From: an uncultured Treponema sp.
GTDB taxonomy: Bacteria > Spirochaetota > Spirochaetia > Treponematales > Treponemataceae
Assembly (NCBI GenBank): GCA_947167345.1
Contig: CAMVHR010000005.1
Coordinates: 1-64,000, forward strand
Direction of reading: 5' to 3'
DNA length: 64,000 nucleotides
Positions 1-64,000 of the stretch are shown here, piece by piece. The notes beneath the pieces were generated by a model, which saw only the letters and a list, made by a program, of their open reading frames with translations, did no database searches and was not told the origin of the DNA. Position 1 is the first letter of the stretch, and each line of letters opens with the position of its first letter. Position numbers and translations under genes: made by a program.

Positions 1-2273
1 GGATGCTCAAACATAACTCCTAGTCTTACAAATTTTTCATCATGTAAAATATCTGTAAGAAGTTTATACATCAAATTTTCAGAATTATATTTTGAAATTT
101 TCTTTACTCCACAAAGGTATTCAAAGCGTTTCTTTGAATACTGACCATATAGATAATCAAAAACAGAAGTTGTTTTACTCTCCGTAACTTCACAGTTATT
201 GTATTGGATATAAGAAATGAGGTCAGATATATTTTTATCTTTATGTTGCTCATTTCCTGAAACCACTATATAAAGATTAGATTTTGCTCTAGAAATTGCA
301 ACATTCAAAAGATTATCATCATCTGCAAAATCTGTAATTTTATCATCAGTAGTAGATATTATTATAACATCTTTCTCTCGTCCCTGAAATTTATGCACCG
401 TATCAGCTTGAATATCAGTAATAGATTTTGAAATTAAATCTATCTGATCTCTATAAGGAGCAATTATTCCTATTTTATCTTTATCTACATGAGAAAGAGT
501 TGGCAAGATTTCCTGTACAATAACATCAACCTGTCGCTGATTTTCATATCCTCGACAATGATTTCCCTCATTTGTTTTGAAAACACGTAGAACAGATTTT
601 TCATCGTTATCACTTGTCATAATAAGAAGTTGATTGTCATAAAACTGCTGATTACAAAAATTAATAATTTTCGGATGACAGCGATAATGTTCACGCAGCA
701 AAGTTTGAGGAATCTCTGGTAAAAGTTCTTCTATAGAAGAAAGAAAACTGTGATTTGCAAAATTATAAGCAGGATTTATTTTATATCTTGAAAATATTTC
801 TGTTGCACGTTTTTTATCAACAGTCGTCACAACATTTGGAAGTTGTTTTTTATCTCCAACAATAACAGCGTTTTTAGCACAGGAAAGTGCTAAAGCACCA
901 GTCGAAACATCAACTTGAGAAGCTTCGTCCATAATCAGATAATCAAATAAAAAATCTTGTGAAAAATATGGGAGACAACTTCTAGAAGAAAATGTAGTAC
1001 TAAGAACAATAGGATATTCCGAATAAAATCCACTTTCTACTCTGTTCAACTCTTCTTCTGAAAAAAGTTTTCGTGCTCCAGTTTTAAAATATTTTTTATA
1101 CATTTTATATTGCAAACATGAAAGAGCAGAATCATATAAAGTTTTTGGATTAAAAGTCTTTTTTAAGTCTTCTTTTTCTGAAATTTCATCTTTTAATTCC
1201 CTTATACGATTCTGATAATACAAGTTCTTTAATAATTTTAGAAGATAATTTGCATTCAATTTCCAAAATGGGAAAGTTCCAAGATGATACTTAAAAAACA
1301 GGATAAATTTAAAAAATAAAGAAATATCATTTTTATTATCTATTTGAAATTGAATTTTTTGCCAAAGATTCATAATTTTATCAGAAGAAATAGAACTCTT
1401 TACATTCTTGGCTGAAAAATCATCATTTTTTATAGTATCTTCATAATGTTTGTATTCTGTTTCAAGCTGTTCAAGTTCTTGCTTTATAGAAGATTCTTTT
1501 TCTTGATATTCAAACAGCGTTTTTAAATTTTCAAAAGATTTTGCAAGAGAAGCAAAATCATCATTATTTTCTTTTTTCCAATTTTCCATTTCAGAAGGAT
1601 ATAACTCTTTTTGATTTTTGATAAAATCTTCAATATTATCATTCTTTCCTAGAAAAGCAACAATAAATCCTAAATTATATTTAGGAGACGACAATTTTTC
1701 AAAAACATTTTCAATTGCAGAATTATTGTTAGAAACAACAAGAACTGTCTTATTAGTGATAAGGAGATTTGCAATTATATTCAAAATTGTCTGTGTTTTT
1801 CCAGTTCCAGGAGGCCCTTGAACAATACTAAAAGAATTTTCTAAAGCATTCTTCACAGCTTTATATTGGCTATTGTTACAGCCAAAAGGAAAAATCGGAT
1901 GTGAAGTTCTATACTTACAGATTTTTTTATTAAAAGGATTTAGATATAAAGATAAAGCAGAATCAGGATGAATAAAACCAATTCTATCATAGTTTTTTAC
2001 AAGAACATTTTCGCCTTTATCATTTTTTATTTCGCTAAGAGACGCAACACCTTTGAGATATTCAAAAGTTGTTCCCAGTCCTTTTTCAAACATCGCATTA
2101 CGAATTATTTGAACATTTTCTGCCTTATAATGAAATACGCGATTATCATTTTCAAACACAATGAGATAAATATTTTTCAGAGAATCATACTGAATACGTT
2201 TTATCTGACGGGTTTTGTTTTGCTTATTTCCATTCTTATCAGTCAGATAAATAAAACCTCGTGTTGTGTCCAT
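1..2273 (-). CDS. SF1B (Upf1-like) DNA/RNA helicase, 3' end cut by window
   Basis: This reading frame is open from an ATG at 2273 to the left edge (757 codons), so the C-terminus is missing. Translation shows superfamily 1 helicase motifs: Walker A IVQGPPGTGKTQT near residue 153, Walker B/motif II LIMDEASQVDVS near 447, the motif III region VIVGDKKQLPNV, LREHYRCHP (motif IV area), VHKFQGREKDVII near 630 and LLNVAISRAK near 660. A long Lys/Glu-rich insertion, probably helical, separates Walker A from motif II. This is the AAA_11/AAA_12-type arrangement (ATP-dependent 5'-3' unwinding in known relatives). The start is chosen because it lies 17 nt after the upstream stop; the Shine-Dalgarno signal is weak. 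Base composition is strongly AT-rich like its two right-hand neighbours. Family assignment is firm, biological role unknown; such helicases occur both in housekeeping and in defence loci. Confidence 0.88.
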   Translation of the reverse strand, partial: MDTTRGFIYLTDKNGNKQNKTRQIKRIQYDSLKNIYLIVFENDNRVFHYKAENVQIIRNAMFEKGLGTTFEYLKGVASLSEIKNDKGENVLVKNYDRIGFIHPDSALSLYLNPFNKKICKYRTSHPIFPFGCNNSQYKAVKNALENSFSIVQGPPGTGKTQTILNIIANLLITNKTVLVVSNNNSAIENVFEKLSSPKYNLGFIVAFLGKNDNIEDFIKNQKELYPSEMENWKKENNDDFASLAKSFENLKTLFEYQEKESSIKQELEQLETEYKHYEDTIKNDDFSAKNVKSSISSDKIMNLWQKIQFQIDNKNDISLFFKFILFFKYHLGTFPFWKLNANYLLKLLKNLYYQNRIRELKDEISEKEDLKKTFNPKTLYDSALSCLQYKMYKKYFKTGARKLFSEEELNRVESGFYSEYPIVLSTTFSSRSCLPYFSQDFLFDYLIMDEASQVDVSTGALALSCAKNAVIVGDKKQLPNVVTTVDKKRATEIFSRYKINPAYNFANHSFLSSIEELLPEIPQTLLREHYRCHPKIINFCNQQFYDNQLLIMTSDNDEKSVLRVFKTNEGNHCRGYENQRQVDVIVQEILPTLSHVDKDKIGIIAPYRDQIDLISKSITDIQADTVHKFQGREKDVIIISTTDDKITDFADDDNLLNVAISRAKSNLYIVVSGNEQHKDKNISDLISYIQYNNCEVTESKTTSVFDYLYGQYSKKRFEYLCGVKKISKYNSENLMYKLLTDILHDEKFVRLGVMFEH

Positions 2274-2290
2274 ATAAGTAATCCAAAGAA

Positions 2291-2881
2291 TTAAAACACA
2301 GAATCCTGTTCATCCTCAACAAATTTTGCATTATTAAAGTAATAATACAAAATTAAATTAGCAGTTCCATCCAGATAGCCACTATCAGCCATACATTCTA
2401 AAACAACACTATCCAAATCATCTGATAAACTTTCATTTTCTCCCCATGATGCAGAAAGTTCTCTAGAACCTTCGACTAAACTACAAAACCAATACTCCTC
2501 TTTTTGATAAGACAAAAAAATATTAGGATCAACATAATCATGAATTTTTGGTTTTCCATACGTTTTTGCAATTCTATCTTTTACATTATTAAATGCATTC
2601 TGAATTTCTGTACCATATTTATTACATGTTATAGTATCTGATACAGCTCTAATTTGGTACAATCCAATCTTTGAGTTTACATAAACTGCATAATACTGAA
2701 AAACAGGATGACTTTTTATAGGTTTTATCAAGTAAATTTCATCTTTAAGAAAAGAAGGTTGTTCTTCACAGTTCTTTGAAATTTCATCTAGAGACATGCC
2801 CATTTTTAGCCCAAAAGGAGCAGAAAAAGTAGAAATTATAGTCAAAAATAACACTGATAAAAACACAAAGACTCTTTTCAT
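2291..2881 (-). CDS. exported hypothetical protein
   Basis: The 196-residue product starts with a clear signal peptide (MKRVFVFLSVLFLTIISTFSA, cleavage probably after FSA), so it should be exported to the periplasm or cell surface. The mature part has no motif I recognise. It opens with LKMGMSLDEI, a pattern seen at the start of several small secreted proteins with a repeated alpha/beta fold, and ends in a Tyr/Asn-rich segment (LILYYYFNNAKF). A good Shine-Dalgarno (TAGGAG) lies before the ATG and a promoter is visible upstream. The partial helicase gene follows 17 nt downstream on the same strand, so the two may be co-transcribed. No function is assigned. Confidence 0.75.
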   Translation of the reverse strand: MKRVFVFLSVLFLTIISTFSAPFGLKMGMSLDEISKNCEEQPSFLKDEIYLIKPIKSHPVFQYYAVYVNSKIGLYQIRAVSDTITCNKYGTEIQNAFNNVKDRIAKTYGKPKIHDYVDPNIFLSYQKEEYWFCSLVEGSRELSASWGENESLSDDLDSVVLECMADSGYLDGTANLILYYYFNNAKFVEDEQDSVF

Positions 2882-2903
2882 CTTAAAATCTCCTATAATT
2901 CAT

Positions 2904-2933
2904 ATTATACCACAGATTTTAAAATTTTAGCAA
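2904..2933 (-). promoter_or_regulatory. sigma70-type promoter for exported protein gene
   Basis: On the minus strand TTGCTA (2933-2928) and TATAAT (2909-2904) are separated by 18 nt, 22 nt before the start codon. The perfect -10 box and spacing support it. It starts right where the tandem repeat array ends. Confidence 0.6.
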
Positions 2934-2934
2934 C

Positions 2935-3118
2935 TTGCATCGCAATTCTCTAGAGAGTTGTGTCACAAATTCTTAGAGAGTTGTGTCGTAAATCCTTAAG
3001 GAATTGTGTCGTAAATACTTAAGAAATTGCATCGCAAATACTTAAGAAATTGCATCGCAAACACTTAAGAAATTGCATCGCAAATACTTAAGAAATTGTG
3101 TCGTAATTATAGAGACAA
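2935..3118. repeat. 23-bp tandem repeat array A (about 8 units)
   Basis: Eight units of exactly 23 bp follow each other between the lipase stop and the exported-protein promoter. Each unit has a TTGCATCGCAA-type dyad and a second dyad around CTTAAG. Variants change together: TTGCATCGCAA, TTGTGTCGTAA and TTGTGTCACAA; and CTCTAGAG, CCTTAAGG, ACTTAAG. The outer units (left two and right one) are the most diverged. The co-varying arms suggest that folding is conserved, but function is unknown. Confidence 0.9.
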
Positions 3119-3120
3119 GT

Positions 3121-3960
3121 TTAAAAGCCTTTTTCTTTTAATTCTTTTACAAGGTTTATGTAAAAATCGCGGATAGTTTTTGAACCTGACGGCAAGCCCT
3201 CGTGTTCCATTAATTTAGGATTTGTACGGTAGCCGTCAACTTCTTGAGGGTGTGAAATTCCAATAAAACTTTTACCTTCTATAGTTCCCCTGTAATTTCC
3301 CCATTTTGCAGACTCAACAGAAACCAAGCCATCGTTTTCCCCATCTGCAAAGTCTGTAATAAAATTTAAAAATCCCATAAATAAATCACTAAACGGATTT
3401 TTCATTTTTCCTGCAAAAGACTGAATAGAAATAGAAGGATTATCTATAATTTCAGAATTGAATTCTTCCATATAAGAAGAACGAAACTGATACGTAGCCT
3501 TGAAAAAATCAGGTTCTTTGTCGCCTAAAATCTTAAACCAAAGATTTACAAAAAATGCACAGAATTTAAATATTCCGTTTCCAAAAAATGAAAAAAGATA
3601 GTCCACAGTTTTAGAGCCATGATTTGGGGAACTTATCATTGTAAAAGAAGCAATATTTTCTGCAATTTCCAGTTTGGCAATTGCATAGCGAACATCTACA
3701 CCACCCTTAGAATGTGCAATTACATTAACTTTTTCAATTCCTGTTTCGGCAAGAACTTTTCTTAAGCTTTCTGTAATTTGACTTGCTGCAACTTCAATGT
3801 TTGCCCAAGCATCATGTCTGCTGTAAAATACTGTTGCTCCATGCTTCTTTAGCAACTTAGGAATTGCACCCCAATAATTAAAAATCTTTCTATCCCTAAA
3901 ACCTGTTCCATGAACAAGAAAAATTGGATATTTTGTTGTGCAGTCGTCAGAATCAATCAT
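3121..3960 (-). CDS. lipase/esterase-like alpha/beta-hydrolase
   Basis: A 279-residue alpha/beta-hydrolase of the triacylglycerol-lipase type. It shows the oxyanion-hole segment FLVHGTGFRD, the nucleophile elbow AHSKGG (Ser about 84), an aspartate in ENDGLVSVESAKWG (about 210) and a histidine in GISHPQEVD (about 237), the order expected for a Ser-Asp-His triad. No signal peptide is visible, unlike classical secreted lipases. The ATG at 3960 overlaps the upstream stop as TAATG, which argues for coupled translation; a GTG 18 nt upstream in the same frame is an alternative. It is the last gene of the cobalamin-cluster transcription unit, though it has no obvious part in B12 synthesis. Substrate unknown. 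Confidence 0.82.
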   Translation of the reverse strand: MIDSDDCTTKYPIFLVHGTGFRDRKIFNYWGAIPKLLKKHGATVFYSRHDAWANIEVAASQITESLRKVLAETGIEKVNVIAHSKGGVDVRYAIAKLEIAENIASFTMISSPNHGSKTVDYLFSFFGNGIFKFCAFFVNLWFKILGDKEPDFFKATYQFRSSYMEEFNSEIIDNPSISIQSFAGKMKNPFSDLFMGFLNFITDFADGENDGLVSVESAKWGNYRGTIEGKSFIGISHPQEVDGYRTNPKLMEHEGLPSGSKTIRDFYINLVKELKEKGF

Positions 3961-4319
3961 TAAATCCAGCCTTCCCACACTTTCTGCTGCATTCCGACAG
4001 TGGCATCTGTCTTACCGTTCCGGCAGACAGGAAGCACCAGCAGAGTTGCCTGATTTTCAAACAACTTGCCCTCTTTTTCTGCATCATCAAGATAAGCAAT
4101 GGAAGCATAGTCTTTTGATTTTTTATCTGTCATTGAGTCTATGGCATCAGCACGGCTGCCTTTAGACTTTGCAATTGCACTTACCACAGAATCAAACTCG
4201 CCAGAAGACATTTCTTTTTCCTTAAGGTCTATAAACTGAAAAGGAATGCGCCTTTCCTTAAAGAACCTCTGTGCTGATTTACAGTCAAATGATTTATTAG
4301 TACCAAAAATCTGAATCAT
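3960..4319 (-). CDS. ArsC/Spx-family thioredoxin-fold protein
   Basis: A 119-residue protein of the ArsC/YffB/Spx group. It starts MIQIFGTNKSFDCKSAQRFF, where the Cys after D corresponds to the active-site cysteine of this fold, and continues with RRIPFQFIDLKEKEMS, the usual second strand-helix. The later LLVLPVCRNGK segment holds the region normally containing the cis-proline. The start is set at 4319 because ATG there overlaps the cbiB stop as ATGA; an upstream extension of 21 codons gives a Cys-rich non-conserved sequence lying in cbiB. It lies between cbiB and the lipase. Arsenate reductase activity is not shown by the sequence; a regulatory or thiol-redox role is equally possible. Confidence 0.8.
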   Translation of the reverse strand: MIQIFGTNKSFDCKSAQRFFKERRIPFQFIDLKEKEMSSGEFDSVVSAIAKSKGSRADAIDSMTDKKSKDYASIAYLDDAEKEGKLFENQATLLVLPVCRNGKTDATVGMQQKVWEGWI

Positions 4320-5296
4320 GCAAATAGTATACCACAAATGCGAACGGCAAGAAAGACTACAAGACTTATAATCGCAGAACAATACATAAGCCTATTGGCA
4401 CGCCATATATCGTCAATTTCTACAGGACGCAGGCTGTCACCAATAAGAGGCTTTTTTTCAAGCTTACCCCCATAAAAAGCATCGCCAGAAAGCTGTATGC
4501 GCAAAGCTCCTGCACAAGAGCTTTCTGTCTGAGCGGAATTTGGACTTTCATGCTTAAACCTGTCACGTTTCCATATACGAAAGGCATTTCGAGCATCAAA
4601 TCCCAAAACAGCAGCACTAGTCATCATGACAAAAGCTGAAACTCTGGCAGGAATAAAACCAAACACATCATCAGTTCTTGCTGCCACAGTACCAAAATAC
4701 CTATATCTCTCATTCTTATAGCCAATCATAGAATCCATGGTGTTTACGGCTTTGTATGCAAGCCCAAAGACACCACCACCAATGCACAGGTAAAAAAGAG
4801 GAGCTATCACACCATCATTCAAGCTTTCAGCAACAGTTTCCACACAAGCCTTAGTAACGCCAGTCTCATCAAGAACTTCAGTATCGCGGCCTACTATTCT
4901 GGCAACGGCTTTTCTTGCCTTTTTCAAGTCGTGTTTGTTCAGACAGCTATACACATTCATGCTCTCATCCCTTAAGTTTCGTGCAGCAATACAGTAAAAA
5001 CTCATTACAGACTCAACAGCAAGTCCTGCAAAAAAATGGAGACTATAAAAAAAATAAAGGATAAAAATAGAAAGCAAAACTGTAAAAACAAGTACAATAA
5101 AAACAAGAAGCGCACCCCTCATCCGTTTTGCACCATTTGACAGAGACTCTTTGTAAAGATACCTGTCCAAAAAAGCAATCAAACTTCCCATCCACCTTAC
5201 AGGATGAGGCAAAAACTGAGGGTCCCCAATAATGCAGTCTAAAATAAATCCTGCAAAAACAGCTATGCAGAAATGAAAGCAAATTAATTTTTCCAT
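4316..5296 (-). CDS. cbiB: adenosylcobinamide-phosphate synthase CbiB
   Basis: Integral membrane enzyme that joins adenosylcobyric acid to (R)-1-aminopropan-2-ol phosphate, forming adenosylcobinamide phosphate. The 326-residue length is normal for CbiB/CobD(Pseudomonas). The family signatures are clear: LDCIIGDPQFLPHPVRWMG near the N-terminus, TKACVETVAESLNDGVIAP, and AVNTMDSMIGYKNERYRYFG followed by AARTDDVFGFIPARVSA. Several hydrophobic helices span the chain (VLVFTVLLSIFILYFF and the C-terminal IISLVVFLAVRICGILF). The ATG at 5296 overlaps the cobS end by 13 nt; a longer upstream frame would lie inside cobS and lacks family similarity. The stop overlaps the next start as ATGA. Confidence 0.95.
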   Translation of the reverse strand: MEKLICFHFCIAVFAGFILDCIIGDPQFLPHPVRWMGSLIAFLDRYLYKESLSNGAKRMRGALLVFIVLVFTVLLSIFILYFFYSLHFFAGLAVESVMSFYCIAARNLRDESMNVYSCLNKHDLKKARKAVARIVGRDTEVLDETGVTKACVETVAESLNDGVIAPLFYLCIGGGVFGLAYKAVNTMDSMIGYKNERYRYFGTVAARTDDVFGFIPARVSAFVMMTSAAVLGFDARNAFRIWKRDRFKHESPNSAQTESSCAGALRIQLSGDAFYGGKLEKKPLIGDSLRPVEIDDIWRANRLMYCSAIISLVVFLAVRICGILFA

Positions 5297-6063
5297 AAGC
5301 GTAAAATGCATGGAGTAATGGCAAAAGCAGCAGTCATCCAAAGTTCTGCATTGCACAAGAACCATCCAGCCAAGTCTCCCGTAATTCCACCGAATTTTTT
5401 CAATGACAATGCATGATATATCCAGAAAACAATCAATGCTACACAAACACAAACAGCACCACTCACAGGCTCCAGAAAGACAATTACAGCACTACACGCA
5501 ACAGCCTGAAACAAAAAGATTACGACAGAGACTGTTCTGTCGGATTTGCTTGCAAAAGAATAAAGTGTGCCATCTTTTTTTGCACACTTAAATGTCACAA
5601 CCGAAATTCCGCTGAATATTCTGGAAAGAATAAAAATCATGCACCAGACATAGCTTTTTACAATGGATGCAAAGCCCAAAAACAAAACTGTGTACATTAC
5701 AAGATGAATGACGGCAAAAGCACCTGCATGAGGATCTTTCATTATTGCAAGCCGTTGTTCCCTGTCTGCATAAGAGCACAAAGCATCATTGGTGTCCATA
5801 AATCCGTCTGCATGAATGCCTCCAGTTACAGCAAGAGGAATAAATAGCATAAGGCAAGAACGCAGGATATCAGATGAAAACAGAACTGCACAAAATCTCA
5901 GAAGCACATATTCAAGCACCGCTATGACAACCCCAACCAAGGGAAAAAAGCAGATTGCATGCCGCATGTTTTTTTCGTTCCATTCTATATAAGGCACAGG
6001 AATCTTTGAATACATTGAAACAGCAACAATGGCAGAATGCAATAACGATTTTATAAATGACAT
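5284..6063 (-). CDS. cobS: adenosylcobinamide-GDP ribazoletransferase CobS
   Basis: Membrane enzyme that condenses adenosylcobinamide-GDP with alpha-ribazole (or its phosphate), closing the nucleotide loop of cobalamin. The 259-residue protein has the CobS hallmarks SKIPVP near the N-terminus, GGIHADGFMDTNDAL and MKDPHAGAFAV (acidic, Mg-binding motif region), plus several hydrophobic helices and GGITGDLAG near the C-terminus. The start ATG lies 12 nt after the cobC stop. It works with CobU, CobT, CobC and CbiB, all encoded next to it, for nucleotide loop assembly at the membrane. Confidence 0.95.
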   Translation of the reverse strand: MSFIKSLLHSAIVAVSMYSKIPVPYIEWNEKNMRHAICFFPLVGVVIAVLEYVLLRFCAVLFSSDILRSCLMLFIPLAVTGGIHADGFMDTNDALCSYADREQRLAIMKDPHAGAFAVIHLVMYTVLFLGFASIVKSYVWCMIFILSRIFSGISVVTFKCAKKDGTLYSFASKSDRTVSVVIFLFQAVACSAVIVFLEPVSGAVCVCVALIVFWIYHALSLKKFGGITGDLAGWFLCNAELWMTAAFAITPCILRLWKN

Positions 6064-6075
6064 GCTTTAATTCTA

Positions 6076-6684
6076 CTAAAAACCAATGGTTTCGTGCAAG
6101 AACTTGCCGTTACCCTCTTGTCTGTACAACGCATAACCTTCCCCAAATCCGCATTGCCACTGCCACCTGTTTTTATTCTCTTCCGGAAAAAAATATTCCA
6201 TAATGCAGGCAATAGGTCCCCCATGCGTAAACACAGCATAAGACAAGCTATCTTCGGCAATTTCAGAAAATGCAGACAAAACACGATTCTTCATCATGTT
6301 TCCGCTTTCTCCTCCAGGGCAGATATTTACCTCATTGTCTCCAGAAATCCATTCCTTATAATCTGGACGATGTTTTAGCTCTTCGTACGTAAGACCTTCA
6401 AACACACCAAAGTCAATTTCCTTAAATGAAGAATTACTGACAGCCCCAGCACAAGCATTCGGATAAAGTATTTTTATAGTCTGCAAAGTCCTTTTCATTC
6501 CGCTATGCACAACTTTAAATCCTTTAATATCAGGATACGAAAAAAGGCTTTTCTTTTCTATCAAGTCTGCAATTCCACTTGCACTTAGAGGTACATCAAT
6601 ACTTCCACAATAAGCTTTCCTTTCATTCATTTCAGTCATGCCGTGCCTGAATAGCAGGATTGTCTTTACAGAATCTTGTTTCAT
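6076..6684 (-). CDS. cobC: alpha-ribazole phosphatase CobC (histidine phosphatase)
   Basis: A 202-residue histidine phosphatase: TILLFRHGMTEMN carries the RHG phosphohistidine motif, FKVVHSGMKRTLQTI the second conserved Arg region, EIDFGVFEGLTYEEL the family-typical middle, and AVFTHGGPIACIM the second catalytic His. In this context it should remove the phosphate from alpha-ribazole-5'-phosphate or from cobalamin-5'-phosphate. The ATG at 6684 overlaps the cobU stop as ATGA and gives the usual family length; an eight-codon N-terminal extension is possible but would lie in cobU. Place between cobU and cobS supports the assignment. Confidence 0.9.
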   Translation of the reverse strand: MKQDSVKTILLFRHGMTEMNERKAYCGSIDVPLSASGIADLIEKKSLFSYPDIKGFKVVHSGMKRTLQTIKILYPNACAGAVSNSSFKEIDFGVFEGLTYEELKHRPDYKEWISGDNEVNICPGGESGNMMKNRVLSAFSEIAEDSLSYAVFTHGGPIACIMEYFFPEENKNRWQWQCGFGEGYALYRQEGNGKFLHETIGF

Positions 6685-7604
6685 TTTAATTTTTGAGGAA
6701 GACCACATATAATTCTTGTAACATCAGCCATACTAGCTATCTTCTGCAAGTAAAGTCCACAAGTCTCCCTCCACTTGCGTTCAAAGGCATCTATAGGAAC
6801 AATGCCACAAAAAATGTCATCAGAAACAATTACCGTGCCAGATGAAAAGTCGCAACAAGGCTCCATACCGTTTTTAAGGCAGAACCAGACATAGTTTTCT
6901 ATATGCACAATGCACTTCTTTGAAAAATCAGGCAGGCAGTCTTTAGAACAAATGGAAATATCAGTTTCCGTAAGGCTGTAATGCATTTTTGCATACGAAA
7001 GCTTTCCTTGATGAGTACCACCTATTATTAAAGACAGTTTTTTACTAGCATTACCGTCAATCATATCTAAACTTCCCTTATGAACGACAGGAATGCCCGC
7101 CGTCATTTCAATAACCGTATCGCAAACCTGTGCAAGAGTTCTTTCACAAAAAGCCAGGTCTTTTCTGTATGCCTCCGTAACATCATCATACAAAAAAGAA
7201 TCGCAAAAAATGCCGTCACTCACAAAAACAGCATTAGAAACACCTCTGGCAAAATCATAAAGATTTGAAGAAACTTTCTGAGCAGAAAGACAATCATATT
7301 TACCCCCTGCAAACATTTCATTTGCAAGAAGAGCAGTCAGGCTGTCTATAAGAAAACAGCTGTCAGAACCAGTTTCGCTTACATTTTTAATGACAGTATG
7401 AATATCTTTAGGACATTCCAATGTCGTAAAATTAAGGTTCTTTCTGTCTTCAAGATGCCTTTTTATGCGAAGACGGTCTTCGTCATCATAAGGAATCATT
7501 GTGGCAACATAAAATCTTTTTCCCTCTGCAGAAAGAGAACAACACAATTTTTGAGCAAGACCACTCTTGCCGTTTTTAGCTCCACCGGTAACAAGAACTT
7601 TCAT
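6681..7604 (-). CDS. cobU: CobU with a second CobU-like domain (adenosylcobinamide kinase/GMP transferase)
   Basis: Residues 1 to about 178 are canonical CobU: P-loop VTGGAKNGKSGLA (7-14), ATMIPYDDEDRLRIKRHLEDR with the guanylylated His (about 50), FLIDSLTALLANEM, and a CDTVIEMTAGIPVVHKG C-terminus. It phosphorylates adenosylcobinamide and transfers GMP from GTP. Residues about 190-307 form a second, shorter CobU-like unit: LSLIIGGTHQGKLSYAK (P-loop-like at 195-201), VIVSDDIFCGIVPIDAFERKWRE and ADVTRIICGLPQKLK. This second unit lacks the RxxxHxxxR segment, so it probably cannot carry out guanylylation; it resembles short stand-alone CobU-like proteins of clostridia. Total 307 residues against about 180 usual. 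Start and stop overlap neighbours as ATGA. Confidence 0.9.
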   Translation of the reverse strand: MKVLVTGGAKNGKSGLAQKLCCSLSAEGKRFYVATMIPYDDEDRLRIKRHLEDRKNLNFTTLECPKDIHTVIKNVSETGSDSCFLIDSLTALLANEMFAGGKYDCLSAQKVSSNLYDFARGVSNAVFVSDGIFCDSFLYDDVTEAYRKDLAFCERTLAQVCDTVIEMTAGIPVVHKGSLDMIDGNASKKLSLIIGGTHQGKLSYAKMHYSLTETDISICSKDCLPDFSKKCIVHIENYVWFCLKNGMEPCCDFSSGTVIVSDDIFCGIVPIDAFERKWRETCGLYLQKIASMADVTRIICGLPQKLK

Positions 7605-8686
7605 TTATGTCTTATTTCTTCCAGATAGCTGTCGTCTATCAAGGCCTGCTCAAACGTAGCCATGGAATTCATAATTGTGCAGGCAGACTCTACAACCTTA
7701 AAAGCCAGTGGACAACCACTTCCCTCTCCCAGACGCATTTTCAGATTCAAGAAAGGTGTAATGTTCAGCTCCCTTGCAGCAACATTGTAGCCGACTTCTT
7801 CTGACATGTGTGATGCAATAAAAAATTTTACACTTCTGTCACACATTCGGTAAGCACAGAGGGCGGCAACTATGGAAATATAACCGTCAATAACTACCGG
7901 AATTCTGTTTTGAGCGGCACCAAGAAAAACACCACACATAGCGGCAATATCAAGACCACCAACCTTATGCAAGACATCAAGAACATCGTTACTGTCTGGT
8001 TTATTTACAACAAGTGAAGTCTCTATGACTTTTATCTTTTTAAAAAAAGCTTCATCAGTAATGCCGCCACCCCTTCCAGTTATCTTTTCAGGAGCAAATC
8101 CTGTCAGGGCAGAAAGCACTGCGGTAGAAGTGGTAGTGTTTCCAATTCCCATCTCCCCCACACCAATTATTGAAATGCCGTCTTTTTTAGCAAGTTTTGC
8201 AAGCTCTATGCCATCGGCAACAGCCTCTTCTGCATTCTGCAGGCTCATTGCAGGTTCCCGGGCAATATTACCGGTACCAGACCTTATTTTTTTATTTAAA
8301 ATGGCTGGGCAGTCATATTCAGTCTCAATGCCAACATCAACAACCTGAACCTGACAGCCAAAATACCTGGCCAGACACGACATGCCTGTAAGTCCTTTTG
8401 TCATGTTTACAGCCTGACTTGCAGTAACAGACTTTGGAGCAGAAGACACTCCTTCAGATACAACACCGTTATCCGCACACAAAACGATTATGCGGCTTGA
8501 ATCAATTTTATTTTTCACACAGCCTGTCATTCCTGCCAGCTGTACACCTATATCAAGCAATACACCGAGACTTCCAGGCGGCATGGCAAGTGTTGATTGA
8601 TATTCTCTTGCTTTCTGCATGGTAGAATAATCCAAGTCTGAAATGGAATTAATACAGTTGTCTATTATTTTCTTACTGTCTGTCAT
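7601..8686 (-). CDS. cobT: nicotinate-nucleotide:dimethylbenzimidazole phosphoribosyltransferase CobT
   Basis: A 361-residue CobT, which makes alpha-ribazole phosphate from nicotinate mononucleotide and the lower-ligand base. Visible family motifs: LAMPPGSLG, VLCADNGVVSEGVSS, IIGVGEMGIGNTTTSTAVLSAL (phosphate-binding), GRGGGITDEAF, ASHMSEEVGYN, and LRLGEGSG-type LKMRLGEGSGCPLA near the C-terminus, containing the catalytic Glu. Length matches the family. It is preceded by a possible 38-residue ORF and followed by cobU with an ATGA overlap. The sequence does not say whether dimethylbenzimidazole or another base is used; no bluB or bza genes are seen in the window. Confidence 0.95.
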   Translation of the reverse strand: MTDSKKIIDNCINSISDLDYSTMQKAREYQSTLAMPPGSLGVLLDIGVQLAGMTGCVKNKIDSSRIIVLCADNGVVSEGVSSAPKSVTASQAVNMTKGLTGMSCLARYFGCQVQVVDVGIETEYDCPAILNKKIRSGTGNIAREPAMSLQNAEEAVADGIELAKLAKKDGISIIGVGEMGIGNTTTSTAVLSALTGFAPEKITGRGGGITDEAFFKKIKVIETSLVVNKPDSNDVLDVLHKVGGLDIAAMCGVFLGAAQNRIPVVIDGYISIVAALCAYRMCDRSVKFFIASHMSEEVGYNVAARELNITPFLNLKMRLGEGSGCPLAFKVVESACTIMNSMATFEQALIDDSYLEEIRHK

Positions 8687-8702
8687 TTTACTTTTCGTAA
8701 GC

Positions 8703-8819
8703 TCAGTTTATGCAGAAACTTCCTATTTCTTTCACAGAACCATCGCCTGCAATTCTGTGAACAACTCCATAAGGAATGTCATTATGAATCAGTTCTTCCG
8801 TTGATTGCCGTATAATCAT
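8703..8819 (-). CDS. possible 38-residue small protein between cbiA/cobD and cobT
   Basis: Between the CbiA-CobD stop (8842) and the cobT start (8686) there is an in-strand ATG ORF of 38 codons, with 22 nt before it and 16 nt after it. Elsewhere in this transcription unit genes abut or overlap, so a 155-nt hole would be exceptional. The peptide has a protein-like composition (MIIRQSTEEL at the start, then DIPYGVVHRIAGDGSV and GSFCIN). There is no good Shine-Dalgarno, and I recognise no family. It could equally be the remnant of a longer gene or untranslated spacer. Confidence 0.4.
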   Translation of the reverse strand: MIIRQSTEELIHNDIPYGVVHRIAGDGSVKEIGSFCIN

Positions 8820-8841
8820 AATGAATATACTGTAGCATAAA

Positions 8842-11559
8842 TCAAGCTAAATGCAAACCTTTTGCGGTCAGAACATCTTCAATGACCTTTACAAGAATTT
8901 CATTCTGCTCATGTGTCTTTATGGCAATACGGACAAATGAATCATCAAGTCCTGTAAAATTCTCACAGTTTCTTACGGCAATTCCTTTTTGCAGAAGGCT
9001 TTCATATACAGGAACAGGAGTCTTTACAAGCATAAAATTTGCATGGCTTTCAGTAACAGTACAGCCGAGATTTCTGAGCTTTTCAGAAAGGAACTTTCTT
9101 TCTGCCACAATAATTTTTCTTGTATCTTCAACAAAGCTTTCATCCGCAAGAGCCGCAATGCCACACACCTGTGCAATTGCAGAAACGCTCCACTCACTTT
9201 GAAGCTGCTTCATCCGCTTTATAAGCATTGCATTGGAGCTAACAGCATATCCAAGCCTCAATCCAGGAAGGGCATATATTTTTGTAAAGGCATCAATTAC
9301 AAGCACATGAGGAAACTCTTTTACCAGCGGAACAAAAGTTCTTTCATCCGCATCATCAGCAAAAGAAAGAAAACACTCGTCAATGACAAGAAAAATGCCA
9401 TTACACTCGCAATATTCGGCAATACTTTTTAGCAAGGCATTGTCAATGCACAATCCTGTAGGATTGTTTGGATTGCACAAAAAAACAATATCGGGCTTTT
9501 TTTGCAGTTCAACAAAGAATGAATCTGCAAGGGCAAAACCGTCTGATTCCTGCAAATAATGAAAGTCAGTCTTTACCATACTGTTGTTCAATGCCCTTTC
9601 GTATCCATAAAATCCTGGAGCACAGACAAGTGCTGTTCTTGGTGCAACAGCCCTTACAGCAAGCGAAATAAGTTCAGAAGCACCATTACCAGCAATCATA
9701 ATGTCTTGGAATGAAGGACAGTCTGAAAAATTTCTTTTTTTTGCAATGGCAGCCAAAAGTTTTGAACAATGCTTGTCGGGATAAATCTGGCAAAGCTCTG
9801 AACTTTGTTCAAAAACCTGACGGACACTTTGAGGCATGCCTAAAAGATTGACGTTCACAGAAAAATCAATCAGCCGTCTGCCTACATCTTCTGCCGAAAT
9901 TTCCCCACCATGATGATATTCTTTTGTAACGGTTTCACTCGGTACAGGCATCTTTAAAAGCTTCATTATCCTTGCATAATTTTCTTTTTTATGCGGAAAT
10001 GTACAGTCAGTACAGCATTTTATAATGCGCCCGTCATCCTTATGAATGTATTTTGGATTCCCTGGACATGGACTACGGCTATATAGCGGACAATAGCAGA
10101 AAAGACAGTTAATGGCATCAACATCTTTGTGACACGGATAGTATTTGCATGACTTGTTTTCAAAAAATGAAGACGTGTCAGATTTTTCATTAACGTCTGT
10201 GTGGCTTAGACATTTTTTTAAGAACACCATAACAAACTCGGGGCATGAATAATAATAAAGATGAGGGAATCCTGCCGTAACGTTTTCAGTCTGCACAATG
10301 CACTTCCAGTTTCTGTTAGAAAAAGTCTTTTGCGCATCATAAGCAGAACCATTTTCAGTACTGTCAAAATAATGAAACTCATGACCTTTTATCTTAAGGC
10401 TTCCGCAAGAAAACTCGGCATAACCAAAGCGGACAAGACGGTCTGCATAAAAAGAGCTTCCTTCTATTGCCCTAGCCATTTTAAATACTCTTCCGTCCTT
10501 GTCTTTCAGGCTTTCTTGCAGATACATAAAGCCTCCGCATTCTGCAAGAACCGGAATGTGGCAGTCATGTACAGCGTGATTTACGGAAGCCCTCATGCTG
10601 AAATTTGCTTCCAGCTCTTTACCATACAGCTCAGGATATCCGCCTCCAAGAATAATTCCGTCACAGGCAGGAAGCTCCGTGTCATGCAAAGGCGAAAAAT
10701 AATTTATTTCAGCCCCCAGTTTCTTAAGAAGCCGCATGTTATCTTCATAGTAAAAGCAAAAAGCTTCGTCCTGTGCAACGGCAATCCTTATCTTTTTGTC
10801 TGATACGGGGGAACAGCAAACTATTTTATCAATCTCTGAAACTTTCAAATCTTGTGCAGAACCTGCAATTTGCAAAAGCCCATCTATATCAAGCGTAGAA
10901 GAAATTGTTTTTGCAAAAGCAGAAACTGCGGACTGCAAGCCTTGTACTTCATCAGGAAGGACAAGCCCCAGATGACGGCTTTTCCATTCACATTCTGCGG
11001 AATGCGGCACATGCCCAATGACACAAAGCCCTGTTTCAGACTCTATCATATCTTTTAAAAGCAGAAACGTCATGGCTGAAACTTTGTTAAGAATCACACC
11101 TTTTATTGAATGATACGTGTCACAGTCAAGAAAGCCTTTTATCAGGGCAACAACAGATCGACTCATGCCTTTTGCATCCACTACCAGAATGACAGGAAGT
11201 CCGAGAACTCGGGCAACATCACTGCTTGAAGCTTTAAGTTCTTTTCCGGCAAGTCCGTCATAAAAACCCATAACTCCCTCTACTACAGAAAGCGAATGTT
11301 CAGGCAGTTCTTCTACTTTTTCTGCAAACAAAGCCTTTGTCAATTCCTCGCCTGTAAAATACGTGTCAACATTATATGAAGGAATTCCAAGGACTTTTCT
11401 GTGAAACATGGGGTCAATATAGTCAGGTCCGCATTTAAATGACTGAACAGAAAGACCTTTGTCTTGAAGCAGTTTTATTAACCCACATGTAATTACGGTC
11501 TTTCCGCTACCGCTAGAAGGAGCCGCTATCATGAATCTAGGAGAAGAAACGTTTTTCAT
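8842..11559 (-). CDS. fused CbiA (cobyrinate a,c-diamide synthase) - Cys-rich domain - CobD (threonine-phosphate decarboxylase)
   Basis: One 905-residue chain with three parts. Residues 1 to about 450 are CbiA: P-loop APSSGSGKTVITCGL (about 13-22), SVVEGVMGFYDG, and glutamine amidotransferase motifs GIILGGGYPELY and LAECGGFMYL (nucleophile Cys about 341). Residues about 464-531 hold a Cys-rich metal-binding-like domain (CKYYPC, CLFCYCPLY, CP, CCTDC), matching the 'cysteine-rich small domain' linked to cobalamin genes. Residues about 545-905 are a PLP class I/II aminotransferase-fold CobD: FSVNVNLLG, NPNNPTG (696-702), and DAFTKIYALPGLRLGY with the PLP Lys (about 760). It would amidate cobyrinate and make aminopropanol phosphate, the substrate used by CbiB. 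The frame is continuous, with its own promoter upstream. Confidence 0.93.
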   Translation of the reverse strand: MKNVSSPRFMIAAPSSGSGKTVITCGLIKLLQDKGLSVQSFKCGPDYIDPMFHRKVLGIPSYNVDTYFTGEELTKALFAEKVEELPEHSLSVVEGVMGFYDGLAGKELKASSSDVARVLGLPVILVVDAKGMSRSVVALIKGFLDCDTYHSIKGVILNKVSAMTFLLLKDMIESETGLCVIGHVPHSAECEWKSRHLGLVLPDEVQGLQSAVSAFAKTISSTLDIDGLLQIAGSAQDLKVSEIDKIVCCSPVSDKKIRIAVAQDEAFCFYYEDNMRLLKKLGAEINYFSPLHDTELPACDGIILGGGYPELYGKELEANFSMRASVNHAVHDCHIPVLAECGGFMYLQESLKDKDGRVFKMARAIEGSSFYADRLVRFGYAEFSCGSLKIKGHEFHYFDSTENGSAYDAQKTFSNRNWKCIVQTENVTAGFPHLYYYSCPEFVMVFLKKCLSHTDVNEKSDTSSFFENKSCKYYPCHKDVDAINCLFCYCPLYSRSPCPGNPKYIHKDDGRIIKCCTDCTFPHKKENYARIMKLLKMPVPSETVTKEYHHGGEISAEDVGRRLIDFSVNVNLLGMPQSVRQVFEQSSELCQIYPDKHCSKLLAAIAKKRNFSDCPSFQDIMIAGNGASELISLAVRAVAPRTALVCAPGFYGYERALNNSMVKTDFHYLQESDGFALADSFFVELQKKPDIVFLCNPNNPTGLCIDNALLKSIAEYCECNGIFLVIDECFLSFADDADERTFVPLVKEFPHVLVIDAFTKIYALPGLRLGYAVSSNAMLIKRMKQLQSEWSVSAIAQVCGIAALADESFVEDTRKIIVAERKFLSEKLRNLGCTVTESHANFMLVKTPVPVYESLLQKGIAVRNCENFTGLDDSFVRIAIKTHEQNEILVKVIEDVLTAKGLHLA

Positions 11560-11579
11560 ATTAACAATATCAATAAATG

Positions 11580-11608
11580 ATTATAGATTGCATTCACAAT
11601 TTTATCAA
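11580..11608 (-). promoter_or_regulatory. promoter for cbiA/cobD-cobT-cobU-cobC-cobS-cbiB unit
   Basis: TTGATA (11608-11603) and TATAAT (11585-11580) are separated by exactly 17 nt, in a 69-nt AT-rich gap that is the largest within this half of the cluster. The start codon is 20 nt beyond the -10 box, with no recognisable Shine-Dalgarno. Confidence 0.7.
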
Positions 11609-11628
11609 TGAACAAAATCAATTTCAAA

Positions 11629-13647
11629 TCAATTGCACGAAACAATAAACACAGGATTCTGCGCTTTCATCAAGTGATAGGAGCCGACAGGTTCCGCCCT
11701 TGAAATGCTAACCTGGGTTATATCAACATCACTCACATCAAGCTCTTTAAGTGCTTTCTTAATGTCGCACAGTGTTTCTATGGTAACAGCTGTAAGAACA
11801 ATCTTTGCACAAGGATTCTTTTTAAGGACAGACTTCATTATTTCTGCAACAGAACCATTACTGCCACCAATAAATACATGTGAAGGTGCAGGAATATCTT
11901 CAAGACATTCAGGGGCATTACCGTGCAAAACTTTTACATTACCAAGAAAGAACTTTCTGCAGTTCTGCTCAGTAAGGCTTACGGCTTCCTGATTGCAGTC
12001 AAAGGCGTACACAAAGCCTTCCGTACAAATGCGTGCAGACTCTACTGTAACAGAACCTGTTCCACACCCAATGTCGTACAATACAGAATCTTCAGACAGT
12101 GCAAGTCTTGCCAAAATAAGAGTGCGTACATCGCGTTTTGTCATTGGGACTTTTGTACGTATAAACGAACTGTCATCCAATCCGAAATTAACAATTCTCG
12201 AAGCCACTATCTCATCATGCTCTACCAAAAAGATGTAAAGCCCGTCTTCAGTCAAAGCCTGAAGCTCTAAAGCAGAAACCTGACGGACATATTCATCTGC
12301 ATGAGAAAGCTGATATCCTACATAAATTCTTACAGGACACAAAATACCGTTGGTTACTGCATCCTCAATATTTTTTCCAATGACATTAACCTGTTTAACA
12401 TCAGAGACAATAAGTATTACAGCCTTATGCTTTCTGAATGCATTTATATAATCCGAATGCCGGCCATGACAACTTATCATTTTCCAGTCCTGCCAGCTCT
12501 TTTTCAGTTTTGCGGCAAAATATGCAACAGAAGAGATTCCGTTCAAGGCCTTTATTGCAAACGGAAGACTCTGTTCTTCCCTGTAAAAAGACATGGCTCC
12601 GCTATAAAAGCCTACATCCCCCGAAAATACTGCTACAGGCTTTTCATATTCAGGGTGATACGAAAGATATTCAGAAATCTGCGATGGAGTATAATAGGGA
12701 ACAAATTCTGCTTTTAAATTCATTTCCTTAAGCCCCATGTTATCTAATACGGAAGAAGCCCCAAAAATTACATCCGCATTCCACAGAGCATTAATGACTT
12801 CCTGAGTCAAAAGTTTAAAGTCTCCAGTTCCCAATCCTGCAAGAACAAGGGTTTTCTTATTATGGGGAACTATGCTCTTGCCTGTAATCCGTTCTATTTG
12901 CTCCAGAGTCTGCATAAAGCCCATTGCAGAAGAACCTTCTTCATCAACATGCTCTGGACTTTTTATGACTACAGCAGTACATCCGCATTCCTTTGCGGCT
13001 GCAATCTTTTCTGCATATCCGCCAGCAAGCCCCGTCTCTTTCGTAAGAATGAACGAGGCTCTCGTTTCCTTTAGGACAACGGCATTCATTTTCTTAGAAA
13101 AAGGTCCCTGCATTGCAATGATATGCTTTCCTGTAATGCCATTATTTATGCAGATCTGAATGCTTTCTGCAGACGGCAGCACCCTTGCATAAAGACGCTC
13201 CTTATCATCAATGCAACTGCAGATTGTTTCCAGTTCCTTGCTACCCGTCGTTACAAAAACTATTCCTGTTTTTTCATTAAGCCATGATGCAGCTTCTTTT
13301 AGGGAAGAAAAATAAACAGCCTGTTCATTGCCGCCAGAGCAATTTCGTGCAAGCCTGATATATGGCAGTGAAGAATCATTACAGGCAAGCTTTATTTCTT
13401 GTGATACAATGCGAGCAAAAGGATGTGTAGCATCAATGACGCAAGAATACTTTTTTTGTCTGAACAATAAAGACATCTGATCATGATTCAGCCTTCCCTG
13501 AATGACTTGCATGTTTTTGTCTGCAACCATAAGCAGCGAGCCATATTCTGTTGCAACACTGACAGTACAGCTGATGCCTTTAGAAGACAGCCATTGTGCA
13601 AGTTCCCTGCCTTCTGTCGTTCCTGCAAAAATTAATATTTCCGTCAT
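11629..13647 (-). CDS. fused CbiJ/CobK - CbiE - CbiT (precorrin-6A reductase and precorrin-6B/7 C5,15-methyltransferase, decarboxylating)
   Basis: A 672-residue trifunctional protein. Residues 1 to about 255 are CbiJ/CobK (ILIFAGTTEGRELAQWL, VIDATHPFARIVSQEI, VTTGSKELE, KETGLAGGYAEKIAAA), the NADH-dependent reductase of cobalt-precorrin-6A. Residues about 265-475 are CbiE (LVLAGLGTGDFKLLTQE, VAVFSGDVGFYSGA, ALNGISSVAYFAAKL, ISCHGRH), the C5-methyltransferase. Residues about 498-672 are CbiT (VPMTKRDVRTLILARL, YDIGCGTGSVTVESA at about 524-538, HVFIGGSNGSV), which methylates C15 and decarboxylates. CbiE-CbiT fusions (CobL) are well known; the added reductase makes three consecutive steps on one chain. 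The ATG overlaps the cbiH stop as ATGA. Confidence 0.95.
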   Translation of the reverse strand: MTEILIFAGTTEGRELAQWLSSKGISCTVSVATEYGSLLMVADKNMQVIQGRLNHDQMSLLFRQKKYSCVIDATHPFARIVSQEIKLACNDSSLPYIRLARNCSGGNEQAVYFSSLKEAASWLNEKTGIVFVTTGSKELETICSCIDDKERLYARVLPSAESIQICINNGITGKHIIAMQGPFSKKMNAVVLKETRASFILTKETGLAGGYAEKIAAAKECGCTAVVIKSPEHVDEEGSSAMGFMQTLEQIERITGKSIVPHNKKTLVLAGLGTGDFKLLTQEVINALWNADVIFGASSVLDNMGLKEMNLKAEFVPYYTPSQISEYLSYHPEYEKPVAVFSGDVGFYSGAMSFYREEQSLPFAIKALNGISSVAYFAAKLKKSWQDWKMISCHGRHSDYINAFRKHKAVILIVSDVKQVNVIGKNIEDAVTNGILCPVRIYVGYQLSHADEYVRQVSALELQALTEDGLYIFLVEHDEIVASRIVNFGLDDSSFIRTKVPMTKRDVRTLILARLALSEDSVLYDIGCGTGSVTVESARICTEGFVYAFDCNQEAVSLTEQNCRKFFLGNVKVLHGNAPECLEDIPAPSHVFIGGSNGSVAEIMKSVLKKNPCAKIVLTAVTIETLCDIKKALKELDVSDVDITQVSISRAEPVGSYHLMKAQNPVFIVSCN

Positions 13648-14387
13648 TTTTTGTCCTCATACTCATAGCCGCGTACAGTCACAAGCTTTCCGTTTATGAC
13701 TTTAGTGCAGGAATTTCCTATGAATACGGTTGTAAACATATCTACAATTTCATTTTTTAATTCGCCCAGAGTGCAGATTTTTGCAAACTCCCCTTCACGT
13801 CCTATATTCCTGACGTATCCGCATGGACGGTCAGAAGGATAATTTTTTAAAAGAATGTCACACGCTCTTGAAAGATGTTCTTTTCTTGCATGGCTTGCAG
13901 GATTGTATATGGCAATGCACAAATCTGCCATGGAAGCACATTCAAGACGCTTTTCAATGACGCACCAGTCTGTAAGGGCATCACTCAGGCTTATTACTGC
14001 AAAATCATTTATCAAAGGTGCTCCAAGCAGGGCTGCTCCGCTTAAGGCTGCCGTAATGCCTGGCAAAATTTTTATTTCAACATCAGGAAACTCTTTGGCA
14101 ACTTCTTGCAAAAGCCCTGCCATGCCGTACACTCCAGCATCACCACTACATACAAAAACAATGTTTTTTCCAAGCGAGGCATGTTCCAGTGCAAGCCTGC
14201 ATCGCTGGACTTCCTGCCTCATTGGTGTGGAAACGTATTCCTTAGAAGGAAAGTAAGGCTTTAAAAGATCTATGTATACAGGGTATCCGACAATTTCATC
14301 ACATTCTTCAAGTGCTTTTGTAACTGCATGTGTAATATGTCCGTAAGAGCCAGGACCAATGCCTGCAACAGTCAGAGTGTGTTTCAT
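13644..14387 (-). CDS. cbiH: cobalt-factor III C17-methyltransferase CbiH
   Basis: A 247-residue tetrapyrrole methylase of the CbiH/CobJ type that methylates C17 and drives ring contraction. Visible: LTVAGIGPGSYGHIT (SAM-binding N-terminus), VFVCSGDAGVYGMAGLL, IKILPGITAALSGAALLGAPLINDF split over the conserved loop, CIAIYNPASHARK and RPCGYVRNIGREGE. The ATG at 14387 is preceded by GGGAG about 12 nt upstream and lies 7 nt after the permease stop; an in-frame extension of 10 codons would run into the permease gene. Length is normal without the C-terminal extension seen in some CbiH60 proteins. Confidence 0.94.
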   Translation of the reverse strand: MKHTLTVAGIGPGSYGHITHAVTKALEECDEIVGYPVYIDLLKPYFPSKEYVSTPMRQEVQRCRLALEHASLGKNIVFVCSGDAGVYGMAGLLQEVAKEFPDVEIKILPGITAALSGAALLGAPLINDFAVISLSDALTDWCVIEKRLECASMADLCIAIYNPASHARKEHLSRACDILLKNYPSDRPCGYVRNIGREGEFAKICTLGELKNEIVDMFTTVFIGNSCTKVINGKLVTVRGYEYEDKK

Positions 14388-14394
14388 TTTTCTG

Positions 14395-15108
14395 CTATTC
14401 TCCCGGAAAAATATCATTCAGGCTTTCAGCAAGAGTGCGCTTGATAGACTTGAACGGAAGCATAAAATGCCGTTTTTCAAAAAGCTCTTCATTTTTCTTT
14501 TGGATTGCGGCTTTAAGATTTTCGTAACGAACTTCAATCTGTCGTTCTTTTGCAAATGCACGGATTTTTGAAGCAATATTCAGCGTATAGCATAAGTCTA
14601 CCGTAAAAACACCATAAAAAAAGCCTATGACAAGACAGAAGGTCAAGTGATTTGTAAACCAATAAAGCCATTCGAGAATTTTAGGATGAATCAAAAAGTA
14701 GTATGCAGCACTCAAAAGCCACCAGTAAAATGTGTACTGGGGGCATATAATTCCCTGAATGTTTCCGAAGTTTTTGCTATAGTCCCAAAGTTTTATGTGC
14801 ATTCCTTTTATAAACACAAGACCACCGACATATTCCATAGCAGTAATAGCAAGAGCCATAAAGCAGAACAGGACTATCTTCTGTACAAATTCCCCTCTTA
14901 CAAAGTCTACATGTACAAAAGAAAGCGTAAAAAGCAAACAAAGGCTAAGACCGTACAATGGCAGATATGTTCCATGAAGGAATCCTGGGTTAATCCAGTG
15001 ATGCTCAGGATTATTTGCAGAAAAAAATTTCCGCCATAACACTTCAATGCACCAGCCTAAAAGGCTTCCTGTAAAAAATAAAAAAGTAAGAACCAAAAAA
15101 AGGCTCAT
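14395..15108 (-). CDS. putative ABC-transporter-permease-like membrane protein (CmpB/PF06541 type)
   Basis: A 237-residue polytopic membrane protein with about five or six hydrophobic segments (LFLVLTFLFFTGSLLGWCIE, GLSLCLLFTL, KIVLFCFMALAITAMEYVGG, ICPQYTFYWWLLSAAYYFL, LVIGFFYGVF) and a charged cytoplasmic-looking tail. GSLLGWCIEVLWR, NPGFLHGTYLPLYG and WDYSKNFGNIQGIICPQY match the family called putative ABC transporter permease (PF06541). A good Shine-Dalgarno (AGGAGA) precedes the ATG. It lies inside the cobalamin operon between cbiG and cbiH. No ATP-binding partner is adjacent, so the transporter label is nominal; a corrinoid- or cobalt-related role is only suggested by position. Confidence 0.8.
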   Translation of the reverse strand: MSLFLVLTFLFFTGSLLGWCIEVLWRKFFSANNPEHHWINPGFLHGTYLPLYGLSLCLLFTLSFVHVDFVRGEFVQKIVLFCFMALAITAMEYVGGLVFIKGMHIKLWDYSKNFGNIQGIICPQYTFYWWLLSAAYYFLIHPKILEWLYWFTNHLTFCLVIGFFYGVFTVDLCYTLNIASKIRAFAKERQIEVRYENLKAAIQKKNEELFEKRHFMLPFKSIKRTLAESLNDIFPGE

Positions 15109-15143
15109 GATTGTCTCCTGACTGTAATATGGCTTTCATTTTA

Positions 15144-16211
15144 TCATATTCCAGTAGAATTGTGTATAAGCTCCAAAAAGCCAACACAAAGAGTCATGCC
15201 GTCAAAAGCCGTCTTCTGCACAATAAGACTGTTACAGCCTGTAGCATAGGCAGCCCTTTCACACACATTGTCTACCCCTGTCACCTGCCGCACAAATTCT
15301 GATGAACTGCATTTCTGCTTTACAGCCATAAGCTCCTGTGCAGTAAAAGTCTTAAATGGAACGGAAAGGCTTTCCGCAAGGCTTATAATGCCACCCTCAT
15401 TCTTTTTTATCTCTATGGAGCTGACGGCAAAAACGGCACTCATGCTTAAATTATGCTCTCGTAATACATTTTCTGCAAAAGCTTTTAAAGCACTGTAAGG
15501 CTTTCCTTTTTTGCAGCCAATTCCAAGTACAAGAACACGAGGAATAAGATGGATTGCAAAATCCTTGTATTCTGGCTTTTCAGACGCACTTACAAGACAC
15601 ACGGCCTTAGAGCCAGAAACATCTTTTTGAGAATGAACAACCTTTATCTCAGGAGGAATGTTTTTTTTAGTACACAGTTCAAATCGTTTATCGTGCAAAC
15701 AGTCATCAACGAGTATAAAACCGTGGTTTTCTTGTAAAAGTGCAGACGAAAAGGCCTTTATCTGAGCCAAGTCCTCTATGGCAAAGCCATTTTCTTTGGC
15801 AAAAACATCAACTGAAAAAAGATTGTGAACATCAGTTGCCGTTGTCATGACCGCTACAGCACCTATGCCATGAGCAATCTTTTGAGCATATTCGTTTGCA
15901 CCGCCTAAATGTCCAGAAAGCAGAGGAACCACAAACTGTCCCTTTTCATCCATAACAATGACGGCAGCATCTTCGTCCTTTCTCTGAATATAAGGGGCTA
16001 TTGCACGAACGGCAATGCCACATGCACCTATAAAAACAAGAACATTACCTTTCTTAAAATTAAGCTTTACCCATTCGTCAAGGGGAATGCTTACAGTTCC
16101 CCCTGGAGCAGACTTTGAACAAAAGTTGACTGATGCATTTTCATCCCGAAGCTTTTGTAATAAAGAGTTTGCCAGATTAAAGCCATTATTTGTAAAGCAT
16201 ATTATGTGCAC
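15144..16211 (-). CDS. cbiG: cobalt-precorrin-5A hydrolase CbiG
   Basis: A 355-residue CbiG that opens the delta-lactone of cobalt-precorrin-5A, releasing acetaldehyde. Motifs include VFIGACGIAVRAIAPYI, FVVPLLSGHLGGANEYAQKIA, VMTTATDVHNLFSVDVFAKENG and, in the C-terminal domain, PRVLVLGIGCKKGKPYSAL and a TGVDNVCERAAYATG segment ending AFDGMTLCVG. N-terminal, middle and C-terminal CbiG regions are all present, so the gene is full length. It overlaps the cbiF stop by 10 nt, and acts directly after CbiF in the anaerobic pathway. It is one of the markers that the pathway here is the cobalt-early one. Confidence 0.94.
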   Translation of the reverse strand: MHIICFTNNGFNLANSLLQKLRDENASVNFCSKSAPGGTVSIPLDEWVKLNFKKGNVLVFIGACGIAVRAIAPYIQRKDEDAAVIVMDEKGQFVVPLLSGHLGGANEYAQKIAHGIGAVAVMTTATDVHNLFSVDVFAKENGFAIEDLAQIKAFSSALLQENHGFILVDDCLHDKRFELCTKKNIPPEIKVVHSQKDVSGSKAVCLVSASEKPEYKDFAIHLIPRVLVLGIGCKKGKPYSALKAFAENVLREHNLSMSAVFAVSSIEIKKNEGGIISLAESLSVPFKTFTAQELMAVKQKCSSSEFVRQVTGVDNVCERAAYATGCNSLIVQKTAFDGMTLCVGFLELIHNSTGI

Positions 16212-16984
16212 GGCTGACCTTTTCTGAACTCTGTTGTAAAACTAGGGTCATAGAGCTTTGAACGGCTATAAATGGAATCAGAGCCACTGTAACATTGTGC
16301 TACTGATTTTCCTACAATAATTAATGCTGTTTTTGAAATTCCGTTTTTACAGGCAGACTCAGCAAGAGTTTTGACATTGCACAGGATTTTTTTTTCGTCT
16401 TTCCACGAAGCCTTGTATACAATAGCCGCAGGAGTGTCAGGGGCATACCCTCCAGCAATGAGTTTTTCTTGCAGCTTTGAAAGCATTCCGGCACTTAAAA
16501 AAATAACCATTGTAGAGTCATGAGACGCAAAGGATTCAATACTTTCTTTTGAAGGAACAGGAGTCCGCCCTTCCATGCGAGTAATAATGACGCTCTGCGA
16601 AACATCTGGCAGAGTATATTCAAGACCTAGTGCGGCAGCAGCTCCACAGAAAGAGCTAACACCTGGCACTACCTCGTACTCAATGCCTAATCTGACAAGA
16701 GCATCTATTTGCTCTCGAATTGCCCCGTAAAGACAGGGGTCTCCTGTGTGCAGGCGGACAATTTTTTTGCCACAGTCCTCAGCTTTAACAATAACATTCA
16801 GAACCTGTTCAAGGGTCATGTATGCGCTGTTATATATTTCGCAATCTTTTTTGCAAGAAGTCAAAAGTTCATCATTTACAAGAGAACCTGCATAAATCAC
16901 TACATCGGCATTCTGCAAAAGCCTGTAGCCCCGTACAGTAATCAAGTCTTCTGCTCCGGGACCAGCTCCAACAAAGCTAACCAT
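16202..16984 (-). CDS. cbiF: cobalt-precorrin-4 C11-methyltransferase CbiF
   Basis: A 260-residue tetrapyrrole methylase of the CbiF/CobM class (SAM-dependent methylation of C11). It begins MVSFVGAGPGAEDLITVRG (SAM-binding), followed by DVVIYAGSLVNDELL, IVRLHTGDPCLYGAIREQ, YEVVPGVSSFCGAAAALG and VIITRMEGRTPVPS, all family signatures. The start lies 13 nt after the luxR stop with a purine-rich stretch upstream. It is the first biosynthetic gene after the MCP-luxR pair in this transcription unit. Confidence 0.95.
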   Translation of the reverse strand: MVSFVGAGPGAEDLITVRGYRLLQNADVVIYAGSLVNDELLTSCKKDCEIYNSAYMTLEQVLNVIVKAEDCGKKIVRLHTGDPCLYGAIREQIDALVRLGIEYEVVPGVSSFCGAAAALGLEYTLPDVSQSVIITRMEGRTPVPSKESIESFASHDSTMVIFLSAGMLSKLQEKLIAGGYAPDTPAAIVYKASWKDEKKILCNVKTLAESACKNGISKTALIIVGKSVAQCYSGSDSIYSRSKLYDPSFTTEFRKGQPCT

Positions 16985-16997
16985 TCTTCACACCCTT

Positions 16998-18398
16998 CTA
17001 AATGATTCCCAGTCTTCTTGCCTCCCACACAGCCTGATGTGCAGATATTGCATCAAGTTTTCTGTATATTTTTTTCAAGTGAAATTTTATGGCACTAATG
17101 GAGATAAAGAAAAATCCAGCCATCTGCTCTATAGTCTTTCCCTGTTCCAGCATAGTCAGGATTGTAACTTCCATGACGGTGAATTTCGACTCTTTATTAA
17201 GCGGATTACACAAGTACTTTGGATGATCCACTGACATTTTTCGAGTCATTACCGTGAGAGATTTTATAAACGGCGTTCTACCTTTTTCCTTCGAGTAAGC
17301 AACAAGAACAGAAAGAACTGCATAACCTTCATCAGCTATGAGTCTGTAATATCCATGACGCTTTACAAATTTCAATGCACGCTCAATGGCTTCCAAAGCA
17401 AGGGGTGTTTCGCCAGACCTGAAAAAGCTTATTGAAAGAAGTATATCAAGCTCACACAAATCCATTTCTCGGTGACCGGCAATAAGAAGAGGACGAAGTC
17501 TTTCTACAAGCGCAATGACAGCCGTATACTTTTTGTATATGATGTAGCACCTTATCTTCATCATGTAGCGGTATAAATCCAACATGTTAAAATCAGAGTA
17601 TTCATTAGGGGCTTTATCATCAAACCATTTTGCAACAATGTCAAAATTACCATCATAAAGTGCAAAAAAAGCTTCCGCCGCATCAATATTGTCAGAAAAT
17701 TCCTGAACGCCCTCTTCTTTTACAAAATTCTTGATATTCGGTATGAACATTCCTGCTTCTTTGATTTTTCCACTTGCAATAAGGACTTTTGACTGAAGGT
17801 AAAGTGCAACAAACAGAAAACGCCTTTCAGAATTCATGTCAAACCGTTCTATTGTCTTAGTCAAAGTAACTTCTGCATCAGTAAGCCTGTTCTGATAGTA
17901 ATAGTACTCAGCAAGACACAGTTCATAAATTGACTCTGCGGCAGAATCATCATAGATATATTTTAAATCTTCAATAAAAAGGTCTTTTTTCTTTTCAAGG
18001 AAAGGTCCAAGGCGGGTAAAATCAGAAACTCCATTAAGAAGGAAAGGTCGTCCTGCAGAAAGCACAAGAGAATGAACAGGCATCTTTCTTTCTTTCATAA
18101 GGTTCACAAGTTTTATGAAATCTGTCAAGCTTGTTTGAGGATGAACAAGCTTTAACGCAATATTATGAAAGCTGCCGTCTTCAAAAAACTGAACGTCTTT
18201 CCATGCTTTGTCAAGGTCGCCGTCCATAACATGATTCAAGAAAACACCACAGATAGCTACAGGATATTTTTTCAGGTCTTCTTCTTCCAAGGCAAAAAAA
18301 GCTTCTTTATCTTTTCTTGCACCAATAAGATAATAGCCATCGAAAAAATTATGAATTCTTTGTGCCAGTTCTTCTGCATCTGGTAATTTCTTTCTCAC
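16998..18398 (-). CDS. LuxR-type transcriptional regulator with TPR-like sensor region
   Basis: A 466-residue regulator. The last 65 residues form a LuxR helix-turn-helix: FTVMEVTILTMLEQGKTIEQ, then ISISAIKFHLKKIYRKLDA, with the usual spacing. The preceding 400 residues are helical, TPR-like (for example SAAESIYELCLAEYYYYQNR and SFFRSGETPLALEAIERAL) and resemble the C-terminal part of MalT-type regulators without the N-terminal ATPase; no P-loop is present. Translation probably starts at a GTG at 18398, with TTGGAG about 10 nt upstream. It lies 15 nt after the chemoreceptor gene and 13 nt before cbiF, so it is a good candidate for controlling the cobalamin genes. The signal is unknown. Confidence 0.85.
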   Translation of the reverse strand: MRKKLPDAEELAQRIHNFFDGYYLIGARKDKEAFFALEEEDLKKYPVAICGVFLNHVMDGDLDKAWKDVQFFEDGSFHNIALKLVHPQTSLTDFIKLVNLMKERKMPVHSLVLSAGRPFLLNGVSDFTRLGPFLEKKKDLFIEDLKYIYDDSAAESIYELCLAEYYYYQNRLTDAEVTLTKTIERFDMNSERRFLFVALYLQSKVLIASGKIKEAGMFIPNIKNFVKEEGVQEFSDNIDAAEAFFALYDGNFDIVAKWFDDKAPNEYSDFNMLDLYRYMMKIRCYIIYKKYTAVIALVERLRPLLIAGHREMDLCELDILLSISFFRSGETPLALEAIERALKFVKRHGYYRLIADEGYAVLSVLVAYSKEKGRTPFIKSLTVMTRKMSVDHPKYLCNPLNKESKFTVMEVTILTMLEQGKTIEQMAGFFFISISAIKFHLKKIYRKLDAISAHQAVWEARRLGII

Positions 18399-18413
18399 TT
18401 AATTACTCCAATT

Positions 18414-20486
18414 TTACTTAGTCTTGAATCTTCCAACATCAGAGCCAAGCTGCGTTACATTAGTATCTAGTTCTTCTACGCACTTGTCAAGAAGCATTCC
18501 ACTTTTAACAACGCTCTGAGCATTGTTAAACATTGCAAGCATACTGTTTCGTACATCTTCAACAGAAGTCTGCAAGCGGCTCATCTCTTCAAGCACACGA
18601 GAACTTCCTTCTTCCATCTGACGTGAAGCCTTTCTGACATTCTCTGTATTTTTATCCATGCCTTCCAGTGACGAAATGACGCTTCTTGAATCTGCATTCT
18701 GCTTTTCAAGAGACGTCCGCACAGACTGTACAAGACTATCGGTCTCCTGAATGCGTGCGGAAACTCCAGAAAAAGCCGTACTTGACTCCTGCGATGCCGA
18801 TACTATTTCTCCAATGCTATCCTGAATATTTTTGAGCTGTTCGCCAATTGTCTTTGACTGGCTCGAAGATGTTTCTGAAAGCTTTCGGATTTCATCTGCA
18901 ACAACAGCAAATCCCTTTCCAGCATCTCCTGCGTGGGCAGCCTCTATGGCAGCATTCATTGCAAGCAGATTTGTCTGAGAAGCAATGGCGGCAATTGCAG
19001 TGTTGGCTTCCTGAAGCATCTGTGACTGAATTTCTATCTGGGCAATCCTGTCATTTACCTTTTCCTGCTTTTCCATTCCACTATGAGCTTCGTCATCAAG
19101 CTGACTGAATGATTTTGCCATGCTTTCCATGGAACCGCTTATCTGTTCTATGCTTTTTACAAGCTGTCCTACAGCAGCAGAAGACTCAACAATACTTGAA
19201 GACTGGGAATCAATCATCTCATTTACAGTTGATATGCTTGATGCCACATCCTTTATTACCGATGAAGTCTCATCAAATCCATCGGACTGTTTTTTCATCT
19301 GCTCCTGAACACTTGAAATGCACACTCTTATGTTTGTCATTGAATCGGAAACGGAAGAAACACTATCTTTTATATTTGCAGAAACAACATCAAGATTAGA
19401 GCTTGAAGTTTTTACAGTTCCAACCATGTTCTGAAGTTTCTTTGCAAAGTCATTGAAGCTCACTACGACTGTACGCATTTCTTTTGAAGGAGGCATAATG
19501 TTTATGCGGCGCGTCAAGTCAGCATCGCCTTCAGATATGTCAGAAAGAGCCTTAGCCGTAAGACGGATAGGCTTCACTATGCCGCGAAGAATTATAATGA
19601 GTACTAAGAAGATTACTGCAAAAAGACCTACGAATGACAATACTATTACACGGACGCTTCTGGCTACAAATAACCTTACGGCAGACCTTGACCTGCCGTA
19701 AATGAAATACCAGTGCGTACCCTTTATTGGCGTTGACTTATAATAATATAAAACACCGTCGGTCATGGCAGAAAAGATTTCATCCTTACCGGCAAGAAAT
19801 TTTTGAGCGACATCCTTATATGCTCCATTATCAACGGATAAAATGTTATCCTCGGCAGTATAGCTTTCATGCACGGCAAAATAGCCTTTATCCGTAAGAA
19901 TAAACATCTTTTCATCTGCATGGCGAACTCTTTTTTCAAGTGCATTCTTTATTGAACCAAGCGGAAAGTCAACGGAAACAACGCCAAGGGATTTTTTGCT
20001 TGCAGTAAAAACCTGTTTTGAAATGCTTACGACAGAGCCTCCTGTCTGGTCATCAATGTACACGTCCGAATAGACAAAGTTTTCAGGATCTGCAATCGCA
20101 CCAGTATACCATGGTCGTGTACGCGGATCCCAGTCAGGATCAGGAACCCATCCTGCACCATCATAGTAAACGTCTTCAATTACACCATAAAAGCCAGTGG
20201 AATCTACATACGATGTAGTAAGGTTTTCAAATACAGTAAGATTTTCTTTTTCACTATCAAAAGTACCATTTAAAAATACATCGGCAAGAGCTTCGAGAAT
20301 GGTTCCCGGCTTTTGCATTACAGACATTACATATTCAGAAGCTGATTCGCTTGAAGACAAAAGATTGTCTTCCATCTGCTGAGAAGCATAATGCTTAAGC
20401 CTTTCAGATGCGACAACCATCATTATCATAAAAAGAATGACAGTAGGTATTGAAATCATAATAAGTGAACGTTTTAAAAGTGTCAT
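18414..20486 (-). CDS. methyl-accepting chemotaxis protein with dCACHE sensor
   Basis: A 690-residue chemoreceptor. An N-terminal transmembrane helix ([16 protein letters not shown]) is followed by a periplasmic double-CACHE domain of about 250 residues, with the typical [15 protein letters not shown] and [16 protein letters not shown] motifs, a second helix ([21 protein letters not shown]), a HAMP region ([27 protein letters not shown]) and the signalling hairpin tip [39 protein letters not shown]. The ATG at 20486 has GGGAGAAG upstream and a promoter; a 13-codon longer frame is not needed. It is the first gene of a unit continuing into luxR and cob genes. Ligand unknown; dCACHE domains commonly bind small organic molecules. 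Confidence 0.95.
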
Positions 20487-20516
20487 AAACTTCTCCCTAA
20501 TGAAACATGTTCGTAT

Positions 20517-20546
20517 ATTATACAATAGGGTAATTTAATTTTGCAA
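20517..20546 (-). promoter_or_regulatory. promoter for MCP-luxR-cbiF unit
   Basis: TTGCAA (20546-20541) and TATAAT (20522-20517) with an 18-nt spacer lie between the cbiD stop and the MCP start. The sequence suggests that MCP, luxR and the following cob genes can be transcribed independently of cbiP-cbiC-cbiD. Confidence 0.7.
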
Positions 20547-20562
20547 GTATTCAAGCAGGCAA

Positions 20563-21714
20563 TCAGGATAAGATTTCTAAAAATTTCTTTGCCCCGTATG
20601 ACTCGCCCAAAATGCCATGTACATTAGAAAAAACAATCACTTCCACTTGAACGCCAGTTCCTGCCCACCTGCACATGTTATCATGAATGCGGCTTGTCAT
20701 TTCAGATAATGCTTTATCAGCAAGGTCTGCATCTTTTAGAATGCGAACGGCTTCATCTGTCGAAATGCATGACATCAATTGCCCCGTAACATCATCCGCC
20801 TTTTTACTGCAACACAACTTTCTTACAATGCCGCACAGAATTTCCATCCTGCGATCCCCGTATTTTGAATGAGTGTTTTTTACACCGGCAGCAACCTTTA
20901 CAAGCTTTCCAATGTGTCCGATAAATAAAATCCTTTTAAATCCAGAATCGGCAGCCATCCTTATGCTGTCATAGATGAAATTAGAAGACGTCACCGCTTT
21001 TTCCACCGAAAATCCGTACTCACTCATAAGAAAATCCTTGCCGTAATTGCCAATGGCGACAGGAAGGATATCATATCCCATAGCTTTCCGCATGTTTATT
21101 TCTACTTGAATGGTATCTAAAAGGGCCTGCTGACTCATTGGCTCCACAATGCCGCTTGTTCCAAGCACAGATATGCCACCAGTTATGCCAAGACGAGGAT
21201 TAAAAGTCTTTGAAGCAAGCTCCACTCCTTCAGGAATGCTTATTACAACCCTTGCCCCATGTCCGGCTCCAATCTCTTTTCTTACACACTCATCTATCAT
21301 TTGCCTTGGAACATGATTTATTGCGGCACACCCTACTTTCTGGTCAAGTCCCGGAAGAGTTACCCGGCCTACACCAATGCCGCCGTCTATGTCTATCGTA
21401 CAGTCATTGGTCAGAGTAACCTCTGCATACACAAGAACACCGTTCGTAACATCAGGGTCAGAACCGCTTTCCTTACGAACTGCACATTTTGCACTAATAT
21501 GTCCTGAACCGCAATCAGTTATGGACGGCTCAATCACTTCTATAAGTACAGGAATTCCTTTCGGTGTCATTATGCGGACATAATGCACTGCAATACCTGA
21601 TACAAGCATTCTGGCGGCGGCACATGCAGCGGCTGCGGCACAAGTACCTGTCGTAAAACCAATTTCAGGCTTATCCTTTTGCTTTGTCAGAAAAAACGAG
21701 CCTGTTTCATTCAT
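20563..21714 (-). CDS. cbiD: cobalt-precorrin-5B C1-methyltransferase CbiD
   Basis: A 383-residue CbiD, the SAM-dependent C1 methyltransferase of the anaerobic pathway. Recognisable: IGFTTGTCAAAAACAAARML at the N-terminus, MTPKGIPVLIEV, VRKESGSDPDVTNG, TLPGLDQKVGCAAINHVPR, VVISIPEGVELASKTFNPRL, LGITGGISVLGTSGIVEPMS and ILFIGHIGKLVKVAAG. Its ATG overlaps the cbiC stop as ATGA. It has no aerobic-pathway counterpart by homology, so it supports the cobalt-early route. Confidence 0.96.
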   Translation of the reverse strand: MNETGSFFLTKQKDKPEIGFTTGTCAAAAACAAARMLVSGIAVHYVRIMTPKGIPVLIEVIEPSITDCGSGHISAKCAVRKESGSDPDVTNGVLVYAEVTLTNDCTIDIDGGIGVGRVTLPGLDQKVGCAAINHVPRQMIDECVRKEIGAGHGARVVISIPEGVELASKTFNPRLGITGGISVLGTSGIVEPMSQQALLDTIQVEINMRKAMGYDILPVAIGNYGKDFLMSEYGFSVEKAVTSSNFIYDSIRMAADSGFKRILFIGHIGKLVKVAAGVKNTHSKYGDRRMEILCGIVRKLCCSKKADDVTGQLMSCISTDEAVRILKDADLADKALSEMTSRIHDNMCRWAGTGVQVEVIVFSNVHGILGESYGAKKFLEILS

Positions 21715-22370
21715 GGAATTTTCCTAGAGCCTAAAGACTTATATATAAGAGCATTGCATATTGCGGCGGCAACAGTACTTCCGCCCTTAAGTCCTCTGTT
21801 TATTATGAATGGAACGCCATGTTCCGCACAGGTCTTTTCTAAAAGTTCCTTGGAAGCCTCTACATTTACAAAACCAACAGGAACGCCAATTACAAACTTT
21901 GGTAAAAAGCCTTTCTGCATCAGCTCGCACAAAGACAGAAGGGCTGTCGGAGCATTGCCCACGGCAAAAATAAGAGGTGCTTCTATTTCAAAAGCTTTTT
22001 CCATGCTGACATAAGCCCTTGTAACGGCACGCTTCTTTGCTTCCTGAGCAACGACTTCATCAGCCATAAAACAGTGAGCTTCGCAGCAAAGCCTTGAAAG
22101 AGACTTTTTGTTTATGCCAGAAAGAGCCATGTTAGTATCAGTAATTATATGAACTCCATCTTTGAGCAATGTACACGCCTTTTCAATGCACCCGTCAGAA
22201 AAGGCAAGGCTTGAAGCATAGTCAAAATCAGCTGTAGTGTGGATTACGCGCATAACAACATCGGCTCTGTCCGCAGGCAGAACAATATTCCTTTTTGAAA
22301 GTTCCTCTCCTATAATCCTAAAACTTTCCTTTTCAATATCCATAGGCAGAATGTGTTTTACAATAGTCAT
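21711..22370 (-). CDS. cbiC: cobalt-precorrin-8 methylmutase CbiC
   Basis: A 219-residue CbiC/CobH that moves the C11 methyl to C12, forming cobyrinate. It has VMRVIHTTADFDYA with the catalytic His, DGVHIITDTNMALSGI, FAVGNAPTALLSLCEL, FVIGVPVGFVNVEASKE and NRGLKGGSTVAAAICNAL. Length is typical. Both ends overlap the neighbours by 4 nt, placing it in a cbiP-cbiC-cbiD unit. Confidence 0.96.
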   Translation of the reverse strand: MTIVKHILPMDIEKESFRIIGEELSKRNIVLPADRADVVMRVIHTTADFDYASSLAFSDGCIEKACTLLKDGVHIITDTNMALSGINKKSLSRLCCEAHCFMADEVVAQEAKKRAVTRAYVSMEKAFEIEAPLIFAVGNAPTALLSLCELMQKGFLPKFVIGVPVGFVNVEASKELLEKTCAEHGVPFIINRGLKGGSTVAAAICNALIYKSLGSRKIP

Positions 22371-23878
22371 TTTAGTCCCATAATGTCATATATATAAGGC
22401 ATGTCCATGTTTTGCCTTACAGTCCGTGCAAGTAAATCGTACTGCTCATTTTTGATGGTACGGACAGATTTTATCTTTTCCGCACTGACAGTCACACCTT
22501 TTCTGGCTGCCAAAGCCTTTATCAGGGCGGCGCACACTCCATCTGCATCAAAAAAGCCGTGAATGTAAGTGCCGTAAACATTGCCCATAAAACATCCGTC
22601 CTGTTTCGACAGGCCTGTAACACTGTCTTTTATAGACGCAACAGGACTTAAGGCATTGTCAGCACAGCCTATAGCTTCCGTCACGCCCATGTGAATCTCG
22701 TACCCTTCTATGCAAAGCCCCGAAAGAGGTGCAAGAATTCCTTTCAGATTAAGAAGCTTTCCGCATACCCTAGTGCGGATTTTGTTTTTTGCAAACACAG
22801 TCTTTACAGAAAGAAGCCCCAAGCCTTTTTCAATCACCCCTTCTTCTTCAATGCTGTCACCTAAAATCTGAAAGCCTCCGCAAATGCCCAGTACGGCAGA
22901 GTTTTTTGAGCAAGAACATATTGCTGTCTCAAAACCGTTTTTTCTGAGCCACTGCATGTCGAAACAAGTACTTTTAGTACCTGGAATAACAAGCAAGTCT
23001 GGCATTCCTAAGTCACAGGCTTTTGTAATGTAACGGACGTTTACATCGGGGTAAGAGTCAAATACTGTAAAATCAGAAAAATTAGAGATGTGGGGAAGTT
23101 TTATGACAGCTACATCTATTAAAGCATTTTCGTGAACCGCGACAGAATGCGGTTTGAACCGTTCTGTAAGGCTGTCCTCATCATCAAGAGTCAGATGCAT
23201 ATATGGAACAGTACCTACTACAGGAAGACAAGCCTTATCTTCAAGCATCTTGATTCCAGGTGTAAGGATGCTCTTGTCACCGCGGAACTTGTTTATTACA
23301 AGACCTTTTACAAGGAAACGCTCATAGTTTTCAAGAAGAACAAGAGTCCCTATAAGCTGTGCAAACACTCCGCCCCTGTCAATGTCGCCTACAAGCAGAA
23401 CGGGAGCATTCAGAGCCTGAGCAAGCCCCATGTTTACAATGTCGTCCTGTTTCAGGTTTATTTCCGCAGGGCTTCCAGCCCCTTCAATAACGATAATGTC
23501 ATTTTGTGCCGCAAGCGCATTGTATGACTCCATAATGACAGGCATCAGGCTTTTTTTATATGCAAAATACTCCCTTGCAGTCATTACGCCGACAACCTCG
23601 CCTTTTACAATCACCTGCGAGCCAGTGTCGCTAGTGGGCTTAAGCAGGACAGGATTCATCAATACAGACGGGTCAACACAAGCCGCTTCCGCCTGCATTA
23701 CCTGAGCACGCCCCATTTCGAGCCCTTCAACAGTTACAAAGGAATTCAGCGCCATATTCTGGGACTTAAAAGGAGCAACGGAATAACCGTCCTGAGTGAA
23801 TATCCTGCACAGGGCAGCAGAAAGCAGGCTTTTTCCAGCACTGCTCATAGTTCCCTGAATCATTATGCATTTTGCCAT
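22367..23878 (-). CDS. cbiP: cobyric acid synthase CbiP/CobQ
   Basis: A 503-residue amidotransferase that amidates adenosylcobyrinate a,c-diamide at four side chains. It has MIQGTMSSAGKSLLSAALCRIF (P-loop-like), KSQNMALNS, IVIEGAGSPAEINL, DRGGVFAQLIGT and the C-terminal glutamine amidotransferase domain: LLVIPGTKST, LGICGGFQILG (nucleophile Cys) and GTYIHGFFD. I chose the ATG at 23878, which begins MAKCIMIQGT as in relatives; a five-codon longer ATG exists. No clear Shine-Dalgarno precedes either. It is divergent from the RNA methyltransferase gene with a spacer of only 77 nt. Confidence 0.95.
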   Translation of the reverse strand: MAKCIMIQGTMSSAGKSLLSAALCRIFTQDGYSVAPFKSQNMALNSFVTVEGLEMGRAQVMQAEAACVDPSVLMNPVLLKPTSDTGSQVIVKGEVVGVMTAREYFAYKKSLMPVIMESYNALAAQNDIIVIEGAGSPAEINLKQDDIVNMGLAQALNAPVLLVGDIDRGGVFAQLIGTLVLLENYERFLVKGLVINKFRGDKSILTPGIKMLEDKACLPVVGTVPYMHLTLDDEDSLTERFKPHSVAVHENALIDVAVIKLPHISNFSDFTVFDSYPDVNVRYITKACDLGMPDLLVIPGTKSTCFDMQWLRKNGFETAICSCSKNSAVLGICGGFQILGDSIEEEGVIEKGLGLLSVKTVFAKNKIRTRVCGKLLNLKGILAPLSGLCIEGYEIHMGVTEAIGCADNALSPVASIKDSVTGLSKQDGCFMGNVYGTYIHGFFDADGVCAALIKALAARKGVTVSAEKIKSVRTIKNEQYDLLARTVRQNMDMPYIYDIMGLK

Positions 23879-23918
23879 GGTCAAAGTGTACATCTTTTTT
23901 TTTATGGTGTATACAATA

Positions 23919-23948
23919 CTGACAACAAAACAATATTTCTGATATACT
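23919..23948 (+). promoter_or_regulatory. promoter with -10 box 7 nt before start codon
   Basis: CTGACA (23919-23924) and TATACT (23943-23948), spaced 18 nt, with TG one base before the -10 (extended -10). Only 7 nt separate the -10 box from the ATG at 23956, so transcription should begin at or next to the start codon. No Shine-Dalgarno exists. Confidence 0.6.
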
Positions 23949-23955
23949 CCTGTAC

Positions 23956-25194
23956 ATGGCTACATACACAATAAAAGCTGAAAAAATGGTTTTCGGTGGT
24001 GACTGCATTGGCAAAATTGAAGGAAAAAATGTTTTTATTCCCTATGCAATTCCAGGTGAAACTCTCGAAGTTGAAATAATAAAAGATTTTAGGGACTACA
24101 GCATTGCAAAAATATGCTCGGTAAAGGAACCGTCTCCATACAGAGTGCTTCCGTTCTGTAAGCATTACGGAAGGTGTGGCGGATGCAACATGCAGCACAT
24201 CCAGACAGAATATCAGAGCAAACTACGTACAGAAATCCTTAAGGACGCCTTTGAACGGGAAGGCGTTGAGACACCTGAAATTCAGATTATAAAAGGTTCT
24301 GACAGGCAATACCGCTCGCGTTTTCAGTTTCATGACGGAGGGCTCATGGCACGGCAGTCAAACGAAATCATACCGATTGATTCATGTCCATGTGCTACAG
24401 CAGAAATAAACACTTACCTTAAAGAAATTCCTTTTGCAGAACGTCCAAAAGGACGTGTTCATATCTTTGCAAGCGACAAAATCACTTCCATACCAGAAGG
24501 ATACGATAAAATAGTCATTGCACAAGAACACTTGCCGGAAAGAACATCTGGCGGACGAAAGCTGAAAAAACAGAAGAAAATCAAGCCTCGCTTTGAAGGA
24601 ACGACCATAAATCCTCAAAACCTGTGTACAGTAGCCCTAAACGGCAAGAACATAACTTTTGACGTGCAGGGATTTTTCCAGTCAAACCTTGAAGTGCTGC
24701 AAATGGCAATTCCTAACGTTACAGAAGGTCTTGAAGGAAAAAACGTACTTGACATGTATGCAGGTGCAGGCACATTTTCGGTGTTTCTTGCAGACTCATT
24801 TGAGCACATTTGCCTAGTAGAGCACAACAAGAATGCCATCGTGTATGCAGAGCAGAACCTTGCCATGGCAGGAAAGTCTGGTTGTACGCATGAAAGCTAC
24901 GGTTTAAGCGGTGATACATGGATAAAATATCACGCAGACAAACATATTCAGCGAAACGGAAAATTTGATGCGGTTGTCATTGACCCGCCTAGGAGCGGAA
25001 TGGAAAAATCTGTATGCCAGTGGCTTTGTCGCTCTGAAATTCCAAGAATACGAAGCTTGTCATGTGACATTGCAACCCATGCCCGTGATGCAAAATTCCT
25101 TACAAGAGCAGGATACAGCATGGAAAAACTATTTCTTTTGGATTTTTACCCGCAAACTTGTCACATTGAAAGCCTTGCATGGTTTACTAAGTAA
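23956..25194 (+). CDS. RNA (uracil-5-)methyltransferase, RlmD/TrmA family
   Basis: A 412-residue SAM-dependent methyltransferase. An N-terminal TRAM-like region is followed by the iron-sulfur cysteines FCKHYGRCGGCNMQH (C68, C74, C77) with a further Cys in DSCPCATAEI, then the SAM domain: NVLDMYAGAGTFSVFLAD, LVEHNKNAIVYAEQNL, VVIDPPRSGMEK and LSCDIATHARD, which carries the catalytic Cys. These are the hallmarks of enzymes making 5-methyluridine in 23S rRNA or tRNA; the precise target cannot be read from the sequence. The stop overlaps the next start as TAATG, so translation of the next gene is probably coupled. Confidence 0.9.
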   Translation: MATYTIKAEKMVFGGDCIGKIEGKNVFIPYAIPGETLEVEIIKDFRDYSIAKICSVKEPSPYRVLPFCKHYGRCGGCNMQHIQTEYQSKLRTEILKDAFEREGVETPEIQIIKGSDRQYRSRFQFHDGGLMARQSNEIIPIDSCPCATAEINTYLKEIPFAERPKGRVHIFASDKITSIPEGYDKIVIAQEHLPERTSGGRKLKKQKKIKPRFEGTTINPQNLCTVALNGKNITFDVQGFFQSNLEVLQMAIPNVTEGLEGKNVLDMYAGAGTFSVFLADSFEHICLVEHNKNAIVYAEQNLAMAGKSGCTHESYGLSGDTWIKYHADKHIQRNGKFDAVVIDPPRSGMEKSVCQWLCRSEIPRIRSLSCDIATHARDAKFLTRAGYSMEKLFLLDFYPQTCHIESLAWFTK

Positions 25195-26927
25195 TGAACA
25201 GAAGATTTCTTTTTATTGCACTAATTGCATACATCAACCTTACGGCATTTTCTCAGGTAAAAGTCAATCTTTCTGATACACAGCCAAGCTGGACTACTGT
25301 TCTCGGAGGAAGTGTACTTACAACTCCAGTAAGGAACAGTACCGGCTATGTTGCCGCCGTCGAAGGGAAAATGCTTTATGCATTTAATGAAGAAGGCAGC
25401 GTAATATGGAAGCACTCTGTTTCTTCAAAGCCAGACACAGTATCTGTAGGAAAAGGCGGCATGCTGTACCTGATTACACGGGGTACACGATTAAGCATTG
25501 TAAATCCAAGCGGTTTTGAACTGTGGAAGGTAAACACAGGCTTTACTGTAAAGGAAAAGCCTCTGCCAGGCCGTGACGGCAGGGTATTCGTCCGGGGCGA
25601 CATAGAAATATCCTGCTACGGAATAAAAGGTTCAAGGCGGTGGCATCTGAACATTGCCGACCAAAATACAAATATTCCCCTCATTGAGCTTAACGACGGA
25701 AGGCTTCTTGTTTTCTTAAATAAAACTAACTCTGGACAGAGCGTGGCATACATTCTTTCACCTTTCGGACAGCTTGAAGAGGAAATAGTCTTTGCAGGAA
25801 CAGTTGCAGCGGCAGAATCATGCGGGCAAGGAGTTTTGCTCTCATTTTCAGACGGAAGCATAGGATTATGTACAGTAAAAGATGGAAAAACCATATCACG
25901 ATGGGTTTTAAACAAAAGCGAAACAGGCTTTTCGTCATCATCAGTCATTGTGCCTGCCGCATTTTCAGACAGCATTGCAGTGTTTGCATCGGGTTCAAAA
26001 ATCCTTTACATCAATCAGAAAAACGGAGCTATAACGGCATCTCTTTCATCTTCGGTCAATGCGGCATCCCTTGCATTCAAGGGCGTTACGGCGCAGGGGC
26101 TTGTTCTTGCCGACAAAGCCGGTGCTGAATGCTACAACCGGTTGGGCGAATTAGTCTGGCAGGCCCGTTTTAATCCGTCAAAAGCATGGGAATATCTGAT
26201 AGTCACCGACGAGGGGTACATTGTCTTTTGCAGAAACGACTGGGTAATTGAATCTTACCGAATCATGCAGATGACTGCAGTGGGTGCATCTTCTTACCGA
26301 GAACAGGCTTTCAGCCATTACCGGGAGCTTTACTCAAATACAGGCATAACTTCAAGCGACATGCTTGGACGAGCCGTTTCCAAGCAGTTGAGCGAAGAAA
26401 TTGCAGCTGGCTGGAAAACAGAAGATTTCGGCATTAAAGAAAAGCAATGGCTTTCAATTTTAAGCAATGAAATGGACACCCTTTATTACGACTGGATGAC
26501 GGCAAATCCTGCACAAAATCCATATTTCAGGCAGAATGTGGCATATACTCAGGAAATACTGAGGCTTGCTTCGGAAAGCGGAATTTGCCTTTATCAGAAT
26601 TACATTGCAAACATGCTTAAAACAATAAATGACCAGACAATGACAATGACACTTGCAAAAAATGCGGCAAGCATTGCCTATGATCCTAAGGGAGACATAT
26701 TGAATGCACTTGCATACAAGACAATGCACACACCTCCGAAAAGTTCTGACAAGATGTTTTTTGCAATCTGTGATGCAACTTATGAAATCTGCAAATTTAT
26801 GGGAAAACCAGCTTTCTTTAAAAAAGGTAATGAAATACTTACATACATGTTAAATCCGCAGTTTAACAAAAAGGTTCATGCATACGCACAGGCAACTCTT
26901 GAAAAAATAATGAAACTAAACATTTAG
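25194..26927 (+). CDS. exported PQQ-like beta-propeller protein
   Basis: A 577-residue protein with a signal peptide (RFLFIALIAYINLTAFSQ). The first 370 residues contain repeated PQQ/BamB-like blades: NEEGSVIWKHSVS, GFELWKVNTG, KGSRRWHLNIADQN, NRLGELVWQARF, each a Gly-x-x-x-W-x unit. The C-terminal 200 residues are helical and not recognised. Propellers of this type serve as periplasmic scaffolds (as in BamB) or cofactor sites; no PQQ-binding evidence exists here. It starts inside the methyltransferase stop codon (TAATG). Confidence 0.8.
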   Translation: MNRRFLFIALIAYINLTAFSQVKVNLSDTQPSWTTVLGGSVLTTPVRNSTGYVAAVEGKMLYAFNEEGSVIWKHSVSSKPDTVSVGKGGMLYLITRGTRLSIVNPSGFELWKVNTGFTVKEKPLPGRDGRVFVRGDIEISCYGIKGSRRWHLNIADQNTNIPLIELNDGRLLVFLNKTNSGQSVAYILSPFGQLEEEIVFAGTVAAAESCGQGVLLSFSDGSIGLCTVKDGKTISRWVLNKSETGFSSSSVIVPAAFSDSIAVFASGSKILYINQKNGAITASLSSSVNAASLAFKGVTAQGLVLADKAGAECYNRLGELVWQARFNPSKAWEYLIVTDEGYIVFCRNDWVIESYRIMQMTAVGASSYREQAFSHYRELYSNTGITSSDMLGRAVSKQLSEEIAAGWKTEDFGIKEKQWLSILSNEMDTLYYDWMTANPAQNPYFRQNVAYTQEILRLASESGICLYQNYIANMLKTINDQTMTMTLAKNAASIAYDPKGDILNALAYKTMHTPPKSSDKMFFAICDATYEICKFMGKPAFFKKGNEILTYMLNPQFNKKVHAYAQATLEKIMKLNI

Positions 26928-26987
26928 GCACTTTTTTTTTTCAAGCAAACATACTATACTATAAAAGAATCTTTAATTGGAGGTTTT

Positions 26988-28820
26988 ATGAAACTTAACA
27001 AAATAGCAGCAGCTGTGTTTTCTATTGCACTGATTGCTGTAAGCACTGCATCATCTCTTGAAGTTGACGAAGATGAAATCAGACGTACCGGAGATGTGGG
27101 AACCATACAATTTGAAAACTACACAGGGCCTCATTCGGTCATAGAAACGGCCGATGCCATTACAGAGATAGGACGCGGACTTGGAAGACAGGCAAAGACA
27201 AACATTGCTTCTGCCGGAACTTACGGTCTGTATGGAAAATATACAATCATTCATGCAATTGATCCGAAAACAAAGGATAAATTTGATGCAGACATTCTTG
27301 TAATCAATCCGAATGCTACAGTAGATCATATCCGCAACCTCCGAAGGATTATTGCAGGTTACCTTTCGGCTGCTTACGGCTACAATGCATCAGATGCCTC
27401 AACGCTCGCTACGTTCGTAACAGTCTATAATGCCGTTTACCGCGGCAAGATGGATGTTTTCCGCGACAGGTACAAGGAAGTCGTAACAAAAAACCTTACT
27501 GCTGACAAATGCGGTCTTAGCACTAAATGGAACGAATGGCCAGGAAAATCTCAGATAGTCATTCCTCTGTATGACATAAACGGAGGTCTTTCAACCATTG
27601 ATACGTCAGCTATCAGTGATAAAAACGTCATCGATTCAATGCGCGAAAAAGATGACAAAGGCATAGACGAAAGAAAAAATCTTGTTGACATAAAAGAGCG
27701 AGAAGCAGAAGATGCTGCAGAAAAAGCTCAGGAATCTGCAAAGGCAGCTGCCCAGGACGCAGACAAGTTGAAGGAACAGCAGAAACAGCAGGCTTCAACA
27801 GACAAGAACGCACAGGATTCAAAGAAAGCGGCCGATCAGGCACAGCAGAATGCTCAGCAGACAAAAACCGATGCACAGAAGGCTCAGCAGGACGCTCAGA
27901 AAGCCCAGCAGGACGCTCAGAAAGCCCAGCAGGACGCTCAGAAAAATCCTGATGACAAAAAGGCACAGGAAGAGGCTCTGAAGAAGCAGCAGGAAGCTAA
28001 GAAACTTGCTGAAGAGGCTGCAAAAAAAGAACAGGAAGCTAAAGCCGCTCAGGAAGAGGCAAAGAAAAAGCAGCAGGAAGCTGAAGAGGCCGAGCGAAAG
28101 AAGGCTGAAGAGCAGAAAAAAACTGAGGAACTGAAGAAGATTGCTGAGGAATCAGCTAAAAAAGCTGCCGAGGAACAGGCTTTTGCAGACAAAAAAGAAG
28201 CTGAGGCACAGCAGGATCGTACAGAAATTGCAAAAGACATTCAGGCTCTGCTTGATGATTCCCTGACAGTTGCAGAGACAAATACAGTTATTGGTCTGAA
28301 AGTTGTTGATGAAGCAAAAGATTTAAGCCAGATGGTCAAAATCAGCACAACAGACGGTTCTATAGTAAGGCTTTCTCCTGTTACTGTTGTTCACAGACGT
28401 GTAATAATGCCTGTTTCCGGACAGGAATTGAGTGAGCTTTCAATAGGTTCAAAGACTGCAATTACCGGTGACAATACATTCTACATGGCAATCTGTGGCG
28501 ACAAGAGCGCATCTAGCAACAGTGCCGTAAAGCTCTGTCTTCTTGATTCAGGCAACATGGAAATTCAGAAAGAGACTGTTGAAATAGTCGCAGACAATTC
28601 TGTTCTTGTATCTGACGGAACAAACTATTACTGTGTAATCCAGGACGGAACAAAGTGGGTTGTCGGCAAATACAGCAAGGCTTTGAATTTACTGGTAAAA
28701 AGTCCTGTAGATGTAGAAGCAAATACTCCAATTACAGTTTCACCAAAGGGTGTTGTAGTTACAGCAAAAGACGGTAAACTCGTCCTTCTTGATCTGAACA
28801 CTCTTGACAGAAAATTCTAA
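26988..28820 (+). CDS. P83/100-family antigen-like exported coiled-coil protein
   Basis: A 610-residue protein with a signal peptide (KIAAAVFSIALIAVSTASS) and a good Shine-Dalgarno (GGAGG). The N-terminal domain (about 25-215) with VGTIQFENYTGPHSVIETAD, GRGLGRQAKTN and NPNATVDHIRNLRRIIAGYL is the pattern I associate with the spirochaetal P83/100 antigen family. Residues about 220-420 are a long Ala/Gln/Lys/Glu coiled coil with KAQQDAQ repeats; the C-terminal 190 residues are beta-rich (VVHRRVIMPVSGQELSEL). It is probably surface or periplasmic. Function in the family is not established. A strong terminator follows. Confidence 0.85.
   Translation: MKLNKIAAAVFSIALIAVSTASSLEVDEDEIRRTGDVGTIQFENYTGPHSVIETADAITEIGRGLGRQAKTNIASAGTYGLYGKYTIIHAIDPKTKDKFDADILVINPNATVDHIRNLRRIIAGYLSAAYGYNASDASTLATFVTVYNAVYRGKMDVFRDRYKEVVTKNLTADKCGLSTKWNEWPGKSQIVIPLYDINGGLSTIDTSAISDKNVIDSMREKDDKGIDERKNLVDIKEREAEDAAEKAQESAKAAAQDADKLKEQQKQQASTDKNAQDSKKAADQAQQNAQQTKTDAQKAQQDAQKAQQDAQKAQQDAQKNPDDKKAQEEALKKQQEAKKLAEEAAKKEQEAKAAQEEAKKKQQEAEEAERKKAEEQKKTEELKKIAEESAKKAAEEQAFADKKEAEAQQDRTEIAKDIQALLDDSLTVAETNTVIGLKVVDEAKDLSQMVKISTTDGSIVRLSPVTVVHRRVIMPVSGQELSELSIGSKTAITGDNTFYMAICGDKSASSNSAVKLCLLDSGNMEIQKETVEIVADNSVLVSDGTNYYCVIQDGTKWVVGKYSKALNLLVKSPVDVEANTPITVSPKGVVVTAKDGKLVLLDLNTLDRKF
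27879..27941 (+). repeat. 3 x 21-bp tandem repeat inside P83/100 coding sequence
   Basis: Three in-frame 21-bp units each encode KAQQDAQ within the coiled coil; units two and three are identical and the first differs at two positions. The near identity at DNA level suggests recent duplication and possible length variation between strains. Confidence 0.9.
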
Positions 28821-28836
28821 CAATTAGGATTCCATA

Positions 28837-28890
28837 AAAAAGGCTGTCCGATAATGTGCAATGCACTTATTCGGACAGCCTTTTTATTTT
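28837..28890. terminator. bidirectional intrinsic terminator
   Basis: A 15-bp perfect stem AAAAAGGCTGTCCGA (28837-28851) / TCGGACAGCCTTTTT (28871-28885), with an inner GTGC/GCAC stem, flanked by A-runs on the left and TTTTTATTTT on the right. It lies between convergent P83/100 and dnaB genes. Confidence 0.92.
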
Positions 28891-28906
28891 TACAAGAAGG
28901 AATCTA

Positions 28907-30241
28907 TCATCCTTCCTGCTTGCTCTTATTTTCAAATTTCGTATAGCTGGATATAAACAGCACATCAACGTCACCGATAGGACCATTTCGCTGCTTGGCA
29001 ACAATCAGCTTTCTGTCCTGTACAGGATTGTATTCTTCACCATCTTTCTGCCTGTTTCTTTCACCGTGAATGAACATGACGACATCAGCATCCTGTTCTA
29101 TGGAACCAGAACCACGCAATTCTGCAAGGTTAGGCTCGTTGCCTTCGGCATTTCTGGATACCTGACAAAGAACCACGATAGGAATGCACAGTTCGCGTGC
29201 AAGACTCTTAAGCGACTTAGATATTGCAGACTGCTGCTCATATACAGGAGCATCTTCATTTTCGCTAGTAATGAGTCCTATATAATCTATAAAAATAATT
29301 TCAACTTTCTGATTTGCCCTCATGCGTCTGGCCATGGCGCGTAAATCCAAAAGCTTCATATTAGGGGTATCTACAATGTACAATGGAGAATCATAGCATA
29401 AGCTGGCGGCATCCTGCAATTTCTGAAAGTCTTCTGTCTTCAACATGCCGCTTCTAAGCTTTGTACCAGGAATTCTTGCAACCTGAGAAAGCAGACGCTG
29501 ACCAATCTGATCCGCAGCCATTTCCAAGCTAAAAAAACCACACGGAATTTTCTTGTCAATGGCTATATGCTGCATCATAGACAGGGCAAGAGCCGTCTTT
29601 CCCATAGAAGGACGTGCGCCAACAATAATCATTTCACTGTTTTGAAAACCACTTGTCATGCTGTCAAGCATGGTAATTCCAGACGGAATGCCCGAATAGG
29701 TATTTTTATTTTTATATCGGGTATCAATGAGTTTTATTGTCTGGGGAACAACGTCACTCATTGAAAAGACCTGAGTTGACTGGTTGGAATCAGTCAGCTT
29801 GAAAATCTTCTGCTCGGCTTCTTCCAGAACCTTGCGGCTATCCTTAGTTTCATCATAACTGTCAGCCTGAATTTCGGACGAAATGTTTATAAGGTTCCTG
29901 CGGGTTGAATTGTCCAGAACCATTTTTGCATAATAATCAACGTTCGCACTGGTCGGAACAACATTTGTAAGGTCAGCAATATATGAAGAACCACCGGCAT
30001 CTTCAAGCTTGCCTTTTTTTGTCAAATCTTCCGTAATGGTAAGAATATCACCGGCAATTCCTCCGGCAAAAAGGCTCATCATAGAATCATATATAATCTG
30101 ATTGCGGTGATCATAAAAATTATCAGCGCGCAGATACGTTACGACATCACTTACAGACTTCCAGTTTAACAGCATTGCACCCAGCGTTGCACGTTCTGCA
30201 TCAAGATTATGCGGTGGAATTTTTCCTTTTAGCGTTTCCAT
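28907..30241 (-). CDS. dnaB: replicative DNA helicase DnaB
   Basis: A 444-residue hexameric 5'-3' replicative helicase. N-terminal domain IPPHNLDAERATLGAMLLNW; RecA-like C-terminal domain with Walker A VGARPSMGKTALALS, GFFSLEMAADQIGQRLLSQ, IIFIDYIGLITS (Walker B), and ELRGSGSIEQDADVVMFIHGER. Length is normal and no intein is present. The ATG at 30241 (METLKGK) is chosen because GGGGGTC lies upstream; an ATG four codons earlier is the alternative. It ends the rpsF-ssb-rpsR-rplI-dnaB order often seen in bacteria. Confidence 0.96.
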   Translation of the reverse strand: METLKGKIPPHNLDAERATLGAMLLNWKSVSDVVTYLRADNFYDHRNQIIYDSMMSLFAGGIAGDILTITEDLTKKGKLEDAGGSSYIADLTNVVPTSANVDYYAKMVLDNSTRRNLINISSEIQADSYDETKDSRKVLEEAEQKIFKLTDSNQSTQVFSMSDVVPQTIKLIDTRYKNKNTYSGIPSGITMLDSMTSGFQNSEMIIVGARPSMGKTALALSMMQHIAIDKKIPCGFFSLEMAADQIGQRLLSQVARIPGTKLRSGMLKTEDFQKLQDAASLCYDSPLYIVDTPNMKLLDLRAMARRMRANQKVEIIFIDYIGLITSENEDAPVYEQQSAISKSLKSLARELCIPIVVLCQVSRNAEGNEPNLAELRGSGSIEQDADVVMFIHGERNRQKDGEEYNPVQDRKLIVAKQRNGPIGDVDVLFISSYTKFENKSKQEG

Positions 30242-30264
30242 TCTGACCCCCATGTTTAAAACTA

Positions 30265-30302
30265 AACTAGCCCGCGAAAGAACAAACCTTCACGGGCTAG
30301 TT
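30265..30302 (-). terminator. hairpin between rplI and dnaB (possible weak terminator)
   Basis: A 10-bp perfect stem AACTAGCCCG / CGGGCTAGTT with an 18-nt loop. Read on the minus strand it is followed by TAGTTTTAAA, a weak T tract, immediately before dnaB, so it may attenuate read-through from the ribosomal genes. Confidence 0.55.
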
Positions 30303-30319
30303 GAAAATAAAGCTAAAAA

Positions 30320-30868
30320 CTAGTTGTTTTCAGCAGGAGCTTCTGCTTCCTTATTTTCAGACTTTTCAGCCTTTGATGACTTCTTAGACTTTTCTTCTTT
30401 CTTTGATGGTTCATCATTTGTTGGCTGAGGCTGTACAGAAAGCTTTACTTCTGCAAGTGCAGCTTCATACAGATGAACTTTGAATGTGTAAGAACCGCAG
30501 CTCTTGATTGTAAGACCAGGGATTTCAATACGCTTTCTTTCAATTTCATAGCCAAGCTTTGAATAGTAATCAACGAGAGTCTGGCTTGTAACAGCTCCAT
30601 AAAGTTTTCCGTTTGTACCAGCTGGCATTGTAAGAACAACGTCCTGAGCTTCAAGCTTTTCTTTAAGAGACTTGCTGTCTGCCCTCTTCTGCTCCTTACG
30701 AGCTTCAATTTCAGCCTTCTTGCCTTCAAAATATGCTACGCTTTCTGGAGTGTAAGGAACTGCAAATCCGTGAGGAAAAAGATAGTTTCTAGCATAACCG
30801 TTTGCAACAGTCTTTACATCACCCATTTCACCAAGATGTTTTACATCATCATTAAGAATAATTTTCAT
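30320..30868 (-). CDS. rplI: 50S ribosomal protein L9, with C-terminal charged extension
   Basis: Residues 1-148 are ordinary L9: MKIILNDDVKHLGEMGDVK, VANGYARNYLFPHGFAVPYT, then the helix and the C-terminal domain (TNGKLYGAVTSQTLVDYY, KRIEIPGLTIKSCGSY). Residues 149-182 form a Lys/Ser/Glu-rich tail (KKEEKSKKSSKAEKSENK) that L9 usually lacks; it is likely disordered. Shine-Dalgarno GAGGAG precedes the ATG. Confidence 0.96.
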   Translation of the reverse strand: MKIILNDDVKHLGEMGDVKTVANGYARNYLFPHGFAVPYTPESVAYFEGKKAEIEARKEQKRADSKSLKEKLEAQDVVLTMPAGTNGKLYGAVTSQTLVDYYSKLGYEIERKRIEIPGLTIKSCGSYTFKVHLYEAALAEVKLSVQPQPTNDEPSKKEEKSKKSSKAEKSENKEAEAPAENN

Positions 30869-30952
30869 TTCAAGCTCCTCTTAAAAAAGAATTGTTTTCG
30901 AATACGTCACCAGGAGTTGGATCGCATTCCTTATCGAGATAGAAACCTATCT

Positions 30953-31285
30953 TTACTCTGCTACGTATGGAAGCAGACAAATTGAACGTGCTCTCTTGAT
31001 TGCTACAGCAAGTTCCTTCTGATGCTTTGCACAAGTACCTGTTATGCGGCGTGGAAGAATCTTACCGCGCTCTGTTGTAAAGCGACGGAGACCATCAGCA
31101 TCCTTATAGTCAATCTTTGCCTTGTTTGCACAGAAACGGCATACTCTCTTGTGGAAAAATGCCTTTCCCTTTGCACGTCCGCGAGCTTCATCCTCACGAC
31201 CTGAATCTTCTGCAGCTACCTGATCTGCACCGTTATCAATCTTCTGATCTTCCACAACTTCGTTCTTTGTTGCTTCGTCTGCCAT
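30953..31285 (-). CDS. rpsR: 30S ribosomal protein S18, with N-terminal acidic extension
   Basis: Residues 43-110 are S18: [60 protein letters not shown]. Residues 1-40 are an acidic extension ([18 protein letters not shown]) absent from typical 70-80-residue S18. The TAGGAG ribosome binding site before ATG 31285 supports the long start. It binds beside S6 in the small subunit, and S6 is encoded two genes upstream. Confidence 0.95.
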
Positions 31286-31324
31286 AAAATGCTCCTAATT
31301 ATTAAGGGTAATATCCATTCTGAA

Positions 31325-31795
31325 TCAGAAAGGAATATCTTCAGGAAAACCGCCGTTGTCACCGCCAAAGCTTTCGTCAGGTGCTGAAGAATCGGCAGCC
31401 TGATAATTCTGTGATGCAGGACGAGGTGTATAGCCGCCGGCCTGCTGACCAGGATTTCCGTCTGAACGACCTCCCAAAAGTTCAATTGAATTTGCCATAA
31501 TACGAATTTTACTGAACTTCTGTCCGTCTTTTTCCCAGCGATCCTGTTTCAACGAACCTTGAACAGCTATCTGCTTTCCTTTTGTGAGGTACTGTTTCAA
31601 AGTCTCAGCCGGCTTGCCAAAGTAGGAAATGTCAAAATAATTCACTTCGCTAACCCACTGCTCACCGTCTTTACGGCTTCTGTTTACAGCCACAGACATT
31701 GCAGCAACAGCCGTTCCACTCTGGAGATAACTTAATTCCGCATCACGTGTAAGGCGTCCAACTAGTGTCACGCTGTTTATATCTGAACCTGCCAT
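31325..31795 (-). CDS. ssb: single-stranded DNA-binding protein
   Basis: A 156-residue SSB. The OB-fold occupies the first 105 residues (NSVTLVGRLTRDAELSY, GTAVAAMSVAVNRSRK, YFDISYFGKPAETLKQYLTK, VQGSLKQDRWEKDGQKFSK). A Gly/Gln/Pro-rich linker leads to the acidic tip FPEDIPF, the usual partner-binding motif of SSB. It lies in the usual place between rpsF and rpsR. A GAGG ribosome binding site precedes ATG 31795. Confidence 0.96.
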   Translation of the reverse strand: MAGSDINSVTLVGRLTRDAELSYLQSGTAVAAMSVAVNRSRKDGEQWVSEVNYFDISYFGKPAETLKQYLTKGKQIAVQGSLKQDRWEKDGQKFSKIRIMANSIELLGGRSDGNPGQQAGGYTPRPASQNYQAADSSAPDESFGGDNGGFPEDIPF

Positions 31796-31828
31796 GTATA
31801 CCTCTATATTAAATGTTTACGTTAAAAC

Positions 31829-32119
31829 TTAAGCGTCTTTTTCAGTCTTGAGTACGAAAAGATACTTCAAAAGATTCTGATTAAGTCTGAACTGAATGTT
31901 CATTTCTGCAATCTTTGCAGGGTTAGCCTTGATGTGGAAGAGAACAAATCTTCCGCGGCGAAGCTTCTTGATTTCATAAGTAAGATCGCGGTCACCGAAA
32001 GGCTCTTCCTTTTCGATTTCTGCGCCAAATTTTGCAAGGTCAGCACGAATAGTATCTGTACCAGCCTTAAATTTTTCATCCTCTACAGGATAAATAGTCA
32101 TAAGTTCATACTTTCTCAT
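31829..32119 (-). CDS. rpsF: 30S ribosomal protein S6
   Basis: A 96-residue S6: MRKYELMTIYPVEDEKF, EPFGDRDLTYEIKKLRRGRF and VLFHIKANPAKIAEMNIQFRL. The start at 32119 is fixed by AAGGAAG upstream and by family alignment; a 45-codon upstream extension of the frame runs through the promoter and is not coding. First gene of the operon, under the promoter at 32181-32209. Confidence 0.96.
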   Translation of the reverse strand: MRKYELMTIYPVEDEKFKAGTDTIRADLAKFGAEIEKEEPFGDRDLTYEIKKLRRGRFVLFHIKANPAKIAEMNIQFRLNQNLLKYLFVLKTEKDA

Positions 32120-32148
32120 AGTATATTCTTCCTTATGGTCTTTGAATG

Positions 32149-32168
32149 GGAGGCACGTGCGTGTCTCC
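32149..32168 (-). promoter_or_regulatory. rpsF leader hairpin (possible S6:S18 autoregulatory site)
   Basis: Just after the predicted transcription start, the leader RNA can form GGAG-a-CACG / CGTG-c-CTCC with a 2-nt loop, and an outer CTT/AAG pairing across an asymmetric bulge. S6:S18-binding leaders are known in many bacteria at this place. I could not match the known consensus, so this is a positional candidate. Confidence 0.4.
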
Positions 32169-32180
32169 AAGGGGTATAGA

Positions 32181-32209
32181 ATCGTATCAAATTCAATGAT
32201 TTTCGTCAA
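32181..32209 (-). promoter_or_regulatory. promoter for rpsF-ssb-rpsR-rplI-dnaB
   Basis: TTGACG (32209-32204) and TACGAT (32186-32181) with a 17-nt spacer, leaving a leader of about 55 nt before the rpsF start. Confidence 0.6.
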
Positions 32210-32289
32210 TAAATTTACCAGCGTCAGGAACCATTTTACGCACATTTTATGCACTCTATCATGAAAAAATAGAATCGTTATAAAAAAAA

Positions 32290-32318
32290 TTGAAAGATAG
32301 AAGAATGTGTGGTAAAAT
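32290..32318 (+). promoter_or_regulatory. promoter for chemosensory operon
   Basis: TTGAAA (32290-32295) and TAAAAT (32313-32318), 17-nt spacer. The leader is about 108 nt and includes a perfect 6-bp dyad TATCTG/CAGATA at 32323-32340 near the transcription start, a possible operator. I see no gene in the rest of the spacer between rpsF and cheW. Confidence 0.55.
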
Positions 32319-32432
32319 TCTGTATCTGGTATAACAGATAAAATGACTGAAATTCACTGCTCCATCCGATAATTTTATTATAACTGGCAAAAGCAGAATG
32401 ATATAAAGGTTAGATAAAGAAGGAGAAAAAGT

Positions 32433-32936
32433 TTGAACGAAGAAATTGTAAATGATATTGCTTCCAACCAAAAGCAAGACGAAGAAAATGTCGAAGTAAA
32501 GAACAAAATTACATGGCTTGTATTCTCTATCAATGACAAAAAGTATGCCATAAAATCTTCAGAAGTACATGAAATTATCCGTGATCTTACTGTATACAAA
32601 CTTCCATTTTTGCCGTCATACATCGAAGGCGTTATAAACAGGCGTGGAGACCCATTTACCGTCATAAATCCCCTTTCAATCATTGACAACCTGGACGCTC
32701 AGCCACCGGAATCAAGCCTTTTTTTGATTTTGAAGCGCACAGACGACCAATTGTCCCTTCACATTTCAGACATTCTTTCATTCTATGATATAGAAGAAGA
32801 TGACATCCATCTTATTCCAAATGGAGACAAAGAAGGACTTTACCTTGGAACAATTGAATACAATAAGGAAGAAATTCCTGCATTGAATTCAGATGCATTT
32901 GAACTCATCATGAGGAATGATTTTGGAAATTCATAA
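32433..32936 (+). CDS. cheW: CheW-like chemotaxis coupling protein
   Basis: A 167-residue CheW. After a 25-residue acidic N-terminus it shows WLVFSINDKKYAIKSSEVHEIIRD, LPSYIEGVINRRGDPFTVINP, ISDILSFYDIEEDDIHLIP and YLGTIEYNKEEIPAL, matching the two-lobed CheW fold that links receptors to CheA. Translation starts at a TTG (32433), fixed by AAGGAG 8 nt upstream; no ATG is available. First gene of a six-gene operon with overlapping or closely spaced reading frames. Confidence 0.88.
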   Translation: MNEEIVNDIASNQKQDEENVEVKNKITWLVFSINDKKYAIKSSEVHEIIRDLTVYKLPFLPSYIEGVINRRGDPFTVINPLSIIDNLDAQPPESSLFLILKRTDDQLSLHISDILSFYDIEEDDIHLIPNGDKEGLYLGTIEYNKEEIPALNSDAFELIMRNDFGNS

Positions 32937-33417
32937 TCAATTTACATGTGTTTCATACGATACAATTGATTTTCTCATACCAAGCAAATATATAGTTTCA
33001 GGTATATTTTTAAGCATTCCAAAGGAAAGCAAAACCATTTTGTTCAACAAGGAAACGCTTCCGCACATATATATCGGTAACATGCTTGAAAAAGAATTTC
33101 AATGCAAGACAAAAGCAGATACATCAGTAGTTCTCGTAATGAATAAAAACGATTTTTCAAAAGAAGTCTGCAACACTATTGTAAATTATACGGATACGGC
33201 ATTTCCTGCAACAGGAAACCTTGCACTTTCGTTGAACGGGAACATTTCAAGCAAAGAATTTGTTCTGGATTCTTTCCATCTCATTCCGCAGGGCATACGG
33301 GAACGCCTTAACGCATACGGAATTGATGCAATCATATTCCCTGACAACATACGAAAGCAAATTCTTATTGCCCCAGATTTGCTGTTAAAAAAGTTCTTTA
33401 CAGGAGGCATTGAATGA
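32917..33417 (+). CDS. divergent CheW-like protein
   Basis: A 166-residue protein beginning inside the end of cheW (20-nt overlap). It has the CheW-like beginning QFTCVSYDTIDFLIPSKYIVSG, KETLPHIYIGNML and an acidic/hydrophobic alternating middle, ending FHLIPQGIRERLN and DGIEAI-like DAIIFPDNIRKQILIAPD. The conserved IxGxxxxRG core of CheW is missing. Either ATG 32917 or TTG 32923 could be the start; GAGGA is better spaced for TTG. It might be a second coupling protein or a specialised adaptor; assignment rests partly on position. Confidence 0.6.
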   Translation: MILEIHNQFTCVSYDTIDFLIPSKYIVSGIFLSIPKESKTILFNKETLPHIYIGNMLEKEFQCKTKADTSVVLVMNKNDFSKEVCNTIVNYTDTAFPATGNLALSLNGNISSKEFVLDSFHLIPQGIRERLNAYGIDAIIFPDNIRKQILIAPDLLLKKFFTGGIE

Positions 33418-34457
33418 ATATTCTTATTGTTGATGACTCGGCAATAATAAGAGCAATTCTTGAACAGAATCTTTCCGTAGAAAATGATTTTACTATCATA
33501 GATTCCGTATCAACAGGTAGAAAAGCCATAAACAGTGCTCAGAAAAATGAACCGGACGTCATTTTGAGTGACGTAGACATGCCGGAGATGAACGGTTTGG
33601 AATCAACAAAAATCATTTCTTCAAAACTAAAAATACCTGTAATAATCTTGTCAGATAAGGAAACCGACAGACAAAAGGCAAAAGCCGCAGGTGCTGTCGA
33701 TTTTGAGCTTAAGCCAAAACTAGATTCATACAAAAAGCCTTTTTTCGATTCACTCAATGCAAAAATAAGAAAGGCATATTCTTCAAAAGCCCAAAAATCC
33801 AAGACTGTAAAAAAATTCTTTGGCTTCCACAACAGCACTCCAGAGGTTTCAAATGTCTCCGCAGCAGAAAACGTTTTTAAAATCCTGTGCATAGGGGCTT
33901 CAACAGGAGGACCTACAGCAGTTGCAGATGTATTGTCACATCTTGGTAATAATTTTCCGCTGCCAATACTTTACAGCCAGCACATAGAGATTGGTACAGA
34001 CGGAAAAATGGCCGAATGGTTCAGTGAAACCTGTAAAAACTTCGAAATCAGGCTTGCTCATGATGGAGAAGAAGCCATTCCTGGAAGAGTCTACATGGCA
34101 CCTGCTGACACTCATCTTGTAATTGACTTTGTAAAACCAAACGGACACCCTATAATAAAAATATCAGATGATCCTCCATGGCGCTTTCTGCGCCCGTCAG
34201 TAAACGTAATGTTTAACAGCATCGCCTCTTTTTACAAGAAGAATTGCCTTGCAATCCTGCTGACAGGTATGGGCAGAGACGGAGCCGAAGGTTGCAAAAA
34301 CATTGTTAATGCTGGAGGACATACAATTGTGGAAGATGAATCCACATGCGCAGTATTCGGCATGCCTAAAGCAGCAATAGAGGAAGGCGGAGCCACAGAA
34401 GTTCTGCCAAGAAATGAAATTCCTTCACGGATATTGAAATTAATAGGAAGAGAGTAA
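33414..34457 (+). CDS. cheB: chemotaxis response regulator protein-glutamate methylesterase CheB
   Basis: A 347-residue CheB that removes methyl groups from receptor glutamates. Receiver: MNILIVDDSAIIRAIL, phospho-acceptor Asp about 53 in LSDVDMPEMNG. C-terminal methylesterase: LCIGASTGGPTAVADVL (active Ser about 163), LYSQHIEIG (His), and ILLTGMGRDGAEGCKNI (Asp). Residues about 118-155 are a linker rich in Lys and Ser. The ATG overlaps the preceding stop as ATGA. It pairs with CheR, encoded 3 nt downstream, so the operon can drive adaptation. Confidence 0.95.
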   Translation: MNILIVDDSAIIRAILEQNLSVENDFTIIDSVSTGRKAINSAQKNEPDVILSDVDMPEMNGLESTKIISSKLKIPVIILSDKETDRQKAKAAGAVDFELKPKLDSYKKPFFDSLNAKIRKAYSSKAQKSKTVKKFFGFHNSTPEVSNVSAAENVFKILCIGASTGGPTAVADVLSHLGNNFPLPILYSQHIEIGTDGKMAEWFSETCKNFEIRLAHDGEEAIPGRVYMAPADTHLVIDFVKPNGHPIIKISDDPPWRFLRPSVNVMFNSIASFYKKNCLAILLTGMGRDGAEGCKNIVNAGGHTIVEDESTCAVFGMPKAAIEEGGATEVLPRNEIPSRILKLIGRE

Positions 34458-34460
34458 AAA

Positions 34461-35288
34461 ATGGTTATATCAGAAACAGAGCTGAACAGTATAATTGAAC
34501 TCGTTACGGCTAAAACCGGAATTCAACCGCGTGAAAGCCATAAAATGGGAATAAAGAATTATATTGAAAAATATCTTGATGAAAAATCAATAAACTTTTC
34601 GTCATATTATTACCTTATTTCTACTTCAAATACAGAGTTTTCGGCCTTAATCAATGAGTCAACAGTAAATGAAACTTATTTTTTTAGGGAAGAAAAACAT
34701 TTCCGTCTTTTAAAAAATAAGATTTTTCCCGAATGGAAAGCAAAAAACGTTTCCATGCCCATAAAAATATGGAGTGCAGCCTGTTCTTATGGAGAAGAAC
34801 CCTACTCTATCGCACTTTTGACGGACAGCTGCAAAATAAATGCAGAAATATATGCCAGCGACATAAATACACGGGCATTGGATAACTGCCGGAACGGAAA
34901 ATTTAGAAGTGCCTCAAAGCGTAACGGAGACGGAGATGAATTTCATCCGCTGTTTTCTGGATTCCAGAATTCTGACGGATATTTTTTATTTCCAGAAGAA
35001 ATACGTAGAAAAATAAACACTTTTCAGCTAAATCTGACAGAACTCAACAAGCCGATAGCTCCGCTCCCAAAAAAAGTGAATATTATTTTCATACGGAATG
35101 TGTTTATCTATTTCAGCATGCAGCTTCGAGCACAAATACTCAAGCAGCTTACAGACTTAAGCCTTGCACCAGACGGGTATATATTCGTATCTACAAATGA
35201 AATAGCTCAGATTGATTCGACTATAATGCCGCCAAATCTGGAAAAAATTTCTGAGAACAATGTATTTTGTTTTCATAAAAAAAGTTAG
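34461..35288 (+). CDS. cheR: chemotaxis protein methyltransferase CheR
   Basis: A 275-residue SAM-dependent CheR. The N-terminal helical domain (SELNSIIELVTAKTGIQ-like, YIEKYLDEKSINFSSYY) is followed by ESTVNETYFFREEKHFRLL, IWSAACSYGEEPYSIALL (SAM loop, with A-C-S replacing the more common GCSTGEEP), IYASDINTRALDNCRNGKF and IIFIRNVFIYFS. All expected regions are present and length is typical. Expected to methylate glutamates of chemoreceptors, none of which is encoded in this operon; the nearest one is at 18.4-20.5 kb. Confidence 0.93.
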   Translation: MVISETELNSIIELVTAKTGIQPRESHKMGIKNYIEKYLDEKSINFSSYYYLISTSNTEFSALINESTVNETYFFREEKHFRLLKNKIFPEWKAKNVSMPIKIWSAACSYGEEPYSIALLTDSCKINAEIYASDINTRALDNCRNGKFRSASKRNGDGDEFHPLFSGFQNSDGYFLFPEEIRRKINTFQLNLTELNKPIAPLPKKVNIIFIRNVFIYFSMQLRAQILKQLTDLSLAPDGYIFVSTNEIAQIDSTIMPPNLEKISENNVFCFHKKS

Positions 35289-35297
35289 GAGATCTTT

Positions 35298-37400
35298 ATG
35301 GCTCATATATCAGAAGATATTACAGAAAGCTTTATATCTGAAACTACAGACCTTCTTGATTCAATCAGGAAGGATGTTGTAAACCTTAAGGCAGCTGCAG
35401 ACAATAAAGAAATCCTTGCGCACCTGCTGCGTGACATCCACACAATTAAAGGCAACGCCCGTATGCTTGGATACAGTTCCATAGAAAAGCTTGCCCATTC
35501 TGTTGAAGATGTATATAAAAGCGTAAAAGACGGAAAAATAAAAAATTCAGACAGGCTGATTCAGGTAGTATTTTATACATGCGACAAAATTCAGGAATGC
35601 ATTGGCAACATACAGCAAAGAGGCAATGATGCCCTAAATGTTGACACCTATATAATATACTGCGATAAACTTGCAGCCGGAGAATTGATTGACACGTCTC
35701 AGCTTGCACAGGAAGTACAGAAAGAAAAGATGACTTCTTTTCTTGAATCAGATGAGCAGGAAGAGGAAAAGGGCAACCTGTCAGGACTTCAGTCCATACG
35801 CATAAAACTCGACAGGATAAACGAAATCATATCGTCATTTGACAACATGATTATACGTGAATTCCGCTTGAAACATCAGCTGGATAATTTGAGACAGATA
35901 GAAGAAACGACCGGAAACCATGATATTTCAAGAATAAGAAAGCAACTGGAAAATGACATTATAGCTCTTGAGACATCTATATTCAGTGTACAGCAGAGTG
36001 TATTCGACCTTCGCATGCTTCCAATCCTTATGGCAATCAGACCATTGGAAAACACAGTTGTCGTTGATTCCATCAATTTAGGAAAAAATGTTCGTTTTGA
36101 AGTTCCTGATACAGAGATTGCAATTGACAAGGTTGTTTTGGAACAGTTGAGCGACATACTCATGCATCTGGTTCGTAATTCACTCGATCATGGCATTGAG
36201 CATCCAGAAGAAAGAAAGGCTCTCGGAAAGCCAGAACAGGGTGTAATTTCAATAAAATGTGTTCAGGAAACAAAATATATCGAACTTACCGTAAGCGATG
36301 ACGGAAAAGGCATTGATTACGACAAAATAAGGGAAAAGGCTCTTGTGATGTATCCTGAACGTGCGGATGAAATTCAGGACATGAGCGAAAAAGAACTCTC
36401 GAGCTTTCTGTTTCAGTCAGGTTTTTCTACAAAAGAAAATGTAACCGAACTCTCAGGACGAGGCGTAGGTCTTGATGTTGTATGGACCAACATAGAAAAA
36501 ATCAAGGGACATATCCATATTGAAAGTGAAAAAAACAAGGGTACATCCTTTATACTCAGATTCCCTATTTCACTTGCAACGCTTCAGGGATTGTTCATTT
36601 TCTCAAATAAATCAAAATACCTTATCCCTTCTCAGCATATAATAGACATCATATATAGAAAAAAATCAGAATACATAACTTTGCAAAACCAAAGCTACAT
36701 AAAACTTGAAACAAGCCTTATTCCAGTTTATGCCCTTTCATCGCTTTTCAAGGACCAGCATTTTGTAAAGTATTCTGATGCCGATACGATTCTTATTGCG
36801 GAATACATGGAACAGCAGATTGGCATAGTTGTTGATCAGGTACAGAGATATGTATCTCTTGTCGTAAAACAGCTGCCTAATACATTAAAAAGCTTTACGA
36901 TACTGCAGGGCATTGTGTTTGATGAGCATTATGACATTGTTCCAATACTGCACGTACCGGAAATAATTACAAAGTTTAAGTCCCTGCGAGGTTATGACAT
37001 CAAGAAATATGAGGCAAAAACAAAATCTAAAGTATACCGCATACTTATTGTTGATGACTCAGACACAACTCGTCAGATAGAAAAGACAATACTCGAAGGA
37101 AACGAATTTATGGTAGATACTGCCGTTGACGGCATTGATGCTTTGGAAAAGATTAAGACAAAGCAGTATGACCTTATTCTTTCTGACAAAGACATGCCTA
37201 GAATGAACGGTATTGTTCTGCTTGACAATATACGCCGCCTGGAAAACTATGCTTCCATTCCTGTTGTCATAGTTTCTGCAGATCAAAGTCCAGATGTTCT
37301 TAACGCACTGAACAAGGCAGGAGCCAATGCATTTATTGCAAAATCCGATTTCAAGCGCGGACACTTAATCAATGTTATAAAGGAGTTGCTGCATGAGTAA
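35298..37400 (+). CDS. cheA: CheA histidine kinase with C-terminal receiver domain
   Basis: A 700-residue hybrid kinase. HPt domain with phospho-acceptor His48 in RDIHTIKGNARMLGY; dimerisation region with RIKLDRINEIISSFDNMI; ATPase domain with HLVRNSLDHGIEHPEERKAL (N box, about 290), VSDDGKGIDYDKI and LSGRGVGLDVVWTNIEKIKG; a CheW-like domain (about 430-560, LATLQGLFIFSNKSKYLIPS); and a receiver (about 577-700, RILIVDDSDTTRQIE, Asp in LSDKDMPRMNG, then VVIVSADQSPDVL). The kinase-receiver fusion resembles FrzE-type proteins. There is no evident P2 domain for CheY/CheB docking. The GAG/AGGAG ribosome binding site precedes ATG 35298. Confidence 0.95.
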   Translation: MAHISEDITESFISETTDLLDSIRKDVVNLKAAADNKEILAHLLRDIHTIKGNARMLGYSSIEKLAHSVEDVYKSVKDGKIKNSDRLIQVVFYTCDKIQECIGNIQQRGNDALNVDTYIIYCDKLAAGELIDTSQLAQEVQKEKMTSFLESDEQEEEKGNLSGLQSIRIKLDRINEIISSFDNMIIREFRLKHQLDNLRQIEETTGNHDISRIRKQLENDIIALETSIFSVQQSVFDLRMLPILMAIRPLENTVVVDSINLGKNVRFEVPDTEIAIDKVVLEQLSDILMHLVRNSLDHGIEHPEERKALGKPEQGVISIKCVQETKYIELTVSDDGKGIDYDKIREKALVMYPERADEIQDMSEKELSSFLFQSGFSTKENVTELSGRGVGLDVVWTNIEKIKGHIHIESEKNKGTSFILRFPISLATLQGLFIFSNKSKYLIPSQHIIDIIYRKKSEYITLQNQSYIKLETSLIPVYALSSLFKDQHFVKYSDADTILIAEYMEQQIGIVVDQVQRYVSLVVKQLPNTLKSFTILQGIVFDEHYDIVPILHVPEIITKFKSLRGYDIKKYEAKTKSKVYRILIVDDSDTTRQIEKTILEGNEFMVDTAVDGIDALEKIKTKQYDLILSDKDMPRMNGIVLLDNIRRLENYASIPVVIVSADQSPDVLNALNKAGANAFIAKSDFKRGHLINVIKELLHE

Positions 37401-39246
37401 AAAAATACTTATTTTTGAGGCATCTGTTACAATCCAAAAACTCTTTACAACAACACTGGATGCTGATGATTACAATTTCCAGTTTATGAATAACAGCAAG
37501 GATTTCATATTCAAGATTTTTGATTTTATTCCTGATATCGTTCTTTTAAATACAGAACTGTCAGGAAGTTTTGAAATTGTAAAAATCATAAGGGAAATTC
37601 CATGCCTAAAGAACATGCCTATCGGAATGTATTCAAACATAAACAGTCCGTTTATAAAGCAGTCGTCCTTAGAAAACGGTGCGAATTCCTATGTAGCCAT
37701 TGAACCAAGAACAATACTGATCAATATTGAGGAACTTTTACAGATTTCTTCTTCAGATAATGTTGACAAATCACAGATACTGCTTATAAAGAAAGAAATG
37801 AATGATGCAATGCTTTTTGAATTGACATCATCAATTTTGTCGAAAAACAGAAAAATCGAATTCATATTAAAAAACCTTATTAACTTGCAGCAAAACATAA
37901 GTTCACCGGAAGACATTGTATACAAACTACTACAGCTCATTGCGGAACTGTGCGAAGTTCCTGTTGCAAGCATGTATCTTATTGAAAATGATGGACCGCA
38001 CGGTTATGGAATTGTATCGGACAATATTCCAGAACAGGAAAAGAAAGACTTTCAGAAAGTATGTGCCACAGACTTTGAGGAAATATATACAAATTCCAGC
38101 ATATCAAACCTTGTTCCTGCGTTTATTGAAAAACCTGAGTTACTTAATAAATTCTATGAACCAAACGTCCAGTTGTCTTCATATTCAAAAGAAGTTCTTT
38201 ACTCTTTTGACAAAAAGCCTTTCGGAACAGTTCATATCGTACGGTCTGGAAACTTTACTAAAGAACAGAGCGATTTATTTGTATTCTTCTGTCAGAATGC
38301 AAGGGCACTCATAGAGCAGACACTTACACTGAAATCAAAGGTATTCTTTGAACAGAGGATACGCCATGCATTCGGAAGGTTTGTTCCAGAAGAAATTATT
38401 GACGATATTGTAAAATCTTCAAGTGAAAACGAAAAAATTTCAGTCGGAGAAAAAAGAGAAGTCGCCATTCTCTTTAGTGATATACGTTCATTTACAAATA
38501 TAAGTGAACTTAACAAGCCAGAAGTTCTTGTTGGGTTCTTGAACCGCTATTTTACAACAATGGTTGAAATCATAAAAAAACATGGTGGTACCGTTGATAA
38601 ATTCATTGGCGATGCAATCATGGCTCTGTTTGGAACGCCTGTAAGTTATGAGGATAACGCACGAAGGGCTGTAGCTGCGGCTTACGAAATGAGAGAAGCA
38701 CTAGACACTCTTGAACTTGGTGATCTTATAATGCCTACCGGAATGAAGTTTAACATTGGCATAGGCATTCACTATGGAGACGTTATTGCGGGATCTTTGG
38801 GGTCAAAAGATAAAACTGAGTACACGGTTATAGGTGACAACGTAAACCTTGCAAGCCGACTTGAAGGTCTTACTAAGACTTATGGCGTTCAGGTGCTTGT
38901 AAGTGGAAATGTAAAGGAAGATACGGAACGTTTGCCAGATGCAAAAAATCAGTTCGCGTTCCGTTACATGGATGAAGTAAAGGTAAAAGGAAAAGCAATT
39001 GCTGTTCCTATTTTTGCTGTTGACCGTTCTGCAAATGAATTACCAGCATCGTACAAGGACTACTATAAAAAAGGCATAGATTTATACAAGCAGGGAATCT
39101 TTAATTTAGCAAAAGAGTACTTTGAAAAAGCACTTCTCGAAGAAGCAGAAGATAAGGCTTCAAAGCTTATGATTTCCCGTTGTACTGAATTCATTGCAAA
39201 TCCACCTGAAAACTGGGACGGAGCAATTACTTTCAATACAAAATAG
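37393..39246 (+). CDS. class III adenylate cyclase with pseudo-receiver, GAF-like and TPR-like regions
   Basis: A 617-residue protein overlapping cheA by 8 nt. Residues 1-118 look like a receiver in which key acids are changed: ILIFEAS for VDDS, and Asn in LLNTELSG where the phospho-Asp should be. A GAF-like domain follows (about 165-312). The catalytic class III cyclase domain (about 350-520) keeps both metal Asp residues (ILFSDIRSFTNI, KFIGDAIMALFGTP) and ends with KTEYTVIGDNVNLASRLEG, whose Lys suggests ATP as substrate. The C-terminus (YYKKGIDLYKQGIFNLAKEY) is TPR-like. It should make cAMP, controlled by the CheA pathway without phosphorylation of its own receiver. Confidence 0.9.
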   Translation: MSKKILIFEASVTIQKLFTTTLDADDYNFQFMNNSKDFIFKIFDFIPDIVLLNTELSGSFEIVKIIREIPCLKNMPIGMYSNINSPFIKQSSLENGANSYVAIEPRTILINIEELLQISSSDNVDKSQILLIKKEMNDAMLFELTSSILSKNRKIEFILKNLINLQQNISSPEDIVYKLLQLIAELCEVPVASMYLIENDGPHGYGIVSDNIPEQEKKDFQKVCATDFEEIYTNSSISNLVPAFIEKPELLNKFYEPNVQLSSYSKEVLYSFDKKPFGTVHIVRSGNFTKEQSDLFVFFCQNARALIEQTLTLKSKVFFEQRIRHAFGRFVPEEIIDDIVKSSSENEKISVGEKREVAILFSDIRSFTNISELNKPEVLVGFLNRYFTTMVEIIKKHGGTVDKFIGDAIMALFGTPVSYEDNARRAVAAAYEMREALDTLELGDLIMPTGMKFNIGIGIHYGDVIAGSLGSKDKTEYTVIGDNVNLASRLEGLTKTYGVQVLVSGNVKEDTERLPDAKNQFAFRYMDEVKVKGKAIAVPIFAVDRSANELPASYKDYYKKGIDLYKQGIFNLAKEYFEKALLEEAEDKASKLMISRCTEFIANPPENWDGAITFNTK

Positions 39247-39256
39247 GACACATAGA

Positions 39257-39289
39257 AAACACCGTCTGACATCGATGCAGACGGTGTTT
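39257..39289. terminator. intrinsic terminator after the chemosensory operon
   Basis: Perfect 12-bp stem AAACACCGTCTG (39257-39268) / CAGACGGTGTTT (39278-39289), with a 9-nt loop, between convergent genes. T-rich sequence follows on both strands, although only moderately. Confidence 0.8.
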
Positions 39290-39293
39290 CTGT

Positions 39294-40154
39294 CTAATAT
39301 TTTAGCTCAGCTGCCAGTTCCTCTATTTCCTCCAGCGGCAACCCCACAGCCTGCGCAATCTGCTCATGAGTACCAAGTTTCATTGAAAGCATGTTTCTGG
39401 CGCTATCAACAGCTTTTTCATTCATGCCCTGTTCTTTGCCAACTGCTATACCCCGTTTCTCTCCACGTTTTTCTCCAATGCGTATGCCTTCCTCACGGCC
39501 GTGCTTCCTTACGTCATGGTCATGCAGGCTCCACGAAAAATACAGTTTCTTCGTTGCTTCCATCTCTTTCTGTGCCTCTACCATACCCGATATCCTCCGT
39601 GTAAAATCTGATTCTGCATTATTATTCTGCACGTACTTCAAGAACGCCCTAAGACTTTCATTTTCAACTCTGTCATAAGCCGTGCAGTTGAACATCTTCA
39701 CGACTGCGCCGTCGTCGATGGATACATCCGCCTCTTCTAGGCATGTCCTTCTTACAGTATACCACGGAATGCCTTTTTTGAAAGGGTCAAACCGACACAA
39801 GAAAATTATTATGCTTTCCTTAAGCTCATCATAATCCGCACCTTTCAGAAGGGCTTCCGTGTCCATGATTCCCTGATAGTACCGTGTCCTTTTGCCTATG
39901 TCATGCTCGTCTCGGTTCTGAATTTCCACATCGTAGACTTTCTTGCCATCGTCCACGTACACGTCCAGTCGGATTCCGTGTGCTGTGTACACCGGTACAA
40001 TTGTTTTCTGTGGCTCTATGTACTCCAGCCTGTCAATCCTAATGCCCAAAAGGCATTCCAGTGCCTCGCGGCAGATTTCCTTGTCCTGCATGATAAGTCC
40101 GAACATGAAATCATCGTGAAACGTAAGTTTTTCAAATGGTTTTATTTTGTACAT
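39294..40154 (-). CDS. Rpn-family PD-(D/E)XK nuclease / putative transposase
   Basis: A 286-residue Rpn family protein (PDDEXK_2). It opens FEKLTFHDDFMFGLIMQDKE, has LDVYVDDGKKVYDVEIQNR giving the D...ExQ nuclease motif, GKRTRYYQGIMD, then SIIIFLCRFDPFKKG and WYTVRRTCLEE, and a late charged run IRIGEKRGEKRGIAVGKEQG typical for these proteins. Relatives promote RecA-independent recombination or act as nucleases, and often occur in many copies in spirochaete genomes. GAGG precedes ATG 40154. It adjoins repeat array B. Confidence 0.9.
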   Translation of the reverse strand: MYKIKPFEKLTFHDDFMFGLIMQDKEICREALECLLGIRIDRLEYIEPQKTIVPVYTAHGIRLDVYVDDGKKVYDVEIQNRDEHDIGKRTRYYQGIMDTEALLKGADYDELKESIIIFLCRFDPFKKGIPWYTVRRTCLEEADVSIDDGAVVKMFNCTAYDRVENESLRAFLKYVQNNNAESDFTRRISGMVEAQKEMEATKKLYFSWSLHDHDVRKHGREEGIRIGEKRGEKRGIAVGKEQGMNEKAVDSARNMLSMKLGTHEQIAQAVGLPLEEIEELAAELKY

Positions 40155-40241
40155 TATATAACCTCTATAATTATATATGCACTTGATTTATACTTTTTGT
40201 CGCAATTTTCTGGAAAAAAAGAGAAATATTTTTTTTATCTG

Positions 40242-40379
40242 AATGATTGGAATCGTTTTCTCGTAACGATTCTAATCGTTTTCTCACAACGATTCTAATC
40301 TTTTTCTCGCAACGATTCTAATCTTTTTCTCATAACGATTCTAATCTTTTTCTCATAACGATTCTAATCGTTTTGTATT
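40242..40379. repeat. 23-bp tandem repeat array B (6 units)
   Basis: Six units of exactly 23 bp, each containing AACGATTCTAATC then a T-rich run and CTC plus a variable dinucleotide (GT, AC, GC, AT, AT in order). The first and last units are diverged. ACGATTCTAATCGT inside some units is a palindrome with a 2-nt loop. Period and variable dinucleotide match array A at 2935-3118, though the remaining sequence differs. Located between rpn and pcrA. Confidence 0.9.
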
Positions 40380-40571
40380 TATAGCTCGAGAGTCTTTAAC
40401 AGTGGTTTTTCCCACTTTTTCTCATTATTCTTCATTTTTTTGCCCTGTTCCTAAGCTCTTTTGCACTTTTGAACAAAATACTTTTTATTCTATCACGAGG
40501 AGATAAAATAAAAATGAGTAGTACGCACGGTTTTTAAAGAAAATTTCATTTTTTTTGAAAAATCTATCGCC
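40380..40571. other. AT-rich spacer before pcrA, no gene
   Basis: This part of the 455-nt spacer between rpn and pcrA contains T-rich sequence. The only coding-like item is a 7-codon ORF (40513-40536, MSSTHGF) about 11 nt after GAGGAG, with a possible TTGAAC/TATCAC promoter before it. I see no RNA gene or longer ORF. Confidence 0.5.
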
Positions 40572-40600
40572 TTGCAAATCGCCCCTTGTTTCATTAAAAT
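40572..40600 (+). promoter_or_regulatory. pcrA promoter, -10 box 9 nt before start codon
   Basis: TTGCAA (40572-40577) and TAAAAT (40595-40600), 17-nt spacer, then only 9 nt to the ATG at 40610. No Shine-Dalgarno is present, so a leaderless or near-leaderless mRNA is expected. Confidence 0.65.
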
Positions 40601-40609
40601 AACCGCTAT

Positions 40610-42640
40610 ATGCCATTTGGAGAAAACTTAAAGTCAGAACTAAACCCGGAACAGTACAAGGCAGTCACCACAACAGACGGTGCCATTTTAATCATAGCTG
40701 GTGCCGGCAGTGGAAAAACAAGGGTAATTACATACAGGATTGCCCACATGCTTGAAAAAGGCATTCCGCAAAGCCAGATTCTGGCCCTTACATTCACAAA
40801 CAAAGCCGCAAAGGAAATGTCAGACCGCATAAAAGAACTTACAGGCAGAAAACTGCAGAACCTTACGGTAAGCACATTCCATGCATTCGGTGTACGCATC
40901 CTGCGTCAGGACATTGACAAATTGGGCTGGCGCACAAACTTTTCAATATATGACGAAACAGACCGCTCCGCACTCATCAAGGAAACAGGAAGGGAACTCC
41001 GCTTTACCCCGGATGCACTTGACGTATATGCAATCGGCAACCTTTTTAGCGACATCAAGACAGGAAGACGCAACTGGAACGGTGACAATGACGCATACAG
41101 GGAACTTTACGAAGGCTATCAGGAAGGCCTAAAGCTTTACAATGCCGTAGATTTTGACGACTTGATCGTGCTTCCAATAAGGCTCTTTAAGGAACACCCG
41201 GATGTATTGCAATCTTACAGGGACCGCTACAAGTACATAATGGTAGACGAATTTCAGGACACAAGCCACCAGCAGTACGAGATGATGCACATTCTTGCAG
41301 ACAAGAACGTTGCCGTTGTCGGAGACGATGACCAGAGCATTTACTCATGGCGTGGAGCGGACTATCAGAACATCGTAAACTTTGAAAAGGATTTTCCGCA
41401 CGTAACGGAAATCCGACTGGAGCAGAACTACCGCTCCACGGGAACCATTCTGGCAGCGGCAAACGGCGTAATCAAGCATAATACAAACCGCAAAGACAAG
41501 TCACTTTGGAGCGGCAATGGCAACGGCCGCCCGATAGAAATATACATGCCAGAAAACGAAGCTTCCGAGGCAGATTTCATTGCAGAAAGCATTTTGGGCA
41601 TCTGTGCGGAAGAAAAGCGCAAGTACGACGAGTTTGGAGTGCTCATGCGGGCAAACACGCAGAGCCGTGCCATAGAAGAAGCTTTTCTTGAATGCAATAT
41701 CCCCTACACCATAAGCGGCGGCACAAGCTTTTTCGAGCGCAAGGAAATAAAAGACGTAATAAGCTACCTGCGCGTCATAGCAAACCATGATGATGACATA
41801 AACCTTTTGCGCATCATAAACACGCCGCGGCGAGGCATAGGACGCACTACGATTGAAGCCTTAAACAAAGTAGCTACAGATCTGTCCGTGTCGCTGTGGG
41901 AGGCCATGAAAGCCGTTCTTTCCGCACCAGAAGAGCAATGCCCTGTAACCGAAGCTGCAAAAGCAAACATTGAAGCCTTTGTAGCTTTAATTGAAGCAAA
42001 CAAAAACATGCTGAGCGGCAAGGGATTGAGCAAGAAAGTTCACGCCCTTGTGGATGAAATAAATTACTTTGACTACCTCATTTCAGAATACCCCAAGAGC
42101 GAAAAATCAGCTCGGTTCAAGTACATGAACATTGAAAGCCTCATTAAAAGCATGGAGATGTGGGAAAACAATCCCGAACATGAAGACACAAGCCTGTATG
42201 CTTATCTTAATAGGATTACCCTGCTTTCCCGCGATGACCTTGACGATGGTGAAGAAGACAAGGGCAAAGTAAATGTCATGACAATCCACGCAAGCAAAGG
42301 GCTGGAATTCCCTGTTGTATTCATTGCAGGTGCGGAAGAAGGAATCATGCCGCACATGAGGGCCATTCAGGACGGCGGAGACGCGGCCGTAGAAGAAGAG
42401 CGCAGGCTTTTTTATGTTGCCGTAACAAGAGCAAGAAACAGGCTGATTATATCTTCATGCCTTCACCGCAGACGGCAGCAGGCTACAGTGGAATGTGAGC
42501 CAAGCCGTTTTCTTGATGAAATACCTGAAAATCTAGTAAAATATCATGAGCCGTCCAAAGAACTTGAAGCAGAAGATGCGCATGAGATGCTTCAGAATAT
42601 GCTCAAGAACTTTAGCCGACCTAGAGTACCAAAACTGTAA
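40610..42640 (+). CDS. ATP-dependent DNA helicase PcrA/UvrD
   Basis: A 676-residue SF1A 3'-5' helicase used in nucleotide excision repair and replication restart. Motifs: LNPEQYKAVTTTDGAILIIA (Q motif), AGAGSGKTRVITYRI, LTFTNKAAKEM, YIMVDEFQDTSHQQYEM, VVGDDDQSIYSWRGADYQN, LEQNYRSTGTIL, MTIHASKGLEFPVVFIAG and RLFYVAVTRARNRLII. The C-terminus ends at residue 676, slightly shorter than PcrA, lacking the longer tail. ATG 40610 is used although no ribosome binding site is visible. Confidence 0.94.
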   Translation: MPFGENLKSELNPEQYKAVTTTDGAILIIAGAGSGKTRVITYRIAHMLEKGIPQSQILALTFTNKAAKEMSDRIKELTGRKLQNLTVSTFHAFGVRILRQDIDKLGWRTNFSIYDETDRSALIKETGRELRFTPDALDVYAIGNLFSDIKTGRRNWNGDNDAYRELYEGYQEGLKLYNAVDFDDLIVLPIRLFKEHPDVLQSYRDRYKYIMVDEFQDTSHQQYEMMHILADKNVAVVGDDDQSIYSWRGADYQNIVNFEKDFPHVTEIRLEQNYRSTGTILAAANGVIKHNTNRKDKSLWSGNGNGRPIEIYMPENEASEADFIAESILGICAEEKRKYDEFGVLMRANTQSRAIEEAFLECNIPYTISGGTSFFERKEIKDVISYLRVIANHDDDINLLRIINTPRRGIGRTTIEALNKVATDLSVSLWEAMKAVLSAPEEQCPVTEAAKANIEAFVALIEANKNMLSGKGLSKKVHALVDEINYFDYLISEYPKSEKSARFKYMNIESLIKSMEMWENNPEHEDTSLYAYLNRITLLSRDDLDDGEEDKGKVNVMTIHASKGLEFPVVFIAGAEEGIMPHMRAIQDGGDAAVEEERRLFYVAVTRARNRLIISSCLHRRRQQATVECEPSRFLDEIPENLVKYHEPSKELEAEDAHEMLQNMLKNFSRPRVPKL

Positions 42641-42663
42641 TCACTGTTACAAGGAGTCATAAA

Positions 42664-43251
42664 ATGAAAAAAAGCATATTCAGCATTGGCTGTGCAGTAA
42701 TTCTTGCCGCAACAATTTTTTCCTGTGCAAGTACATCGCAGCAGAGCCAAAAAGTTCCTGAGACTGAAACAGTTCAGGAGGAACAGCTGCCGGAACCTGC
42801 AAAAAAGGAAAACCGGGAACCTGTAAAGACTGTGCCTACAATAACATCAAAAGGCAGAGGCATAAAAATAGAAGCGGAAGACATGTTCCTGGAAGATTCT
42901 TCACTGTACAAAGACAATTCTGCAAGCCAAGGCTATGCAATAAAAATGTCAGAACACAGCGTTGCAAAGTGTAAGGTTGTACTTTCGGCAGGAACTTGGG
43001 AATGTCTTGTAAGCGAGCAGGCATTCAAGACAGAAAGCTCAGAACTTTTTGTCAATATATCAGGCACTTACTATAAGGTTTATCCAAGTAATCCACCATT
43101 GGCTTCATGGGAACTTACGACACGTTCACCTGTATACATTCACATTGAGCAGGAAAGTACAGTAAACGTAAGCATCAATGCTGGCAGTCCTTATGAAAAA
43201 GGAACAGGCGGAATGAACATTGACTACATTCAGTTTGTCCGCACAAATTAA
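42664..43251 (+). CDS. lipoprotein with CBM6/35-like domain
   Basis: A 195-residue exported lipoprotein. The signal peptide ends in a spirochaete-style lipobox (LAATIFSC, Cys21). A Ser/Gln/Glu/Pro-rich linker follows, then a beta-rich domain starting IKIEAEDMFLEDSS and closing with TGGMNIDYIQFVRTN, the pattern of carbohydrate-binding modules of the CBM6/CBM35 type (N-terminal IEAE, C-terminal D-x-x-x-F/V). Sugar binding is inferred only from this pattern. GGAG ribosome binding site; it follows pcrA by 23 nt. Confidence 0.75.
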   Translation: MKKSIFSIGCAVILAATIFSCASTSQQSQKVPETETVQEEQLPEPAKKENREPVKTVPTITSKGRGIKIEAEDMFLEDSSLYKDNSASQGYAIKMSEHSVAKCKVVLSAGTWECLVSEQAFKTESSELFVNISGTYYKVYPSNPPLASWELTTRSPVYIHIEQESTVNVSINAGSPYEKGTGGMNIDYIQFVRTN

Positions 43252-43260
43252 AATCCCTTT

Positions 43261-44406
43261 TTATTTTCCCAAATCAAGCATTCTCCTGTCATAAGAGGCA
43301 GGAGGATCTTCGATTATGCTCCAGTCAAAGTCAAGCACACCGTGCGGAGGAAAAAGAGGCTCTGGAGCAGGCTTTTTACGTGAATTATGCTCCTTTATAA
43401 TGTCCATTAACGATTTAGAACCATCTGTAAGTGTAAGATAAGGCTCTCCAAAGGCACAGATTGTAGCCGTTCTTACGGTATAAGAGCTTTCTTCACCATT
43501 TTCATCAACATTCTTTTTATGCACCAGAACAGAATTTAATGTATAGGAACCAGGTAAAGACGGGCTTTTATCAATGTTACGGATATTGTTCCTGCGCCCC
43601 ACAGTACAGGTATAAACTTTTCCTGCACTAAGGATATGCTTTGGAACTTTATAAGTTATGTCCCCATCTGTAAACACGGCTTCAGCATCCTTATCATAAG
43701 CCATGTCAGTCTGCCAGTAACGTATGTGATATACAGCATCCTTAGCAACGTAATACGAAAGAAGTTCCGCAGAATTTACCGGGGGACTTACAAGGATTCC
43801 GTTTGCACAACCTGTATCTTTCCAATATCCTTCAAGAATATTTTCTGACTGTATGGTAATGTCTTTTAACAGGGAACTTTTTGGAACAGAATCACTGTCT
43901 TCGGGCCTTAACGCAAAGTTCAGATAGAGTTTATTTCCAATAACAGCTATGGGAACATGGTAAGTATCTTCACCACCAAGCTTATGACCGGCATACTTTA
44001 TTTCCATGTCCCAGGCACCGCTGTTCAGAGTTTCTGCAGTAAGTCTGTCTCCATCTTCCTGAACAACGGCCTTGTCAAAGTCTTCAGTATATAAAACATC
44101 GGTTAACGGGGTAAAATGCAATTCTATTTTTTCAGGAGTACGAGTTTCTGCGTCATTTCTGTCACGGGGAATATAATCTGACTGCTCCGCATTAGCAGGA
44201 AGTTCTGCTGCCCTGTCATCATACCACTGGTAAAAAGTCCGCAGAACAATAGAAGAAGTATCAAACACAACATAGCGGCTGTCGTTTTCCCAAATTCCGC
44301 CAAGAAGTTCAGGAACACTTTCATCTACAGAAACTACAGCCTGTCCGAAAATATGAGAAACCTGAAAAATCAGGACAAATATCATGAATAATAAAGTCTT
44401 TTTCAC
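43261..44406 (-). CDS. exported hypothetical protein
   Basis: A 381-residue protein with a signal peptide (TLLFMIFVLIFQVSHIFGQA). It starts at GTG 44406, 32 nt after thiI. The mature protein contains PELLGGIWENDSRYVVFD, a VDFSWYDD-like WYDDRAAELP segment, and a Pro-rich C-terminus (RKKPAPEPLFPPHGVLDFDW). No conserved domain is recognised. Probably periplasmic or surface located. It converges with the CBM-like lipoprotein gene, and no clear terminator separates them. Confidence 0.75.
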   Translation of the reverse strand: MKKTLLFMIFVLIFQVSHIFGQAVVSVDESVPELLGGIWENDSRYVVFDTSSIVLRTFYQWYDDRAAELPANAEQSDYIPRDRNDAETRTPEKIELHFTPLTDVLYTEDFDKAVVQEDGDRLTAETLNSGAWDMEIKYAGHKLGGEDTYHVPIAVIGNKLYLNFALRPEDSDSVPKSSLLKDITIQSENILEGYWKDTGCANGILVSPPVNSAELLSYYVAKDAVYHIRYWQTDMAYDKDAEAVFTDGDITYKVPKHILSAGKVYTCTVGRRNNIRNIDKSPSLPGSYTLNSVLVHKKNVDENGEESSYTVRTATICAFGEPYLTLTDGSKSLMDIIKEHNSRKKPAPEPLFPPHGVLDFDWSIIEDPPASYDRRMLDLGK

Positions 44407-44438
44407 AGTATCATTATCGGACTGTCAGCAATATAGCA

Positions 44439-45674
44439 TTAATTTGTACGTTCATTACAGACACCAGATTGCGGTGTGAATGGTTTTACCGCCCATTTTT
44501 CACCTATTGTATCACGCAATGCAAATCGTATTATTTTACGCTCATCAAAGGCTTTTTTTATAAGCTCGTCAACTTCCATGGCATCATATATTTTTTTAGA
44601 CTCTTCAACATCAGCCTTTAATATAGGATGACGCGGGCTAAAAAGAACACAGCAGTCTTCATAAGGCAAGATTGAAGTATCATAAGTACCAATTTCATGA
44701 GCGGTATCCATGATTTCTTCCTTATCAAGACCAATTAATGGACGGACAAGAGGATATTCCGCAAAGCTTTCGGTTACCTTAAGATTTTCAATCGTCTGAC
44801 TTGCAACCTGACCAAGACTTTCACCTGTAATGATGCAGTCTGCCTGAATGCGCTGCGCAAGCATATTTGCAGCCTTCATCATACAAAGTCTGAGCATGAG
44901 AGTACTATATGCTTCAGGAGCTTTAGATTTTATCTTCATCTGAACATCTGTAAATGAAATAATGTTCAGATGTGTGTCCACACCATAGTCAGCAATTATA
45001 TGGGAAAGGTCTTCAACTTTTTTCTGAGCTTCTTCTGATGTATAAGGATAAGAATGAAAATAAACACATTCCACCTTCATTCCACGTCTCATCATGCGGT
45101 ATCCTGCAACAGGACTGTCCAAGCCACCGCTCAAAAGAAGAAGTCCCTTTCCACTTACTCCGACAGGAAGGCCACGGCAAGTTTTTTTCTGATCTGAATA
45201 TATATAGCAAACATCACGGACTTCAACATGAATGACTATATCAGGATTATGCAAGTCAACAGTAAGAATGCCGTTATCAAAAGCACCGGCAGCACCTTCA
45301 ACACAAATCTGATAAGAATTAAGCGGAAAGTTTTTATCTTCACGGCGTGCTTCTATCTTAAAACTTTTGGCACCATCATCTCTGGCTTTTTCTGCAATTT
45401 CCTGCACTTTTGCCTTTATGCTCTCAATATCTTTTGAAACTGTTGCAACTTTTGCCCATCCTGTAATTCCAATAAGATGATCCAACGCATATTCAACGGC
45501 TTCACATGATTCTGGTGAACAGAATATATAAAGGCGACCCGCCTGAGTGTGAATCTTAGCTTCTACAGATTCCAAAGCAAGCCTTGCATTTTTTACAAGC
45601 TGCTTTTCAAAAAACTTTACATTACTGCCTTTTAAAGTAAGTTCCCCTACTTTTCCAAGATAACAACATTCCAT
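44439..45674 (-). CDS. thiI: tRNA 4-thiouridine synthetase ThiI
   Basis: A 411-residue ThiI (adenylation of tRNA U8; sulfur transfer to U8 and, in some species, thiamine thiazole). N-terminal ferredoxin-like/THUMP region (YLGKVGELTLKGSNVKFFEK, ITGWAKVATVSKDIESIKAK), then the PP-loop GLLLLSGGLDSPVAGYRMMRRG, ECVYFHSYPYTSEEAQ, and ITGESLGQVASQTIENL. The C-terminal rhodanese domain found in E. coli is absent, as in many bacteria. GAGG ribosome binding site before ATG 45674. Confidence 0.95.
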   Translation of the reverse strand: MECCYLGKVGELTLKGSNVKFFEKQLVKNARLALESVEAKIHTQAGRLYIFCSPESCEAVEYALDHLIGITGWAKVATVSKDIESIKAKVQEIAEKARDDGAKSFKIEARREDKNFPLNSYQICVEGAAGAFDNGILTVDLHNPDIVIHVEVRDVCYIYSDQKKTCRGLPVGVSGKGLLLLSGGLDSPVAGYRMMRRGMKVECVYFHSYPYTSEEAQKKVEDLSHIIADYGVDTHLNIISFTDVQMKIKSKAPEAYSTLMLRLCMMKAANMLAQRIQADCIITGESLGQVASQTIENLKVTESFAEYPLVRPLIGLDKEEIMDTAHEIGTYDTSILPYEDCCVLFSPRHPILKADVEESKKIYDAMEVDELIKKAFDERKIIRFALRDTIGEKWAVKPFTPQSGVCNERTN

Positions 45675-45691
45675 ATTTTAAGACCTCATAA

Positions 45692-47485
45692 TTAGAACGT
45701 AAAACTCATGCCAATAGTAAAATAATTGTTTACAACATCATAAAGATTGGCTTTCCAAATATCTTTAAAGTGACGTACAAGCTCTGCCTGAGTATAAGTT
45801 GAACTGCCGAGTGTAAATGTACCATCACCGTTATCTGTAAGTTTAGAACCTTGTCCCGGGTACATGTTTGCATCAACACCTTTATTGCGTATGTATTCAA
45901 ATGTGTATCCCATATTTAAAGACAAAAGCCCCATCTTAAATTTAGGGAATGTATATTCTGCAGAAAGTCCAGCCTTAATGACATACATCTTCGTGTCCTG
46001 ATTAAGAAAATTCAACTGCTCCCATGCAGTTTTTACATGTTCTCCGTCAGAGCCACCGGCATACATTGAATGAGTATGAATAGTGCCGTCCGTCGCATAA
46101 GTTCCCGGAGATGCAAGAAGATAGCGTATAGCCTCGCTGTCAGAATCGCTTTCAACAATATTCGCATGACGCATAAAGCTTGTTTCAAAATTCAACTTAA
46201 AGTTTTTTACAGGCCTAAAGCGTATGTTGAATGAAAAAATGTCACTGTTAGGTTCATACGGTGAACCGATATGAACACCGTTGTTTGTATAATTCTGATA
46301 ATTATATATGCCACTGCTTATGCTTCCCGTATTAGGTCCGTCATATTCCCAATGAGAATATGTATAAGGAGTAATTGCAGTATAGTTAAAATTTACAAGG
46401 GAACAGAATGAGTTTGGTGCATAAAAAATTCCTGTCTTTAATGCAAACCTGTTCTTTCCGTCTGCATCAAGCTTGATAAGCTTGTCAACTTCTATGTCAT
46501 CAACAAGGACGTCTGTCACCCATTCAAGGCTGTCAAAGGGCTTGATTTTAAATGTAAGGCCCATTTGAAGATTGTCTTTATTGCCTCCAATTCCTTGAGC
46601 CGCCATATATGGAACAGGCAGAAAATAAGACAAGTCAAACCTGTTGCCATATATTATGTTTTCATAATATGCAACAGAAAAATGCTTTGAAAATCTATAT
46701 TCAAATGCATGAAATGCCATGAATTTATCAGGAGCAAGACCTGTTCCATCGTAGCTTGTAGTAGCTCCAATTGCAGAATACTGCTGAACATAAGACCATT
46801 TTTCTTTTAAAAACGAAATGGCCACATTCGCACTATGATAATCTGTTTCATTCAAGGCTATGCCGTCACCAAAAAAAGAACCGTAACCAGTCCTGTTAAT
46901 GCCTGCCTGAACAAAAATATCGCGGTTACCTATGGCAACACCATTGTTTATGTCTATGTATGCATAAAAAGGCCCTGCATCTACAGCATCCTGACGGGCA
47001 TCATATCCAGAATTTATTGCATAAGGCAGAAATGTACCTTCATTTTCCTTGGTTCGTGCTGTAATGCCAAGCTTATAACCTATTGAAATTAAATCTTTAT
47101 ATAAAAAAAAGTCTCCATTCAAATTTGGCGACAGTATGAACAGCTTTTCAAATTCCTTGTCACCATCAGTTTTTGAAAGATTTCCTACGGCTTTGCCCGA
47201 AACATTTATATTCCATGCCTTTCCCGTAATTTTCTGCCAGTATTCAATTGCCGTCTTTACATCTTCTTCATTACCGCGTTTTATTACATTCTGAAGAATT
47301 TCCTGAATGTTATTAACCGGATATGGCCTCATCGGAGGCAAATCCCTTACAAGCCCCCGTATTTCCCATTCCTGTACAAGTTCATAAAAGTCGTCAGAGG
47401 GATCAATGCTGATTTGAGCACAAACAGAGAATGTTATAGTAATGAACAGCACTATAGTGCAAAAAACTTTGTTAATACTTTTCAC
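45692..47485 (-). CDS. outer-membrane beta-barrel protein, Wzi-like
   Basis: A 597-residue exported protein with signal peptide (VFCTIVLFITITFSVCAQ). After it comes a helical N-terminus (DDFYELVQEWEIRGLVRDLP, RPYPVNNIQEILQNV), then alternating amphipathic strands (AFHAFEYRFSKHFSVAYYEN, LNMGYTFEYIRN) and a C-terminal strand ending YFTIGMSFTF, typical of an outer-membrane barrel. The N-terminal pattern resembles capsule assembly Wzi-family proteins. It overlaps the next gene upstream (a similarly built protein) by 14 nt. Role is inferred only. Confidence 0.72.
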   Translation of the reverse strand: MKSINKVFCTIVLFITITFSVCAQISIDPSDDFYELVQEWEIRGLVRDLPPMRPYPVNNIQEILQNVIKRGNEEDVKTAIEYWQKITGKAWNINVSGKAVGNLSKTDGDKEFEKLFILSPNLNGDFFLYKDLISIGYKLGITARTKENEGTFLPYAINSGYDARQDAVDAGPFYAYIDINNGVAIGNRDIFVQAGINRTGYGSFFGDGIALNETDYHSANVAISFLKEKWSYVQQYSAIGATTSYDGTGLAPDKFMAFHAFEYRFSKHFSVAYYENIIYGNRFDLSYFLPVPYMAAQGIGGNKDNLQMGLTFKIKPFDSLEWVTDVLVDDIEVDKLIKLDADGKNRFALKTGIFYAPNSFCSLVNFNYTAITPYTYSHWEYDGPNTGSISSGIYNYQNYTNNGVHIGSPYEPNSDIFSFNIRFRPVKNFKLNFETSFMRHANIVESDSDSEAIRYLLASPGTYATDGTIHTHSMYAGGSDGEHVKTAWEQLNFLNQDTKMYVIKAGLSAEYTFPKFKMGLLSLNMGYTFEYIRNKGVDANMYPGQGSKLTDNGDGTFTLGSSTYTQAELVRHFKDIWKANLYDVVNNYFTIGMSFTF

Positions 47486-49175
47486 GATTAAACATCCTTG
47501 ACAGCTTCAGATTTACAGAAAGTGCAAATTCAACTCCCTGAACAAACTCGCCTTTTTTATTATCATGATTATATATGAATACATAAGCAGGCTGAACAGC
47601 AAAAGAAAGATAATCCAAAGGAGTTATAGTTCCCCTTACAGAAACCCTGTTCACATATTCAGTAGCTTTGCCTGATGGTGTAGAAAGCCCCTGTCTTCTT
47701 TTTGCTTCAGACTTTCCCTGTCTGTCAGAATCTGGATATGCCCAGTTATCAAGATTCGGATTGCCTGTAGAGGAACCGCCCCAGTTAAGGTTACTAGAAA
47801 ATACATTTGTTCCAGAAAGTCCTCCTTTTGCCATAATAAGGTATGCTGCTGAAAGAGACCATTTTCCAGGAACTTCATATCCTAAATTAAGCTCGGCAGC
47901 CATGGTATCAGGTCCGAACGGACTTCCAAGCCACTCATAAAAAGGAGTCTGGTCGCCTACACTTTCGCTGTAAGTTCGTACAAGGCTCCAGTCTGGGCTT
48001 TCCTTGATGTACAGATAAGGCTGGGCATAATAACCTTCAAGCCAGCCATGAAAATAGCCGTTGCCGGCAGGAATGTAAGCTTCAACGCCCAACTGTCCAC
48101 CGACGGCATTCGGAGTAGTATCATCAGGCCAATTGCTTTTTTCATAAGATGTCTGAAACTGATCCTGCACATACGTGCCATAAACACGAATGCCGCTTGT
48201 TACAGCATAAGAGGCCTTTACTGCAAGATACGCACATGTATTGCTTTCGCTACTGCCGTATTCACGCCATGGAGCCATGCCATGATATATCGTCAGAGGA
48301 TTAAGATAGCGCAATTCAAGAGGTGCAAACACGAGCATTGATTCCTGAACAGACAAGGACAGCTTTTTAAACAACCTTACATCAAAACGATGTGTGTACA
48401 TATATTTGTCAATATTAAACTGCGTTACATTCATGTTGTAACGCACGTTGGGATTGAAAATCTCAAAATTAGCATAGCTTGCACCAGTAAAGTACTCGCT
48501 CATAATGATGCTGCCGTTTAGACTGCGGCCAACATTTTGCGCACCCATGCCAAGCTGAAAATTAATGCCAGTCTTATCTGTAAAATTATATCCCGTACTA
48601 AGATATCCAGTATCAGGAAAATTAACGTCAATCTGGTCAGCTGCAACAGGCACATTGAAATAGTTGTCGTTATGAAGCATCTGGCTCTTATTCTGGCTCA
48701 GGCGCAAATCCATTCCCATTGCTATGTAATCAGATGCAGAGAATGTCACAGGCACGAAAACAAGAGGATTCCTTAAATACCTGTCATACTGCCATGGAAT
48801 GTCATCATTTTTTTTGTAATATCCTTCTGCGTTTATTTCAGGTTCTGCAGAAGCCCGTATTACATCAGAGCCAACAGAAAAGTTTTCTTCTTCAAAATAA
48901 TCCAGAATACGCCTGTACTGGGCTTTTCCGGCAATGCTTAAAGACTCATAGTTAATTTCCTCAAGATATATTCTGAGTTCATTTATTGTAAGCGGTGACT
49001 GATCAGAAAAATCTACGCGTCCTGTTTCTATGGCAATTGCAGCAAAGGCATCATAAATCCAGCTACCAGACTTTACAAGTTCCTGAGCACTCCTTCCAGA
49101 AGCATAAAGAGGCATCATACAAACAGCCAAGGCAAAGAAAAAGCCAGATATAATACGTATTCCTATCTTATTCAC
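47472..49175 (-). CDS. outer-membrane beta-barrel protein, Wzi-like (paired with next gene)
   Basis: A 567-residue exported protein with signal peptide (IISGFFFALAVCMMPLYAS). Its N-terminal helical part (SWIYDAFAAIAIETGRVDFS, SPLTINELRIYLEEI) matches the start of Wzi-like capsule-assembly proteins, then a barrel-like series follows (FTDKTGINFQLGMG, KASYAVTSGIRVYGTYVQDQ, LSFAVQPAYVFIYNH). The C-terminus ends SRMFNREKY, not an aromatic-end barrel signature. The start lies 1 nt after the glycosyltransferase stop. It and its downstream neighbour probably work as a pair. Confidence 0.72.
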   Translation of the reverse strand: MNKIGIRIISGFFFALAVCMMPLYASGRSAQELVKSGSWIYDAFAAIAIETGRVDFSDQSPLTINELRIYLEEINYESLSIAGKAQYRRILDYFEEENFSVGSDVIRASAEPEINAEGYYKKNDDIPWQYDRYLRNPLVFVPVTFSASDYIAMGMDLRLSQNKSQMLHNDNYFNVPVAADQIDVNFPDTGYLSTGYNFTDKTGINFQLGMGAQNVGRSLNGSIIMSEYFTGASYANFEIFNPNVRYNMNVTQFNIDKYMYTHRFDVRLFKKLSLSVQESMLVFAPLELRYLNPLTIYHGMAPWREYGSSESNTCAYLAVKASYAVTSGIRVYGTYVQDQFQTSYEKSNWPDDTTPNAVGGQLGVEAYIPAGNGYFHGWLEGYYAQPYLYIKESPDWSLVRTYSESVGDQTPFYEWLGSPFGPDTMAAELNLGYEVPGKWSLSAAYLIMAKGGLSGTNVFSSNLNWGGSSTGNPNLDNWAYPDSDRQGKSEAKRRQGLSTPSGKATEYVNRVSVRGTITPLDYLSFAVQPAYVFIYNHDNKKGEFVQGVEFALSVNLKLSRMFNREKY

Positions 49176-49176
49176 T

Positions 49177-50415
49177 TTATTTCCTCTTTAATTTTCTTGA
49201 GTCAATTCCTTTCTGATACAACTCTACAAGCTTAGGAGTAAGGGTATTCATTGACCACTGCTTGCCCCACTCAAGAGCCTCTGCACTTTTAGTTTTATAT
49301 AATTTCGAATCTGAAAGCAAATCTATTACACGGTCAGAAAACTCTGTCACATCATTTTTAACCATAAAGCCGCCGTTATCGCCTTGCATTACATCAAGAG
49401 TTCCCATTTCCCCAATGGCAACAACAGGAAGCCCCGAAAGCATGGCTTCTATTGTAACAAGTCCCTGAGTTTCCGTAACGCTCGGGAAAACAAACACCTT
49501 TGAAAGATGATAAAAATAAGCAAGTTCCGTACGGCTCCTGTATCCAGTAAAACAAATGTTCCACGACTGAGGCAACTTCTTTGCCTTTTCTTTTAACGGT
49601 TCTAGCTCTGGTCCTCCCCCGACAAACAGGAGTGCAGTATCTTCAACTTTAGAACGAACACATGAAAAAACATCAAAAAGAAAATCAAGATTCTTCTCTT
49701 TTACAATGCGTCCGACATAAAGAAGAATCTTCTTATTGCGCAATACAGGAAATATCTTAAAAATTTGCTTGGTAAACGAAACATTTTTAGATTTGTCAAT
49801 CGTAACAATCTCATCAGGAATTCCCGTCGGAAGAATGTCAGCATCCCTGTCAATACCATATTCTTTGATGACGCCAGCAATTCTTTCTGTCGGACAGATA
49901 ATTTCATTCGCACGTTTCAAATAAAACTTTACAAGCTCCCGTCCGACAGCTTTTGAAGTAAATGCCGGCAGCATGTGAATATAATTATAAAGATAATCTT
50001 CCCACAGGGTATGGAATGTAAAAACCATTGCTATATGCCTATGCCGTGCATAAGTAACACCAAACCATCCCATTAGGAATTCAGAATTTATATGAACAAC
50101 ATCAGGCTCAAAATGATCAACTTCTTTTTTTATAGTATGCCACTGAGTAATTCGTGCGGCCCGATCTTCTTTAGAAAACAATATATGATCTGCAGGAATT
50201 CTCAGAACCTGAACATTCGGGAGATTTTTAGACTTATTATCGTAGAAATAGCTTTTAAAAATCCTTTTACGGAGACCTTTACGCTTTGTATAGTCGCAGC
50301 AGACAATAATTACTTTATGATTACGCTTTGCAAGTTCATCCGCATAAGATTTTACAGACACTGCAACTCCGTTAACCCTCGGATAGTATGCATCTGTAAA
50401 CATTGCAATATTCAT
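49177..50415 (-). CDS. GT4 family glycosyltransferase
   Basis: A 412-residue GT-B enzyme of family GT4: MNIAMFTDAYYPRVNGVAVS with the acceptor-side start, HINSEFLMGWFGVTYARH, ILLYVGRIVKEKNLDFLFDV, LLFVGGGPELEPLKEK, and VFPSVTETQGLVTIEAMLSG with the E(x7)E nucleotide-sugar-binding pair. Relatives transfer glucose or mannose to diacylglycerol or lipid-linked acceptors; the exact substrate is not known. It has its own promoter whose -10 box is only 7 nt before the ATG. Two barrel proteins follow directly. Confidence 0.9.
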   Translation of the reverse strand: MNIAMFTDAYYPRVNGVAVSVKSYADELAKRNHKVIIVCCDYTKRKGLRKRIFKSYFYDNKSKNLPNVQVLRIPADHILFSKEDRAARITQWHTIKKEVDHFEPDVVHINSEFLMGWFGVTYARHRHIAMVFTFHTLWEDYLYNYIHMLPAFTSKAVGRELVKFYLKRANEIICPTERIAGVIKEYGIDRDADILPTGIPDEIVTIDKSKNVSFTKQIFKIFPVLRNKKILLYVGRIVKEKNLDFLFDVFSCVRSKVEDTALLFVGGGPELEPLKEKAKKLPQSWNICFTGYRSRTELAYFYHLSKVFVFPSVTETQGLVTIEAMLSGLPVVAIGEMGTLDVMQGDNGGFMVKNDVTEFSDRVIDLLSDSKLYKTKSAEALEWGKQWSMNTLTPKLVELYQKGIDSRKLKRK

Positions 50416-50422
50416 ATTCTTT

Positions 50423-50451
50423 ATTGTACCTTATTGCGAAACAAGGTTCAA
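50423..50451 (-). promoter_or_regulatory. glycosyltransferase promoter, -10 box 7 nt before start codon
   Basis: TTGAAC (50451-50446) and TACAAT (50428-50423), spacer 17 nt, 7 nt before the ATG at 50415. No Shine-Dalgarno is present. A leaderless mRNA is likely. Confidence 0.65.
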
Positions 50452-50480
50452 GTGGAATTCAAATTCTAAATCAATGCAGG

Positions 50481-53400
50481 CTATGGATTAAGCTGATATT
50501 CCCCATATTCATCAACAACCTTGGTACGTATGCCTGTCATAGGTTTCCATGTTATGGCAAAAGAAAAATATGGTTCATAGCTGTAATAAGGCTTAGAAGA
50601 ACCGTCATTAATGAGTCTTGGCTGGAAAATAAAGCTTGAAGTCAAATCCCAGTCACACAAATTATGATTTATGTCAATCTTCAGTTTTTTAAGTTTAAAT
50701 CCTGATTTCTTGCGAGTCTTAAGTGATGTATCCCAAAATGCAAAGGAATCTATCAAATCCTGGACTATATTAGTTTCTCCGCCAACAATATCGCCATAAG
50801 TAGTCGCTCCCTGTATGTAACGGAAAATGACAGAATTTCTAGATTCTGAGCTGAATTTTATATCAAGAAATTCATTTATCCTGAATGTTACGGACGGAAT
50901 AAAAACCATATAGCTTTCTGTAGGCTTAATGAAATCATATACCAGACTTGTATTCAGCCCAGGAGAAAAACTTATTCTGTTCTTCCAATAATGGAATTTC
51001 TTTTCTGAAATATATGAAAGGCTCAATGTATATGGCTGAAAATACTGATTTTTTTGAGAAACCCAACCATTCATTTCGTCATAATCATATCCGTATGTAT
51101 GATGCATGATATAGGCTAGCTGAAAGCCTTTAAAAGTAGCAGACAGTTTTAATGAATCCGCATAATCTTTTTCAAGATTATAGTTAAAGGATTCTGTCAA
51201 AGTCATGCCTGTTTCCGTAAACACACTGGCAGACTGCTGCAGAGGCTTATCGGTCCAAGTTTCCCGGTCTTCATCAAGCCGAACACCGGTAGAAAAATTC
51301 AATTTTGCAAATGGAAAAACAAAAGCAAGCCTTGCATCACGCTCATCGTTCAAAGGCGGTAGAGAAGCAGACAGAGTAACAGTCTGAGAATAATTCTTGC
51401 CTTCTGTGGCGGCAAGATAGCCTGTTATAGTATTTTCTGTAAAGCTTTCCCTGTCTGACAAATCTCCTGGCAGATATTCCCATTCAGGATTATCAGCATC
51501 CCCTATGAATTTTGTACGGATTAGCCTTACCTTTGTGCTCCAGTCAATCCCTGTGTCCTTAAATAAAGAATCAAAAACAAACGGTCTGAATGAGACTAGA
51601 TTTGATTCTGTCAAATCAAGCTTTTTATGCTCATAGTCAGATTCGAGTACAGAATCTTTAGAAGCCTTTGTTGTATATCCGTCGAGACTAGGGTGTTTCT
51701 GATAAGAAGGATCAAATGTAAGGTTATTAGTCATGCTAATAAACTTATTTCTATACGACACATTGCTTATAAGCGAAACAGGCGATTTTACTATGTAGTA
51801 TGAAGAATACATGTCTGACCAGCGAAAGTCCGTTCCCTGCTCAAATTGAGAAGAATTATACGTAAACTGAGAGACATAGCTAGGTTTTATCGCATATCCA
51901 AGCGAATAATGAATTCCTTCTATTGAAGTAACAGCAGGAAGACTTGCACCATTTAAATCCGGCAAGTCTTTTGCTTCAAACAGAGAATCAAATTCTTTCT
52001 TATCATCCGCTTCGTAAGAATCCTCATCAAAAACAAATTCTGGTGTTTTTTCAGGTTTTGAACGGAATTCATAAAACGTTCCGCCTATTTCCATTGAGAA
52101 TTCAAATGGCGTCACCTGAGACGGATAAAAGAACATGCGTTCAGGACTGTAAAGCTGCCAGTCATAAGATTCTTCCGTAAAGTCTTTGTCAGTACGCTTT
52201 TTTGAATCGAAAATGACAGAAGAAGAGACCTTGCTTATGTCCAGTTTATTTACAACAGACTGTGATTCTGTTTTTACCGGTACTGAATAGGAACCTTCTG
52301 CTTTCCATGTATATGAAGTAACTTTTTTTTCGCTGTCATCAGTATTTTTTTGCTCATCCGTAATTTCGCTGCTAGAAGTAAGGAATCCAATCCAGTCCAT
52401 AGTTTCTTTTCTATTACCAAAGTCTGTAATAAAATATGGATCAGAATACAAAGGCAAATCAAGCTGAAAGCGGAAAGGTTCTTTTACTGTCATTGTAAAA
52501 TTACCTGCAAAGCGGAACGGGAAAGAATTGCCAAGAAAATTTGAGCGGTCATAAAAGATCTTATTCAAATAAGAATATCTGCTGAAGGAGTTTTGCTTAT
52601 AAAATACAGTATTGCTAAATCCTAAATCAAAAAATCCAGCTATCTTTGAAATGTATTTGTTCGGAGAAAATGACCCATCTATTCCAACAAGGCCTCCGAA
52701 AAGAGAATAAGCATCCGCAGTCAGTTTTAAATAATCATCTGTACTGCCGGTAAAATCTTCGTCCAGATTATGAAGGACAATACCTTCCCTACGCTGCTTT
52801 TTTAATGTTGTAGGATGTGCAAAACTAAAAGATATTTCATCATCATCATCATCTTTAGAAGAGTCTTCTTCCAAAGGCTTTCTGCCATAAAGATACGTTG
52901 TAGTCTGAAAGAACCACCCCTTGCGGTTATCATATCCAATGACAGGATTGAAAATAAGCTCATCCTTCGGATAATAAAAAGCAGGAAGATACAAAACAGG
53001 AACATTGCCTACATATAAAGCTGCATTTAAAAAGGCAAATTCTCCGCCTGCAAGCATCCACATTTTAGTAGCACGTATTTTCCAATGAGGATTTTCTTCC
53101 TTACAGAATGTAACGGTAGCATTCTTAAAAGCCATTGCTCCGCTGGCAGTCTTTCCTGTAAGTTTTGAAGTTACTACAATTGTAGATGATGCCGTTACTT
53201 TTCCACTTTCAATCCGAACTATACGTGAATTATCAAAAACTCCTTCCATCGTGCTGGTATTCAAAAGAAGAGTCTTTGCAGTCATATTCTGTTTTACATT
53301 ACCATCCTTGTCCTTTTGAACAAGACGCACATTACCCTCTGCAAAGAGCATGTTTGTTTTTCTGTTATAGCGTACAGTACTTGCAGTAATGTCCGTATCG

Positions 53401-53606
53401 GAATTTGAATCAGATACTGTCATTGAAACATTGCCTGTCATGACAATAAGCTCATCCCCAGTATCATCTTCTTTCTGATACTCAGTCCTACGGGCATTAT
53501 TAATTGTAATGACAGTCCCTGCTTCAGATTCCTGTGCAGAACAGAATAGTGAGAAAACTGATAATATACATAAAAAGGCAAAAAACCTTTTTAATTTACG
53601 GAGCAA
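50481..53606 (-). CDS. lptD: LptD/OstA-like outer-membrane assembly protein
   Basis: A 1041-residue exported protein (signal peptide KRFFAFLCILSVFSLFCSAQ). Residues about 30-200 form an LptA/OstA jelly-roll region: LIVMTGNVSMTVSDSNSDTD, RYNRKTNMLFAEGNVRLVQK and EGVFDNSRIVRIESG. A long beta-barrel follows, beginning VPVLYLPAFYYPKDELIF, the LptD-typical entry. Barrel residues run to the C-terminus (PYFSFAITWKPMTG). Treponemes keep LptD-like proteins next to uvrA, while classical LPS is lacking, so the lipid it moves is an open question. It overlaps the uvrA stop by 11 nt. Confidence 0.85.
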   Translation of the reverse strand: MLRKLKRFFAFLCILSVFSLFCSAQESEAGTVITINNARRTEYQKEDDTGDELIVMTGNVSMTVSDSNSDTDITASTVRYNRKTNMLFAEGNVRLVQKDKDGNVKQNMTAKTLLLNTSTMEGVFDNSRIVRIESGKVTASSTIVVTSKLTGKTASGAMAFKNATVTFCKEENPHWKIRATKMWMLAGGEFAFLNAALYVGNVPVLYLPAFYYPKDELIFNPVIGYDNRKGWFFQTTTYLYGRKPLEEDSSKDDDDDEISFSFAHPTTLKKQRREGIVLHNLDEDFTGSTDDYLKLTADAYSLFGGLVGIDGSFSPNKYISKIAGFFDLGFSNTVFYKQNSFSRYSYLNKIFYDRSNFLGNSFPFRFAGNFTMTVKEPFRFQLDLPLYSDPYFITDFGNRKETMDWIGFLTSSSEITDEQKNTDDSEKKVTSYTWKAEGSYSVPVKTESQSVVNKLDISKVSSSVIFDSKKRTDKDFTEESYDWQLYSPERMFFYPSQVTPFEFSMEIGGTFYEFRSKPEKTPEFVFDEDSYEADDKKEFDSLFEAKDLPDLNGASLPAVTSIEGIHYSLGYAIKPSYVSQFTYNSSQFEQGTDFRWSDMYSSYYIVKSPVSLISNVSYRNKFISMTNNLTFDPSYQKHPSLDGYTTKASKDSVLESDYEHKKLDLTESNLVSFRPFVFDSLFKDTGIDWSTKVRLIRTKFIGDADNPEWEYLPGDLSDRESFTENTITGYLAATEGKNYSQTVTLSASLPPLNDERDARLAFVFPFAKLNFSTGVRLDEDRETWTDKPLQQSASVFTETGMTLTESFNYNLEKDYADSLKLSATFKGFQLAYIMHHTYGYDYDEMNGWVSQKNQYFQPYTLSLSYISEKKFHYWKNRISFSPGLNTSLVYDFIKPTESYMVFIPSVTFRINEFLDIKFSSESRNSVIFRYIQGATTYGDIVGGETNIVQDLIDSFAFWDTSLKTRKKSGFKLKKLKIDINHNLCDWDLTSSFIFQPRLINDGSSKPYYSYEPYFSFAITWKPMTGIRTKVVDEYGEYQLNP

Positions 53607-56553
53607 TATTCCTTATCCTTTCTCTTTCAAGCAGTTCCCCCACATATTTACCAGTATAGCTTCCCTGGACCTTTGCGACTTCCTCAGGCGTTCCCGTCGC
53701 AATAATCCTTCCGCCATTTCCACCACCCTCTGGTCCTAAGTCTATTATATAATCAGCCTGGCAGATTACGTCAAGGTTATGTTCAATCATGACAACAGAA
53801 TTTCCCTTGTCAACCAGCTTCTGAATAACGTCCATAAGCTGTTTTATGTCTACAAAATGAAGTCCCGTAGTCGGCTCATCCAATATATACAGAGTTTTTC
53901 CTGTTGACGGTCTTGAAAGCTCTGAGGCAAGCTTTACACGCTGAGCTTCACCACCGCTTAAAGTAAGAGCATTCTGACCGAGCTGCAAATAGCCCAAACC
54001 AACGCTCTTAAGAGTTTCCATCTTTCGGGCAATATGAGGAATGCCTTCAAAGAACTCGCAGGCATCTTCTACAGTCATATTAAGAACATCAGAAATAGAC
54101 TTGCCTTTGTACAAAACATCAAGAGTTTCCTGATTAAAGCGCTTTCCGTGACATACATCGCACTGAATGAATACATCAGGCAGGAAGTTCATTTCTATTG
54201 TAATCGTTCCTGCTCCCTCACAGTTTTCACAACGACCACCCTTCACATTGAACGAAAAGCGTCCTGCCTTATAACCTCGAGCCTTTGCATCAGGCAGAGT
54301 TGCAAAAAGTTCACGAATTTTGTCGAACACGCCAATATATGTAACAGGATTGCTACGAGGAGTTCTTCCTATAGGGCTTTGGTCTATGTTTATTACCTTG
54401 TCTATGTTTTCAATGCCACTTATGCTCTTGTACTTTCCAGCAGGATAGTCAGTCTTCATAAGGGCATTGCTTATTACAGGATAGAACACATCATTTAAAA
54501 GAGTAGACTTTCCACTACCGGAAACACCAGTTATGCATGTAAATGTTCCAAGAGGAATTTCAATAGATATATTTTTCAGGTTATGCTCTGAAACTCCAGT
54601 AAGTTTTATAACATTTCCATTGCCTTTACGTCTTTCCGCAGGAATAGGCATACGGATTTTTCCAGCAAGATACTGTCCTGTAATGCTATCAGGAACTTCC
54701 ATTACCTGCTTTGGTGTTCCAGAAGCCATAATGTTTCCGCCATGAACTCCAGCTCCTGGTCCTATATCTACAAGCCAGTCGGCAGTATTAAGAGTCTGCT
54801 CGTCATGCTCTACAACAATAACCGAGTTGCCAAGATTTCTAAGATAAAGCAGAGAATCTATAAGACGTTGATTATCCCTCTGGTGCAATCCTATGGAAGG
54901 CTCGTCCAATACGTACATAACGCCTGTAAGGGCACTTCCAATCTGCGTAGAAAGACGGATTCTCTGAGCTTCACCACCGCTCAAAGTAGCGGCAGAACGC
55001 TCCAGCGTAAGATATTCAAGTCCTACATTCTTTAAGAACTGCAGTCTAGATTTTATTTCTTTTAAAACCTGTGCGACAATCTTGCGTTCGGTCTCGGTAA
55101 ATTTAATATTCTCAAAGAAATCTATGGTCTGCAAAACAGAAAGCTCTGTTAAATCCCAAATGTTCTTTCCACCAACAGTAACGCCAAGAGCTTCTTTCTT
55201 AAGCCTTTTTCCCTTACAGCTTGAACAGCGGCAATGAGACATATATTTTTCTTCCATTCTGGCACGTTGAGAATCCCCCCATGCCTCGGAATATCGTCTT
55301 CGCATATCTGCAAGAACACCCAGCCAAGGTCTCTTGTATTCGCTGTAGCCTTCACCACTCTGTTTTTCGTAAGTCCAGTTAAGGATTTTATCGGGATCAC
55401 CGTTCCACAGGTAGTCAAACTGCTTTTTTGTAAGTTTATTCAATGGAGTATCGAGTGAAAAGCCGCCTTCTTCCGCAATGGCACTGAACATGGCTGCATT
55501 CCATGCACTGTCAGGATTGTAGAATGTAATTGCACCTTCGTTAAAAGAAAGAGACTTGTCTGGAACGATAAGGCTTTCATCCCATTCCATCTTTTCACCA
55601 AGGCCTGTACATTCAGGACAGGCTCCAAACGGATTATTAAAAGAAAAAAGACGTGGCTGAAGCTCTGGAATTGATATTCCGCAGTCAGGGCAAGCATTTT
55701 TCTGCGAAAAGAACACTTCCTGCTCTATAAAGTCAGAGTCACGGTCATAAGGGGTTCCCTTGGCATCAAGAGCTTCGGTAACTTCTCTGTAGGATTCATC
55801 AGTCTTATTAACACGCCGCAATACAGAAAGCACTCCATTGGAACTTTTAAGTGCCGTCTCAACAGAATCAGCTAGTCTTTTGCGGATGTCTTCCTTTAAA
55901 ACAATGCGGTCTACAACAATCTCTATGGTATGCTTCTTCTGCTTATCAAGTTTTATTGCATCTTCAAGCTGAACCATGAGCCCATCTATTCTTGCACGTA
56001 CAAACCCAGCTTTTTTTGCATCATCAAGAACTTTTTGATGTTCACCCTTCTTTCCTTTTATGACAGGTGCAAGAAGGGTAAGTTTTGTACCTGAATTCCA
56101 TGAAAGAATTGTATCTATAATTTGGTCTACAGACTGCTCCCTAATCTCCCTGCCACACTGAGGGCAGTGAGCCACACCTATCCGAGCATACAAAAGGCGA
56201 TAATAATCATATATTTCAGTGACTGTACCAACTGTGGAACGAGGATTTTTGTGAGTTGTCTTCTGCTCAATCGAAATAGCAGGAGAAAGTCCTGTAATAA
56301 GGTCAACGTCAGGTTTGTCCATTCTGCCTAAAAACTGGCGTGCATAAGATGAAAGGCTTTCCATATAGCGGCGCTGACCTTCTGCAAACAACGTATCAAA
56401 AGCAAGGGAAGACTTTCCGCTTCCTGAAAGTCCACTTATAACAACCAGCTTGTTTCTAGGAATTTCTACGCTTATGTTCTTAAGATTATGCTCTCTGGCA
56501 CCCTGAATTACAATCTTTTCCCCATCGGGACTGTTTATTGCGTTTACACTCAC
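53596..56553 (-). CDS. uvrA: excinuclease ABC subunit A
   Basis: A 985-residue UvrA, the DNA damage-recognition ATPase of nucleotide excision repair. First ATPase: [20 protein letters not shown]; zinc-finger CPDCGIS...[11 protein letters not shown] signature [17 protein letters not shown]; Walker [16 protein letters not shown]. Second half: [14 protein letters not shown], zinc finger CENCEGAG...[27 protein letters not shown] and [12 protein letters not shown]. Full-length. The GTG start at 56553 adds a dozen residues before the usual [13 protein letters not shown] start; the -10 box lies 8 nt upstream and there is no Shine-Dalgarno. Confidence 0.97.
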
Positions 56554-56561
56554 AAAAATTT

Positions 56562-56590
56562 ATAGTAACGCAAAAGAAAGGTTTTCACAA
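56562..56590 (-). promoter_or_regulatory. uvrA promoter, -10 box 8 nt before GTG start
   Basis: TTGTGA (56590-56585) and TACTAT (56567-56562), 17-nt spacer, in the 74-nt gap between arsR and uvrA. An overlapping TATAAA could also serve as -10. Initiation next to the GTG is expected. Confidence 0.5.
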
Positions 56591-56627
56591 GTAGGATATT
56601 TCTTATAGTCTGCAACAAGAAAATATG

Positions 56628-56984
56628 TCAAGCAGATTCTTTTAGGGAAAGTATTTTTCTTATGCACGCAACAAGTTCGGAAACATTGTCAAGATAATCT
56701 CCAAAATTCAGCTTGTAATATATACATGTTCCAACTTTATGCGGCTTAATAATTCCACAATCCTTCAAAACCTTAAGATGATGTGATATTGCCGGACGTG
56801 ACAGCTTGGACATTGCACTCAAACTATTTACATTTATACCGTTTTCATCATCAGTTTCCGCAGTCCCTATATCCAAAATCAATTTCTGACGAACCTCGTC
56901 TCCCAACGCAATAAACAGAGGAGCACATGAGTTAAACAGAGTTGACGCATGTTCGATTTCTAATTTATCTATTCTATTTGCCAT
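56628..56984 (-). CDS. ArsR-family transcriptional repressor
   Basis: A 118-residue winged-helix protein of the ArsR type: FIALGDEVRQKLILDI, LSAMSKLSRPAISHHLKVLK (recognition helix) and DCGIIKPHKVGTCIYYKLNF (wing). The metal-binding ELCVCDL motif of ArsR/SmtB is absent; Cys residues occur only at NSCAPL, KDCGI, TCIYY and ACIRK, so it may sense something other than metal. The start at 56984 is set by AGGGGAAA upstream. It is divergent from the RND pump gene, and palindromes (GTTTAA-N4-TTRAAC) occur in both promoter regions, so it is the likely regulator of that operon and of itself. Confidence 0.88.
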   Translation of the reverse strand: MANRIDKLEIEHASTLFNSCAPLFIALGDEVRQKLILDIGTAETDDENGINVNSLSAMSKLSRPAISHHLKVLKDCGIIKPHKVGTCIYYKLNFGDYLDNVSELVACIRKILSLKESA

Positions 56985-57009
56985 AAAATTTCCCCTACAC
57001 TCCTTTAAG

Positions 57010-57039
57010 ATTTTAATTCCCATAGGACCACCTTGTCAA
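57010..57039 (-). promoter_or_regulatory. arsR promoter
   Basis: TTGACA (57039-57034) and TAAAAT (57015-57010), spacer 18 nt, 25 nt before the start codon. A palindromic operator lies 3 nt upstream of the -35 box. Confidence 0.6.
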
Positions 57040-57042
57040 TAG

Positions 57043-57058
57043 GTTTAACCAGTTAAAC
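57043..57058. promoter_or_regulatory. operator site 1, perfect palindrome
   Basis: GTTTAACCAGTTAAAC is a perfect 6-4-6 palindrome between the divergent arsR and RND promoters. A further TTTAAAC half-site follows at 57060-57066. Same pattern as sites 2 and 3. Confidence 0.7.
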
Positions 57059-57085
57059 ATTTAAACAAAAAATTGTTAGAATTCC

Positions 57086-57114
57086 TTGACATATTTTTAA
57101 ATTAGGAGTATATT
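57086..57114 (+). promoter_or_regulatory. RND pump operon promoter
   Basis: TTGACA (57086-57091) and TATATT (57109-57114), 17-nt spacer. Operator site 2 overlaps the expected transcription start, where a bound repressor would block initiation. Confidence 0.7.
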
Positions 57115-57124
57115 AAGTTCATCA

Positions 57125-57140
57125 GTTTAATTATTTGAAC
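57125..57140. promoter_or_regulatory. operator site 2
   Basis: GTTTAATTATTTGAAC, 6-4-6 palindrome with one mismatch, located from about +4 to +20 of the pump promoter. Shares GTTTAA-N4-TTGAAC with site 3. Confidence 0.7.
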
Positions 57141-57167
57141 AGATTAATTATAGAGAGGTTTTTCAAA

Positions 57168-60101
57168 ATGAAGTTTTTAAAAGCTTTTTTCAGGCATCCG
57201 ACAATAATAATTGTCATTTGTCTTGTAGCAACAGGATTCTTCGGTTTTTTTCTGAAGGATCTTTCATTAAGCAATTCAACACGAATGTTCTTTCCTCAGA
57301 AAGACGAATCCTACACAAGGCTCACTGATACAGAAGCCACATTTGGAAGCATGCTTTCTATAGGTATAAGTCTAGAAGCAAAGGAAGGAACTATCCTTAC
57401 CCCAGAATACATAGATGTTGTAAGAAATATTACCGAACGTGTTTTTGCGCTAAAAGATGTGGAAGACATAGATTCACTCACGGATATTGACTATGTATGC
57501 GATCAGGATGGTTCTATTTCTGCAACACAACTTATTCCTGACACATATACAGGTTCTCCAGAAGACATTGCCCAACTCGCTTCACGGCTTGCAGAATGGG
57601 ACAGCATGTATAATCGTGTAATAATGAATGATACATTCACTGGAACGCAAATTGCAGTTTCCATTGTTCCTAAAGGAGACGAACAGATAGCCTTTGACAA
57701 GGCAAAAGAAAATCTGGAGGCTTCTCAGGCAGCTTTTGATGCAGAAAACAATGACGACACACAGAAAGCACTTGCAGATGCAAAGGCGGAATTCAAAGCA
57801 GCAAAAAAAGCTCTCAGACTTGCACCACCAGATTCAGAGCGTCAGCAGAAAGTCCTTGAGCAGGTAAAAGATATCACTATAGAAGAATGTCAGGGACATG
57901 ACCTTCTGTACAAGTTTTATGGAGATCCTGTAATTTCCGTAACTTCCAAAGAATTCATGGTTTCAGACCTTGTTGGTCTCATTCCCCTTGTAATAGTAAT
58001 AGTAATTCTTACGCTTTATTTCAGTTTCCATACATTTACAGGAACTTTCCTTCCGCTCCTTACAGTCCTTATGTCAACTGCAATTTCCTGTGGCATGATG
58101 GGAATGCTACACATTACATTTTCTCTTGTTTCAAGTGTCATCCCTGTAGCTCTCATTGCCGTAGGTTCTGCTTATGGAATTCATGTTCTTACTCACTATT
58201 ATGTAGAATTGAGTTTTATACAAGGTGATGTTTCAAGGGATCAGCAGTTAGAAGCCATTCTCAAGGGACTTAAGGAAGTATGGAAAGCCGTTCTTCTTGC
58301 AGGACTCACAACAATAGTAGGTTTCGTATCTCTTGTTACAAGCCCTATTGAACCTTTGCACAGTTTTGCAATCTTTACGGCAATAGGAGTAGCTCTCGCT
58401 CTCTTCTTCTCAGTAACATTTATTCCTGCCCTTCTGCTTGTATTGCCATGTAAGGAAGCAAATAAAAAAAGACGCATGTTTGGATTTACAGACATGGTAA
58501 AAAGGCAGGTTGCACGGGCACAAATGATGCGTGGAGGACGATCTGCAAAAGAAGCAAGCGGTGACACACTGTATATTATCTATCGCTTTTTCTGCGGATC
58601 ATGGGTACGTCTCATAATTACGTCCATTGCAATAGTAATTCTTTCCTTTACAGGATTAAGCAAGCTTAAGATTGATACGTCACTTATCGGTTACTTCCCT
58701 AAAAGTTCCCAGATGAGGAAAGACATTGATTATGTAAATGAACAGTTTGCAGGCACAAACAGTGTATATTTTAACATTTCAGGACAGGAAAAAGGCGACA
58801 TTACAAATCCAGAGCTTCTTGTAGCCACAGACAACATGCAGAAATTCCTCATGGAAAAGTATGACATCATAGGAAAGATGGTTAGTCTGGATGATTTTAT
58901 AAAGCGCATAAATCAGGTATGGCACGCACCTACAGAAGAAACAGCGGCATATATCCCTGATGCACCAACAGAAGATTCTTCGGAAAGTTTTGACAGCTGG
59001 GAAAGTTTTGGTGACGAAGAATCATTTGACAGCTGGGGAGACGACTCTTCTTCAGATGACGGCATTGAATTCACCAGCTGGGGAGAGGAAGATACCTCTC
59101 AGACAGAAGAACCGGCTTCTGATTTCGAAGATCCTAACATCATTTATACAGCTCGACTTTCAGAAACTCTTACTGCAAAACAGATGCTTGACCTTATGAA
59201 TCAGGCATACATTGCTGCTGGTGGAAAGTATGCTACACTAGACAAGATGATTGATTTTCTCATGAAGGAAATCAACTACAACGGAATGGCTTACTACGAA
59301 ATTCCATATAATCCTGCAAAGTATCCTGTAGCTACACGAGAACAGCTTGCAGATGTTGTAAGCAACTATCTTACACTCCTGAGCGGTTCTCTGGAACGCT
59401 TTATTGATGATGACATGAGTCCTAAGACAATGCGCATTACATGCCAGCTGCGTACTCACTCTACAGAACTTGCAAGCCACATCATAAATGATGCAAAGCG
59501 ATATGCAGCAGAGCACTTCCCTGCTGGTTACACACTCGAAGCAACTGGTACTGGAGAAATGGAATATACAATGACAAGCCTTGTTGTAAAAAGCCAGTTT
59601 TCAAGCCTTGTTGTATCACTTTTATCAGTATTCATAATTATTGCAATATCTTTCAAGTCTGCATGGGCTGGAATTCTTGGTGCAATACCTCTTGCATTTG
59701 CAATTCTGCTTAACTACATGACAATGGGTTTTGCAAAGATTAATTTGGACTTGATAACAAGCATCATTGCATCTGTTACAGTCGGTGTTGGAATTGACTA
59801 TACAATTCACTTCCTCACAACATATCGGGAAGAACGGTCTAAAACAGACAATCTTGAAGAAGTGACAAAACAGACTTTCAAAAAGAGCGGCCACGGCATA
59901 CTGACAAATGCACTTGCAGTAGGACTTGGATTCCTTGTACTTTGCCTTTCAAAGTTCGTTGTACTCAAGTACATAGGAATTCTTGTAGCAATAGTAATGT
60001 TTACATCTGCATTCCTTGCAATGACAGTAATTCCTGGGGTACTGAACCTTACAGATCCTAAGTTCATGCGTCCAAAGGAAGAAAAAAGTAAAAAGGATTG
60101 A
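57168..60101 (+). CDS. RND/MMPL-family transporter
   Basis: A 977-residue membrane transporter with two similar halves, each one transmembrane helix, a large periplasmic loop and five helices (IIIVICLVATGFFGFFL; LIPLVIVIVILTLYF; SLVVSLLSVFIIIAISFKSA; SVTVGVGIDYTIHFL). Motif-like GSAYGIHVLTHYYVEL and GVGIDYTIHFLTTYREE match the helix-4 Gly/Asp signature of MMPL/RND proteins. The second periplasmic loop contains an unusual acidic Ser/Phe/Trp tract (about residues 600-650, SFDSWESFGDEESFDSWGDD) like that of the barrel protein three genes on. Start ATG 57168 has GAGAGG upstream; a TTG-initiated extension lies in the operator. With the LolA-like and barrel genes it probably forms an envelope transport system, substrate unknown. 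Confidence 0.88.
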   Translation: MKFLKAFFRHPTIIIVICLVATGFFGFFLKDLSLSNSTRMFFPQKDESYTRLTDTEATFGSMLSIGISLEAKEGTILTPEYIDVVRNITERVFALKDVEDIDSLTDIDYVCDQDGSISATQLIPDTYTGSPEDIAQLASRLAEWDSMYNRVIMNDTFTGTQIAVSIVPKGDEQIAFDKAKENLEASQAAFDAENNDDTQKALADAKAEFKAAKKALRLAPPDSERQQKVLEQVKDITIEECQGHDLLYKFYGDPVISVTSKEFMVSDLVGLIPLVIVIVILTLYFSFHTFTGTFLPLLTVLMSTAISCGMMGMLHITFSLVSSVIPVALIAVGSAYGIHVLTHYYVELSFIQGDVSRDQQLEAILKGLKEVWKAVLLAGLTTIVGFVSLVTSPIEPLHSFAIFTAIGVALALFFSVTFIPALLLVLPCKEANKKRRMFGFTDMVKRQVARAQMMRGGRSAKEASGDTLYIIYRFFCGSWVRLIITSIAIVILSFTGLSKLKIDTSLIGYFPKSSQMRKDIDYVNEQFAGTNSVYFNISGQEKGDITNPELLVATDNMQKFLMEKYDIIGKMVSLDDFIKRINQVWHAPTEETAAYIPDAPTEDSSESFDSWESFGDEESFDSWGDDSSSDDGIEFTSWGEEDTSQTEEPASDFEDPNIIYTARLSETLTAKQMLDLMNQAYIAAGGKYATLDKMIDFLMKEINYNGMAYYEIPYNPAKYPVATREQLADVVSNYLTLLSGSLERFIDDDMSPKTMRITCQLRTHSTELASHIINDAKRYAAEHFPAGYTLEATGTGEMEYTMTSLVVKSQFSSLVVSLLSVFIIIAISFKSAWAGILGAIPLAFAILLNYMTMGFAKINLDLITSIIASVTVGVGIDYTIHFLTTYREERSKTDNLEEVTKQTFKKSGHGILTNALAVGLGFLVLCLSKFVVLKYIGILVAIVMFTSAFLAMTVIPGVLNLTDPKFMRPKEEKSKKD

Positions 60102-60130
60102 AATGGATGTAACTTTCAATCAGTTAATCT

Positions 60131-60146
60131 GTTTAATCTTTTGAAC
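60131..60146. promoter_or_regulatory. operator site 3
   Basis: GTTTAATCTTTTGAAC, same 6-4-6 palindrome as site 2, overlapping the -35 box (TTGAAC) of the promoter before the LolA-like gene. It implies co-regulation with the pump. Confidence 0.7.
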
Positions 60147-60170
60147 ATTAAATAGAACAGGTCATATATA
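60141..60170 (+). promoter_or_regulatory. promoter for LolA-like gene
   Basis: TTGAAC (60141-60146) and TATATA (60165-60170), spacer 18 nt; leader about 22 nt with AAAGGAGA ribosome binding site. The -35 hexamer is part of operator site 3. Confidence 0.55.
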
Positions 60171-60198
60171 GACTTGAAAAATAAAGGAGATAGAACTT

Positions 60199-61002
60199 AT
60201 GAAAATGACAGTAAAGCTTTTGACACTTACAGCAATTGCACTTATCGGAACAACACTTGCTTTCGCAGACGAGAAGGGAACTGACATCATGCAGAAAGCA
60301 AAGGATTTGGAAAAACCGAAATTTTCACATTCCATAGTGGAAATGGTTCTGACAGAAAAGAACGGAACAAAAGAAATCCGCAAGGTAGAAGAATTAGGTC
60401 GCAACCGTGATGACGGCAATGGAAACAAGGTAAATGACGTTACAATGCTCTTCCACTCTCCTGCAAATATCAAGGACACACGATTCCTTCAGAAGGAAAA
60501 TCATGCAAAGGATGATGACAAGTGGATTTACCTTCCTGCCCTCAGAAATACGCGACGCGTAAATTCCAGCGAAGGAAGCAAGTCTTTTATGGGTACAGAC
60601 GCAACTTACGACGACCTTTCTACAAGAGAAATAGAGGAAGATGATCATCAGTATCAGGGAGAGGAAACAAAGAAAGTCGGCTCAAATACATTCGAGTGCT
60701 ACAAAATCAAGGAAGTCCCTTATGACAAAAAGAGCAGCCAGTACAGCTACCGTATTACATGGGTAGACAAGGCAACTTACGTTCCTGTATATACAGAGAT
60801 GTACGACAAGAACGAAAAGCTCATTAAGACACTTGAAGTTCCTGTAATCAAGAACATCAACGGGTACACAATCACAATGGCTACCAGAATGACAAATGTT
60901 CAGACTGGTCACTCTACAACAATCACAATCAAGCAGTTGGAGTTGGACAAGCCTCTTCCAGAGCGCGTATTCACAGACAAGTTCCTGAGTACAGGTAAAT
61001 AA
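60199..61002 (+). CDS. periplasmic LolA-like protein (outer-membrane lipoprotein-sorting protein family)
   Basis: A 267-residue exported protein (signal peptide VKLLTLTAIALIGTTLAFA). The mature part has KAKDLEKPKFSHSIVEMVLT, RDDGNGNKVNDVTMLFHSP, DKWIYLPALRNTRRVNSSEG, SFMGTDATYDDLSTR and YKIKEVPYD, matching the LolA-like PF17131 group often encoded beside MMPL/RND transporters. Such proteins are expected to hold lipids or lipoproteins in a half-open beta-barrel; the present ligand is unknown. It lies between pump and barrel genes under its own promoter and operator. Confidence 0.85.
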   Translation: MKMTVKLLTLTAIALIGTTLAFADEKGTDIMQKAKDLEKPKFSHSIVEMVLTEKNGTKEIRKVEELGRNRDDGNGNKVNDVTMLFHSPANIKDTRFLQKENHAKDDDKWIYLPALRNTRRVNSSEGSKSFMGTDATYDDLSTREIEEDDHQYQGEETKKVGSNTFECYKIKEVPYDKKSSQYSYRITWVDKATYVPVYTEMYDKNEKLIKTLEVPVIKNINGYTITMATRMTNVQTGHSTTITIKQLELDKPLPERVFTDKFLSTGK

Positions 61003-61031
61003 GCTTATCTAAAAACAAAACAACCATATAT

Positions 61032-61068
61032 GGCTGTCTAAACAAAAGATTTAGGCAGCCTTTATTTT
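61032..61068 (+). terminator. hairpin with T-rich tail between LolA-like and barrel genes
   Basis: GGCTGTCTAAA (61032-61042) pairs with TTTAGGCAGCC (61050-61060) with one G-T pair, followed by TTTATTTT. It should reduce, but may not abolish, transcription into the barrel gene, whose ribosome binding site begins right after. Confidence 0.7.
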
Positions 61069-61083
61069 GCAGGAGGACTTTTA

Positions 61084-62796
61084 ATGAAAATCATAAAGCT
61101 TGCAGCATTGGCAGCAGCAGGACTTTTGCTCACAACATCGGTATTTGCACAATTTGAAGATACAGACGACTTCGGTTCCTTTGAAACAGATTCTTTTGAT
61201 GATAATGAAGATCCATTTGGAGATGGAGATTCGTTCGGGAGCGATGATTCTTTTGGGTCTTTTGACGATGATTCTTTTGGGTCTTTTGGCGATGATTCAT
61301 TTGGTTCTTTCGGTGATGACGGATCTTCCTCTTCCGCACTAACTTTCAGCGGAGACCTTTCTCTTGATGCCCGCTATTATTTTTCAAAAGAAGAGTCCAA
61401 ACAATTCTTGTCCGGTTTAAGGGCAACAACTTCCGCACCTATATTTGACAGAGACTCGAAAGGAGAACGAATTCGTTTCTTTGACACAACATTGAAGGCA
61501 ATCCCAAAAGCAAAAATCGGAATAAAATATTCAGGCTCAATGAGCGAAGCCAGCCTGTCCGTAAATCTGACAGAGCAGACATTAAAAGACTATCATGAAG
61601 ACATTATAGATGAACTGATTATAAGAGGATATTTTCTTGACAACGCCTTGACAGTAGAAGGCGGCAAGATGAAAATTGTATGGGGAAAGGGAGACAAACT
61701 CCACGTCCTTGACAACTTTAATGCAGACGATTACACGGACTTTATTGTACCAGATTACATAGACAGAAGAATAAGCACACCCATGTTCAGGGTTGTATAC
61801 AGTCAGGCATCAGCAAGTGCACTGTCACTGGAAGGAGTATTTACTCCGTTCATGCCTAAAGACCGCTTTGCAAAGAAAGACAGCATGTGGATTCCTGCAG
61901 CCTATAAAAAGCTCGCTTCTAGCATAGAAAGCCTTGTTATGGCAAAAGTAGCAGCAGGAAAAATGAGTCTTGCAGATGCCGCAAACTTTGATTCGGATGA
62001 CTTGAGTCCAGACTTATATAACCTTAAATACGCTCAGGCTGGTCTCCGCCTCACAGGAACAGCTTCTTCATTTGACTGGGGCGTAAGCTATTACTACGGA
62101 CACTACAAACAGCCGTCTGCAAATGCAGAAGAAACTGTAACAATGATGAATCTTGCGACTCTGCTCCCTGCAGCAATGGCTGCTGGAAATGCATCAGAAG
62201 TAGCAAGGCTTAGCGAACTCAGGACAAAATATTTAACAAGTGGCATATCACTTCCTAAGCTTGAATATGACCGAAAGCAGACATTCGGAATAGAAGCAGC
62301 TACAGTTCTAGGTCGCTTTAACTTGCGTGCAGAAGCCTGTTATAACCTTACGGATGATTTTTCTGGCACTGATCCTTGGGTTCACAATAATTCAGTTGGC
62401 TGGCTCTTCGGTTTTGACATGGACATTCCTATAAGTAACATAAATATAAACATACAGGAAATAGGAAATTACATTCTAAAAAATGACCAAATGACGAAGG
62501 GACTATTCAAAGAGCTTGATGTTGACTATGATCCAAAAGGTCGCTATACAAACGATAAATTTGTCATAAACATTTCAGACTCATGGATGCATGACAAATT
62601 AAAACCGGAAGTAACAGTAATGTGGGGTATTGAACGGGGAGACATAATCGTACAACCAAAAGTTGCATACAGCCCTACGCCAGAACTCACTCTGTCACTT
62701 AGCGGAATGTATATTTATTGCCGCGATGAATACAGTGAATTCTATGAATGGAAAAATAATGATTTCGTAAACTTCGGCATACGCTATCAATTTTAA
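61084..62796 (+). CDS. outer-membrane beta-barrel-like protein with acidic DSFGS repeats
   Basis: A 570-residue exported protein (signal peptide LAALAAAGLLLTTSVFAQ). Residues about 20-80 are a low-complexity acidic tract built of DDSFGSFDDDSFGSFGDD-type repeats. The remainder looks like a barrel: LTFSGDLSLDARYYFSK, VRLTGTASSFDWGVSYYYGH-like strands, IEAATVLGRFNLRAEACYNL, ending FVNFGIRYQF with C-terminal Phe. The arrangement (RND pump, LolA-like, barrel) recalls DUF1302-type partner proteins in other bacteria, but I cannot confirm homology. GGAGGA ribosome binding site. Probably the outer-membrane end of a transport system. Confidence 0.75.
   Translation: MKIIKLAALAAAGLLLTTSVFAQFEDTDDFGSFETDSFDDNEDPFGDGDSFGSDDSFGSFDDDSFGSFGDDSFGSFGDDGSSSSALTFSGDLSLDARYYFSKEESKQFLSGLRATTSAPIFDRDSKGERIRFFDTTLKAIPKAKIGIKYSGSMSEASLSVNLTEQTLKDYHEDIIDELIIRGYFLDNALTVEGGKMKIVWGKGDKLHVLDNFNADDYTDFIVPDYIDRRISTPMFRVVYSQASASALSLEGVFTPFMPKDRFAKKDSMWIPAAYKKLASSIESLVMAKVAAGKMSLADAANFDSDDLSPDLYNLKYAQAGLRLTGTASSFDWGVSYYYGHYKQPSANAEETVTMMNLATLLPAAMAAGNASEVARLSELRTKYLTSGISLPKLEYDRKQTFGIEAATVLGRFNLRAEACYNLTDDFSGTDPWVHNNSVGWLFGFDMDIPISNININIQEIGNYILKNDQMTKGLFKELDVDYDPKGRYTNDKFVINISDSWMHDKLKPEVTVMWGIERGDIIVQPKVAYSPTPELTLSLSGMYIYCRDEYSEFYEWKNNDFVNFGIRYQF
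61243..61314 (+). repeat. 3 x 24-bp tandem repeat in barrel gene
   Basis: Three in-frame 24-bp units encode DDSFGSFD, DDSFGSFG, DDSFGSFG. The first two differ at one base and the third has several synonymous changes. A part of a longer degenerate acidic tract. Confidence 0.9.
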
Positions 62797-62803
62797 ATCC
62801 TAT

Positions 62804-62841
62804 AAAAAAGCACAGTCTGAGAAGCGACTGTGCTTTTTTAT
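62804..62841. terminator. bidirectional intrinsic terminator
   Basis: Perfect 14-bp stem AAAAAAGCACAGTC (62804-62817) / GACTGTGCTTTTTT (62826-62839) with an 8-nt loop, between the convergent barrel and lon genes. Confidence 0.92.
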
Positions 62842-62857
62842 ACGTCATTAGCATTTG

Positions 62858-64000
62858 TTAAAATACATAGTCTATGACTTCTTGAATATGAGAAACTGGA
62901 ACAAAAGTTATTCCAGCCTTAACATGTTCTGGAATCTCTTCCAAATCCCTTACATTTGCCTTTGGAATAAGGATAATCTTTATCTTATTTCGTTTTGCTG
63001 CAACAGTCTTTTCCCTTAGCCCACCAATAGGAAGTACCTGACCTGTCAGGCTTAATTCCCCCGTCATGGCAAGATTTGGCTTTATTTTTTTATTTCGTAA
63101 CAGAGAAACGAATGTCGTTGCCATTGTAATACCGGCAGAAGGTCCATCTTTCGGAGTGGCTCCTTCAGGAATATGAAGGTGAATAGTATTCTTTTCAAAC
63201 CATTCTGCCTCTTTAAACTTATTAGCAATAATATACTGTTTTGCCCATGTCATTGCAATCTGAGCACTTTCCTTCATCACATCACCAAGCTGACCTGTCA
63301 GTTGCAAGCCACCTTTGCTTGACTCATAATGAATACTTTCCAAAAGAAGGGTATCACCGCCCATGCTTGTCCATGCAAGACCTATAGCAGTTCCAGGAAC
63401 AGAAGCAGTTTTTATCTGACTCTCATCAAAGACAGGCTTGCCAAGATATTTTCTGATTTCATCAACATCTATTACAAAGGACTTGTCTTTAAATGCAGCC
63501 CGTATCTTTTCAGCATCTTCCTGAGCAAGCTGATTTTTCTGTTCAAGAAGTTCCAGTTCCTTATCATGAAGAACCTTTTCTTCCTCTTCAGGTGACATCT
63601 TTTTCTTTTGAGAAAGCTTCTTTTTCTGAACTTCAAGTAATTGTTCAACCGAAGGCAAAATTACAGCAGGATTATCCTTTTCATACTCTGTGACCTGCTC
63701 AAAAATCAGCTTACGGCTCACCTTGTCAATGCATTTCTCAAAATTTCGTACACCAGCTTCCCTTGCATATTCTGTCGCAATAAGAGAAAGAGCTGGCTTT
63801 GTATATTTTACCTGAGATTTTTTCAAACCATTTTTCTGCAAATTCTTTGGAATAAGATATTTCTTTGCAATTTCAATTTTTTCCTGATCAATATAGCCGG
63901 AAAGCTCTATGATTTCTGCACGGTCAAGCAAAGGTTTTGGAATTGTATCAAGGCTGTTAGCCGTCAAAATAAAGAACACGTTACTCAAATCAAAAGGAAG
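62858..64000 (-). CDS. lon: Lon protease, C-terminal part (start beyond window)
   Basis: The frame is open to the right edge; 380 codons of the C-terminal half are present. LPFDLSNVFFILTANSLDTIPKPLLDRAEIIEL split here is the end of the AAA+ domain (sensor 1 and Arg finger). The small domain (ATEYAREAGVRNFEKCID) and the S16 peptidase follow, with the catalytic Ser in GATPKDGPSAGITMAT and Lys in GGLREKTVAAKRNK. A Lys/Glu-rich insertion (about 95 residues, EVQKKKLSQKKKMSPEEEEK) between the small domain and the protease domain is longer than in E. coli Lon. ATP-dependent degradation of damaged and regulatory proteins in the cytoplasm. Confidence 0.95.
   Translation of the reverse strand, partial: LPFDLSNVFFILTANSLDTIPKPLLDRAEIIELSGYIDQEKIEIAKKYLIPKNLQKNGLKKSQVKYTKPALSLIATEYAREAGVRNFEKCIDKVSRKLIFEQVTEYEKDNPAVILPSVEQLLEVQKKKLSQKKKMSPEEEEKVLHDKELELLEQKNQLAQEDAEKIRAAFKDKSFVIDVDEIRKYLGKPVFDESQIKTASVPGTAIGLAWTSMGGDTLLLESIHYESSKGGLQLTGQLGDVMKESAQIAMTWAKQYIIANKFKEAEWFEKNTIHLHIPEGATPKDGPSAGITMATTFVSLLRNKKIKPNLAMTGELSLTGQVLPIGGLREKTVAAKRNKIKIILIPKANVRDLEEIPEHVKAGITFVPVSHIQEVIDYVF

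Follow-up and report, generated by a model that had tools for sequence, protein, structure and literature searches.

Why should two otherwise unrelated proteins, a pump of the inner membrane and a barrel of the outer membrane, carry the same kind of peptide? The question is raised by three genes lying on one strand of a 64-kb window (the whole stretch of DNA analysed), in the order RND/MMPL pump, LolA_like carrier and β-barrel. The genes and the peptides that concern us here are as follows.

57165-60101, + strand: RND/MMPL pump (HAE3-like), the inner-membrane donor; 978 aa, PF03176 at E 8.7e-43 in two stretches
58956-59126, + strand: acidic Ser/Phe/Trp/Gly tract in the second periplasmic loop of the pump (site A); 57 residues, PDAPTEDSSESFDSWESFGDEESFDSWGDDSSSDDGIEFTSWGEEDTSQTEEPASDF
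60199-61002, + strand: LolA_like periplasmic carrier; 267 aa with signal peptide, PF17131 at E 1.9e-59
61084-62796, + strand: predicted outer-membrane β-barrel of porin/MOMP-like fold; 570 aa, AlphaFold2 mean pLDDT 79.8
61150-61335, + strand: disordered acidic Phe/Ser/Gly tract of the barrel; 62 residues, QFEDTDDFGSFETDSFDDNEDPFGDGDSFGSDDSFGSFDDDSFGSFGDDSFGSFGDDG
61241-61319, + strand: 24-bp tandem repeat array within the barrel tract; 3.3 copies, 89% match, encoding DDSFGSFG units

With 147 bits against PF03176 (MMPL; gathering cut-off 20.5), the pump belongs to the MMPL/RND proteins. It is related to the HAE3 family, of which it is not a member, since its score against TIGR00921 (237 bits, E 3.2e-70) lies under the curated cut-off of 352. 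It also scores below the equivalog cut-offs of the models for the hopanoid transporter HpnN (102 bits, cut-off 752) and the sterol transporter BstA (32.5 bits, cut-off 1400). The carrier is a member of PF17131, LolA_like (200.8 bits, gathering cut-off 30). Its fold was assessed on the model of a relative from a second transport system of the same genome (System 3, below), which stands in for the window carrier and whose best PDB matches were 3buu, 3bk5 and 4z48, with TM (target) of 0.75-0.81. With E values up to 1 allowed, the barrel protein matched no Pfam family, DUF1302 included; a signal peptide at its N-terminus, judged by eye, and a barrel predicted by AlphaFold2 from 36 homologues mark it as a putative outer-membrane β-barrel protein, the fold matches being porins and MOMP at modest TM scores of 0.39/0.52.

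The first-pass annotation had claimed that the second periplasmic loop of the pump and the N-terminus of the barrel bear the same type of acidic, aromatic, Ser/Gly tract while the remainder of the two proteins is unrelated, and both parts of this claim are borne out. The pump tract is rich in Asp/Glu, Ser, Gly, Phe and Trp, and its counterpart in the barrel is placed between the signal peptide and the first strand, in a region (residues 12-81) modelled with pLDDT < 50 by AlphaFold2; outside the tracts, an MMPL/RND protein is being compared with a barrel that has no Pfam match. Given how RND pumps and outer-membrane proteins are known to be oriented, both tracts should face the periplasm. Repeat expansion accounts for part of the length of the barrel tract but not for its existence, and the 24-bp array suggests a recent length change through repeat slippage.

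The pairing of the tracts is real and conserved, and not an accident of one genome. Across 148 relatives, barrel homologues were found in 91 and pump homologues in 85, with both genes in 83 genomes, neither in 55 and a discordant result in ten. Loci were drawn from these relatives and from 80 further named records, almost all of them from Treponema species or MAGs, including T. bryantii, T. parvum, T. socranskii, T. berlinense and T. porcinum. Loop 2 contains the tract in 109 of the 111 distinct pumps covering that loop, and the two pumps for which no tract was called (L092, L099) have GFGFGFGD and SFWVEE there, under the acidity threshold. Both proteins carry the tract in 89/92 pump-barrel pairs, and a single locus (L094) is truly one-sided by appearance, with a tract in the pump and not in the barrel. 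Homologous loci thus show the co-occurrence that the first-pass annotation had proposed to look for, mostly free of one-sided cases. Barrel tracts in these homologues are often ~20-30 residues long.

The position of the tract within the pump is less constant than its presence. Counted after removal of a structural-motif false match, and with L237 taken as site A, the tract lies at site A in 89 pumps and at a site B in 20, where it precedes site A by ~50 residues within the same loop; no pump has it at both sites. The pump tree implies roughly three switches between the sites. Pumps with site B include L050, L052, L059, L074, L075, L077, L089 and L131-L138, among others. Because of the 20 pumps with site B, we reject the view that the tract is a structural element with a set place in the pump; a tract that is relocated yet retained argues for a required peptide and not for an element of a fixed fold.

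Some loci (L043, L064, L069) have LolA_like-barrel pairs with no adjoining pump, and in these the barrel tract is weak or absent; in some genomes of this kind the pump is located elsewhere. A reduced but complete genome from the same family (G203, 1.1 Mb) yielded neither the barrel nor the System-3 permease, and both motif-bearing systems seem to be missing from it.

Not only the presence but also the type of the tract is matched between pump and barrel. By eye, tract type shifts together in the two proteins, DDWGDSGDDWGDS being paired with DDWGSD, DFGDFG with DFGDFGGF and FGFG with FGFG, and more distant loci have lineage-specific pairs such as SFFDD/SFFDD and SFFEEEG/SFFEEG. Across 25 lineages at a pump identity of <= 60%, own pairs score higher than mismatched pairs (z 4.7, p 5e-5). 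About half of this advantage remains when residue order is shuffled, so that part of the own-pair signal is compositional; the RND-type match nevertheless exceeds its order-shuffled controls. Covariation of Trp and Phe looks strong in the raw data (rho 0.47-0.58) and drops to r 0.19 (p about 0.04) in the stricter phylogenetic contrast of Trp/(Trp+Phe), and we give it weak weight only. One genome (G166) has two tract-bearing trios (L389/L390), of which, by eye, one pair has SFFDD and the other DFG, whereas alignment scores show no consistent within-trio preference. Taken together, coevolution of the pump and barrel tracts beyond shared ancestry appears real but modest, with a compositional and a motif part.

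The same genome contains three LolA_like genes, and the two outside the window (System 1) allow a comparison between systems. System 2 (contig C11, L158:8580-13095) is again an operon of the RND-LolA_like-barrel kind, with a shorter pump, and the tract is absent from both its pump and its barrel. System 3 (contig C2, L150:7265-12904) is an ABC-type operon in which an ATPase and two FtsX-type permeases accompany the LolA_like protein and the barrel. In this operon, a motif that differs from the RND type is found in the periplasmic domain of the first permease (DDLDALFADASD) and again in the N-terminus of the non-homologous barrel (FDVDSMFESAED), the form common to both being DxD[SADE][LMI]Fx[DE][AS]xD, or about DxDSLFxDAxD. 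Both proteins have this motif type in 20 relatives (L352-L371) wherever both genes are covered, one permease being doubtful. A 16-position matrix built from permeases only, leaving out one locus at a time, ranked the barrel above all other non-permease ORFs in 21/21 loci, the median being 20.0 bits for barrels and 3.8 bits for the highest-scoring of the other ORFs; in this set the permease window of L358 is mis-anchored, and L352 and L363 have no permease in the stretch covered. In distant loci (L384-L388) the permease and barrel motifs are again alike (EDELFSDD/EDELFGGE, EDELFGSDD/EDELFGGDED, DLDDLFGAGD/DLDDMFSVAD). The exact common substring of System-3 pairs is 3.4 versus 2.8 residues only; since the motif is common family-wide, the substring comparison does not support matching specific to each locus. 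Two transporter classes with unrelated donors, and each with a barrel of its own, have one type of component in common, the LolA-fold carrier, and within each class donor and acceptor bear the same motif; on the simplest reading, the carrier recognises the motif.

A role of the tracts in docking is a well-supported inference. We propose, at a probability of roughly 0.55, that they are multivalent short linear motifs through which donor and acceptor both dock a shared LolA-like carrier. The RND pump would draw a hydrophobic substrate out of the inner membrane, and its flexible loop-2 tract would keep the carrier beside the pump exit. Once loaded, the carrier would depart, be captured by the matching tract at the N-terminus of the barrel, on its periplasmic side, and unload there. 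If both tracts use the same site on the carrier, docking would be mutually exclusive, with the cargo state setting the affinity of the carrier for the tracts, and the many weak motif copies of a long tract would permit fast capture and release. Because donor and acceptor would share one kind of motif for one carrier site, the motifs of two unrelated proteins would be forced to co-evolve. What the sequences show is the architecture, the conserved presence of the tracts and the match between the motifs; that the LolA-like protein binds the tracts and is handed on is our inference, as is a hydrophobic or lipid cargo, which the families of pump (MMPL/HAE3) and carrier (LolA) suggest.

The motif type could also serve as a routing label, the ABC (FtsX)-LolA-barrel system having the same arrangement with a different motif. 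This leads to a broader and more tentative proposal, to which we give somewhat less than even odds: a periplasmic docking code in treponemes and relatives, in which each LolA-type route would have its motif on the donor (RND or ABC) and on the acceptor barrel, read by the cognate carrier, with different routes in one cell using different motifs.

An AlphaFold2 model of a natural in-frame read-through from a System-3 LolA-like protein into the barrel N-terminus (L354, stop read as Gly) has a folded carrier with LolA-superfamily matches and an undocked motif of pLDDT about 40, the included signal peptide being a confounder. System-1 LolA-like proteins have a median net charge of 0 (-1 for the window carrier) and no consistent positive charge, which leaves the capture of an acidic tract by a basic carrier through simple electrostatics unsupported.

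The first-pass annotation had the two tracts dock pump and barrel across the periplasm. A docking role is probable, and sharing of a carrier site, a logic that applies equally to the ABC-LolA-barrel system, explains the match better than contact between pump and barrel. In such a direct contact the tracts would bind each other through like aromatic stickers (a homotypic contact), their acidic residues perhaps being screened by divalent cations, and so tether the pump to the barrel. Matched motifs that change together are also expected of a self-complementary contact, and the strong co-occurrence of the pump and barrel genes would fit it as well; however, both tracts are strongly acidic and should repel each other, a barrel tract of the length often seen in homologues is short for spanning the periplasm, and a tether would not need the LolA-like carrier, which is the fixed third member of every system. 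We therefore consider direct tethering unlikely.

Less probable again is that the tracts dock some other common periplasmic receptor in place of the LolA-like protein, such as an unlinked chaperone, a peptidoglycan-bound protein or the barrel-assembly machinery. The absence of obvious charge complementarity in the LolA-like proteins would fit such a receptor, but within one genome the motif type tracks the operon, being FG-type with the RND pump, DSLF-type with the ABC transporter and lacking in System 2. This points to an operon-encoded receptor, and the LolA-like protein is the only other product common to all systems.

Nor do we favour, at slightly lower odds still, the idea that the tracts are acidic patches binding substrate or cations, or flexible spacers, that resemble each other by composition only. 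Their sequence is indeed poorly conserved while composition is kept, the own-pair signal is partly compositional, and the barrel tract includes the 24-bp tandem array. Against this, the ABC-type motif is ordered and position-specific in two non-homologous proteins, the RND-type match beats its order-shuffled controls, and the aromatic residues, which a spacer does not need, are retained.

The tracts are also rare in the genome. A single fixed rule on composition gave only two further matches in the window, of 16-17 residues. The same rule was applied to 1.26 of 3.23 Mb of the genome (39%, about 1,100 non-overlapping ORFs), where the pump and barrel tracts are the longest by far (69 and 57 aa as called), followed by tracts of 36 and 33 aa that are linkers in two Rhs-repeat proteins; all others have 20 aa or less. 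The Rhs-repeat proteins (L178:4177-6024 and 6821-8713) have a short acidic Trp linker (DDDEWDDWDDWDDDWGDGLGEAGFGFGM), and these linkers are the only other sizeable acidic-aromatic tracts in the scanned part. Whole-genome searches with each tract returned the self-match only, at a power that low-complexity masking may lower, and a DNA pattern for DDSFGSF matched this barrel alone in 3.2 Mb. A spread of the tract over unrelated proteins, which the first-pass annotation had named as evidence against its idea, was thus not seen in the scanned 39% or in the whole-genome tract searches. Chance, or a genome-wide habit of acidic low complexity in exported proteins, could appeal to the short Rhs linkers, but with long tracts restricted to these two proteins in the scanned 39%, none in the genome's other RND pumps that resemble this one, and conservation over > 100 loci, it is largely refuted, and we reject it within the scope of that scan and those searches.

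Docking of a shared carrier can be set beside several known systems. As in LolCDE-LolA-LolB, an inner-membrane transporter, a LolA-fold shuttle and an outer-membrane acceptor are combined, and System 3 even has FtsX-type permeases; here, however, the acceptor is a barrel and not LolB, and the window pump is of the RND and not the ABC class. To our knowledge, LolC and LolB have no linear motif in common.

The gene set itself is of a known kind. According to the available part of its description, AmeABCD of Castellaniella defragrans consists of a HAE3 RND pump, a DUF1329 LolA-superfamily protein, a DUF1302 outer-membrane protein and a COG4447 protein (PMC6394551). As in the window, a HAE3-type pump, a LolA-superfamily periplasmic protein and a barrel are encoded together, and joint action is proposed; unlike here, membrane-fusion-like roles are proposed and matched tracts go unmentioned in that part of the source (PMC6394551). 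The window has no extra gene between or directly after its three that would correspond to COG4447, and its barrel has no Pfam family where that of AmeABCD is DUF1302. We regard the layout as similar and claim no membership.

In Pseudomonas putida, PP_0765, PP_0766, PP_2018 and PP_2019 are a DUF1302 protein, a DUF1329 protein, a periplasmic protein and a transporter, and the DUF1329 LolA-superfamily protein is predicted to form separate complexes with the barrel and with the transporter, a shuttle layout that is a precedent for our model; unlike here, a motif common to donor and acceptor is not reported in the part of the source available (PMC10866462). As a further precedent, the LolA-fold protein MucB binds a periplasmic segment of MucA, with lipid antagonising the binding (PMC7400510). 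MucB-MucA and RseB-RseA thus resemble our model in joining a LolA-fold protein to a flexible segment of an inner-membrane protein, yet they serve signalling and not transport and have no outer-membrane partner with the same motif. A spirochaete export set of the ABC-LolA-outer-membrane kind that resembles System 3 is Borrelia BBJ23-29, with an Omp85-family protein, a MacB-like ABC transporter and the LolA-like BBJ28; its barrel is of the Omp85 type, and no common motif is reported (PMC13078400).

The first-pass annotation knew of no described system with matched tracts, and we likewise found no description of matched donor and acceptor motifs in the literature on LolA with RND/MMPL pumps, on periplasmic short linear motifs and on binding within LolA-LolC-LolB, a search that covered few subscription papers and preprints. 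The question bears on how a soluble carrier, in the crowded periplasm, locates its proper donor and acceptor, and on how parallel LolA-type routes stay unmixed. Spirochaetes that have no obvious LolB, as stated for Borrelia (PMC13078400), make outer-membrane acceptors hard to name; if our reading is true, the matched motif would pick out acceptor barrels by sequence. It would further supply a rule by which each carrier can be assigned to its route, open the hand-off to tests with peptides, and mean that short linear motifs act in the bacterial periplasm in two unrelated transporter classes.

Minor features of the locus are an in-frame TTG at 57135, which would lengthen the pump by 10 aa, and an Ala/Lys/Glu-rich, probably helical insert in the first periplasmic loop of the pump (~57700-57850, AFDKAKENLEASQAAFDAENNDDTQKALADAKAEFKAAKKAL). 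A small helix-turn-helix-like regulator, ArsR-type by eye, is encoded divergently from the pump operon (56628-57023, - strand) and is a possible local regulator.
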